From a virus: 37,376 nucleotides of DNA. Position numbers and translations under genes: made by a program. Positions 1 through 37,376 of the stretch are shown piece by piece (the stretch's first letter is position 1; each line of letters opens with the position of its first letter). Under the pieces are notes generated by a model. The model was not told where the DNA came from. It searched no databases and was given only the letters and a program-made list of their open reading frames with translations. The stretch covers positions 1 to 37,376 of the IMG/VR virus record IMGVR_UViG_3300021409_000085; one strand, written 5' to 3'.

Positions 1-303
1 TCATCCCGTCTTACTGCCGGCTAGCACTAGCACTGACCACTCTTGAACGAACTCCGCGCCGCCTTCGCCGCGCTCGATCCCTTTGAAAAGCATCTTGTCG
101 TGATGCATTGTGATAAGCCGGGCATCCAGCAACACTGGGATAATCGGCTCCTGCCGCGAGCCGTCGTCTGACGAGAGTTTCAGCTGAGCGCCGTCGGCCG
201 CAAGGGTCAGCGTGAGGTCGCCCGTCATGCCCTGGTCGGACTGAATGTCGCGGTCGTGCTTTCGCAGACCGCGCTGACGGAGGCGTTTAACAATACTGTA
301 CAT
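1..303 (-). CDS. Small hypothetical protein behind the lysis genes (100 aa)
   Basis: I do not recognise this 100-residue protein. It has a basic N-terminus (KRLRQRGLRKHDRD) followed by what looks like a small beta-rich domain with alternating hydrophobic residues (LTLTLAADGAQLKL, PVLLDARLITMH). There is no signal peptide, membrane segment or Cys motif. It is the last gene of the leftward arm, 16 bp after the holin stop. The only Shine-Dalgarno-like sequence (GGATG) is very close to the ATG at 303. An inverted repeat ATACTG/CAGTAT straddles the start (about 292-313), so it may be controlled separately from the lysis cassette. Its place at the prophage edge also fits a late accessory or lysogenic-conversion gene. 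Function is unknown. Confidence 0.6.
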   Translation of the reverse strand: MYSIVKRLRQRGLRKHDRDIQSDQGMTGDLTLTLAADGAQLKLSSDDGSRQEPIIPVLLDARLITMHHDKMLFKGIERGEGGAEFVQEWSVLVLAGSKTG

Positions 304-319
304 TCATCCAGTATAACCG

Positions 320-841
320 CTACGCCCCTGACAGCTTGTTGATCGTGTCGTCCTTGGTCTTGTTCGCTCGGGTGGTGCCGAACTCGAACGAGAAGATCTG
401 ATCGACCCAGCCCATCGCGCGGCCCAGCACCAGGCTCAGCGTCAACTTACCGTATTCGTTCATTTCCGAATTCCAGACAACGACCAGAAGGCAGATGATC
501 ACCATCAGCAGCGCGGCGCCGGCCATCACGTTCGCGCGGTGGTTCTTGATGCCGGCTTTCGCCAGCTCGACGTCGCGCGCGCGGGCGCTTTGCGTGTCGG
601 CCAGGTACATGCGGTCCCAATCGGCCTGCTGCGCGCCGATGGCGAGCTGGAACTCTGCGGCTTTTGCCGGGTCCATCTGGATCGCCTCGACGGCGAACTT
701 CGGCTCGTCGATGCCGGTGACCGCACGCGCGACGTCGACGACCTTGCCCGCCACCTCGCCCGCCTTTTCGCCCGCCAGCAGTTTGATTAGCGCCGGCGCG
801 TACTGGGCCAGCTGCATTGCAATCGGAATAAGCGGTGCCAT
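320..841 (-). CDS. Phage holin, three-TM gene-transfer-agent type
   Basis: Predicted holin of 173 residues that would permeabilise the inner membrane at the end of the lytic cycle. The N-terminal third (LIPIAMQLAQYAPALIKLLAG) is amphipathic to hydrophobic. A strong membrane segment follows at about residues 115-135 (MAGAALLMVIICLLVVVW), with a further weakly hydrophobic stretch after it. The sequence pattern (LLAGEKAGEVAGKVVDVARAVTG, then a helical region rich in QADWDRMYLADTQSARARD) is that of the GTA_holin_3TM family. ATG at 841 is the right start because it overlaps the TAA of the upstream lysozyme-like gene by one base (TAATG), implying translational coupling. Longer upstream starts would run through that gene. 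Family assignment is by recognition, not by search. Confidence 0.8.
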   Translation of the reverse strand: MAPLIPIAMQLAQYAPALIKLLAGEKAGEVAGKVVDVARAVTGIDEPKFAVEAIQMDPAKAAEFQLAIGAQQADWDRMYLADTQSARARDVELAKAGIKNHRANVMAGAALLMVIICLLVVVWNSEMNEYGKLTLSLVLGRAMGWVDQIFSFEFGTTRANKTKDDTINKLSGA

Positions 842-1341
842 TATTTTGCTCCTACAGTGAGGGTGGCCAGGTCCCAGTTGCTGGCCCATTTTTCTGGGTG
901 CGGCTTGCCGGGCCGCCAAGCGCAGACGTACTGCGCCCAGCCGGCCTGTGCAGTCGTGGGCAGTGCCGACGGCAGCGAAAAGACCAGCAGGCGCGCAGCG
1001 ATCGCCGCAACGATGTCGTTGTAGCGCATAGCCTCCCACAGCCCTTCGGGTGTGGCGAACACGTTGAAGGCGACACAGGCGTCGCGCATGCGCTCGGCGG
1101 TGGCGTGGTGCGTCAACACGCCCTTGCAGCCGCCGCCCTGTTCGAACTGCCAGAACGAGACGGCCGGGCCGGTTTCGGCGCCGCCAGTGCCGACCACCTG
1201 GCGGCGATGCTCCAGACCAGATTCCTGCAGCGCGATCGTCAACAGCAGGCGGCGCGCATCGGTGCTGTCCGGGATGCCGCAGCGCGCCAGTTCAGCCAGT
1301 GCAGGCACGATCGACAAGTGCAGTAAGCGGAACGGGCTCAT
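841..1341 (-). CDS. Lysozyme/transglycosylase-like endolysin candidate
   Basis: A 166-residue protein, probably the peptidoglycan-degrading enzyme of the lysis cassette. Residues 30-75 contain LLLTIALQESGLEHR followed by GPAVSFWQFEQGGG. This resembles the catalytic Glu-Ser-Gly and the downstream G..S.WQFE glycan-binding loop of lysozyme-fold and lytic transglycosylase proteins; Glu in LQESG would be the catalytic acid. There is no signal peptide, so export would depend on the holin next door. The ATG at 1341 overlaps the TGA of the upstream membrane-protein gene (ATGA), and its own stop overlaps the holin start. The three genes therefore form a tightly coupled lysis cassette. The enzyme class is inferred from motif and position; it could instead be a virion-associated hydrolase. 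Confidence 0.6.
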   Translation of the reverse strand: MSPFRLLHLSIVPALAELARCGIPDSTDARRLLLTIALQESGLEHRRQVVGTGGAETGPAVSFWQFEQGGGCKGVLTHHATAERMRDACVAFNVFATPEGLWEAMRYNDIVAAIAARLLVFSLPSALPTTAQAGWAQYVCAWRPGKPHPEKWASNWDLATLTVGAK

Positions 1342-1682
1342 TTCGTCACCGTGACTTTGAATGCCTGCCAGACGGCGAGGACGAGCCAGCCAAGGCCGGC
1401 GAGCGTCCCTGCCTTGGCCACGTTCACCAGTGCTTCGCGCACCATCTTGTTGCGCAGCTCGCGCCACTCGATCACCGACTCGTGGTAACGGCGATGGCCA
1501 TCGATATCGTCGGCCGGGAAGCCCGACAGAAGACGCTTGTTCGTAGCCTCCAGATGGGTCACCTTCGCGTTCAAGGCCTCGAAGTTCGCCATCAGGTCGA
1601 GCTGGTTGTCGCGTACTTCGCCGAGCAGCTGCACCAGGGGCGGGCCGCCCATGCGCAGTGCGTCTTGTTGCCATTGGTTCAT
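1338..1682 (-). CDS. Small C-terminally anchored membrane protein of the lysis cassette
   Basis: A 114-residue protein with a long helical, probably coiled-coil N-terminal region (LDLMANFEALNAKVTHLEATNKRL). A charged section follows, and then one hydrophobic segment at about residues 90-108 (AGTLAGLGWLVLAVWQAF) ending in a short basic tail. This architecture fits a phage holin-like or lysis-accessory membrane protein. The motif DGHRRYHESVIEWRELRNK is one I associate with small conserved phage membrane proteins of uncertain role. It opens the lysis cassette, immediately downstream of a hairpin terminator (1704-1723), with an AAAAGG ribosome-binding site before the ATG at 1682. Its TGA overlaps the next ATG. 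It could be a second holin, an antiholin or a spanin-like factor; the sequence does not decide. Confidence 0.65.
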   Translation of the reverse strand: MNQWQQDALRMGGPPLVQLLGEVRDNQLDLMANFEALNAKVTHLEATNKRLLSGFPADDIDGHRRYHESVIEWRELRNKMVREALVNVAKAGTLAGLGWLVLAVWQAFKVTVTK

Positions 1683-1703
1683 TGGAGCCTTTTCAGTGGG
1701 CGT

Positions 1704-1723
1704 AAAAAAACCGCTCGAGGCGG
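1704..1723 (-). terminator. Intrinsic terminator-like hairpin before the lysis cassette
   Basis: Read on the minus strand: stem CCGC, loop CTCGA, stem GCGG, then seven T. It lies after the papain-like gene (stop at 1752) and 22 bases before the lysis-cassette start codon. One of several such elements inside the co-directional late operon. Confidence 0.75.
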
Positions 1724-1751
1724 CCTGGTTTGCTGGTTGCTGCTGTGCGGC

Positions 1752-2234
1752 TCACGCGCGCATCAATTCGGACTTCGGGTAAAAACACTGGAACAGGTCG
1801 TTCGGAGTGACGCGATGTACTTCATCCGGATCGAGTAGGTTGACGCCGCCGGACATGAGCTGGGCAAACACCACTTCGCTGCACCACCACTTGCCGTCGT
1901 CGCACCAGTCGTCCGACTTGAGCAGCGGCAGGCCGATGGCGCCGGCGAAGTCGTAGGGCTTGCCGTCCTGGGCTTCGCCGAACGCGATCGCAGCGTCGAT
2001 GTCGGGCACTTCGATGTGCATGTCGCGGTACCGCACCACGCCGTCCATCACCTGGTCGACCGAGCAGGCTCGGCAGCCGTGCGTCATCGACGCCTCGTAA
2101 GCCCGGTCGCCGATGATCGAGACGACGTGACTGAAGAACTTCGAGCCGGTGAACGTCGCGATCGCCAGGCTCATTGGGTTGTACGGCCACCGCGAGGTGA
2201 AGCGGAGCGTGACTTTTCCTGAGCGTTTGCCCAT
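1752..2234 (-). CDS. Permuted papain-like (YiiX/NlpC-P60-type) cysteine hydrolase
   Basis: A 160-residue protein with the pattern of circularly permuted NlpC/P60 (YiiX/YebB-like) enzymes. Near residue 35 a His lies in KFFSHVVSIIGDRAYEAS, and the Cys comes late, near residue 120, in KWWCSEVVFAQLMSGG. That His-before-Cys order is the permuted arrangement. Such enzymes cleave peptide or amide bonds, for example in peptidoglycan peptides or lipid-linked substrates. The ATG at 2234 has a strong AAGGAAG ribosome-binding site. It sits between the tail-tip genes and the lysis cassette and is followed by a terminator-like hairpin. Its job could be virion-associated wall penetration or help with lysis. 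Catalytic residues are assigned by motif only. Confidence 0.65.
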   Translation of the reverse strand: MGKRSGKVTLRFTSRWPYNPMSLAIATFTGSKFFSHVVSIIGDRAYEASMTHGCRACSVDQVMDGVVRYRDMHIEVPDIDAAIAFGEAQDGKPYDFAGAIGLPLLKSDDWCDDGKWWCSEVVFAQLMSGGVNLLDPDEVHRVTPNDLFQCFYPKSELMRA

Positions 2235-2255
2235 GTGACTTCCTTTCAGGTTTGG

Positions 2256-2870
2256 TTACAGGCCGAGCGTCGCGCGCAGCCAGGTGATGAAGTCCCTCCA
2301 CTCGCCCACAGCTGCGGCGAGTTCTTTGGATGTGCCCGCCGTGCGCATGTCACCCTGGCGGGCGAAACGCACCTTGCGCATCTGCCTCACGGCCCACTTC
2401 AGGACGTCTGCCTTCTCCACGATCTGCTGGGCTGCCCATTCATTCGTCTGCACCTCGCCCGTCGGGTTGCCCTGCGCGTGGTCGGTGATGAACTCCGATA
2501 CCACGGTAGGCTTCGGGTCTGCCGCCAGGTACACACGCGCCGCGGCCTCCGCCTCGGTGTACTCAGGGGTACGATTCCCTACGGCTGCGGCGTAGACGGC
2601 GTCCACGTCGACATACGTGCGGGCGATTGCTGCCAACTTCTTTTGATCGAGCGTCAGCGTTTCCTCCCAAGCGGGATCACCGCCGCGCCACTTCCGAATG
2701 GAAGTCGGACTCGGTGGGTCACGCCAGAAATCCACACGCTCCACCTGGTAATAGTCAAACCTGTCATCTTGAGGAGCTGGAGCCGGAGGCCCCATCCCGC
2801 CGACGTCGGGCAGCCCGATGACCTGAAGCAGTGTGTCGTCGTTGCGGTCAACCTGTGCGTAAGCTGTCAT
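2256..2870 (-). CDS. Tail-fibre-associated hypothetical protein (204 aa)
   Basis: A 204-residue protein whose start overlaps the stop of the J-like tail protein by one base (TAATG at 2870), so the two are translationally coupled. The first 60 residues are Pro- and Asp-rich (GGMGPPAPAPQDDRFDYYQVERVDFWRD) and probably extended. The remainder is mostly helical, with many Glu, Ala and Lys residues, ending in EWRDFITWLRATLGL. Position directly after the receptor-binding tip protein, together with this composition, fits a tail fibre assembly or tip accessory protein. I do not recognise a named domain with confidence, so function is inferred from position. Confidence 0.6.
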   Translation of the reverse strand: MTAYAQVDRNDDTLLQVIGLPDVGGMGPPAPAPQDDRFDYYQVERVDFWRDPPSPTSIRKWRGGDPAWEETLTLDQKKLAAIARTYVDVDAVYAAAVGNRTPEYTEAEAAARVYLAADPKPTVVSEFITDHAQGNPTGEVQTNEWAAQQIVEKADVLKWAVRQMRKVRFARQGDMRTAGTSKELAAAVGEWRDFITWLRATLGL

Positions 2871-5800
2871 TAGAAAAAGGCCTGTACATAGAATGAATCG
2901 GTGCCGACGATGCCGTTCGCGTCCACGCTCGTGCACGTGACCGTGCCAGTGGCATCCTGGCCCGATGCCGAGACGCTGGCCTGGATGGAGACCGTCGCCG
3001 TGTTTGCCCCTCCGATAAAGCGCAAGGTGCCGCTGTCGATGGAAAGCGACCATGCAATCGACTGGAGGGGCTGCACACCACCGCTGAATGTGGCGGTGCG
3101 AAAACCGAGGTTGCGAATTGTTCCACCGCCAGTCGAGTAGATATCGGCACCTGCATTCACAAGTGGCTTGTTGGCAATGGTCGCCGCTGCGCTTGCGCCC
3201 GCTCCTGCATTGGCGACAACCGTCGCCGCGTCCACGCCAGCGACTTGCGTTCCCGCTGGGGCGCCGACGGTTGCATTGGCTTGCGGCTTGCCCGGTCCCG
3301 TCACGCCGTCCCACGTCGACGTTGTGGCCGCCTGCCCAGCGATAGACTTGAGAACAGCGGTTATTGTGTTCAGGAGGTTCTGCCGCGCGGCGTAGTAATC
3401 GGCAAACTTCTGGTCGAAGGTTGTCCGCACGATCGCCGTGTCGACAGTCAGATCGTTCCAGCTCACCGGCAGGTAATTACTCAGACTGTTGTAGGCAGCT
3501 TGATACGCCGTCCGCTCGGCCCCGATTCCCAGATTGGCGGCCTGCGTATCGATTCCTGACCGTTCGTCCGCGATGCGCTTCCACTCCAATATGACGACAG
3601 GCTTCTCCTGCGCTGCAAGCCAGTTGTCCGCGCTGATCCGGCTCAGCGATTCCTTGGAAGCGGTTGCGTCCGCCTGAGCCGCATCGGCTGCCGCCTTCGC
3701 TACATCGGCTGCACTTAGCGCTTCCGCCGAACTCGTTGAATAGCCAGGAAGCAACTCACCCTCGACAGTCATCAGGTCATCGAATTTGACATTGCCGCCA
3801 CCTGAGCCGTATTCGACAGAAATGAATCCACCGCCGTTTGGCTCCACCACGCCGCCCCATGTCACCAGAAAAGCGTACCGCTGCCAGGAGGTTGACAACG
3901 TTGGGTTGCTAAGTGCTACCACTGAAGCAGGCGCTGTGTTCCAGTTCAGCCGCAAGCCCGATGCGCTGGAAATGTTCGTCGTGATCGCATAAATGCTGAC
4001 CACGTACTTTTTCCCCGACTGCCATCCTGGCGCACTGATGCGGCCAAAGATGCCTTTTGGTCCGGTATGCGAATTGGCCCAGATAACGACTTGCCCTATC
4101 CCGCCGGCCCTTCCCGATCCGGCTGCTGATGAAACAACCTCTCCCGCGGTATCTGTGCCGGTCCCTGCTGCGCCATAAATAGCGAAGCCATCTGCAACCC
4201 CATTAACCATGCGTTCGAAACTGCTGTTCGCCGCTAGGTTATCTCCGCCGATGATCGCCAGTGGTGCCGTTGCCGACTTTGTGGCGATGGCATTTATGAG
4301 CGCAATCTCGGCTTCGTAGTAATTGTTGAACTTCGCGTCGAAGTCGACACGGACGATATTCGTGTCCTTCGTCGTGTCATTCCATGCAGGCGACAATGCT
4401 TGCAGGTATTGGGTAAGTTCTGAAAACTTCGCGCTCAACGTTGCGTGACTGACGCCCATGCCGTCCGCTTGGATTTCAAGCAGCGTCGCTTTCTTGTTGA
4501 TCGCATTCCACTCCGCATTGATCGCCGACTTCTCGCTGCGGTCAAGCACCCCGTTTGCGCTGATGCTGGCGATCCTGGTGGTCGCCATGTCAGCCGCAGC
4601 CTTTGCTGCAATCAAGTCTGCCGCGTCGTACATCAGCTGCACGGCCGCCCACTCGGTTGCTGGAATGGCATCGGTGGCCGTGGCCGCGATCGCCGTAGCC
4701 TGCGTGGTGTGCAGGTATTGCCCGCCCGAGGTCGGAATGTAGGTCAGCCACCCGTTGTTGATGCCGGTGATTGCGCCGCTGGCGAAGGTGTATGTCGCGC
4801 TGGCCGAGGGCAAAGCCGGAGCAGTGGCACTGGCGCTGCGCTGGTACAGGCGCACCGTGGCGCTGTTCAGCCCCGGCGTGCCGGCGCCGCCGTCATAGGC
4901 CAGCACGACCGCGCCCGACCATTCGTTACTGGCGATCGTGTCGGTCCCGCCTGCCGCACTGGCACTGGCCGACGTCACGTAGAGCGGGTTCCCGTCCGAC
5001 GCAGGAATCGTTTTCTGCCATCCGTTGAGCAGGGTCGCAGTGGTGATCGTGCCGCTGGTAAAGTCGTAGTCGACAGCCCCCGGCGTGCCGGTTGGGGCCG
5101 TCGCCTTTCGCTGGAAGGCTTGCACGCGCGCATTGCTGTAACCGGCCGGGCCCATGCCGGCGGCCGACGGCGCATAGCCGATATTCTTGACTTCGGCCTG
5201 CGACCAGTCGAACGACGAGGACACGTCGCTAACGTCTGAAACCGCAGCGGTGGCCGCCCACAGGGTGACATTGCCACTGCCAGGCGCCGCTGGCACCGTG
5301 AGACTCCAGCCGGCCGGCGCCGCGCCGAACGTGCCATTGCTCCACAGGTAGCTTGCCGCGCCAGCCGGCGTGGCCGGTTTGTTCGCGGCGTACATGTAGA
5401 CCGTCGGCGTGGCAGTGAAGACCTCCACCTGGTAGACGGTGGCGACCCAGTTCGAACGCACGCCCAGCGACGAATTCACGATGCGCGCGCGGACGACGTA
5501 GAAGAACCCGGGCGTGATCGGCGACAGGTATGCACGCGTCTCGCCGGCCGAGACCGTCGTGCGCTCCCAGGCGGTCGACTGCACCGCGCGCCACTCGACC
5601 TCTACCTGGATGCCATTCGCCTGGGCCATTGCCGGCCACGATGCCATGATCCGCGGCACGGTGGTGCCGTCGGCCTGGCGCAGCAGCGCCGCCTCGCCCG
5701 AGGTGCACGACAGCGAGGCCGGCGCATCGATCTTCCACGGGTCGGGCAGATCGCTGTTTGGCGTGCTGTCCACGACCGTGGCGTCCGCATAATCCCAGAT

Positions 5801-7393
5801 GCTGGCCGAGTCTTCCTTCAAGGACAGCTGCACGGCGGACGTCGGCGAGTAGGCTTTGTCCGTGATGCGAAAAACTTTCGCGTTGTGCCCGAGCACCGCG
5901 CTGGTGAACGTGATGCGCTGCCCGACCTTCAGCGGCCAGGCCTTCAAGCTGAATTCGGCGCGGATCGTGAAGCCGTTTCGCTGGTCTTCGGTAAAGATGC
6001 GCGCCAGGTTGGTGACGCGCTGCTGCGAATCGGTGAAAGGGAAATCGATGTTCGTGTACAGGTCGCGCCCGTCGTTCGCACGGTAGGCGCTGTTCTGATA
6101 CGGCTTGAAGTCCGTCTGCACGTACTTGTTCTCAGGGCCGATGTACTGGCCCTTGACGCCGTTGTAGACGCTCGCATCCGATACGCCCGGGGTGACCGAC
6201 AGGCCACCCACGATATCGGACTGCACCAGCGCCGCGACCGGCGCAATGTACTTGCCGGCATAGACGTCCCAGGTGGTGGCCACCAGGCCGCCGGCCATGG
6301 CTTGCGCCATCGACTCGAGCACGCTCGCCTGCCCCTGGTCGGAGGTGACGGTACCGTTGACGGTATAGCGCGCGCCGCCTGTAGGCGACACTTCGTCGCA
6401 CACGTTCGCCGCGGTGATGAATTGCGCGGTCGGCAAATCTGACATCGGCACGCCGCACACGGGCGAGGTCAGGTAATCCAGAATCGCGAGCGCCGGATTC
6501 TGCGACCAGCGCGTAACGCCGTCGCGCGGGTCGTACAGCTTCTTCCCGCGAATGACCGCGTGGATCGGCGGGATACCGCTCTGGAACTCGGGGTGGGTGA
6601 GGTCGAGCGTGATGACGGTGTAGCACAGGCCGCGCAGGACGGCGGTTACTGGCCACTGGTCGCCCACGACGGCGCGCAGGTAGACGTCGGCCACATCGCT
6701 GGCGCCGCCCAGGTGCCGCTGCACGCGCACGACCGGGTTGGTCGCAGCAGGCACGGTGCCATGGTTGATCGCGTCGCCCATCTTGCTGCGCAGCGGCATC
6801 TCGTAGGAGACCGTGACGGGCGCAGTCGTCGCCACTGTGACCGTGCGGCCGTTGACGGCGGTGACCGCAACCGGCTGCATATTCGCGCCGGTGCCGGTGA
6901 ATGCCCACACCGAGCCGACGCGCGGCATGTATGCGAGGTTGAACGTCGGACCGGTCTTCTGCTCCTCGTAGATCTCGCTGTTCGGGACGATGGCAAAGCG
7001 GCCCGCGGTCGGGTCGCCCGACGCATCCAGGCCGGCGACCAGGGCGTTATTCACCCACACCTCTTCGATGGCGTCGCATTCGTGGGCGGCGTGCACGCAC
7101 ACTAGGTGCTTGTACTGGTCCCGGTCGCCACTGGTGAACATGGCCACGATATCGGCGCCAACTTTCGCGCGGCCGTAGATGTACCGGTGCGGCGCTTCGG
7201 TTGCAACGCGCGTCGTCATGCGGTCCTTCATCGCATTGAGCGCGTCGTTCCTTGCATCGCGCTGGGCCTTGCGTGCCTGCGCTGTCCCGTACACGGCCAT
7301 GCCGGCGCTCAAGACGACCGTGGCCACCACCAGGTACGCGGCGCCAATGGAAATTCCGGCCCATGTGGCGAGGGCGAGGATTACTGGAGGCAT
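2870..7393 (-). CDS. J-like central tail tip / host specificity protein
   Basis: The largest gene (1507 aa), encoding the tail tip protein that contacts the receptor. The N-terminus carries hydrophobic segments (residues 4-36), then the region typical of lambda J-like tip proteins up to about residue 555 (motifs TEAPHRYIYGRAKVGADIV and LTSPVCGVP). A fibronectin-III-like domain follows (about 556-665), with three related beta-rich repeats of about 85-90 residues (664-930). Next come a helical repeat (about 935-1045), a carbohydrate-binding-like beta-sandwich (about 1045-1215), a second copy of the helical repeat (about 1220-1345) and a C-terminal Ig-like tip. The ATG at 7393 has an AAAGGA site and overlaps the end of the upstream gene by 13 bases. 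The modular C-terminal half is probably the fast-evolving receptor-binding part. Domain limits are by eye. Confidence 0.85.
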   Translation of the reverse strand: MPPVILALATWAGISIGAAYLVVATVVLSAGMAVYGTAQARKAQRDARNDALNAMKDRMTTRVATEAPHRYIYGRAKVGADIVAMFTSGDRDQYKHLVCVHAAHECDAIEEVWVNNALVAGLDASGDPTAGRFAIVPNSEIYEEQKTGPTFNLAYMPRVGSVWAFTGTGANMQPVAVTAVNGRTVTVATTAPVTVSYEMPLRSKMGDAINHGTVPAATNPVVRVQRHLGGASDVADVYLRAVVGDQWPVTAVLRGLCYTVITLDLTHPEFQSGIPPIHAVIRGKKLYDPRDGVTRWSQNPALAILDYLTSPVCGVPMSDLPTAQFITAANVCDEVSPTGGARYTVNGTVTSDQGQASVLESMAQAMAGGLVATTWDVYAGKYIAPVAALVQSDIVGGLSVTPGVSDASVYNGVKGQYIGPENKYVQTDFKPYQNSAYRANDGRDLYTNIDFPFTDSQQRVTNLARIFTEDQRNGFTIRAEFSLKAWPLKVGQRITFTSAVLGHNAKVFRITDKAYSPTSAVQLSLKEDSASIWDYADATVVDSTPNSDLPDPWKIDAPASLSCTSGEAALLRQADGTTVPRIMASWPAMAQANGIQVEVEWRAVQSTAWERTTVSAGETRAYLSPITPGFFYVVRARIVNSSLGVRSNWVATVYQVEVFTATPTVYMYAANKPATPAGAASYLWSNGTFGAAPAGWSLTVPAAPGSGNVTLWAATAAVSDVSDVSSSFDWSQAEVKNIGYAPSAAGMGPAGYSNARVQAFQRKATAPTGTPGAVDYDFTSGTITTATLLNGWQKTIPASDGNPLYVTSASASAAGGTDTIASNEWSGAVVLAYDGGAGTPGLNSATVRLYQRSASATAPALPSASATYTFASGAITGINNGWLTYIPTSGGQYLHTTQATAIAATATDAIPATEWAAVQLMYDAADLIAAKAAADMATTRIASISANGVLDRSEKSAINAEWNAINKKATLLEIQADGMGVSHATLSAKFSELTQYLQALSPAWNDTTKDTNIVRVDFDAKFNNYYEAEIALINAIATKSATAPLAIIGGDNLAANSSFERMVNGVADGFAIYGAAGTGTDTAGEVVSSAAGSGRAGGIGQVVIWANSHTGPKGIFGRISAPGWQSGKKYVVSIYAITTNISSASGLRLNWNTAPASVVALSNPTLSTSWQRYAFLVTWGGVVEPNGGGFISVEYGSGGGNVKFDDLMTVEGELLPGYSTSSAEALSAADVAKAAADAAQADATASKESLSRISADNWLAAQEKPVVILEWKRIADERSGIDTQAANLGIGAERTAYQAAYNSLSNYLPVSWNDLTVDTAIVRTTFDQKFADYYAARQNLLNTITAVLKSIAGQAATTSTWDGVTGPGKPQANATVGAPAGTQVAGVDAATVVANAGAGASAAATIANKPLVNAGADIYSTGGGTIRNLGFRTATFSGGVQPLQSIAWSLSIDSGTLRFIGGANTATVSIQASVSASGQDATGTVTCTSVDANGIVGTDSFYVQAFF

Positions 7394-7776
7394 GCGAGCA
7401 TTCCTTTATTTTCTGGTTGGTGACTCCACGCGTACTGCGCTTCGAGCCGGTCGAGGAACACAAGGCCGTCCTCGCCGACGGAGACCACGTGCGGCCCGCT
7501 GAACAGGTAGGCGGTGCCGCGGATAATCGCCAGGTCGCCATCGGCGGCGAAGTTCGGGTTGATCTGCGTGAGCTCGGCATCAAACAGGGCATCGAGCCCG
7601 CCCAGGTCGGCGACCTTGCGTGCGGCCTGCAGGGCGGTCGACCATGGCCGGTGCTGAGTCAGGTAGTCGCGGCCGGTAGCTTGCTCAAGCCAGCCAACGG
7701 CGAACCCGACGCAATCATTGACGCCCCATTCGAACGGCTTGCCGAGGTGATCGGTGATGTAGTCGGCGAGCGTCAT
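7381..7776 (-). CDS. DUF6950-type (NlpC/P60-like) tail assembly protein
   Basis: A 131-residue protein in the slot where siphoviruses and gene transfer agents carry a tail-associated NlpC/P60-type peptidase, just before the tip protein. Residues 1-35 read MTLADYITDHLGKPFEWGVNDCVGFAVGWL. The WGVNDC motif, with its Cys at the start of a helix, is the signature of this DUF6950/NlpC-like group. Further on, DLAIIRG...HVVSVGEDGLVFL could supply the His of the active site. The ATG at 7776 is chosen over a longer reading because it forms an ATGA overlap with the upstream stop. It probably processes or chaperones tip components, or helps cell-wall passage. Confidence 0.7.
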   Translation of the reverse strand: MTLADYITDHLGKPFEWGVNDCVGFAVGWLEQATGRDYLTQHRPWSTALQAARKVADLGGLDALFDAELTQINPNFAADGDLAIIRGTAYLFSGPHVVSVGEDGLVFLDRLEAQYAWSHQPENKGMLACLQ

Positions 7777-8342
7777 GCCGTCCTCTGGAAATTCGCCGAG
7801 AGCCACACGGCTGGGTTGCTGATCAGGTCGTTCAGGTAGTCCAGCCCGGTATCGGTTGGGTTCTTGACCTTGTGCTGCGCGGCGTTGAGACGGAGGGCCG
7901 GCCGCCGCTTGAGGCCATACGCGCTCGTCTCGCACTTGAGGGTGATCTTCGCGGACGCAAAATCCACGCTAAGCATGTCCATGAGGCCGGACCAGCACTG
8001 CTCAGGATTGCCGACCATCATGAAGTTTTCATCGAGCGGGCACATGTACACCTTGGCCGGGCGCCCCCGGTATTCTTTGTCCGGCCCCAAGGCCAGCGAG
8101 AGCCAGGACTGCTGGGCCGAGTTGATAGTGAAGTTCAGCGGGCGCGACTCAAGCCCGTCCGATTCCTCGATCTGGCTGATCTCGCCGAGCGTGCCGACGC
8201 CGGACCACATGTAGCCGCCCCAGCCGAGATCCATGTTCGAATTGCACAGCCTGGCCGTGCTGGTGGCGAACTGAAATTCAACAAAATAGACGACGCGGGC
8301 AACCGGCTTGGCCAGCTCCGCGTTTTGCGCTGCAGTTGTCAT
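7773..8342 (-). CDS. Minor tail protein, DUF2163/BR0599-like
   Basis: A 189-residue minor tail protein. Order and content resemble the conserved block of two small tail proteins, peptidase and tip protein seen in gene transfer agents and many siphoviruses. Recognisable features are the early VVYFVEFQFATSTARLCN stretch, a Trp/Gly loop (LGWGGYMWSGVGTLG), and SAQQSWLSLALGPDKEYRGRPAKVYM, typical of DUF2163/BR0599-type baseplate-hub-like proteins. ATG at 8342 (MTTAAQNAEL) is preferred over a start 27 bases upstream because it has a GGAAT ribosome-binding site and clears the terminator hairpin at 8358-8379. Its TGA overlaps the next start. Confidence 0.65.
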   Translation of the reverse strand: MTTAAQNAELAKPVARVVYFVEFQFATSTARLCNSNMDLGWGGYMWSGVGTLGEISQIEESDGLESRPLNFTINSAQQSWLSLALGPDKEYRGRPAKVYMCPLDENFMMVGNPEQCWSGLMDMLSVDFASAKITLKCETSAYGLKRRPALRLNAAQHKVKNPTDTGLDYLNDLISNPAVWLSANFQRTA

Positions 8343-8357
8343 AGGATTCCGTAGACG

Positions 8358-8379
8358 AAAAAAAAGCACCGGGAGGTGC
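8358..8379 (-). terminator. Intrinsic terminator-like hairpin between tail-tip genes
   Basis: Minus strand: stem GCACC, loop TCCC, stem GGTGC, then eight T, ending 15 bases before the start of the DUF2163-like gene. It is a strong hairpin inside a co-directional tail operon. Confidence 0.8.
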
Positions 8380-8399
8380 GTTGGTTGAGAAGTTGCGCT

Positions 8400-8999
8400 C
8401 TACGCGCGCCAGTCTTCCAATAGCGTCATGCTCATTGCCTTGACGGTGCCGGGCTCGTAATCCCATCCCGCCTTTGACTCAGTGCGCCGGAACAACGCCT
8501 TGGGCCGGTCCCAGGTGACGACGGCGCCGGCGGACAGTGCGTTGCGCAGCGCTGGCTCGAAGCTGACGGTGACGACGCCGGACGCGTTCGACGTAGCGTC
8601 GGCGGTCAGCATGACAACCTGTTGCGTCACGCCGGCGCCGACGCCCAGGTAATCGCCAGTAAGCAATGTCTTGCTTGCCTGCCCTGTCGCCGTGATCGTC
8701 ATCAAGGTGGCGCCAACCACGGCAGCGCTCGCGGTCATCGTGCCGCGCATGGTTCCTTTCGGCACCGGGCGGCCAAAGTTCCACAGCGAGAGCTGGTTCG
8801 TCCGCCCGCGCAGCTGCATCATCACGGCCTGCCATTGCTCGGGGCGCTTCAGGCTGCTGGTGATCGTGGTCGACCACAGCGGCGAGCCCACCTCGACCGA
8901 CTGCGCGCCGAAGATCGAGGTGAACGACATGTCCAGGCGGTTTTGCTCCCACGTTTGTTTCGCGACGGAGAACCCGGTTGGTAGGTTGATAACTGCCAT
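8400..8999 (-). CDS. Minor tail protein (199 aa), distal tail-like
   Basis: A 199-residue protein between the tape measure and the tail-tip block, the position of distal tail (DUF2460/Dit-like) proteins. The N-terminal part (SVAKQTWEQNRLDMSFTS, then GSPLWSTTITSSLKRPEQWQAV) and the LSLWNFGRPVPKG loop look like a conserved phage minor tail family. The centre is a beta-rich, Thr/Val/Gly-rich insertion (about residues 85-165). The ATG at 8999 overlaps the tape measure stop (TAATG), indicating coupled translation. It has a hairpin terminator downstream. Family naming is tentative; a structural role in the tail is well supported by neighbours. Confidence 0.65.
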   Translation of the reverse strand: MAVINLPTGFSVAKQTWEQNRLDMSFTSIFGAQSVEVGSPLWSTTITSSLKRPEQWQAVMMQLRGRTNQLSLWNFGRPVPKGTMRGTMTASAAVVGATLMTITATGQASKTLLTGDYLGVGAGVTQQVVMLTADATSNASGVVTVSFEPALRNALSAGAVVTWDRPKALFRRTESKAGWDYEPGTVKAMSMTLLEDWRA

Positions 9000-11152
9000 T
9001 AGATCTTTCCTGCTCGAGAGAGCTTGTCGACTAGCTCGGCATTGCCGCGCGCTACCCCGTCAGCGACCATCCTGGTGATCTTCTGCTGATCGGTGGCACT
9101 GTCGATGTTGATGACCGGGTTACTGTTGATGGTGATCCCGCCGCCGGCACCACCGCCGTTTCGGGCCAGGCCGCGAATCACTTCCGCCTGCGCCTTTGGC
9201 AACACCATCTCCTTCTCGTGCAACTGGGTGACCGGGTTGACGCCGCCCGGGATGTCGTAGCCGCCTTCTGCCGAGGCTTCGGCGATCGCCAGGCCTGCCG
9301 TCATCGCCGCACTCGAGTAGCCAAGCGCTTTGATGGTGCCCGCCAGCGCCATACCGGCAACCGGGCCAAGGCCGCCCATCGCAATCGGGGCCATGGCAGC
9401 GGCCGCAGCTGCATTTGTGCTCATGATAATCTGGGCCACCGCCAAGCCTTTGCTGGTCAAGAACGCGGCCTTGCCCAGGGCGGTCTGTTCCAGCCCGGCC
9501 TGTTGCAACATCGCGTACATTTGATCGGCAACGCCGCCGGCTTGCGCCAGGACCTGCATTTCCATCTGCATCTTGCGATCAGCCGCTTCTTGATCCATCG
9601 CCGCCAGCGAAGCCTTGTGCCGTGCGGTTTCCTGCTCCACCAAAACATTCACCTCCATTTCGCTACCGAGCTTGTTTTCGCCGTAGATGCGCAGTTGCTC
9701 AAGCTTCGACTCGAAAACGAGTTGCTCGTGCTCGACGTCGGTCATCAAGTCTTGCCGGATGCGCTCGACTATAGCGGTGTTCTGGCCCATCGCGCGGACA
9801 TGGGCATCGGCGCGCTGTTGATCAGCTTTCTGCAGCGCCTCAGTCGCGTCGATCGTGCCCTGGATCGCCAGCGTTTCATTCAGGGCGGACCGAACCATGC
9901 GATCCGCAGCGCCGTCAGCCGTCCAGCCTTCTCTTTCCTTTTTCGGCTTTTTCGGATCCCTCGGGTCGCCGCCTGTGTACGTGAGCGCAGTTCGTGGCGT
10001 TGCCGACGCCGGCGCCATGCCCGCCAACGCGTCAGCACCGTCAGCCATGCTCTTGTCGAAGCGACCAGATATACGCCCGAGGACAGCTTGCTCCATCCGG
10101 TTCGCAGGCGTAGTCCACAGCTCGCCCAGCTTCCGGTTCGATTCTTCGACCACAGCATTGCGTTTCTCGAGCGCCGCGTGGATCTCGGCGCTCGGATCGC
10201 CCCCTTGGGCCAATTTGAGCGCCGCCCTGATCGGGTTCGCGTTTTCTGCAACGACTCCCATAAATTCGATGTCGGCCGCGACTGCTTTGAAGCTTCCCGA
10301 AACCGCGCCGAACATGCGAGGGATCAGCATGGCGACATCGACCACGCGCGCCAGTCCAACGGCGATGTCGTCTGCCCATGAGTCCACGTTGGTACCGGTG
10401 GTCAGGGTATTGGCTTCCCGGGTCAGGTCGCGCAAGGCGCCGAGGAAGTCGTTCGCCGCCGGCAGTGCCGCGGTGACAATCGAAGTGGTCGTCTCGTCGT
10501 ACTTGACCTTGAGCAGGCCAAGTTGGTCCTGGAATGCCGCGGCCTGGGACGCTGCTTCCGCGCTGTCACCCTGAAACTTGTCGAGACTTTCCGCGACGTC
10601 GTTCATGTAGGGGAGCATGTCCGCAGCCGACTTGCCCATCAGGTCGGTGACCAGGGCAACCTTGTTCGCGCCATCCTCGTAATCCTGCAGCTTGTTCGCC
10701 ACCTGGACGAAGACCTGCGCCGGGTCCTTGCCCTTAAGATCGTCCGTCGAGATGCCGATGGCGGCCAGCGCCTTGGCCGTCTTGTTTCCCTCCTCGTCGG
10801 TCGCCGCGAGATTCTTCGACAGCTTCACCAGCATGCCGTCGACGGCGCCCAGGTCGGTACCGGTAAAGGCTGCGACCTTGCTCAGCTTCGACAGGGTCTC
10901 GACGGACGAACCTGTCTTTTGCGCCATGTCGTCCAGCGCGGCCAGGGAGTCCAGCGAGCGGTTGATCTCGCTGACGATCAGGTCGACGGACAGGGCGACG
11001 CCAAGTGCGCCGAGGGCCTTCTTGCCAAACTCGACAGCGCCGTCGATCTTGTTCATCGCCTGCTCGGTGGCCTGGGATGCGCGCCCCATATCCGACGTGA
11101 AGCGGGCGATATTTGCTTCGAGGTTGACGACCAGTTGCCCGAGGTTTGCCAT
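8999..11152 (-). CDS. Tail tape measure protein
   Basis: A 717-residue tape measure protein that sets tail length and lines the tail lumen. The N-terminus (LVVNLEANIARFTSDMGRAS, then a helix ending NKIDGAVEFGKKALGALG) is the classic start of this family, followed by long helices to about residue 480. A hydrophobic Ala/Met/Gly-rich segment at about residues 560-620 is the usual membrane-active part. The Gly-rich C-terminus (ARNGGGAGGGITINSNPVINID) is also typical. At about 1.5 angstrom per residue the tail would be near 100 nm. It follows the G/GT chaperone genes, as expected, but with a terminator-like hairpin in between (11167-11189). Confidence 0.93.
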   Translation of the reverse strand: MANLGQLVVNLEANIARFTSDMGRASQATEQAMNKIDGAVEFGKKALGALGVALSVDLIVSEINRSLDSLAALDDMAQKTGSSVETLSKLSKVAAFTGTDLGAVDGMLVKLSKNLAATDEEGNKTAKALAAIGISTDDLKGKDPAQVFVQVANKLQDYEDGANKVALVTDLMGKSAADMLPYMNDVAESLDKFQGDSAEAASQAAAFQDQLGLLKVKYDETTTSIVTAALPAANDFLGALRDLTREANTLTTGTNVDSWADDIAVGLARVVDVAMLIPRMFGAVSGSFKAVAADIEFMGVVAENANPIRAALKLAQGGDPSAEIHAALEKRNAVVEESNRKLGELWTTPANRMEQAVLGRISGRFDKSMADGADALAGMAPASATPRTALTYTGGDPRDPKKPKKEREGWTADGAADRMVRSALNETLAIQGTIDATEALQKADQQRADAHVRAMGQNTAIVERIRQDLMTDVEHEQLVFESKLEQLRIYGENKLGSEMEVNVLVEQETARHKASLAAMDQEAADRKMQMEMQVLAQAGGVADQMYAMLQQAGLEQTALGKAAFLTSKGLAVAQIIMSTNAAAAAAMAPIAMGGLGPVAGMALAGTIKALGYSSAAMTAGLAIAEASAEGGYDIPGGVNPVTQLHEKEMVLPKAQAEVIRGLARNGGGAGGGITINSNPVINIDSATDQQKITRMVADGVARGNAELVDKLSRAGKI

Positions 11153-11166
11153 GCGCTATCCCAATG

Positions 11167-11189
11167 AAAAACCCGCCACCGGGGCGGGT
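11167..11189 (-). terminator. Intrinsic terminator-like hairpin between GT chaperone and tape measure
   Basis: Minus strand: stem ACCCGCC, loop CCGGT, stem GGCGGGT, followed by five T, with the tape measure ATG only 14 bases further on. It is placed to reduce tape measure transcription relative to the upstream tail genes. Confidence 0.75.
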
Positions 11190-11200
11190 CGTTTGCTGCG

Positions 11201-11892
11201 TTACTTCGGTGGTAGCCCGAACAATTTGGCGCGGATCAGGTTCGACTGCGCCACCGGGTCATCGATGTATTCCGGCTCCGGATCTTCCTGCACAGTGCTG
11301 CCGTACATGAAGTCCTCGGCCTTATACGGGTCGGTGTCCTTGCCGCGCTGCGTGTTCGCCTGCAGGGCCATCATGGAGCCGTGTCGACGGTCGGCAACTT
11401 CGCCCCCAAATGGCTCCAGCTGGTACAGCGCCATCCATTCGGTGAACTCGGCCGCATCGATCTCGGCCTGGGCTTGCCTTACGGATTTGCCGAGGGCGAG
11501 TGCGAGTCGGAACCAGAATCGTCGCTCTGGTCGCTCTCGGAGTTTTTTGCGGCCTCGTCCACAGCGTGCACGCCAAGGCCGTTGATGCGCATGGCGGCGG
11601 CAGCCATGACCTCGATCGCCGGGACGCTCTTGCCGCGGACGAGCTCGATGTCGTCCATCGTGAACATCGGTTCGCCAGATTCCTCGATGCAGGTTTGCAC
11701 CAACAGGGCGGCATGGATCGCAGTCGTCGGGCGCGGGCCTTCACCGAACGAGCGCATGTATTCCTGGAACTCATCACGCGCGGCGCCGGTCATGACGCGG
11801 ATGCGCATCGAGCCGCCCAGCTGCGGCACCGGTACGTCTTCATGTGCCAGGTCGTTGGCTGCGAGGAATGCTGCTTTGTTCAGAAGTTTCAT
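11201..11892 (-). CDS. Tail assembly chaperone GT fusion by programmed -1 frameshift
   Basis: Extended product (230 aa) made when ribosomes slip back one base at the heptamer A AAA AAC (11548-11542) within the G frame (GCA AAA AAC, residues AKN). After the slip, reading continues from 11542 without a stop through EFTEWMALYQLEPFGGEVADRR to TAA at 11201. I checked the -1 frame codon by codon from 11542 to the ATG at 11434. This is the arrangement of lambda G/GT: two overlapping frames between tail tube and tape measure genes, the second in the -1 frame. The T part is likely to bind the tail tube protein while the G part binds the tape measure. An independent start at 11434 is possible but lacks a clear ribosome-binding site. 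Confidence 0.85.
11479..11892 (-). CDS. Tail assembly chaperone G
   Basis: The unshifted product, 137 residues, from the ATG at 11892 (MKLLNKAAFLAAND). It is a mostly helical protein with a conserved-looking core (MRIRVMTGAARDEFQEYMRS, then a long helix AIHAALLVQTCIEE). Its acidic, Ser-rich tail (NSESDQSDDSGSDSHSPSANP) is encoded beyond the slippery site, so the tail is lost in the GT form. G-type chaperones coat the tape measure protein before tail tube polymerisation and are absent from the mature virion. The gene begins 2 bases after the tail tube stop, consistent with coupled translation. Assignment rests on position, size and the frameshift. Confidence 0.85.
   Translation of the reverse strand: MKLLNKAAFLAANDLAHEDVPVPQLGGSMRIRVMTGAARDEFQEYMRSFGEGPRPTTAIHAALLVQTCIEESGEPMFTMDDIELVRGKSVPAIEVMAAAAMRINGLGVHAVDEAAKNSESDQSDDSGSDSHSPSANP
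11542..11548 (-). promoter_or_regulatory. Programmed -1 ribosomal frameshift site A AAA AAC
   Basis: The minus-strand heptamer is in exact register with the G reading frame (frame-zero codons GCA, AAA, AAC). Both tRNAs can re-pair on AAA AAA in the -1 frame. The downstream frame is open to 11201. Confidence 0.88.
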
Positions 11893-11894
11893 AA

Positions 11895-12530
11895 TTAGCT
11901 CCAGGTGACGGGGCCAGAAATCTTGGTGTCGACCTTGCCCTTGAGGACAGCGTTGACGCCACCGCTCGCCGGCATGGTCTTCACCAGGGCTTGCCACGTT
12001 GCGACACTCGTATCCGGCAGGGTCAGGCGGAAGCCGGTGATCGCGCCGCTGGCCAGCACCGCGCGCATGGCGGTCTGGCCGGCGTCGGCTTTCAAGCGCT
12101 TGATCTCGAAGCCGAACTTGCCCTCGTCGCGGATACCGGATACGAATTCTTTCGCGTCCGAATCGAGATCGGTCGTGTCCAGCTCGTCGGCCGAGCCGTC
12201 GAAGCCGTCGAACGACAGCACGCCGTTGATCTTGGTGTAGGTCTGCGGCGTCGCGGTACCGCCCGAGGTATAGGCCAGGCCGGTCGAGTCGAGGTCATCG
12301 ACTGCGAATGTGTTGGCGGTGACGTTCGAGATGACACGGCTCGTGCCGTTAATCGATGCGGCTACCGTACCCACGATCGCAGCGAATGCGGCGACCGTGC
12401 CATTCGTGAAGCCGTGGCCTGCGCAGGTGAAGATGGTAGGGTTACCAGGCGCCATGGCCGTGATGTTTTTCGCGCCGCCGGTGCCGGTGGCGATTTCGAG
12501 CTTGCTTTTTTGTGCGGAAATTCCGGACAT
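11895..12530 (-). CDS. Major tail tube protein
   Basis: A 211-residue tail tube protein, the lambda V-like subunit that polymerises into the tail. The beta-rich sequence has an N-terminal region with SAQKSKLEIATGTGG and NITAMAPGNPTIFTCAGHGF, followed by a middle stretch (DGFDGSADELDTTDLDSDAKEF) that looks like the typical loop of HK97/lambda tail tube proteins. The C-terminal part (SVATWQALVKTMPASGGV and KGKVDTKISGPVTW) is also beta-rich. The ATG at 12530 has an AAAGGAAT site. It lies between the tail terminator gene and the G/GT chaperone, exactly where the tube gene belongs, and is preceded by a terminator-like hairpin at 12550-12572. Confidence 0.88.
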   Translation of the reverse strand: MSGISAQKSKLEIATGTGGAKNITAMAPGNPTIFTCAGHGFTNGTVAAFAAIVGTVAASINGTSRVISNVTANTFAVDDLDSTGLAYTSGGTATPQTYTKINGVLSFDGFDGSADELDTTDLDSDAKEFVSGIRDEGKFGFEIKRLKADAGQTAMRAVLASGAITGFRLTLPDTSVATWQALVKTMPASGGVNAVLKGKVDTKISGPVTWS

Positions 12531-12549
12531 GTGAGATTCCTTTGGACGT

Positions 12550-12572
12550 AAAAAAAGCCGCACAGGGCGGCT
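12550..12572 (-). terminator. Intrinsic terminator-like hairpin before the tail tube gene
   Basis: Minus strand: stem AGCCGC, loop CCTGT, stem GCGGCT, then a run of seven T. It is placed 20 bases before the tail tube ATG and just after the tail terminator gene. Confidence 0.82.
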
Positions 12573-12593
12573 ACAGGCTGGGAAGTGATGCGG

Positions 12594-12941
12594 TTATTCG
12601 TGGATCGTGGCGATGTCCAGCGTGGTGCGGTGCAGCTTTACTTCGGCCTCATAGGCGTCGAACTCCAGGTTGATGACGTTCGAAACGTGCCAGGTCTTCA
12701 GCGCGTTCTTGATGGCTTTCGCCCTGGCGTCGACGTCGACGTCGCTACCGTAGATGTCGATCTGGATCCGGGTCGCGGTCTCGTTATCGTCGCCGCCGTT
12801 CTCGTCCAGCGTTACGCCCTCGATGGCGGCGACGCGGAAGAACTTCGCGTACGGAGCGATCGCCGAATCTGGCACCACGTTCCGGTATGCCTGGCCGGCC
12901 ATGACCGGGTCGACCAGGGCGAAGAAGTCGGTCAGGATCAT
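12594..12941 (-). CDS. Tail terminator / completion protein, DUF3168-like
   Basis: A 115-residue protein in the tail terminator (lambda U-like) position between the HK97 gp10-like gene and the tail tube gene. Its sequence (FFALVDPVMAGQAYRNVVPDS, then TRIQIDIYGSDVDVDARAKAIKNAL) has the alternation of a short helix, strands with RIQIDIYG, and an amphipathic helix that characterises DUF3168/gpU-type proteins. These cap the tail tube and join it to the head. The ATG at 12941 overlaps the upstream TGA (ATGA). Function is inferred from family resemblance and gene order. Confidence 0.75.
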   Translation of the reverse strand: MILTDFFALVDPVMAGQAYRNVVPDSAIAPYAKFFRVAAIEGVTLDENGGDDNETATRIQIDIYGSDVDVDARAKAIKNALKTWHVSNVINLEFDAYEAEVKLHRTTLDIATIHE

Positions 12942-13390
12942 TGGCCCCTCGCCAGGTCAGCTGCTTCTTTCTGGATGCGTTTGTCGAGCTCGGCGCCGAT
13001 CGCGTCGACGGCGCTTTCCTTCTCGGCCTCGAACGCCGGTCGCATGAAGGGCCGCGCCGCCATCTTCGCCGTGCCGAATTCGAGGAATTTCCAGTAGAAA
13101 CTGTCCTTGTCGACGTTGCGCGCCTTGCCGGCCAGGCGCGACCGCTTACCGCTGCGCGTGTAGACCGAATAGCTGGCCACGTTGTCGCCCGAGGTTTTCT
13201 CGCGCTTGATCTGGATGTCCTTGCGCATCTCACCGGTGTCGACCGGTGCAAGTTCGCGCGCTTTCTTCCGGATGACGGCGGCGCCCTTGGAGGTTGACCC
13301 GCGCAGGTGCTTGCGGCCGACGCGCGGCCCGAGCTCCTTCAGCGCCTTCGCGAGTTCCTTGAAGCCTGTCAGGTTGTTCGAATCAGCCAC
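12938..13390 (-). CDS. HK97 gp10-like tail completion protein (GTG start)
   Basis: A 150-residue protein of the HK97 gp10 family, needed for head-tail joining. Diagnostic stretches are the N-terminal KELAKALKELGPRVGRKHLRG, the basic AAVIRKKARELAPVDTGEMRKDIQI, and FYWKFLEFGTAKMAARPFMRPAF. The family motif of aromatic residues followed by E-x-G-T and A-R-P-F is present. The start is GTG at 13390, supported by a textbook AAAGGAG site six bases upstream and by an 8-base overlap with the preceding gene. Its end overlaps the next ATG. Confidence 0.88.
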   Translation of the reverse strand: MADSNNLTGFKELAKALKELGPRVGRKHLRGSTSKGAAVIRKKARELAPVDTGEMRKDIQIKREKTSGDNVASYSVYTRSGKRSRLAGKARNVDKDSFYWKFLEFGTAKMAARPFMRPAFEAEKESAVDAIGAELDKRIQKEAADLARGQ

Positions 13391-13721
13391 GGTTGGCTCC
13401 TTTCGCGGACATGAGCAGCAGCGCCTGGCCCTTCTGGTCCAGCACCGCCTTGATGTCGTAGACGTCAGCGCCGTGCAGCGCGCGCATCGCCGCGACGATA
13501 CCTGGCCGATGCCGGATCTCGATCTCGGTTTGCACTTCGTTCTGCGTGCCGCCGGCGGCCACGAACTGGCGACCGGTCAGATCGCGCATTCCGGCCCAGA
13601 TCGTGCCGTCGCCGGTTTTGATCACGTTTTCCCAGGCCTCGGTCGGCGCGCCAGTCGGCGTCTTCCCCTTGACCAGATGCTGCAGCGTGATTCGTTTATT
13701 GAGTCGGTGCGCGATCGTCAT
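13383..13721 (-). CDS. Head-tail adaptor (head closure) protein
   Basis: A 112-residue head closure protein of the SPP1 gp16/Phage_H_T_join type. Recognisable parts are the start MTIAHRLNKRITLQHLV (these small proteins begin with a short strand of LxxRITLQ type), the central EAWENVIKTGDGTIWAGMRDLTGRQFVAA, and a beta-strand IEIRHRPGIVAAMRALHGADVYDI. It plugs the connector and provides the tail-docking surface. The ATG at 13721 makes an ATGA overlap with the upstream connector gene. A longer start 15 bases upstream is less likely. Confidence 0.85.
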   Translation of the reverse strand: MTIAHRLNKRITLQHLVKGKTPTGAPTEAWENVIKTGDGTIWAGMRDLTGRQFVAAGGTQNEVQTEIEIRHRPGIVAAMRALHGADVYDIKAVLDQKGQALLLMSAKGANRG

Positions 13722-14284
13722 AGGGCGGGTACCCACAGGCCGTCGAGCAGCCGGCTCACGAACACCGACGCCTGGGTTTCCTTGAACTCGCGCGCGGCCG
13801 GGTCGAACAGCTCGGACAGGCGCGCCAGGACGTATAGCCTGACCTCGTCCGGCACCGTGGCAGCCGTCGGGCCGTAGCCGGCCGTGTAATCGACCGATAC
13901 CGCGTTTACGTGCGCCTCCGTCGCCGGCCAGGACGTGCCGCGCGCCGGAACGACGTAGCCCGGTATCGTCACCCGGTCGACATAGTAGTCGGCGGGGTTG
14001 AGCGTGCGCGAGACGCCGTCGGGATCCAGGTAGCGGACCGCCTCGACGCTGAACGTCGGCGCGCTCAGCTTGATAGCGTCGGGGAACGCGTCCAGTGTCA
14101 CGCGCATGCCGCGGTTGACAAACGCGCGATGGGTCTGGGCCTCTGCCTCTGCTGTGATACCAGCGACCCAGATTCCGATCATGACGTCGAGCGAGGTGTC
14201 GTCCTCTTCAATGCGCAAGGCCTGCTTCGCCTCAGCCATCGTCAAGGCCAGCGCCGTCGGCGCCGATGTTTTTTCTTTGCTCAT
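13718..14284 (-). CDS. Head-tail connector, gp6-like
   Basis: A 188-residue connector protein of the HK97 gp6 (phage_gp6-like) family, which forms the ring under the portal. The N-terminus (LTMAEAKQALRIEEDDTSLDVMIGIWVAGITAEAEAQ) is the classic helical start with the LxxAKxxLRI motif, followed by a beta-rich middle. The C-terminus is a helix rich in RLYVLARLSELFDPAAREF. ATG at 14284 overlaps the upstream TGA. It is followed by the head closure and gp10-like genes in the usual order. What is unusual is that six other genes separate it from the capsid gene. Confidence 0.87.
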   Translation of the reverse strand: MSKEKTSAPTALALTMAEAKQALRIEEDDTSLDVMIGIWVAGITAEAEAQTHRAFVNRGMRVTLDAFPDAIKLSAPTFSVEAVRYLDPDGVSRTLNPADYYVDRVTIPGYVVPARGTSWPATEAHVNAVSVDYTAGYGPTAATVPDEVRLYVLARLSELFDPAAREFKETQASVFVSRLLDGLWVPAL

Positions 14285-15873
14285 CGATAGTTTTTCTCGG
14301 TTACGGGTGGCCGGGTATCACCGACCTGAGCCGGGCGCACCTGGTATTCGTTCCGTTGCGGGGTGTAGCCGGATCCGGACGGTGCTCGAGCGTAAATGAC
14401 GCCGGCGCCGAAATTGCCGCTGGCCGACATCCGTGCGGCCGCGGTGCCGGCCAGCCGCACCCAAGTCATGATCGCCCCGGCGTTGACAGCGCGCCCGGCT
14501 ACCAGGCCAGACAGGTTGATTGTGGTCATCAGCGTGCCCGTCGCTGAAGCGATGGTACCCGCGGCACCGGCCAGCATAGCGGCAGCACCGGCGAGCACGC
14601 CGACGGCGGAAGCCCGCGCGACGCCAGCACCGGACAGCACGACCGCAGTTGACAGCGCGCCAGCGGCGGACATACGGACGGCGCTATCGCCAGCGAACAG
14701 CGCACCAGGCGCATCGAGCGAACCGGAGGCCCCAGCGCGCGCGGCACTTGCTCCGGCCAGCACAATCGACGTCGATATGTTGCCGACGGCAGTCGCTGTG
14801 ACAAGTGCGTTTCCCGTCAGCGCGGCGCCGGCCCCGGCAAGACTGCCGGAGGCGGCCGCCTGTGCCGCGCCGGTGCCCGCCATACGAACCGATGTAGCCA
14901 GGTTTCCGGCGCCACCCACCTGGACCGAGGTTGCGCCAATGAAGCTGACAGCGGTCGACAGCGCGCCAGAGGACGACACCTGTACCGCGCTACTACTCGC
15001 CAGGCGCACAGCGGTCGACAACGTGCCGGCGGCCGCGGCCTGCGACAGCACCGTGCCTGTCATCGCGGTATCGGCGATCGGCGCGGCTGCGCTGCGCGCC
15101 ATCATCAGCGCACTGGTGCGCGGCGACCTTATTAAAATAGTCGGGTTTTCCGTCGCTATGCGGTACTCGAGCGGCGAAAGCTCGCGGTTCCACACCAGGA
15201 TCGGGCCACCCTGTGCAACGGCGCCCTCGCCGGCCAGCAGGCTGCGATTAAAAAGGAATGGGTATTGCTTGTTAGACCAGTCGGGGGAACCGGCCGCGAT
15301 CGTCGCATCAGGTCCGTATTGGCTCGCGCCAAGGTAGAAGCGCACGGCCGTTCCGCCGCGCGTATAGCCCTGCGCGCGCGAGCCGACATTGTTAGTGAAA
15401 AGTCCGCTTGACGATGTGGACGACGCTCGGCTGGCAGAACCGGTCGCAAAACTGTACGAGCCCTGCGTGGTGTCGGACTGGACCGCCATGCCCCAGGCAT
15501 AGTAGGGCGCCGCCCACGCCCCCGAACGGTACGGGACGCCAAAAACGTTTCCGAAGGACTGCGAACTGGTGCGCCGCATCTGCACAATCAGCGTGTCGGC
15601 CGTTGTGATCGAGTACAGCGGGTGCGACGGTGCGATCGGCCAGTACCAGCCGTCCGTTGCAGCGTTTGATGTTGCGAACGCCGGCCCTTTTTCGTTGACG
15701 GCGACGTTTGCCCCGGCGCCGAACTTCACCGGCATCACGCCGCTGATCAACTCGGGGCCGCCCGGGAAGGCGGCAAACACCAGACCTTCCGCGAGAGGGT
15801 TCTCCCAATCGATCTGAAGCCCGAACCCCTGCGAAATCAGGCTCGCAAGCAACCCCTGCGACATGGCCCCCAT
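14281..15873 (-). CDS. Lectin-like repeat protein, candidate head fibre/decoration
   Basis: A 530-residue protein. Residues 1-260 look like a concanavalin-A/LamG-type lectin domain: ENPLAEGLVFAAFPGG, YSITTADTLIVQMRR and PILVWNRELSPLEYR is the pattern of phage and bacterial LamG domains. Residues about 265-480 consist of about 10 imperfect repeats of 20-21 residues with consensus A-x-A-x-G-x-L-x-T-x-V-x-L-x-G (for example SASGNFGAG, SAAGALSTAVVLSGAG), very rich in Ala, Gly, Ser and Thr. This is probably an extended beta-solenoid or fibre. The C-terminus is Pro/Arg-rich. It lies between head genes and the connector, with start at 15873 and ATGA overlap at its end. It may be a capsid-surface glycan-binding fibre. 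Function is inferred. Confidence 0.7.
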   Translation of the reverse strand: MGAMSQGLLASLISQGFGLQIDWENPLAEGLVFAAFPGGPELISGVMPVKFGAGANVAVNEKGPAFATSNAATDGWYWPIAPSHPLYSITTADTLIVQMRRTSSQSFGNVFGVPYRSGAWAAPYYAWGMAVQSDTTQGSYSFATGSASRASSTSSSGLFTNNVGSRAQGYTRGGTAVRFYLGASQYGPDATIAAGSPDWSNKQYPFLFNRSLLAGEGAVAQGGPILVWNRELSPLEYRIATENPTILIRSPRTSALMMARSAAAPIADTAMTGTVLSQAAAAGTLSTAVRLASSSAVQVSSSGALSTAVSFIGATSVQVGGAGNLATSVRMAGTGAAQAAASGSLAGAGAALTGNALVTATAVGNISTSIVLAGASAARAGASGSLDAPGALFAGDSAVRMSAAGALSTAVVLSGAGVARASAVGVLAGAAAMLAGAAGTIASATGTLMTTINLSGLVAGRAVNAGAIMTWVRLAGTAAARMSASGNFGAGVIYARAPSGSGYTPQRNEYQVRPAQVGDTRPPVTEKNYR

Positions 15874-15876
15874 GAT

Positions 15877-16323
15877 TTACGGTGCCAATTTGCTGGTACG
15901 GGGGGTGACCTTCAACGTCCAGCCGGCAGCGAGCTGTTGCCCGGTACCGTTGTTATGAACGTAATAATCCGCCTTGCGCGGCAGGCCATACGCTTCGAGC
16001 AACCACACCTGCTCGGTCGTCGTGTTGTTGACCGTAAAAACGCCAATGTAGCGCGTCGGCCGCGCGGCCTCGGGCACATCAGTATCCTTGGTGCCGTCGA
16101 TGTCGAGTGGGCGCGCGTACAGGGCCAGCACGGCGTTCTCCGTCGGCGCCACCCCGAACGAACCGACCAGCGCGAAATCGGCGTCGGGGAAACCGCCACC
16201 GTCCGCCTCGATAGCATACGTTGCGTCATCGGCCTGGGCCAGGGTGTTGTTCGGGATGGCCGCACCATTCGACTCGAGGCTTTTTATGGTGGAGCCCCAC
16301 ACGGTGATGCACTCGTTGCTCAT
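15877..16323 (-). CDS. Virion structural protein candidate (148 aa)
   Basis: A 148-residue protein with mainly beta-type sequence (DFALVGSFGVAPTENAVLALYARPLDIDG, RYIGVFTVNNTTTEQVWLLEAYGLPRKADYYVHNNGTGQQL). It has the look of a small beta-sandwich virion protein. There are no catalytic motifs, Cys pairs or membrane segments. ATG at 16323 overlaps the upstream TGA, and only 3 bases separate its stop from the lectin-like gene, so the two are probably made together. It could be the capsid-anchoring or trimerising partner of that protein. I recognise it only as a conserved phage hypothetical. Confidence 0.6.
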   Translation of the reverse strand: MSNECITVWGSTIKSLESNGAAIPNNTLAQADDATYAIEADGGGFPDADFALVGSFGVAPTENAVLALYARPLDIDGTKDTDVPEAARPTRYIGVFTVNNTTTEQVWLLEAYGLPRKADYYVHNNGTGQQLAAGWTLKVTPRTSKLAP

Positions 16324-16775
16324 AGCATCATCCTCCCTTCGGCAGTGTTCAACGCGCGCGATACGGCATCGAAATGGATTGGATCGGCCACCGCGCCGAC
16401 CTGCAACAGCCGGTCCAGGTCGACCGCGTAATCGGGCATCTCAGTCTTCAGAGCGGTCACCTGGGCGCGACCGGCGGGGATGGCAAGGTCGAGCACGCCG
16501 CGCCGCACCGGGTCAAAGCCCCAGTACACATTGCGGTTCGTCTGTCCGAGCGCTTCCACCGCGTCGAGGAACGCGCCGCCGCGTTCGCCGAAAACGACCA
16601 TGATGGTGCCGGTACCGATTTGCGTTGCGCTGTGCCGCGTGCGCCCGATCGACAGAATTTCGGCGATCGCGACGTCGTTTCGAATAGAGAGGTGCGGCTC
16701 GATCGCGGACATTTCGCCCGCCGTCAGCGCGCGCCCCACCAAGGCCGCCAGGGCCGTTTGCTGAGCGGGCGTCAT
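16320..16775 (-). CDS. Conserved phage hypothetical (151 aa) in the head accessory block
   Basis: A 151-residue protein, helical at both ends with a beta-rich middle. The N-terminus (TPAQQTALAALVGRALTAGEMSAIEPHLSIRNDVAIAEILS) repeats the T-x-x-Q/E-M-x-x-L layout of short phage proteins that pair with adjacent structural genes. The centre reads GRTRHSATQIGTGTIMVVFGERGGAFLDAVEAL. No enzyme motif is visible. ATG at 16775 is preferred; a TTG six bases upstream is the alternative. Its start region touches the stop of the preceding gene and its end overlaps the next start, so it belongs to the same transcription unit. Function is unknown. Confidence 0.6.
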   Translation of the reverse strand: MTPAQQTALAALVGRALTAGEMSAIEPHLSIRNDVAIAEILSIGRTRHSATQIGTGTIMVVFGERGGAFLDAVEALGQTNRNVYWGFDPVRRGVLDLAIPAGRAQVTALKTEMPDYAVDLDRLLQVGAVADPIHFDAVSRALNTAEGRMML

Positions 16776-16777
16776 GA

Positions 16778-17410
16778 TCAATTACCGATCTTCCAGGTCA
16801 ACGAGCCAGCGGGCGCCGTCGGGGCGGGGTCGCCGTTGTTCACGCTCTTCGGCTGCACAAGCATGTAGGTCCAGGCGTTGCCGCCGGTGGCCGCGTCGAA
16901 CTCGACGATGCCGACGATGGCGCCGCCGTTCGGGTGCCATTGAGCGGTCGGCGTGGGCCAGGCGATCGCGCCGTTGTTCGAGCTCAGGCCGCCGGTACCG
17001 GTCGACGCGACGGTCGTGCCTGCGCCTTGCGTGCCGGCGAAGTTCGCCAGGGTGGCCGCGACGCTGGCGCGCGCATACGATCCGCCCGTCACTTCGGTGA
17101 AGGTGCCCGCTTCGATCGCGGTGGTCTGCTCGGTAAAGGAAGCGGTCCCGTCGGCGACCACCTCGCCGACCACGCCCAAGTAGGCGCCCGGCTGCGCGAC
17201 GGCGCTCGTGCCCGCCGTGGTGCATTTGTACATCGTGTACTTGGCGCCGACCAGGGCAACGAGCGTGTCGTTCAGCGCATAGACGGTCGAGTTAGCGCGC
17301 AGGCCTTTGGATGCGGTGATCAGGCCGTAATACAGCGTCGCGGGCGCGCCGAGCGCCTGGCCGCGGCGAAGGGCATCGGTGATTTTGTTCTGTGCGTAAT
17401 CGGTGAACAT
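16778..17410 (-). CDS. Fibre-type structural protein with GGSYAR motif (210 aa)
   Basis: A 210-residue beta-rich protein of a family often annotated as phage tail fibre or gp53-like. It begins FTDYAQNKITDALRRGQ and has a strand-loop region with TLYYGLITASKGLRA. The hallmark TEVTGGSYARASVAATLANFAGT is followed by a second half ending in YMLVQPKSVNNG. Genes of this family occur in head or tail accessory clusters. Here it sits two genes downstream of short proteins that follow the capsid gene, so a capsid or connector decoration role is plausible. ATG at 17410 has a GAGGAA site. The exact function is not known from the sequence. Confidence 0.65.
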   Translation of the reverse strand: MFTDYAQNKITDALRRGQALGAPATLYYGLITASKGLRANSTVYALNDTLVALVGAKYTMYKCTTAGTSAVAQPGAYLGVVGEVVADGTASFTEQTTAIEAGTFTEVTGGSYARASVAATLANFAGTQGAGTTVASTGTGGLSSNNGAIAWPTPTAQWHPNGGAIVGIVEFDAATGGNAWTYMLVQPKSVNNGDPAPTAPAGSLTWKIGN

Positions 17411-17469
17411 GGATTCCTCGTTATTTCGACTGTCCAGCCGCGCGCACACGCGCACAACCAGAATGATTA

Positions 17470-17748
17470 TTAGGCCGGGCCACCGACAGGCTCTTCCAGC
17501 TCGATTGTTTTCATGCGCCCGTGCCGCTCGAGCATCACTGTGGTGACGCCGCGTTCGCGCAGCAGGTCGAGCGTCTTTGCCCAGGTCTCGCGACTGACCG
17601 TGCCGACCGCGCCGTGCAGGTACACGATGCGGTCGGTGAGATGCGTCACCGTTACGATGGCCAGGTAGGGACGGCGGTTTTCATAGCCGCCCGGCTGGTC
17701 GTAGGCACGAATGCTTGAGACCTCGGGAGTCATCGCCAGGTGGATCAT
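17470..17748 (-). CDS. Small conserved phage protein (92 aa)
   Basis: A 92-residue protein with alternating strands and helices (YLAIVTVTHLTDRIVYLHGAVG, then TWAKTLDLLRERGVTTVMLERHG). It resembles a small alpha/beta domain. There is no membrane segment or metal-binding pattern. ATG at 17748 has an AGAGGT site seven bases upstream, and the gene ends 59 bases before the next start. It is one of the short genes inserted between the capsid and connector genes. Position suggests a structural or assembly accessory role, but I do not recognise the family. Confidence 0.6.
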   Translation of the reverse strand: MIHLAMTPEVSSIRAYDQPGGYENRRPYLAIVTVTHLTDRIVYLHGAVGTVSRETWAKTLDLLRERGVTTVMLERHGRMKTIELEEPVGGPA

Positions 17749-17792
17749 GTCAACCTCTGGAAGTACCTGGATTGCCCGAACCCAGTCATTTC

Positions 17793-18146
17793 TTACTGAC
17801 CGTCGGTTGACTGTGCAGACGTCTGCACATCACCGGTCGCCTCAGGCGCCACAAGTGGCGCCACGCCAGTGTTCTCCGTAGGAGCACTGCCAACAGGTGG
17901 CGTCGTGCCCCCATCGTTGCCCGGCACCGCTGCCTTGATCTTCGCTGACGTTTGCTTAGCCACCGCAGTGGCCTTTTGCTTCGGCGGCGCAGTAGCAGGC
18001 GCCTTCGTCACGTACTCGGCCGCGCCGCAGTCTTCGACCAGGTGTTTTGCAAACGCCGCGTCGGTAACGAGCGTGTCGCCAGTGCTCAACGTGCCATAGC
18101 GTGCTGTGATGGCCTGACCGGTAATCTTTACTTCGACTTGATCCAT
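17793..18146 (-). CDS. Small protein with Ala/Thr/Pro-rich tail after the capsid gene (117 aa)
   Basis: A 117-residue protein. Residues 1-47 form a compact region (VKITGQAITARYGTLSTGDTLVTDAAFAKHLVEDCGAAEYV) that resembles the small conserved proteins found immediately after HK97-type capsid genes. The rest is low complexity, rich in Ala, Thr, Pro, Lys and Gln, and probably disordered. The ATG at 18146 has a GGAG site. Its last codons contain one of the three copies of the palindrome GTGCAGACGTCTGCAC (17813-17828), read as DVQTSA. The low-complexity tail may have been built up by insertion; its function is unknown. It could decorate the capsid or assist connector attachment. Confidence 0.6.
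   Translation of the reverse strand: MDQVEVKITGQAITARYGTLSTGDTLVTDAAFAKHLVEDCGAAEYVTKAPATAPPKQKATAVAKQTSAKIKAAVPGNDGGTTPPVGSAPTENTGVAPLVAPEATGDVQTSAQSTDGQ
17813..17828. repeat. 16-bp palindrome GTGCAGACGTCTGCAC, copy 1
   Basis: A perfect palindrome, extendable here to 18 bp (17812-17829, TGTGCAGACGTCTGCACA). It lies within the 3' end of the 117-residue gene. Identical 16-mers occur at 24275 and 33257. Confidence 0.95.
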
Positions 18147-18192
18147 GTTTTTCTCCAGGTGCGGGGCCGCTGCAGTGGCGGCCCCTCGTTGA

Positions 18193-19536
18193 TCAGGCAG
18201 GAACCAGGTCGCCGTAGCGGGCAGCAGCCGGCTTCTCGACGGTCAGGCACAGGCGACGCATCGCGCGGATCGTGACCAGGCCGAGCTGGAAGTTGTTTTC
18301 GTCGGAGTCCGACAGGTCGACCAGAACGCCTTCGCGGTTGTGCAGCGTCGCCGCTTGCGCCAAGCTCCCAACCCACACCTTGCCAGCAACCATCGCGTTG
18401 CTTGCCACGACCGGGCGGCCGAACAGCGCTGGGACCACTGCCGAGCCCGGATCGCCCAGCAGGTAGCGTCCCTGGGCGTCTTTTGCCAGGCGCATAGTCC
18501 ACCAGTCAGCGGTGTTCAGGATCACGACGTCAGCCGGGTAGTCGGCCAGCGCACAGTCGCCGATCATCTTGCCGATCAGGTCGAAGCGGTTGGTGGCGGA
18601 CAGCTGCATGCCCGTCAAGGATGCAGCGGTATAGCCATGGGCCGTGAAGTTGCCAGCCTTGGTGAGGCCTGCCAGGTTTGGATTCGTGCCATTGCCGGCC
18701 ACCAGCTGGCCTTCGACACGCAGGTTTACACCGTAGACCATGCGGCGATTGATGAACGCGGCCAGCGCTGCGTTGTCCATCGCGAGCTGCCGGGAGATCT
18801 TGATGAAGTGGCCGACGTTCTGCACCGTCGCCGATTCAGGCGTGAACGTGATGCTCGACTGCGCCAGGCCGCTGCCTTCAGCGACTTCGGCGGCGCCGTT
18901 GGTGAACACGTTTTCGCGCACGTAGTCGATCGAGTTCGAGCTGGTCGGGATCGCCGTCAACAGATCTTCGATCGTGAACACGCGGAAGGCGCCTTCGACA
19001 AGGCCGGGACGGCGCTCGCTGAACGTATTGCCGATAGCGTTGGTCACGGTATTTTTCACCTCGTGCGACACGCGCCCGAACTGTTGCGCGCCCACGCCCT
19101 GAATCCCTTTATAGGAAGTCGCTTCGACGAATTGTTCACCGAACGACTTCACCGCCGGCACATCATCACCCGTGGCAGTGCTCTTCTGCTCGACCGCCAG
19201 CAGACGCTCGGCCAACGTACGCTGCTCGACGCCCAGGTTCTCGATCGCCGTCTTGGTTTCGTTGGTGACTTTGCCGAGATCCTTCATTTCGGCGTCCGCT
19301 TTAGTGGACATGTCGGTCAATTTCTTCTCGACGCCGTCGAGGGCCTTCATGATCGACGAGCCGTCGATCTCGCCGATGAAGCCGAGGGCCATCAGGCTAC
19401 CGGCAGCTTGCGGAGCGTTGTGCACCAGGAAGGCGTGAACATCGAAGCCGACAGCCTGGGCTACGCCAGCGCACAGTGCGAGGGCCAGGAATACTGCCGC
19501 ACGAGGCGACATGCGAAACAGGGAAGTACGTTGCAT
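18193..19536 (-). CDS. HK97-type major capsid protein with signal-like N-terminus
   Basis: A 447-residue major capsid protein of the HK97 fold. Residues about 45-130 form the helical delta/scaffold region (GVEKKLTDMSTKADAEMKDLGKV). The body contains VRENVFTNGAAEVAEGSG, SITFTPESATVQNVGHFIKISRQLAMDN (the usual T...V.K...H...SRQ/LL core), and LQVGLVTIRAMRR-like C-terminal elements. Unusually, residues 1-28 look like a cleavable signal peptide: basic start, hydrophobic AAVFLALALCAG, then AQA before VGFD. The ATG at 19536 is well supported by an AAAGGA site. It follows the prohead protease, which would normally remove the delta domain, and a hairpin lies between the two genes. Whether the N-terminus is used for membrane targeting is not known. 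Confidence 0.9.
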   Translation of the reverse strand: MQRTSLFRMSPRAAVFLALALCAGVAQAVGFDVHAFLVHNAPQAAGSLMALGFIGEIDGSSIMKALDGVEKKLTDMSTKADAEMKDLGKVTNETKTAIENLGVEQRTLAERLLAVEQKSTATGDDVPAVKSFGEQFVEATSYKGIQGVGAQQFGRVSHEVKNTVTNAIGNTFSERRPGLVEGAFRVFTIEDLLTAIPTSSNSIDYVRENVFTNGAAEVAEGSGLAQSSITFTPESATVQNVGHFIKISRQLAMDNAALAAFINRRMVYGVNLRVEGQLVAGNGTNPNLAGLTKAGNFTAHGYTAASLTGMQLSATNRFDLIGKMIGDCALADYPADVVILNTADWWTMRLAKDAQGRYLLGDPGSAVVPALFGRPVVASNAMVAGKVWVGSLAQAATLHNREGVLVDLSDSDENNFQLGLVTIRAMRRLCLTVEKPAAARYGDLVPA

Positions 19537-19553
19537 TGCTTTTCCTTTGAACG

Positions 19554-19575
19554 AAAAAAAGACCGCTGAGCGGCC
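19554..19575 (-). terminator. Intrinsic terminator-like hairpin before the capsid gene
   Basis: Minus strand: stem GGCCGC, loop TCA, stem GCGGTC (one G-T pair), then seven T. It lies between the prohead protease stop (19598) and the capsid start (19536), with 17 bases from the U-tract to the ATG. Confidence 0.75.
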
Positions 19576-19597
19576 GGAGGGGTAATGTGACGCGGGG

Positions 19598-20269
19598 TTA
19601 GCTGGCGAGCCGTTGCAGTCGATCGAGGATCGCGTTCTGCAGGCTCTTCGCTTCGTCGATCTGGTCTGCATCCCGCAGGCTGAACAACGTCTTAGCGCGG
19701 GCGGTCAGCGCTTGTGCCGCCCCTTTACTGAAATTCCCCGCATCCCGCAGGAAATATTCAAAATCTCGGATGGTCTCGATGCCGGCGACCTCGTCGGCAA
19801 ACTTCACGCTCGACAGGTCGACCTTCGCCCGCCCATCCATCGGGAAGGTCACGATCGAGGTTTCAGGCAAGCGAGCCACGCGTTTGATCGTGCGCCCGGT
19901 CGGCGTCTCCTGGAAGTCGCCAGGCTTGAGTGAGTATCCGATGCTGAGAGAGTCGACCGTGCCGTGCTTGAGTGCAGCTCGCACTTGCTCAGCCTGCACG
20001 TTACCAGGCGTGAACTCGCCGGTCAGCAGCAGTCCGTAATCGTCTTCGACCGCCTTGACCCACTTCCCGATCGGGACAGCGTAGGCATCGTGGTTGAAGA
20101 ACATCTTTGGCAAGCCGTTCAGCTTGAGGGTTTCCTTGTAGGCGCCCTTCAGGATCGTGTCGCCGCCGGCGTCCACATTCCCGAAGGTCGACGCGTAGCC
20201 TGTGAAGGTGGCGTCGTCGCCTTCCAGCTTGAACTGGGCATCGGCAAAGGGCAGTGATTTGTATGGCAT
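19598..20269 (-). CDS. HK97 family prohead protease (U35)
   Basis: A 223-residue prohead serine protease, which digests the scaffold part of the capsid protein during maturation. The family pattern is clear: KLEGDDATFTGYASTFGNVD at the start, KMFFNHD carrying the catalytic His, and GTVDSLSIGYSL carrying the Ser nucleophile. A later ARLPETSIVTFPMD strand is typical of the fold. The long helical C-terminus (about residues 165-223) is also usual. The ATG at 20269 has a GAAGGA site, 12 bases downstream of the portal stop. It is separated from the capsid gene by a terminator-like hairpin. Confidence 0.92.
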   Translation of the reverse strand: MPYKSLPFADAQFKLEGDDATFTGYASTFGNVDAGGDTILKGAYKETLKLNGLPKMFFNHDAYAVPIGKWVKAVEDDYGLLLTGEFTPGNVQAEQVRAALKHGTVDSLSIGYSLKPGDFQETPTGRTIKRVARLPETSIVTFPMDGRAKVDLSSVKFADEVAGIETIRDFEYFLRDAGNFSKGAAQALTARAKTLFSLRDADQIDEAKSLQNAILDRLQRLAS

Positions 20270-20281
20270 TGCGTTCCTTCG

Positions 20282-21520
20282 TTATTGAGCGATGTTCGTG
20301 CCGTCGCCGCCCGAGGCAGCCGGCTTGACCTTGCCGAGCATGTCCAGCGGCACCAGGTTGCTTTGCGCGGTGAGCTGGTCGGTTCCCGCCATGTATGGCC
20401 ACCCTTCCAGCTGCCGGATCTCGGCCCGTGTAATCCACCCGTTCTGCGCGCCCTTTGCATACATCTCGGCGCGGTCTTTCGGGTCGGCGCGCATCAAGGC
20501 ATCGAAGCTGTGTTCGGCAGTCATCGTCGCGCGCTGCCGCGGCGTCATCACGCGCTTTCGAGTGGCTTGCGCGATGTTGATGATCATTGGCAGGATCGAC
20601 AGGGTGTAGAAGCCCTTCACGATCTGCTCGATGCCAGAACCCCAGGCAGTGACGTTAGCGTGGTGAACGAGTACGGGTGGGACATCAAACCACCGACAGA
20701 TTTCCTCGACACCGAAATGCCGCGTCTCGAGGAGCTGCTGCTGCTGCGGCGTCATCGACAGCTGCTCGAACTTCATGTTGGCCTCGAGGACCTGTAAGCG
20801 CGACGTGCTTCCTTCCGTCAGGCCGGCGAAGTTCCGTTCAACCGCTGTCCGCTGCGCCGCGTTGAGCACCTTGTCGACCATCAGGATGCCGGTGGGTTTG
20901 CCGCCGGCGCCAAAGACCTTGCTCGCTTCGGTCTGGGCCTTCGCCATCTCGTCGGTGGTAGCCCGCATGAATTCGAGCTTGGCCAGGCCGGTCGTGCCGT
21001 TGCCGAGGTTCTTCAGGTGCAGGACGTTCTCGGCCGCCAGCACGGCGACGTCGCTACCAATGCGGTACAGGTAGACCATCGACCCATCGGCCAGCACATG
21101 CGCATCCACCTGGTCAGCGGGCATGGGCCACAGGGCCAGAGCTTCACCGGTCGCATCGCGATCGATACGGGCATACGCATTGCCACGCAAGTCGTGGAAC
21201 ATCATCATGGCGCGCCAGAATTCGAACGGCGTCATGCGCGAATTCGGCGAGTCGTGCAGGATCGCGTACAGCCTGGCCGTGCGGGCCAGAACCTTCTCGC
21301 CCTTGACCTGCTCGTAGACGAAGAACGGCAGGCTGGCCACCGTCGTCGCGCGGCGGTCGATGCACGCCCAAACCGTGCTGATCTGGAGCGCACCGTCGAC
21401 GCCGATGTTGACGGTCTCGGGAACCAGCGGCGCGCCAGGTAACGAACGCTGCTCGCCTGTCGTCTCAGCGACGGACCCGCTGCGGCCCCACCAGGTGCGG
21501 AAGGAATTAAACATGCTCAT
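20282..21520 (-). CDS. HK97 family portal protein
   Basis: A 412-residue portal protein that forms the dodecameric DNA-entry ring at one capsid vertex. Characteristic stretches are IGVDGALQISTVWACIDRRATTVASLP, SPNSRMTPFEFWRAMMM, GNAYARIDRD, the region YRIGSDVAVLAAENVLHLKNLG, and the C-terminal FGVEEICRWFDVPPVLVHH. Length matches the family. The ATG at 21520 overlaps the large terminase TGA (ATGA), so translation is coupled. Gene order terminase-portal-protease-capsid is the canonical HK97 head module. Confidence 0.94.
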   Translation of the reverse strand: MSMFNSFRTWWGRSGSVAETTGEQRSLPGAPLVPETVNIGVDGALQISTVWACIDRRATTVASLPFFVYEQVKGEKVLARTARLYAILHDSPNSRMTPFEFWRAMMMFHDLRGNAYARIDRDATGEALALWPMPADQVDAHVLADGSMVYLYRIGSDVAVLAAENVLHLKNLGNGTTGLAKLEFMRATTDEMAKAQTEASKVFGAGGKPTGILMVDKVLNAAQRTAVERNFAGLTEGSTSRLQVLEANMKFEQLSMTPQQQQLLETRHFGVEEICRWFDVPPVLVHHANVTAWGSGIEQIVKGFYTLSILPMIINIAQATRKRVMTPRQRATMTAEHSFDALMRADPKDRAEMYAKGAQNGWITRAEIRQLEGWPYMAGTDQLTAQSNLVPLDMLGKVKPAASGGDGTNIAQ

Positions 21521-23364
21521 GAGCGAATCGGTTTGAAAATGGCGTCATCAATATTTCCTTGGTCTTCGTGGGCAGCTACCCGGCTGAGCGCCATCACGGA
21601 TGCGACGATGCCGTCGATCCTGCCGGTGTCGTTCGACTTCTTTTTATCGGGACGGAAGTTGCCGTTCGAGTCGAACAGCAGCGCGGTGTTCACAGCGCAC
21701 CAGCGCAGCACCGGGTTGCCACCGTGCTGCAGGCGGAAGCCGTACACCAGCTCCTCGAGCATCTTGCTGCCCGGGTGCATGCCTCCGGTGTTCTGCGGGA
21801 TCTCGACCAGCGGCACGTCTTTTTCCAGCAGTTCATTCGCCAGCTGCAGCGCGTTCCACTTGTCGAAGCCGATCTCGGCTACGTCGTAGTCCCTCATGGA
21901 CTGCAGGATCCGCTCGCGCACCGGGCCGTAATCGGTCACGTTGCCCGGTGTGCCGGTGATCCAGCCCGCCGCCTGCCACGCCTTGTAGGGCGCCGCGTCG
22001 TCGTGTTCCTGCGTGTCGATCTTCTCTTGCGGGCACCAGAACCAGACCAGCACATGCCAGTCCTCGCCGTCCTGCTCGGGCGGGAAGAACAGCGCGTAGG
22101 CCGTCAAGTCGCGCGTCGACGCAAGGTCGAGGCCGCCGAAACAGCGCCGGCCCTTCAGCTTCTCCGGGTTGAATTTCTTGCCGCCCTTGTCCCACACACT
22201 GACATCGAACCAGCCCTCGGCGCTGTTGCACCAGACGTTCAAATCCTTCGTCAGGAAGTTGGCCCGCGCGCCGGGCAACGCCGCGGCCTTGCGTGCCATG
22301 CCGCGCATATAGGCCAGCGTCTTCGACTTGCCCAGGCCCGGGTTGGCCTTGTACCAGTTCTCCTCGAGGAACGGATCGTCGCCTTCGTCGAGCGTATAGA
22401 TGTAGCCGAAGAAGTCGTCGTCGACGCGCTTCCCTTCCAGCACCGAGATCAGGTAGGACCGCACCTCGGTACAGATGCCGTCGAGAATGAAGCCGGCCGT
22501 CGTGATCGCCGACAGCAGCGGCTGCTTGCGCGCGCCGAGTGCGGTCTCCATCACGTCCCAGACATCGCGGTGCCGCTGCGCGTGCAGCTCGTCGAACAGG
22601 ATCGCCGACGGGTTCAGGCCGTCCAGGTTCTCAGCGTTCGCCGGCAGCGGCGCGAACACCGAGGTGTCGAGTTCGATGCGCTCCTGGTTCAAGCCGCTGT
22701 GGACCTTGAACGAGCGGGCGATGCCGGGCGAGCGCCGCACCCAGCGCTTGATGTTGTCGAACGCCGGCTTAAAGACAGTCATCGCCTGGGCACGGGTGGT
22801 GGCCACCGCGTACACCTCGGCGCCGATCTCGCCGTCCATCGAAAACAGGTAGGAGCCTTGCGGCCCCTTCCAAGTGGACTTTCCGTTCTTGCGCGCCACC
22901 TCTTCGTAGCCGCGGTTGAAGCGGCGGCCGCCATCGATGGTCCGGCGCCAGCCGTACAGCACGGCGGTCCAGAACTTCTGCCAGGGGTCGAGCAGGATCG
23001 GCTTGCCGGCCAGCGGCCCCTTGATATGGACAAAGAACTTTTCGATGTACTCGATGATGTGCCAGCTGTACGCCGGCACAAACTGCAGCCCCCGCGCCCC
23101 CGCCTTCTGCAGGTCGACGTAGTGCCGCATCACGGCCAGGTAGACCAGCTTGCCCACTAGGATCTCGCCGCGCAGGACCGGCAGGCCGTATGCCTCGTCC
23201 CACTCGTGCAGGACCTCAGGTGTTAATGCTGCGACCCTCTTGCGGGTGAGCTGGTGGCGTGGTTTACGAGATCGCCGAAGAGATCGTCCTGGCCGCCCTG
23301 CTTGCCCGTGTCCTTCCGCACCCGCGCCAGTGCGGGAATCGTCAAACATGCTTTTGGAAGCCAT
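21517..23364 (-). CDS. Terminase large subunit (TerL)
   Basis: A 615-residue terminase large subunit (Terminase_1 type) that powers DNA packaging and cuts the concatemer. The ATPase has a Walker A-like ARKNGKST at about residue 158, a Walker B at about 253 (SAILFDELHA), and a coupling region after it. The nuclease part has acidic residues at about 411 (GGLDLAS), 500 (EIGFDKWNA) and 583 (GRIDGIVAS), consistent with an RNase H-like fold. The chosen ATG at 23364 (GGAG site) gives a 142-base overlap with TerS. The first 40 residues are basic, low complexity and not family-like, and no downstream ATG, GTG or TTG precedes the conserved LTPEVLHEWDEAYG region. The start is therefore uncertain. Confidence 0.93.
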   Translation of the reverse strand: MASKSMFDDSRTGAGAEGHGQAGRPGRSLRRSRKPRHQLTRKRVAALTPEVLHEWDEAYGLPVLRGEILVGKLVYLAVMRHYVDLQKAGARGLQFVPAYSWHIIEYIEKFFVHIKGPLAGKPILLDPWQKFWTAVLYGWRRTIDGGRRFNRGYEEVARKNGKSTWKGPQGSYLFSMDGEIGAEVYAVATTRAQAMTVFKPAFDNIKRWVRRSPGIARSFKVHSGLNQERIELDTSVFAPLPANAENLDGLNPSAILFDELHAQRHRDVWDVMETALGARKQPLLSAITTAGFILDGICTEVRSYLISVLEGKRVDDDFFGYIYTLDEGDDPFLEENWYKANPGLGKSKTLAYMRGMARKAAALPGARANFLTKDLNVWCNSAEGWFDVSVWDKGGKKFNPEKLKGRRCFGGLDLASTRDLTAYALFFPPEQDGEDWHVLVWFWCPQEKIDTQEHDDAAPYKAWQAAGWITGTPGNVTDYGPVRERILQSMRDYDVAEIGFDKWNALQLANELLEKDVPLVEIPQNTGGMHPGSKMLEELVYGFRLQHGGNPVLRWCAVNTALLFDSNGNFRPDKKKSNDTGRIDGIVASVMALSRVAAHEDQGNIDDAIFKPIRS

Positions 23365-23714
23365 TGTCCCAACTCCATCTTGAGCCGCTTTTCATCGTCG
23401 GCCCAGGGCGTTGGGGTTGACCATCCAGTCTTCGAGGTTTGCGACCGGCCCTTTTCGGTGCACTCTTTCGACGCAGCGATCCAGTCGATGAAGGTCCGCA
23501 CGATCACGGCCAGCGGCATGCCGGCGGTAAGGTGCTCGACCCCGGCCTGGCGCAGCGACTCGCAGATGTATTCGTACACCTCGAGCTCGTCGTCCTTCAG
23601 TCCGATGACCGGCGGCGGCGCCGGCGAAGTCACATCGCCGGCGCCGCCCTGGACGTTGTCGGCGCCGACCGCCGGCAGCGTTGTTGCGAAAAATTTGTTT
23701 GGGTCCATGCTCAT
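23223..23714 (-). CDS. Terminase small subunit (P27-like)
   Basis: A 163-residue small terminase subunit that recognises the packaging site. After a Pro/Gly-rich N-terminus, the sequence has LKDDELEVYEYICESLRQAGVEHLTAGMPLAVIVRTFIDWIAASKEC, a helix-rich core typical of P27-type small terminases. The C-terminal part contains WLPKACLTIPALARVRKD and the family-like end DDLFGDLVNHATSS. It lies between the HNH gene and TerL; ATG at 23714 or six bases downstream (MDPNK) would serve. It shares its last 142 bases with the TerL reading frame. The interval upstream (23715-23893) is a candidate cos region. Confidence 0.82.
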   Translation of the reverse strand: MSMDPNKFFATTLPAVGADNVQGGAGDVTSPAPPPVIGLKDDELEVYEYICESLRQAGVEHLTAGMPLAVIVRTFIDWIAASKECTEKGRSQTSKTGWSTPTPWADDEKRLKMELGQWLPKACLTIPALARVRKDTGKQGGQDDLFGDLVNHATSSPARGSQH

Positions 23715-23893
23715 GCCTTGAAGGTAGGCTCTCGGGAAAGCGGGTCAAGGCGAGCCGGTGTTAACCCCCCAGGGGTAGTTTCTGGTCCCGATAAAAGTTC
23801 GGATAAGCGGACGGTTTCCAGTGCGCGTGGCCTGGACTTTTGACCCGCCCCCCTCGGTCACATTTCCATTCTTAAGGGAAATATTTCCAAAGA
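23715..23893. other. Candidate cos/packaging interval between HNH and TerS
   Basis: A 179-bp non-coding stretch between the HNH and TerS genes, where cos lies in many HK97-like phages carrying an HNH protein. It contains a C-tract hairpin (ACCCC, CCA, GGGGT at 23764-23776). A 9-bp inverted repeat flanks it (GCGGGTCAA 23740-23748, TTGACCCGC 23840-23848). A 12-bp palindrome GGAAATATTTCC (23877-23888) has an extra ATTTCC arm upstream. Role is inferred from position and symmetry. Confidence 0.45.
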
Positions 23894-24262
23894 TCATTTT
23901 TCTTTACCCTGCCTCGCTCGGCGCTGCCCGCGCTGCGCCTCACCCGCACTCTTCGCGTCGTGGCACGGCTCGCACAGAGCCTGCTCGTTGGTCTCGTCGT
24001 CCGGCCCGCCTTCAGCAAGCGGCACGATGTGGTCACGCTCGGTGGCCACGCTCACGCGGCCCGCTGCCAGGCACAGGACACACAGCGGATGTCGGGAGAA
24101 CAGACTGGCGCGCATGGCTTGGAGGCGCCGGCCGGTGATGCGTTTCGTTGGCGTGGTCTTGACCCACGGTTCACGCGGGTGCTTCTCGCATCGGCCACTG
24201 CCGTCCTTCACGAGCGTGTTGCAGCCCCGCTGTGAGCAGGGGCGCGGTGCAGCTCGTGGCAT
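23894..24262 (-). CDS. HNH endonuclease (packaging-associated)
   Basis: A 122-residue HNH nuclease. It has a zinc-binding Cys pair near the N-terminus (CSQRGCN and CEKH) and a second pair in HPLCVLCLAAG. The nuclease core is ATERDHIVPLAEGGPDDETNEQALCEPCHDAKS: His of DHIVPL, Asn of NEQALC and His of CHDAK form the H-N-H triad. Proteins of this type act with the terminase at the cos site in many HK97-like phages. The ATG at 24262 has an AAGGAT site. A perfect 16-bp palindrome (24275-24290) lies immediately upstream of that site, so it may influence expression. Longer readings through 24484 are possible but unsupported. Confidence 0.9.
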   Translation of the reverse strand: MPRAAPRPCSQRGCNTLVKDGSGRCEKHPREPWVKTTPTKRITGRRLQAMRASLFSRHPLCVLCLAAGRVSVATERDHIVPLAEGGPDDETNEQALCEPCHDAKSAGEAQRGQRRARQGKEK

Positions 24263-24497
24263 ATTGAATCCTTGGTGCAGACGTCTGCACATCGGTACTG
24301 CTGTCGTCGCCCGCGCCTGGTGATGCGCTTGCTTTGGAGAGTCGGCCTTTGTTCGTCGACGACTGTGCCTGTAACACGCCACTGGGAGGCACGCTGGCGG
24401 CCTGATGTACTGCTCGCTACCCACAACTTTGGAGCCGGCACCGTCCTGCGAACGCTTGAGGTTCGAGGCCGGCCGGACTACCATGGGTACGTTGAAT
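24263..24497. other. Non-coding or uncertain stretch upstream of the HNH gene
   Basis: No convincing gene is visible here. Short minus-strand readings exist, for example from an ATG at 24484 continuing in frame into HNH, and from a GTG at 24392. They lack ribosome-binding sites and family-like sequence. The stretch holds palindrome copy 2 and begins just after the hairpin at 24498-24519, so it could be a late leader RNA. Confidence 0.4.
24275..24290. repeat. 16-bp palindrome GTGCAGACGTCTGCAC, copy 2
   Basis: A perfect palindrome 13 bases upstream of the HNH start codon, next to its Shine-Dalgarno sequence. It is identical to the copies at 17813 and 33257, and like copy 1 it is followed by ATC on the plus strand. 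Confidence 0.95.
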
Positions 24498-24519
24498 AAA
24501 AAAGCCCGGCGGACCGGGC
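24498..24519 (-). terminator. Intrinsic terminator before the late gene block
   Basis: Minus strand: stem GCCCGG, loop TCCG, stem CCGGGC, followed by six T. It lies downstream of the 50-residue gene and upstream of HNH-terminase. This is the place expected for a tR'-like terminator that a late antiterminator must overcome. Confidence 0.85.
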
Positions 24520-24649
24520 AAACGGAGACTGCGTGTGTATCCCCCGCTATGCTGCGGATCGAGACAGGACCACCACCTTTCGCCGTTGGGAATTCGTGCG
24601 CTTTACGTTGTCGCCCAACGCCGCCATGCCGCGCAATGGCCGAACCGGA
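24520..24649. other. Short intergenic stretch after the 50-aa gene
   Basis: About 130 bp between the 50-residue gene stop and the hairpin. A 26-codon minus-strand reading from an ATG near 24626 has no ribosome-binding site and is not called. Nothing else is evident. Confidence 0.4.
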
Positions 24650-24802
24650 TTAGGAATCGATGTGCGCCCAGGTGAGGCGCAGGCTGATGCAGGTGGCGTC
24701 CCAACGCCGGGCGTAACGGCGGCAGATGCGGTAGTGCTGACGCAACACCCTTGGAGCACGGGCGATGCGCTCGACGAGCGAACGCTTGCGAACTGAGGTC
24801 AT
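24650..24802 (-). CDS. Small basic phage protein (50 aa)
   Basis: A 50-residue, strongly basic protein (13 Arg/Lys), including SVRKRSLVERIARAPRVLRQ and YRICRRYARRWDATCISLRL. I recognise the ERIxRAPRVLRxHYRICRR layout from small conserved proteins that sit between the late regulator and terminase genes in Burkholderiales prophages. It has been left unnamed there. The ATG at 24802 has a strong AAAGGAAG site at ideal spacing, and the gene is bracketed by two terminator hairpins (24867-24892 and 24498-24519). It may bind nucleic acid, given its charge, or insert into a membrane as an amphipathic helix. Function is unknown. Confidence 0.65.
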   Translation of the reverse strand: MTSVRKRSLVERIARAPRVLRQHYRICRRYARRWDATCISLRLTWAHIDS

Positions 24803-24866
24803 ACGCTTCCTTTGGTGACAGGTGGACTGGACCGAACAGGGCAACGCAACAACGAACGCAGAAATG

Positions 24867-24892
24867 CAAAAAGCCCGCATAAGCGGGCTTTG
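24867..24892. terminator. Bidirectional hairpin terminator after the late-regulator gene
   Basis: An 8-bp stem (AAGCCCGC, loop ATAA, GCGGGCTT) with A-tract and T-tract flanks. It lies 66 bp beyond the stop of the Q-like gene and upstream of the 50-residue gene. The minus-strand U-tract is the better of the two. Confidence 0.8.
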
Positions 24893-24957
24893 GTTACAGT
24901 TACTGCGATGATGGGCAAAATATAGCCTGCCTGTAACACTTCCGTCAATCAATTAAT

Positions 24958-25665
24958 TTAATTTCGGAAATCTTGTTCCGGAATCGTCACACCCTGCTCC
25001 AGGAAGATTGGCTCCAGCCGGGCCATGGCCAGCTCTTCCAGCTTGCGAAGGTGATTCTTCATCTTGAACGACGCACGGAAGTACTTCATGTGGTTGCCCC
25101 CGAACGATTCCGCCAGGTCGCGCACGCTGATGTCGATCTTCCTGTGGTTCGCAAACATCCGACCCAGCATGCAGTCGATTGCCAGCGGCTTGATACGCGG
25201 GAACATCGGTGCGAACCAGTCCGATATTCCCTTGATCGCCACGATGCGCTCCGCCGAGAACGCATAGCGTCGCTGCACGCGCGGGTGCTCAGTCGGCGGC
25301 AGCTGCCTGTCGCCCTCGTCGACGTCTTCGTATTCGACCTGGCCATATTTCGCCTCCAGCACCCAGCGCTCGATCTCCGGCAGGTTGGTCTTCACGGCCT
25401 GGGTGATCAACGCGCACTGCGCACGCACCTCGGTACCGCGCAGGCCTTCGAAGTTCACCGAGCCGCTGCGCTCGCCGTGCAGCTGGTCGAGCCAGTGCTG
25501 CTGCCCCACGTCGAGCCGGATGGATTCCATCGCCCGAATCAGCGCCTTGCGAAACGGCGCATCGCCCGCTGGCTCCTGTCCCATGATGAGGAAGGCGAAG
25601 TGCACTGCCTGTCCCGCGTTCTCAAAAATGCCCTGCTGTTCCACTTCCATGCCCATCGCTCCCAT
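24958..25665 (-). CDS. Candidate late gene regulator (Q-like position, 235 aa)
   Basis: A 235-residue protein conserved, as far as I recognise it, in prophages of this order and usually annotated hypothetical. The middle has QQHWLDQLHGERSGSVNFEGLRGTEVRAQCALITQAV. The C-terminal 60 residues (RKIDISVRDLAESFGGNHMKYFRASFKMKN, then HLRKLEELAMARLEPIF) look like a helix-turn-helix DNA-binding region similar in layout to sigma-4-type domains. It is the last gene of the early leftward arm, followed by two terminators and then all the late genes. That is the place of lambda Q. I therefore infer a late antiterminator or activator. The ATG at 25665 overlaps the upstream stop (TAATG). Confidence 0.55.
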   Translation of the reverse strand: MGAMGMEVEQQGIFENAGQAVHFAFLIMGQEPAGDAPFRKALIRAMESIRLDVGQQHWLDQLHGERSGSVNFEGLRGTEVRAQCALITQAVKTNLPEIERWVLEAKYGQVEYEDVDEGDRQLPPTEHPRVQRRYAFSAERIVAIKGISDWFAPMFPRIKPLAIDCMLGRMFANHRKIDISVRDLAESFGGNHMKYFRASFKMKNHLRKLEELAMARLEPIFLEQGVTIPEQDFRN

Positions 25666-25925
25666 TACCCTGCCCCTTTTGTCTCGGAACGGTTCTCGCC
25701 GTCCACCACCACCGTTGAATTTCCCTTCGCATCCTTCAGCACCCGCCAGCCAGGCTTGGGCTTCGTTCCGACCGTGTGCCCGTTCTCGCTGGCGTAGAAC
25801 ACTGGACTGCCCTTCATGCCCGCCCGTATCGGCCTATCGATCGACTCGGTCCCGAACGCTTCCCGCATCCCATCGATCCAGGCCGCCACCACCGGCATCT
25901 GCTCGCGCATTCCCCCTTTCGCCAT
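25665..25925 (-). CDS. Conserved phage protein of the replication region (86 aa)
   Basis: An 86-residue protein: REQMPVVAAWIDGMREAFGTESIDRPIRAGM, then SPVFYASENGHTVGTKP. This small family is common in proteobacterial phages near replication genes, with the same MPVVAAWIDxMREAFG...FYASENGxxxGT pattern. Its function is not established. It starts 40 bases from the iteron cluster and overlaps the next gene by one base. The Lys-rich, Gly-rich C-terminus is probably flexible. A role in replication control is possible from position only. Confidence 0.7.
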   Translation of the reverse strand: MAKGGMREQMPVVAAWIDGMREAFGTESIDRPIRAGMKGSPVFYASENGHTVGTKPKPGWRVLKDAKGNSTVVVDGENRSETKGAG

Positions 25926-25965
25926 CTCGCCTCTCCTGACTACTCGTTATGTTTCTTTTCGACAA

Positions 25966-26235
25966 ACCCTCAACATGCTCAACATACCCTCAACACCTTT
26001 AACTCTTTGTTTTCATTAACTTTGTTGACACTATTGAGACTATTGAGGGTTAAATTAAAATCGAACAAGATTTAATTCCTCCGCTTCTTCCCTTGGCTTG
26101 CCTTTTCCAGCGCATACGCACGCGTGGAGCCTCAAAAAACCCTCAATACCCTCAACACCCCCAACATCCCTTTACTATTCAAGGGGTTACACGTGTTGAC
26201 ACTTGCTCGCATGTGGAGGGTCAACCCTCAACACC
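25966..26235. other. Putative replication origin with CTCAACA-type iterons
   Basis: A 270-bp AT-richer stretch at the end of the primase-helicase gene. Repeats of ACCCTCAACA or CCCTCAATA type occur at 25966, 25978, 25986, 26139-26170 (three in a row) and 26223-26235, and in inverted orientation at about 26022-26050 and 26193-26200. A near-perfect AT-rich inverted repeat (AATTAAAATC / GATTTAATT, about 26053-26077) could be the unwinding element. Direct repeats plus an AT-rich segment next to a replicase gene is the usual phage origin layout. Function is inferred. Confidence 0.6.
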
Positions 26236-29085
26236 GACTGCACCGCGATGGCGATACGACTTCAGGTCCGATTCGAATAGCGCACTGGCGTTCTCCGTCC
26301 ATTCGCGCAGGGTCTGGCCGGGCGGGTGATCGCCCACCAGGAACACGTTGCGTTGTTTCACCTTCTCGCCGTACTCGTACAGGATCGGCTTCTTGTGCAG
26401 CGCCTTGCCGGCATAGCGCTCGACGGACGGACTGAAGATCGTCAGCGAGGTGTACTTCGATTCGCCCGACCGGTTGCACCACACCTGGAAGGCGTCGTAC
26501 AGCTGCTGCACGCCACAGGTGATGAAGGGCAGCGGCAGCAGCCCGCGCGACCACTCGCGGTAGAAGCGCTCGGCCGGCGCCAGGCTCTTCTCGATGAGGT
26601 TGTCCTTCGCCTCGTTGTACAGAGGCTTCGTGTGCTCGTTGAAGTCGCCCATGTCCAGCTCGCGCACCAGGTAGTGATAGAAGGCCTCGATGCCGCCGGC
26701 GCCGATCTCCTCCCAAACGCCCTTGTAGAAGTCCGCGCTGAGTGCCGGCGGCGTCCACACGACCAGGTAGCGCCGGTCCGTCTTGTCCAAGGCGAGCGGC
26801 TGCAGCTCGTTCGACAGGAACACGAAGTTCATCTGGTTCGCTTCACTGTGCTCGGGCAGGCCCTTCGGGTTGACGATCACCGTGTCGCCCGACACCAGGT
26901 ACTTGAGCTTGCCCTTCATCTGCTTGAGCTCGGACCGGGTGACCACCTCGTCGGCCACCATGAACAGCTTCATCGATGCCCAGTCGTTGAAGTTCGACTC
27001 CAGCTGCGCATTGCCGATCACATAGCCGTACTCGCCATAGATGGCCTTGACCACCTTCTCGAAGAAGAAGTTCTTACCGGAGCCCTCGTCGCCGTGCATG
27101 ATGATTGACGTCTCCATCTTCGCGCCCGGGTTGCGCAGCGGGTAGGCCAGCCAGCGCAGGATCCACAACGCCAAATCATCATTGCCGTCGCACAGGTGCG
27201 ACAGCAGCACCTGGATCTGCATGCAGTTGCCCTTCTTCGGCCGCATTTTCCAGCCGCTGAACAGGTTCACGGTCGCCGTCGGGCCGCTCTCGGCCGGACT
27301 GGGCGTCTCGGTCGGGTCGAACACGATGTTCTTTTTCAGGACCCACTTGCGCGCATCGCCCGACCAGAACTTCATCACGTCGTTGTTCGCCACGATGGTG
27401 CGCATCGCCGAGACCTTCATCAGCATGCGCTGCCGGCAGTCCCACACCAGGTCTTCGCCGTAGATCAGGATGAAGTTCTCGAGCACGTCGTCGACGGCGT
27501 CCCAGTGCGCCTGCCCGTAGACCTTTTTGGGCTTGTCCTTCTTGTGTGGCGCATCGTCCTCGCCCCCCTCCCCCGGCGCGGAGCGGACGCCAGCTGGGGG
27601 CGTTTTCGACCCGCTGCCGGCCGCTTCCTCGTCAAATCGCGCCGCGATTTCCGCCGGCGTCTCTTCTGTCGCGCTCGCGCGCGGCTGCTCCGCACCAAGG
27701 GGGGCGGGGGAATCCGGTGGGGTCAGGTCATCCGAAAACGGTACGTCGGACTCGGCGGCCGCCGCCGGAGAGGGGGCGGGAGAACCAGTTGTGCGCTGCT
27801 CCGCAGCGAAGGGAAGGATGGGGCCCGACTGCGGCGCGTCCTCGGCCGCATGCGCGGAAGGGGCGAAGGGGCGAGTATTGCGCTGCTCCGCAGCGAGGGA
27901 AAGGGTGGCTGCTGGCTGCGGCACGTTCTCGGCCGCTCGCGCGGGCTTGGTCTCGATCAGCGCGAGGCGCAGCTGTACGCGCACCTGGTCGAGTCCTTCC
28001 TCGATGTGCAGGTCGTTGTAATCGGTCAGCTTACGCCCGCCGCGATCGGCCGCGAACCGCGGCACTGCCACCGATGCGTTGCCTACTTCCTTTGCGGCCG
28101 TGTGGCAGCTGGCCACGCCGGCATTGGAAAACGTCGGCGTGCTTACCGAGCGACCGCGGCGCACGTCGGCGGCGACGAACGAAATGCCTTCAGCATTCGT
28201 CTTCCAGCTCGCCATGACCTCGACCAGTTGCCCGTCGTCGGCCTTCACCCGGTGCGATGCGCCGTCGATCGGCACGCCGGCCGAAACGTGAAACATCTTA
28301 CGGAGGTGCTCGGTGAAGCGCTCGACCAGCAGGTAGTCGTCGTCGGCCAGCAGCAGCAGGTGCGCTTCCGGATAGTGTTTGCGCAGCCAGCGCGCGACGT
28401 GGATCAGGTTGCCTGCGTTGAGGGCGACAACGACAGGCAAATCGTAGCCAGGCGCGAGCGCCCGACGTGCGCTGGCACAGGTCGCATATCCCTCGCCCAG
28501 GGCAATGACGCTAGCGCCCTCAAGCTCGCCGAGCACATGCATGACGCCGATCGCATCCATGCCGGCATTCAGCTTCTTCTCGCCGGCGCCGTCGATCTTC
28601 TGCAGGCCGAGCAGCTGGCCATCGCGCACCAGGGGAATGAGCAGCGTCCCGTCGCGGCCGACGCGCAGGCCCTCGCCCGGCACCTGTTTTCGCTCGAGGT
28701 AAGGGTGAACGACCGGCACGCCCGCAGCCTGCTTCCACTGGTCACGCGCGCGATTGGCAGCCAGCCGGGCGGCATTGCTGCGCTTCTCCTCTTCTGCCTG
28801 CGTCACGGCGCGCTGCTTGCGTGCGAGCTCGCTCTTCTCGGCCCCGGTCAACTCTTCGATGTCGACCGTCACCGGGACCGTATTGCGGTTCTCGCCCTGG
28901 AAGTAACCGAAGGCGCCGGTGACGACGATGCGGCCCGAGTCGAGCTTCATCTCGCGCAGGATGTACCAAGCCTTCTTCTCGGGCCCGAAGCGTTTGTACT
29001 TGCCATCCAGGATCGGATGGCCAGCCGGCAGGGCCGGCATGTCGTGCTCCACCATGTGTGCGACTACTTGACCAACGTTGCTCAT
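26221..29085 (-). CDS. TOPRIM-primase / SF3-type helicase fusion (DUF5906-like)
   Basis: A 954-residue replication protein. After an N-terminal region with a DNA-binding character, the primase part has a TOPRIM domain: VIALGEGYATCASARRAL near residue 190 with the catalytic Glu, and LLLLADDDYLLV near 248. A long Ala/Pro-rich linker (about residues 360-480) contains three imperfect repeats including AAEQR. The C-terminal half is an SF3-type (D5/DUF5906) helicase with Walker A HGDEGSGKNFFFEK at about 665, Walker B KLFMVADEVV at about 708, and a downstream YLVSGDTVIVNPKG sensor-like region. It would open the origin and prime synthesis. The ATG at 29085 overlaps the upstream stop. The C-terminus lies within the putative iteron region. 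Confidence 0.87.
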   Translation of the reverse strand: MSNVGQVVAHMVEHDMPALPAGHPILDGKYKRFGPEKKAWYILREMKLDSGRIVVTGAFGYFQGENRNTVPVTVDIEELTGAEKSELARKQRAVTQAEEEKRSNAARLAANRARDQWKQAAGVPVVHPYLERKQVPGEGLRVGRDGTLLIPLVRDGQLLGLQKIDGAGEKKLNAGMDAIGVMHVLGELEGASVIALGEGYATCASARRALAPGYDLPVVVALNAGNLIHVARWLRKHYPEAHLLLLADDDYLLVERFTEHLRKMFHVSAGVPIDGASHRVKADDGQLVEVMASWKTNAEGISFVAADVRRGRSVSTPTFSNAGVASCHTAAKEVGNASVAVPRFAADRGGRKLTDYNDLHIEEGLDQVRVQLRLALIETKPARAAENVPQPAATLSLAAEQRNTRPFAPSAHAAEDAPQSGPILPFAAEQRTTGSPAPSPAAAAESDVPFSDDLTPPDSPAPLGAEQPRASATEETPAEIAARFDEEAAGSGSKTPPAGVRSAPGEGGEDDAPHKKDKPKKVYGQAHWDAVDDVLENFILIYGEDLVWDCRQRMLMKVSAMRTIVANNDVMKFWSGDARKWVLKKNIVFDPTETPSPAESGPTATVNLFSGWKMRPKKGNCMQIQVLLSHLCDGNDDLALWILRWLAYPLRNPGAKMETSIIMHGDEGSGKNFFFEKVVKAIYGEYGYVIGNAQLESNFNDWASMKLFMVADEVVTRSELKQMKGKLKYLVSGDTVIVNPKGLPEHSEANQMNFVFLSNELQPLALDKTDRRYLVVWTPPALSADFYKGVWEEIGAGGIEAFYHYLVRELDMGDFNEHTKPLYNEAKDNLIEKSLAPAERFYREWSRGLLPLPFITCGVQQLYDAFQVWCNRSGESKYTSLTIFSPSVERYAGKALHKKPILYEYGEKVKQRNVFLVGDHPPGQTLREWTENASALFESDLKSYRHRGAVGVEG

Positions 29086-29315
29086 TCTTGCTCGGCCCCG
29101 TCGATTGTGGCGGTGCTGCTCTTGAATGGCACGCGGGTGGTGCCGAACAATGACGGGATGCCACGGTAGTCAAAGGCACCTTCGCGCAGCACGCCGCCGC
29201 GAGCGCGATTGCGCTCGGACAGCGGCCGCATCACAGGAGCAGGCCCTACGGCCGTTTGCACCATGCTGAGTTCGGCCAGGTCGACGAGATCCGCGAACGT
29301 TGCGCTCGGCTTCAT
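29082..29315 (-). CDS. Small hypothetical protein upstream of the primase (77 aa)
   Basis: A 77-residue protein. An N-terminal helix-like region (SATFADLVDLAELSMVQTAV) is followed by a basic, Gly-rich tail (RPLSERNRARGGVLREGAFDYRG, then LFGTTRVPFKSS). It overlaps the CII-like gene at its start and the primase-helicase at its end (ATGA at both). It therefore belongs to the early leftward operon and is probably translated with them. I do not recognise a family. Size and position fit a replication accessory or host-takeover protein. Confidence 0.6.
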   Translation of the reverse strand: MKPSATFADLVDLAELSMVQTAVGPAPVMRPLSERNRARGGVLREGAFDYRGIPSLFGTTRVPFKSSTATIDGAEQE

Positions 29316-29824
29316 GCGCCCTCCGGCTTCACTGGGGTGCCGTACACGCGCATCGTCAACGCGACCAGCTCGGAGATTGTCTTCTGCATCTCGTCCGCGC
29401 CGGCACGCAGCATTGCCTCTTCGCGCCGGTCGATATGGTCGTCCGCCGTGGCCTGGTTGAAGTCGCTCGAGAAGCTTCCCAGTTTGGCGTACAGCTCGTT
29501 GAACTTCTTCAGCAGGTCGACGTTGTCGATCTCGACTTCCGGCAGTTTGACGAACGTGCCGCCGCTGACTGCAGCGACCGCTTCAGCGAAAAAGGTTGTG
29601 CCCGAAAACTTCTGCATCTGCAGCGCGGTCTCGATCAACAGACCTTGGCCCTTGCGCTCGTAGATGCGATTTTCGAGCGCGTCACGGCTCATGCCGAGGG
29701 CGCAAGCAATCGCATCCCAACCGCCAGGGAAGGCCTTGATCATCGAGAGGCAAGATTTCCTAATGTCCACAGTGAACCCCTTTGCTTGTGGTTGTTGCTG
29801 AAGGCTCGACGAAATATCATTCAT
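29312..29824 (-). CDS. CII-like phage regulatory protein (CP76/YmfL type)
   Basis: A 170-residue regulator. The N-terminal region DIRKSCLSMIKAFPGGWDAIACALGMSRDALENRIYERKGQGLLIETALQMQ has the composition and helix layout of the phage regulatory CII/CP76 (YmfL) family. The probable helix-turn-helix lies at IACALGMSRDALENRI. The helical C-terminal half (NVDLLKKFNELYAKLGSF) may mediate oligomerisation. It sits directly after the cro-like gene, as CII does in lambda. The start at 29824 lacks a clear ribosome-binding site; the next Met in this frame would remove conserved sequence. By analogy it may influence the lysis-lysogeny choice. Confidence 0.75.
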   Translation of the reverse strand: MNDISSSLQQQPQAKGFTVDIRKSCLSMIKAFPGGWDAIACALGMSRDALENRIYERKGQGLLIETALQMQKFSGTTFFAEAVAAVSGGTFVKLPEVEIDNVDLLKKFNELYAKLGSFSSDFNQATADDHIDRREEAMLRAGADEMQKTISELVALTMRVYGTPVKPEGA

Positions 29825-29923
29825 CGAAGCTAGATAAATCCGTGAATCAATTTCCTTGGCGCAACTTTACAGGCGAGCAAAAGCCAGCCTGCTTATGCCA
29901 TCAGATCAAGAAAATGAGATTGA

Positions 29924-30196
29924 TTACGGGTCGACTGGGTCGAGAAGCTTGTCGATGCTCGGGCACGGGGTGGTGCTGGGTATGAGTTCGGGCCAAATCC
30001 GCTGCCAGTCATCTGGAAACATCTCTCGGCGCGTTACCAGTCCTCCTGTCGCCGATTCAATCGCAGCTGCATGTATGACGGGTACTGATCTCGTCCCATC
30101 CGCCCATCGACTGAGGTCAGGCGCATGGGCGCCAATGGCCTTAGCCAATGCAGCTTGGCGTCCGCGCTTCTGAGAAAGGTAGGTTTTGATGTCCAT
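29924..30196 (-). CDS. Cro-like YdaS-type helix-turn-helix regulator
   Basis: A 90-residue DNA-binding protein of the YdaS/Cro group, transcribed divergently from the repressor. The helix-turn-helix is RQAALAKAIGAHAPDLSRWADGTRSVP, with the ALAKAIG helix and PDLSRWADG recognition helix. A C-terminal MFPDDWQRIWPEL is also typical. ATG at 30196 is preferred over one 36 bases upstream because the latter would read through the operators. The minus-strand promoter (TTGCTT at 30232-30227, 16 bp, TATACT at 30210-30205) would give an RNA starting almost at the ATG, so it may be leaderless. It probably represses cI transcription and commits to lytic growth. Confidence 0.82.
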   Translation of the reverse strand: MDIKTYLSQKRGRQAALAKAIGAHAPDLSRWADGTRSVPVIHAAAIESATGGLVTRREMFPDDWQRIWPELIPSTTPCPSIDKLLDPVDP

Positions 30197-30204
30197 GGTA
30201 CTGG

Positions 30205-30232
30205 AGTATAGCGATTCGCTAAACAAAAGCAA
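30205..30232 (-). promoter_or_regulatory. Leftward early promoter (cro)
   Basis: Minus strand: -35 TTGCTT (30232-30227), 16-bp spacer, -10 TATACT (30210-30205). It overlaps operators 1 and 2. The start site would fall within a few bases of the cro ATG. Confidence 0.6.
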
Positions 30233-30269
30233 TAGCGAATCGCATATTTCAATGTTTAGCGATCTGCTA
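30209..30269. promoter_or_regulatory. Three CI/Cro operators spaced 24 bp
   Basis: Operator 1 is TAGCGATTCGCTA at 30209-30221 (perfect palindrome around a central T). Operator 2 is TAGCGAATCGCAT at 30233-30245 (near-perfect). Operator 3 is TAGCGATCTGCTA at 30257-30269 (one mismatch). Starts are exactly 24 bp apart. The lattice lies between the divergent cro and cI start codons and covers both promoters. Confidence 0.85.
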
Positions 30270-30273
30270 TCTA
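30246..30273 (+). promoter_or_regulatory. cI promoter, weak -35
   Basis: A -10-like TATCTA at 30268-30273 overlaps operator 3. A poor -35 lies around 30246-30252. Transcription would begin near 30280, leaving almost no leader before the ATG at 30282. Confidence 0.45.
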
Positions 30274-30281
30274 ATGCTCAG

Positions 30282-31028
30282 ATGCAAACAAATGATGAAG
30301 TGCGCCGACAGAACCTCGAAATCGCGATCAAGCGCGCGGGGTCAGCTGCCAAGCTCGCTGAAAAAGCGAAAACATCGGCGGCCTACCTCAGCCAGATCAA
30401 GAACCGTACGCCCGATAGCAAGTCGGGTACCCCGAAAACCATGGGGGACGACATGGCTCGCCGCATTGAGAGCGCTTTGGGAGAGCAACTTGGATGGATG
30501 GATGTTGACCATAACCGGCCATTTTTCGCGCCTGGTGAGCTAGACGAGTTACTTGCTGGCGCCGAACTTAATCCGAGGCGCGTTCACGCTTCTGGAGCGG
30601 ATGACCCGAACTTAACGCAGATCCGCAAGGTCAAGCTGCAGGTGCAAGCTGGCATAACCGGTTTCCAGGTGGAGCCAGTGCACGATGACGGCGACACCCA
30701 AGGTGTGCCGACAAAATGGATTTTGAAAGAAGGCCTGAGCCGTGACGCGCTGCTGGCCATAACAGTCCGCGGCGAAAGCATGGAACCAGCGCTCTACGAA
30801 GGTGATGTGATCGTGGTGAACACCCGGGATACGGCGTTAACGGATGGTGCCGTGTACGTCGTGAATTACGAGGGCGAGGTCGTCGTTAAGCGGCTGCAGC
30901 GCGACGCCGGCCAGTGGTGGCTGACCTCGGACAACGCCGACCAGCGGAAGTTCCACAGGAAGTTGTGCAAGGGCGCCGAGTGCATTTTAATCGGCAAGGT
31001 AATTCGTAAAGAAAGTACGCACATTTAA
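30282..31028 (+). CDS. CI repressor with LexA/S24 peptidase domain
   Basis: A 248-residue prophage repressor. The N-terminal helix-turn-helix covers about residues 5-60 (LEIAIKRAGSAAKLAEKAKTSAAYLSQIKN). The C-terminal S24 domain has the Ala-Gly cleavage site at residues 123-124 (QAGITG), the Ser nucleophile at 166 (RGESMEP) and the Lys at 203 (EVVVKRLQ). It should therefore self-cleave under RecA stimulation, making the prophage SOS-inducible. ATG at 30282 (MQTNDEVRR) is chosen because the cI promoter would start transcription just before it. An in-frame ATG at 30252 lies between operators 2 and 3, upstream of the predicted start site, and has no ribosome-binding site. It probably represses both the leftward promoter and the promoter at 31546-31573. 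Confidence 0.9.
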   Translation: MQTNDEVRRQNLEIAIKRAGSAAKLAEKAKTSAAYLSQIKNRTPDSKSGTPKTMGDDMARRIESALGEQLGWMDVDHNRPFFAPGELDELLAGAELNPRRVHASGADDPNLTQIRKVKLQVQAGITGFQVEPVHDDGDTQGVPTKWILKEGLSRDALLAITVRGESMEPALYEGDVIVVNTRDTALTDGAVYVVNYEGEVVVKRLQRDAGQWWLTSDNADQRKFHRKLCKGAECILIGKVIRKESTHI

Positions 31029-31068
31029 AAGGGCGCGACGACATGCCAAGATATGGACAAAGGAGCCC

Positions 31069-31422
31069 ATGAAGAAGTTCGCTTTGTTATTTGTGTTGTT
31101 TTGTGGCTTAGCGCATGCTGGGCCAAAGGAGACGCGCCTTGTCGCGACGTCAAAAGCGATCTTGGCCGACCAACTGAAAGACCCTGACTCGGCTAAATAC
31201 CGGCGTGTGGCTGTTATCCGCGGATCGGTTTGCGGTGAGATCAACGCAAAGAACAGTATGGGCGGCTACGTCGGCTACAGGCGATTCATGGTGGTGGACG
31301 AGTCTTCCGCAATTGACGATGACAGTGCACAGTTCGAAGAGCTATGGGGCACTGCGTGCGTTAAAAATCCACCGAAGCCGCTTTCGCCCACGCACTGGAG
31401 CGACGCCAGGCTGAAAGACTAA
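31069..31422 (+). CDS. Small exported protein, moron-like (117 aa)
   Basis: A 117-residue protein with a clear signal peptide (MKKFALLFVLFCGLAHAG, cleavage after AHA). The mature domain, about 98 residues, has DQLKDPDSAKYRRVAVIRG, SVCGEINAKNSMGGYVGYRR, and two Cys that could form a disulfide. I recognise this CGExNAKNSxGGYVGYRRF pattern from small periplasmic proteins of unknown function in proteobacteria. It has its own AAAGGAG ribosome-binding site and is followed by a strong terminator. It lies directly after cI, so it could be expressed from the lysogen. This is the classic place for a lysogenic conversion gene. Host benefit, for example envelope alteration or superinfection exclusion, is unknown. 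Confidence 0.75.
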   Translation: MKKFALLFVLFCGLAHAGPKETRLVATSKAILADQLKDPDSAKYRRVAVIRGSVCGEINAKNSMGGYVGYRRFMVVDESSAIDDDSAQFEELWGTACVKNPPKPLSPTHWSDARLKD

Positions 31423-31456
31423 AACCGGAGCGAGACGTTCTCGTCCTATCCTCAAT

Positions 31457-31480
31457 GCCCCGATAATCGGGGCTTTTTTT
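31457..31480 (+). terminator. Intrinsic terminator after the moron gene
   Basis: Stem GCCCCGA, loop TAA, stem TCGGGGC, then seven T on the plus strand. It ends the cI-moron transcript and insulates the following promoter. Confidence 0.92.
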
Positions 31481-31522
31481 CGCCCTTACGATCTGGAACT
31501 GTCGCACCATCGCTAACGTCTT

Positions 31523-31573
31523 TAGCGCGACGCTACATTAATTGCTTTACTTAGTTTAGCGATTCGCTATAAT
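31523..31573 (+). promoter_or_regulatory. CI-controlled rightward promoter with two operators
   Basis: A perfect operator copy TAGCGATTCGCTA (31557-31569) overlaps a consensus -10 TATAAT (31568-31573). A weak -35 lies near 31546-31552. A second related palindrome TAGCGCGACGCTA lies at 31523-31535. It drives the rightward operon of small genes, ParB, xis and int. The match to the cro/cI operators shows that CI probably represses it. Confidence 0.75.
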
Positions 31574-31629
31574 CAGTCTTCGAAACGAGCTCAGCACCCG
31601 CTGTGCTTCACTTGGAGGACTGACCAGCG

Positions 31630-31782
31630 ATGAATCACTTCATTGTCACCGTGCGGACAAGCACGTCGAGCACGACCTACCCTGCCCTCGCTCCATCAAG
31701 CAGCGCCGCATACGCAAATGCTGCCGACCTGTTCGGCGACGCTCCATGCGGCATCACTGTCGTGCCAGGCCGCGCATCGTGA
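31630..31782 (+). CDS. Small first gene of the right operon (50 aa)
   Basis: A 50-residue protein (MNHFIVTVRTSTSSTTYPAL..., ending ADLFGDAPCGITVVPGRAS) with a beta-strand start and a central Ala-rich segment. A GGAGG-like site (CTTGGAGGA) lies 13 bases upstream of the ATG. Its TGA overlaps the next gene's GTG by four bases (GTGA), giving coupled translation. This style of peptide (HFIVTV..., AADLFG...) is one I have seen in small phage proteins, but its function is not known. As the first gene after a CI-repressed promoter, it is a candidate host-takeover or anti-defence protein. Confidence 0.65.
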   Translation: MNHFIVTVRTSTSSTTYPALAPSSSAAYANAADLFGDAPCGITVVPGRAS

Positions 31783-32147
31783 ACACCGCGAACCACCAAG
31801 CTGCGCGGCTCGGCACTGGCCACCTCCATGACGCGCTCGAGGGCGCCCGCGACCTCGCGGCCCTGAACGCCTTCTGCGCCACCCAGGCCTGCGCGCCGGC
31901 GGAAGTGTCGGTCGACGGACGCCGCCTCGACATGCTGCGCATCTTCGACCTGATGCGCGCCCGCGGCTACGACGTCGCCGATCCAGTTCGCCCCCAACAC
32001 CAGCCAAGGAAAGGCTTCACCGGCTGGATCGTGCACGTCCGCATGCCAGGCGCCGAGCTGGACCTGGCGTTCTACACACCCGACCCCGTTCCGCCGGCCC
32101 GCAAGCAGCCCCGCAAGAAATCGGCCCTCACCTCTCAAGCCCACTAG
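31779..32147 (+). CDS. Hypothetical early right-operon protein (122 aa, GTG start)
   Basis: A 122-residue protein. The N-terminal half is helical (LHDALEGARDLAALNAFCATQ), and the middle contains RRLDMLRIFDLMRARGYDVADPV. A beta-rich end (GWIVHVRMPGAELDLAFYTPD) is followed by a basic tail (ARKQPRKKSALTSQ). The GTG start at 31779 overlaps the previous stop (GTGA). An alternative upstream ATG (31746) would lie inside the previous gene. No known domain is recognised. The basic tail hints at nucleic acid binding, but nothing more can be said. Confidence 0.6.
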   Translation: MNTANHQAARLGTGHLHDALEGARDLAALNAFCATQACAPAEVSVDGRRLDMLRIFDLMRARGYDVADPVRPQHQPRKGFTGWIVHVRMPGAELDLAFYTPDPVPPARKQPRKKSALTSQAH

Positions 32148-32155
32148 GAACCATC

Positions 32156-32419
32156 GTGAACATCTATATTCCATCAGCATCGCCGCAGGCCTTCCGCGAG
32201 CGCGTGATTGATCCAGTCGACAGGGAACTGTCGATCGGCGATCCACGCAGCCCCGAATACCGCCAGGGCATGCTCAACATACTCGCGTTCCGCGAACAGC
32301 TGGCTGCGTTCCCCTCGCATCCCTACCCGCTTGGCACTGCTCAATCGGACGCTTACTCCGCCGGGGTTGAACGCGGTCATGCGCTGTTCCGTCGCCTCCA
32401 TCCCATCCCCACCGTCTAA
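32156..32419 (+). CDS. Hypothetical early right-operon protein (87 aa, GTG start)
   Basis: An 87-residue, mostly helical protein (FRERVIDPVDRELSIGDPRSPEYRQGMLNILAFREQ) with a C-terminal SAGVERGHALFRRLHPI. The start is GTG at 32156 with an AGGAA site, 8 bases after the previous stop; 17 bases separate it from parB. The Y-S-A-G-V-E-R-G-H-A pattern is common in small phage proteins that carry no assigned function. Likely an accessory early protein. Confidence 0.6.
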   Translation: MNIYIPSASPQAFRERVIDPVDRELSIGDPRSPEYRQGMLNILAFREQLAAFPSHPYPLGTAQSDAYSAGVERGHALFRRLHPIPTV

Positions 32420-32436
32420 GCCCACCAGGAGCCATT

Positions 32437-34659
32437 GTGACCCTACCACCACCCCTCTCGCCTCATGACGCAGCGACTGCCGACGCGCAAGCGCTGCACG
32501 CCTTGGATGACGGCTACTACGGCCTGTTCGAAATCGCCAAACTGCGCGCGTCGCCCGACAACCGCAAGCGCTTCAATGAGCAGGCGCTGCAGGAGCTGGC
32601 CGCCAGCATCAAGTCGATGGGCGTCGCCCAGCCGATCCTGATCCGGCCCGTCGCGCCGACCGACGAGGACCCGGCGATTTTCGAGATCGTCGCCGGCGAG
32701 CGCCGCTTCCGCGCGTCGAAGATTGCCGGCATGGAGACGATCCCCGCGATGTGCCGCACGCTGAGCAACCTGGACGCGGCGAAGATCCGCATCCTGGAGA
32801 ACCTGCAGCGCGAAGACCCGCACCCAATGGAAGAAGCAGAGGGCTACCAGCTGCTCATGCTGCAGCACGGTTTCACAGCCGATCAGCTGGTCGACGAGGT
32901 CAAGAAAAGCCGCGCCTATATCTACGGCCGCCTCAAGCTGTGCGCGCTGACGCCCGAGGTGCGCGAGCAGTTCCTCGAGGACAAAATCCCAGCGTCGACG
33001 GCACTGCTGATTGCGCGCATCCCTGTGCCGGCACTGCAGGCGAAAGCCCTGGGCGAGATCCTGAACCCGCCGGTATGGCAAGGTAACGAACCCCTCTCCT
33101 ATCGCAAGGCGGTCGAACACATCCAGACACGCTACATGCTGGACCTCTCGACCGCGGTCTTCAAACTGAACGACGGCAAGCTGCTGGCCGCTGCCGGCAG
33201 CTGCGTGAAGTGCCCAAAGCGCGCCGGGAACCAGCCGGAGCTATTCCCTGGCGTTCGTGCAGACGTCTGCACTGATCCGGAATGCTTTGCGGAGAAGAAG
33301 GCTGCGCATCACAACGCGACCATCGTCGAGGCGAATAAGGCCGGCGTGCCGGTGCATGAGGGCTTGGAAGGCCTCAAGCTGCACGAGGCAAGCTGGCAAC
33401 GCTCGGCCGAGCTGGTCAACACCAATGCGCATATCAGCTACTTCGCGCGCAATGCACCCTCGACCGGGAACCAGGGAGTGATCGGAAAGTACCTCGATGA
33501 CGAAGCGCTGCCGCCCGTCGCGGCCTACGTCAAGAACAAGGCTGGCGAACCCGTCCCCCTGTACAGCCGCGAGTCCATTCAATCGGCGCTGGAAGCAGTT
33601 GGCGCATGCGAAACGGTCGAGGGCCACGCCGAGCGCATGCGCGCGATCGAGGCGGATCCAAGCAAGGCGCCACCGAAGTCGGACTTCCAGCTCCGCCAGG
33701 AACAGGAACAGCTGGAACGCCAGGCGGCGTTTGAGGCTGCCGAGAAGGAAAGTGCTTTCAGGCTCGCGCTGTACAAACAGTTGCGACAGCGCGCCAGCAT
33801 TGACGGCCTCGGCTTGGCATCGCTGCGCGAATACACCAAGGCGGTAACCGAAGAACACGACTTGAAAGCGGTCTTGCACGATTTGTACGAGCACGATGTC
33901 CGCACCGACCTGGATTCGTTCATCGCCACTGCCGACTCCGGCACGCTGCAGTTGCTGCTGATTGATTTGTTCCTGGGCTCCATGCTTAAGGTGGACTGGT
34001 ACGCCCTCAAGAATGGCACTGCCGGCGATGACGGCTTCGAGACAATCATGGCTATGTCCCGCCATGAAGGCATCGATCCGGTCCAGGTGCGCGAAGAGCT
34101 GTTCCCGTCGCCGATCGACGTCACGCCAATGCAATATGGCGACCTGGTCGCGTTCATCGGTAACTACCCGCAGCGGCTGGCCGAGCTGACCAGCATCGTG
34201 CTCGAGCATCCGCGCGGCGAACTGGTCGGCATGCTCGAGCGGGCCGCAACCGAACACGGATACGTGTACAAGGACCGCGCATTTGTCCGCCTGGACGAGA
34301 CGCCGGCCGAAGCGCCGGAGCCGCCTGCAGCCTTGGCGGTAGACACCGCGGCGCCGATGGTGGGCGACGGTAGTGACGCGGCCGACGATGCCGACGACCT
34401 TGCCGAGCAGCTGGAACAGGTCGAAGCGGCCAAGCCAGTAACGAAAGCAACAAACCCAAAGTCCACGAAATCCAAAGCGGCGCCGGCAGCAACCAAGGAC
34501 GCGAAGAAGGCGGCGTCGGCGAAGTCCTCCGGCAAGACTACCAGGAAGGCGCCCGCAGCCGCCTACGACGATAGCCCTTGGCCCTTCCCCAAATCGTCGA
34601 CAGAGCCCCGTGATGGCGCGACGGTTGGCTCGCCGGCAGGCACGGAGGTGGCAGCATGA
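32437..34659 (+). CDS. ParB/RepB/Spo0J-like protein without ParA partner
   Basis: A 740-residue ParB-family protein. The N-terminal domain has ASIKSMGVAQPILIRPV, the nucleotide-binding motif EIVAGERRFRASKIAG (about residues 83-98), and ILENLQREDPHPMEEAEGYQLLM. A KorB-like helix-turn-helix follows near FTADQLVDEVKKSRAYIYGRLKLC. A Cys cluster near residues 254-285 (SCVKCPKRAG, then DVCTDPECF) suggests a zinc site. The long C-terminal half has helical regions and a Lys/Ala-rich tail (about 665-715). Start is GTG at 32437, with an AGGAG site. No ParA or parS of the standard type is adjacent. The gene itself carries palindrome copy 3. It may be a DNA-binding regulator, or a clamp or segregation factor. 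Confidence 0.85.
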   Translation: MTLPPPLSPHDAATADAQALHALDDGYYGLFEIAKLRASPDNRKRFNEQALQELAASIKSMGVAQPILIRPVAPTDEDPAIFEIVAGERRFRASKIAGMETIPAMCRTLSNLDAAKIRILENLQREDPHPMEEAEGYQLLMLQHGFTADQLVDEVKKSRAYIYGRLKLCALTPEVREQFLEDKIPASTALLIARIPVPALQAKALGEILNPPVWQGNEPLSYRKAVEHIQTRYMLDLSTAVFKLNDGKLLAAAGSCVKCPKRAGNQPELFPGVRADVCTDPECFAEKKAAHHNATIVEANKAGVPVHEGLEGLKLHEASWQRSAELVNTNAHISYFARNAPSTGNQGVIGKYLDDEALPPVAAYVKNKAGEPVPLYSRESIQSALEAVGACETVEGHAERMRAIEADPSKAPPKSDFQLRQEQEQLERQAAFEAAEKESAFRLALYKQLRQRASIDGLGLASLREYTKAVTEEHDLKAVLHDLYEHDVRTDLDSFIATADSGTLQLLLIDLFLGSMLKVDWYALKNGTAGDDGFETIMAMSRHEGIDPVQVREELFPSPIDVTPMQYGDLVAFIGNYPQRLAELTSIVLEHPRGELVGMLERAATEHGYVYKDRAFVRLDETPAEAPEPPAALAVDTAAPMVGDGSDAADDADDLAEQLEQVEAAKPVTKATNPKSTKSKAAPAATKDAKKAASAKSSGKTTRKAPAAAYDDSPWPFPKSSTEPRDGATVGSPAGTEVAA
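33257..33272. repeat. 16-bp palindrome GTGCAGACGTCTGCAC, copy 3
   Basis: A perfect palindrome inside the parB-like gene, read as R-A-D-V-C-T around the Cys cluster. It is identical to the copies at 17813 and 24275. Confidence 0.95.
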
Positions 34660-34940
34660 CCCACTTGACCGACCCGAGCCAGTGCGTGGTTATCACCGCG
34701 GTCGTCGCCAGGCGTAAGCAGCTGCAGGAGCGCGTTAAATTTTTCGCCGACGCGCTGGGCAGGCCTCGACTCTCCACCGGCGCCGAGGTGTCGCATGCCG
34801 AGGCGGTAAAGCAGCTGCAGGAGACGGAAGCAGCCATGCGCGAGCTCGACAAGCGCGTGGTCCCGTGGCTGCATTGTCACCCCGACTGCAGTGACCTGTT
34901 CCCCGCCAAGCAGGCGGCCACCACTGCGCAGGCCGCGTGA
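34656..34940 (+). CDS. Small helical early protein (94 aa)
   Basis: A 94-residue protein. Long amphipathic helices with many Gln, Glu and Arg residues (KQLQERVKFFADALG, VKQLQETEAAMRELDKRV) suggest a coiled coil or helical hairpin. A Cys/His group follows (WLHCHPDCSDLF), which could bind metal. The ATG at 34656 overlaps the parB-like TGA by four bases (ATGA), so it is translationally coupled. It may partner with the ParB-like protein. I do not recognise a family. Confidence 0.6.
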   Translation: MTHLTDPSQCVVITAVVARRKQLQERVKFFADALGRPRLSTGAEVSHAEAVKQLQETEAAMRELDKRVVPWLHCHPDCSDLFPAKQAATTAQAA

Positions 34941-35176
34941 TGGGGAGCAGGAACAGCAGCTGGGACCAGCGGCGCCTGGCTGCCGCCTGCCTCAACCCGG
35001 GCGCGACCATGGGCCGGCACGCCGGCATCCAGCGGGAAAGTCCGGTGGGCGCCTACTCGCCGATGCGCAACTGCAAAGGCCCGTGCCGCAAGCGCCGCTC
35101 GCATATGCAGTTCACGGGCGCAAACACGATGTGCAACCAGTGCGTTCGACGCACGCCGAAAGGACCATCGCTATGA
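34940..35176 (+). CDS. Small basic zinc-ribbon-like protein (78 aa)
   Basis: A 78-residue basic protein with two Cys pairs: NCKGPC and MCNQC, separated by about 15 residues including KRRSHMQFTGAN. This C4 arrangement resembles a zinc ribbon. The N-terminus (RNSSWDQRRLAAACLNPGATMGRH) is also basic. ATG at 34940 overlaps the previous TGA (TGATG); a GTG three bases upstream is an alternative. Its own TGA overlaps the next ATG. It probably binds nucleic acid or acts as a transcription accessory factor. Function is unknown. Confidence 0.6.
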   Translation: MGSRNSSWDQRRLAAACLNPGATMGRHAGIQRESPVGAYSPMRNCKGPCRKRRSHMQFTGANTMCNQCVRRTPKGPSL

Positions 35177-35994
35177 AAACGAGTCAACTTGCCGGCGTCG
35201 AGCTGGACTACTGGGTAGCGCGAGCCGAGGGCTATGTGTGGGCGCCAGAGATTCAACCGCTGTCCGCCCGAGGCGTCCCTGCATACTCCACTGACTGGGC
35301 GCAGGGCGGGCCGATTATTGACGCCAAAGCTATCTATTTCGAACCATCAAACTATCAGACCGATGGCCCGATCTTTGCCTATGTTCTCCGTGACGGTGCG
35401 CCGTTGCATGGCGAGTACGGAGACACTAGGCTCCAGGCGGCGATGCGCGCGTATGTCGCCAGTGAGTTCGGGGAGGACGTCGGTGATCTGACCAGCGCGG
35501 ATGGACACGACGTCGGACACGAAGAGAGCGACCCTGCTGTTGTTCTGCCGCATGGTGCCGTGCCAGTCCCGTACACGGTCGACATGGCCCGCATGATGCT
35601 CGCCCTAGGCTATCGGTACCTACAGGAGAAAGCCCCTGAGCACTTGCCGGTGGTACTGCCGGCCACTGCAGCAGCGCACGACGTGGTGGCCGAGCGCCGG
35701 CGCCAAGTCGAGCAAGAAGGATGGACGCAAGCGCACGATGACGAGCACCCGAACGAAGAGATCGCCGCCTGCGCGGCCTTCTACGCCTTACCAGATGCTG
35801 CGCGCGAGTGGCCCGCAGAAGAGACCGGGTACGGAAATACATTCGGCGAAGCGATCTGGCCTGAAGACTGGACCAGGCCAAAAACTGGCGACCGGCGGCG
35901 CGAGCTGGTAAAGGCAGGAGCCCTCATCCTGGCCGAGATCGAGCGCCGGGATCGTGCGGACAGGCAGGCCGGCAGCAAGCACAGCCCACAGTAA
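35173..35994 (+). CDS. NinX-like (DUF2591) fused to a second phage domain
   Basis: A 273-residue protein that joins two parts normally found separately. Residues 1-115 match the NinX/DUF2591 layout: MKTSQLAGVELDYWVARAEG at the start, followed by YSTDWAQGGPIIDAKAIYFEP. The second half (about residues 155-265, HDVVAERRRQVEQEGWTQAHDDEHPNEEIAACAAFYAL, then DRRRELVKAGALILAEIERRDR) is a helical domain found as a stand-alone hypothetical in many phages. Role of both is unknown; NinX lies in the lambda-type nin region. ATG at 35173 overlaps the upstream stop (ATGA). There is no frameshift between the parts, so this is a true fusion. Confidence 0.75.
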   Translation: MKTSQLAGVELDYWVARAEGYVWAPEIQPLSARGVPAYSTDWAQGGPIIDAKAIYFEPSNYQTDGPIFAYVLRDGAPLHGEYGDTRLQAAMRAYVASEFGEDVGDLTSADGHDVGHEESDPAVVLPHGAVPVPYTVDMARMMLALGYRYLQEKAPEHLPVVLPATAAAHDVVAERRRQVEQEGWTQAHDDEHPNEEIAACAAFYALPDAAREWPAEETGYGNTFGEAIWPEDWTRPKTGDRRRELVKAGALILAEIERRDRADRQAGSKHSPQ

Positions 35995-36045
35995 ATAACA
36001 ACCACCGGCCGGCAGTGATCGCCGTCTAAAAGAGTCAGAACCAGA

Positions 36046-36324
36046 ATGCTACGCTACGTCACCATCTCAAAATTTGCACTGGAATCGGGTTACACCGAGG
36101 ACGCCATTCGGACAAAAATCCGAGACGGCATATGGGGGGAGGATCAAGTATGGAAGAAGGCGCCTGACGGCCGTGTCTTAATTAATGTAGAGGGGTATCA
36201 GGAATGGGTCGAGACGGCCGAGGTGTTAAAGCTGCATCGGAAAGCAGCATCGAAATCTCCTTCATGTATCAAGGCACCAGGTGCCGGGAACGCATCTCGC
36301 TCAAGCCCACGTCCGCTAATCTGA
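36046..36324 (+). CDS. xis: Excisionase (Xis-like)
   Basis: A 92-residue protein with a winged-helix-type sequence: YVTISKFALESGYTEDAIRTKIRDG, then EDQVWKKAPDGRVLINVEGYQEWVE. The SGYTEDAIRTKIRDGIW...KAPDGRVLINxEGYQEWVE pattern is that of small phage excisionases found directly upstream of an integrase. ATG at 36046; the ribosome-binding site is weak. The last 121 bases lie within the integrase reading frame, so the two are expressed together. It should direct excision rather than integration when the prophage is induced. Confidence 0.82.
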   Translation: MLRYVTISKFALESGYTEDAIRTKIRDGIWGEDQVWKKAPDGRVLINVEGYQEWVETAEVLKLHRKAASKSPSCIKAPGAGNASRSSPRPLI

Positions 36325-37376
36325 AGCGCGCGGAGAATCACCGCGCCGCCATCCTTCACGCGATCGCCACCGACAGCTTCGACTACGCAGCAACCTTCCC
36401 CAACTCGACGAACGCCGTGAAATTCGCGGCACAAAAGGGCGACGTCGAGCTGCTCGAGCACTACCTGGACAAATGGCTGGACGTCCAGAAGCAGCACCTC
36501 AAGACCAGCACCTACGACACCTATCGGAAGATCACCATGGGGAAACTGATCCCATGGTTCGGGCACCTGCATGTCTCAGCGATCGGAAAGAAGGACGTGA
36601 AGCTGCGCCTGGCCGACATCGACGCGACCAACAAGACGCTCGCGAACATTCAGAGCGTGCTGAGGAAAGCGATGCAGGATGCCGTCGACGACGAGATCAT
36701 CGAGAGCAACCCCTTCCACGGGTGGTGCTATTCGAAGAAGGAAGAAGTCAGAGAGCGCGACGAGATCGACCCGTTCACGAAGGACGAGCAGGCGGTCATT
36801 CTAGCGAGCCTGGAGGGCCAGGGCCGCAACCTGATCCAGTTCGCGTTCTGGACCGGCATGCGCACGTCGGAGCTGGTTGCGCTGGACTGGGGCGACGTCG
36901 ACTTCGTTCGCGGCGTTGTCCTCGTATCGCGCGCGATGACGCAGACGGCGAAGACAGCCGAGGTGCCGAAGACCGAGGCAGGCAGGCGTGAGGTTAAGCT
37001 CCTGGCCGGCGCGCTCGAGGCGCTGCAGGCACAGAAGCAGCACACCTGGCTCGCCGGCGCCGAGATCTTCCAGAACCCGCAGACCGGAAAACGATGGGCC
37101 GGTGACCAGCCAATTCGCAAGACATTATGGACGTGGGCCTTGAAGCGGGGTGGCGTGCGCTATCGCTATCCGTACCAGACCAGGCACACCTACGCCAGCA
37201 TGATGCTCTCGGCCGGGGAGCATCCGATGTGGGTGGCGAAACAGATGGGGCACGCGGACTGGACGATGATTGCGCGCACTTATGGGAAGTGGATGCCGGA
37301 TGCCGACAAGCTAGCAGGCACCCGGGCCGAGTCAGCCTTTGGTTCAGCCAAAGCAACGAATCAGGCTTGCGGCTAA
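36204..37376 (+). CDS. int: Tyrosine recombinase integrase
   Basis: A 390-residue phage integrase. The N-terminus is an arm-binding-type domain (SIEISFMYQGTRCRERISLKP, like Arm-DNA-bind_2), followed by a core-binding helical region. The catalytic domain has Arg 220 (GMRTSEL), a Lys in the beta-hairpin (KTAEVPKT), Arg 327 (YQTRHTY), His 350 (MGHADW) and Tyr 360 (ARTYGKW). The first box II His is replaced by Tyr 324, as in related phage integrases. The ATG at 36204 has an AGGGG site. Its stop codon is the last base of the window, so attP/attR should lie just beyond. It is transcribed from the CI-controlled right operon together with xis. Confidence 0.95.
   Translation: MGRDGRGVKAASESSIEISFMYQGTRCRERISLKPTSANLKRAENHRAAILHAIATDSFDYAATFPNSTNAVKFAAQKGDVELLEHYLDKWLDVQKQHLKTSTYDTYRKITMGKLIPWFGHLHVSAIGKKDVKLRLADIDATNKTLANIQSVLRKAMQDAVDDEIIESNPFHGWCYSKKEEVRERDEIDPFTKDEQAVILASLEGQGRNLIQFAFWTGMRTSELVALDWGDVDFVRGVVLVSRAMTQTAKTAEVPKTEAGRREVKLLAGALEALQAQKQHTWLAGAEIFQNPQTGKRWAGDQPIRKTLWTWALKRGGVRYRYPYQTRHTYASMMLSAGEHPMWVAKQMGHADWTMIARTYGKWMPDADKLAGTRAESAFGSAKATNQACG

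Follow-up and report, generated by a model that had tools for sequence, protein, structure and literature searches.

A 37,376-nt stretch of viral DNA, hereafter the window, carries what we consider, with high confidence, a temperate phage's immunity region, built around a lambda-type CI/Cro switch. Three related operators lie between divergent cro and cI genes and overlap two divergent predicted promoters. The same operators recur at a second early promoter beyond cI (31523 and 31557), and this recurrence is conserved in relatives. The locus is best described as an ordinary lambda-type switch with a new operator specificity. A first-pass annotation had proposed an arrangement like OR/OL, with CI able to silence both arms, and promoter register, conserved layout and co-variation of the operators with the CI N-terminal domain all support that proposal. 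We infer CI binding, cI activation, autorepression, CI cleavage and Cro binding.

The operators are flanked by the genes expected of such a switch. The annotation had placed three sites between a cro-like gene and cI, and this is correct: the leftward neighbor is of the YdaS/P22-Cro type, and cI is read rightward.

29312-29824, minus strand: CII-like regulator, adjoining cro (Pfam Phage_CP76, 2.8e-12; phrog_101, CII-like activator)
29924-30196, minus strand: Cro-like repressor (Pfam YdaS, 1.7e-11, and P22_Cro, 1.6e-4; phrog_35)
30282-31028, plus strand: cI repressor, 248 aa (N-terminal HTH; C-terminal Peptidase_S24, 7.9e-21)
31069-31422, plus strand: small predicted secreted-protein gene between cI and the right operator (phrog_2320)
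31457-31473, plus strand: terminator-like hairpin with a T-run, closing the cI transcript

A leftward primase gene follows the CII-like gene, and the YdaS-type Cro, CII-like and primase genes stand in lambda order. A longer cI reading frame starting at 30186 was rejected for the ATG at 30282, because the predicted promoter would start the transcript there and relatives share this start. In relatives, the interval between cI and the distal operators holds a variable accessory cassette of small secreted or lipoprotein-like genes. This cassette occupies a position like that of rex in lambda, and its genes are candidates for lysogenic conversion or exclusion. The right early operon encodes a 740-aa ParB-like protein (ParB_N and HTH_ParB, 32437-34659), with an integrase further on.

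Five operator sites make up the two-ended array.

30209-30221: operator 1 (OR1-like), TAGCGATTCGCTA, exact, a perfect 13-bp palindrome, found by sequence reading, pattern search and position weight matrix (PWM)
30233-30245: operator 2 (OR2-like), TAGCGAATCGCAT, 2 mismatches, a strong half and a weak half
30257-30269: operator 3 (OR3-like), TAGCGATCTGCTA, 2 mismatches, the lowest-scoring of the five
31523-31535: distal operator 2 (OL2-like), TAGCGCGACGCTA, 3 mismatches, degenerate, 34 bp upstream of OL1
31557-31569: distal operator 1 (OL1-like), TAGCGATTCGCTA, an exact palindrome

Sequence reading and pattern search both recovered the annotated starts at 30209, 30233 and 30257, spaced exactly 24 bp apart, a spacing similar to the 23-24 bp of lambda OR. 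The reported exact copy at 31557 is likewise present and overlaps a TATAAT (31568-31573), which covers the last two bases of the site. The annotation had spoken of palindromes; the copies at 30209 and 31557 are perfect ones, and the other three sites are imperfect. At the middle site, 30233, one half is good and one is poor, and relatives keep the same asymmetry.

A matrix built without the window singles out exactly these sites. Within the window, the motif at up to three mismatches occurs 8 times against 7.0 expected, which is background level, so the degenerate copy at 31523 could not be accepted from the window alone. An exact copy, by comparison, appeared in 0 of 200 simulated windows. 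We then trained a PWM on 20 sites, all taken from four relatives and none from the window, and the five reported sites emerged as the top 5 of 37,360 window positions (scores 29.4, 29.4, 21.0, 17.1 and 14.1; next position 10.6). The 31523 copy ranks fourth with this matrix and its 34-bp offset is conserved, and on these grounds it is upheld. Scoring of the 37,360 positions yielded no sixth site of comparable score, and a stoperator-like scatter of sites over the window was looked for and not found: there are five sites, all at promoters. Two sites rather than three are among the top-ranked matches on the distal side, and relatives have two there as well.

The operators sit in register with three predicted promoters.

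30205-30232, minus strand: predicted cro promoter (PR-like), TTGCTT-16-TATACT, 8 nt before the cro ATG
30247-30275, plus strand: predicted cI promoter (PRM-like), TTTCAA-17-TCTAAT, 6 nt before the cI ATG, without a Shine-Dalgarno sequence
31546-31573, plus strand: predicted right early promoter (PL-like), TTTACT-16-TATAAT

The 30209 site lies inside the spacer of the cro promoter and overlaps its -10, and the 31557 site lies inside the spacer of the right promoter and overlaps the -10 there; operator register is therefore nearly identical at both. The 30257 site falls inside the spacer of the cI promoter. Between them, the 30233 site adjoins the cI -35, touches the cro -35 and is centered at -43 of the cI promoter, whose predicted start is 30282. 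That promoter is weak against consensus (TTTCAA/TCTAAT). In lambda, OR2 is centered at -42 of PRM and CI bound there activates PRM, and we read -43 as an activation position because of this precedent.

This geometry suggests how the switch would work. CI dimers would bind TTTAGCGAATCGCTAAA-like operators. At 30209, together with 30233, CI would shut the leftward promoter for cro, CII and primase; at 31557, together with 31523, it would shut the rightward early promoter. CI thus very likely silences both arms. CI on 30233 would be placed to activate the cI promoter, and CI on 30257 to turn it down. Some of these sites are probably also bound, with a different preference, by the Cro-like YdaS protein, which probably silences both arms as well. 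DNA damage would lead to RecA-stimulated CI self-cleavage and release of both arms. The residues for such a reaction are present in CI and conserved in relatives (Ala123-Gly124, Ser166 and Lys203), consistent with cleavage at the Ala-Gly bond via a Ser/Lys dyad. The CI structure model is of moderate quality (mean pLDDT 79, linker uncertain). Its C-terminal domain best matches lambda CI (2ho0, E 8e-8) and aligns to the lambda CI octamer structure 1kca with a TM of 0.76 on target.

The layout is conserved among relatives that use different operator sequences. Searches with CI found relatives in a Massilia prophage and at 22 viral loci. A scan of genome contigs gave the Massilia sequence as its one CI relative; the others are viral contigs, for the most part from metagenomes. 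When the region was compared with phage records by BLASTN, the matches were short and confined to primase, so no close characterized phage was found in these records. Relatives with a recognizable cro-cI region fall into four operator types: A, that of the window (TAGCGATTCGCTA), B (TAGCAATTTGCTT), C (TTTAGTAAGTGCTAAA) and D (TTTATCAATTGATAAA). The 24/24 lattice is kept in relatives L028, L007, L009 and L010, where a second pair lies exactly 34 bp apart, equal to the 31523/31557 offset. In all type A relatives, operator 1 stands at -73 from the cI start. We compared distal pairs in 16 loci of types A-D. Beyond cI, at a right early promoter, the window and all A-D relatives with enough downstream sequence carry another pair of their own type, spaced 34 bp in type A, 25 bp in B and 23-24 bp in C and D. 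The gap between the two operator sets is ~1.3 kb in the window and about 1.1-2.3 kb in relatives, and its phase is not fixed. The type C repressors (L014-L018) have a strikingly short N-terminal domain that aligns without one helix of the usual HTH; their loci still carry a full operator set.

Operator sequence follows the N-terminal domain of CI. When OR1 was matched to downstream regions, mean identity was 0.90 within a locus's own type and 0.67 across types, and own-type matching was reached by 0 of 20,000 label shuffles. Two relatives separate the halves of the repressor. L028 agrees with the window at 82% over the CI N-terminus and 26% over the C-terminus, which is unrelated, and its operators are the same. 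L011 shows the reverse, with 39% at the N-terminus and 94% at the C-terminus, and its operators differ at both ends. DNA similarity with L028 ends at 30503 and that with L011 starts at 30600, at the CI domain boundary. From these natural swaps, operator sequence follows the CI N-terminal domain independently of the C-terminal domain. We also scanned more widely, without bias, 72 loci that have the CI C-terminal domain in common: a palindromic 17-mer common to the cI-upstream and downstream sequences, at 14 or more of 17 matches, occurred in 51% of the 72 loci and in 3.1% of locus pairs with different N-terminal domains. By eye, these loci contain ~ten or more distinct operator sequences, including TTAAACATGGTGTTTAA, GTATAGGGATTCTATAC and ATACACGTTTTGTGTAT. 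The count is a by-eye estimate because a single-linkage clustering of the N-terminal domains, which we discarded, joined plainly distinct types on the strength of shared linker sequence.

Three other readings of the palindromes bear on this switch. They could be primarily sites for the YdaS-like Cro, with CI using overlapping but different repeats. The genes allow for this: cro, OR and the CI N-terminus form one continuous stretch that tends to be swapped as a unit, and since cro adjoins OR and tends to move with the CI N-terminus, co-variation cannot separate CI from Cro sites. The precedent is the cryptic prophage CP-933P, in which YdaS and the CI analog use two overlapping repeat classes that are partly different (PMC8630535). 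Against this reading, the operators stand where a lysogenic repressor must act, every relative with sufficient sequence also has a matching pair guarding the distal promoter, and no other class of repeat of similar quality was found in the window region. The example of lambda, where CI and Cro share sites, also counts against it, and we consider primary use by Cro unlikely. The palindromes might instead be chance or structural repeats without regulatory function, and the window does contain 24 perfect 6+1+6 palindromes, with the looser motif at chance level. Exact repetition, promoter register, the rank of the five sites under an independent PWM, conserved spacing and N-terminal co-variation all speak against it; conservation, the relatives-only PWM and co-variation rule this reading out, and we give it next to no weight.

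The remaining question is whether the CI-bound ends of the switch touch. The first-pass annotation had raised DNA looping over about 1.3 kb, and CI-mediated looping over that distance is possible. Both arms could equally be repressed by two independent operator sets without long-range contact: each set alone is predicted to block its own promoter already, and the variable distance of about 1.1-2.3 kb in relatives, with no fixed phase, suits independence. Two observations pull the other way, neither of them proof of looping, namely that the distal pair persists in all relatives whose sequence reaches far enough, and that the CI C-terminal model resembles octamer-forming lambda CI. We put independent action only slightly below an even chance.

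Both repressor mRNAs look leaderless. In nearly all A-D relatives examined, 6-8 nt separate the end of the -10 element from the start codon at both cro and cI, and a Shine-Dalgarno sequence is mostly absent, which is why we read the two messages this way. In the window, the cro (start codon at 30196) and cI (start codon at 30282) transcripts are predicted to begin on the start codon or no more than a couple of bases from it. The promoter scan gave an ambiguous result for cI in two type B loci and for cro in L017; two type D cro genes have a GGAG upstream. Lambda cI and CP-933P paaR2 are known leaderless mRNAs (PMC8630535).

The right early promoter is followed by a shared leader element.

31580-31606, plus strand: leader element after the right promoter, hairpin CGAGCTCAGCACCCGCTGTGC, common to relatives of all operator types

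Most close relatives, of any operator type and with different downstream genes, carry a short leader, CATCGMAACGAGCYCAGCA, directly after this promoter (for example, L007 7235-7285 and L014 6918-6960). The hairpin arms covary, with GCUC/GAGC in 16 loci and GCCC/GGGC in 10. Rfam gave no match in the window. The window's own leader folds no better than shuffles (z -0.16), while the leaders of several relatives folded better; the hairpin claim therefore rests on the relatives. The element may act in antitermination or translation control.

These results point to a two-ended operator switch of the lambda type in a group of phages that has been little studied, and make a predicted operator sequence available for direct testing. 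The relatives serve as natural domain swaps and indicate which of the two CI domains recognizes the operators. They also supply orthogonal repressor/operator pairs and offer a way to predict mutual immunity among these phages. A wider picture can be sketched tentatively, and we grant it clearly less than even likelihood. Immunity specificity would be exchanged as a module of cro, OR and the CI N-terminal domain, with OL 1-2 kb off, while the CI C-terminal domain stays almost the same and the leader hairpin behind the right promoter is kept. Such exchange would leave ~ten or more naturally orthogonal repressor/operator pairs on one scaffold, alongside leaderless cro and cI and a right-leader RNA element, perhaps for antitermination.

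Lambda is the closest model for the overall plan. As in lambda, three operators lie between divergent cro and cI and a distal set lies at the other early promoter; CI is an S24 protein with Ala-Gly and Ser/Lys; a CII-like gene adjoins cro; an accessory gene follows cI; and the cI mRNA is likely leaderless. Unlike lambda, the window has a Cro of the YdaS/P22-Cro type, its cro also looks leaderless, and its distal sites number two rather than three, lie 1.3 kb away and are spaced 34 bp apart. Three operators per side are a feature of lambda itself and are not required of every lambdoid phage. The window operator is also unrelated to the lambda consensus TAtCACCGCcaGTGaTA (PMC10742460). Lambda's two sets of three operators are ~2.3 kb apart and looped (PMC5880393).

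CP-933P, a cryptic prophage of E. coli O157:H7 encoding PaaR2, YdaS and YdaT, is the nearest studied parallel for the Cro side. There, YdaS acts as Cro, binding and promoter repression have been measured, and PL is repressed by both regulators (PMC8630535). The mRNA of its CI analog is leaderless, and past the repressor operon there is a PL promoter that also has operators (PMC8630535). The window shares a YdaS-family Cro, a CI analog, operators at PR/PRM and further operators at PL. The repressors are different: PaaR2 is short (about 15 kDa) and is described as having no sequence similarity to CI, whereas the window CI has 248 aa and an S24 domain, and in CP-933P a toxin-antitoxin pair follows the repressor. 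CP-933P repeats are of the GTTTAGTAA type and resemble the type C operators, not those of the window.

Other phage groups show comparable divergence of immunity. The Gifsy repressors GfoR and GfhR, like those of the window group, are related proteins of heteroimmune phages with different operators (PMC3121763). They are uncleaved and need antirepressors, whereas the window repressor has a full S24 domain. Cluster A mycobacteriophages carry up to about 30 stoperators genome-wide, against five sites in the window, all at early promoters. In these phages, as in the window group, repressor and site sequence diversify together (PMC6550527).
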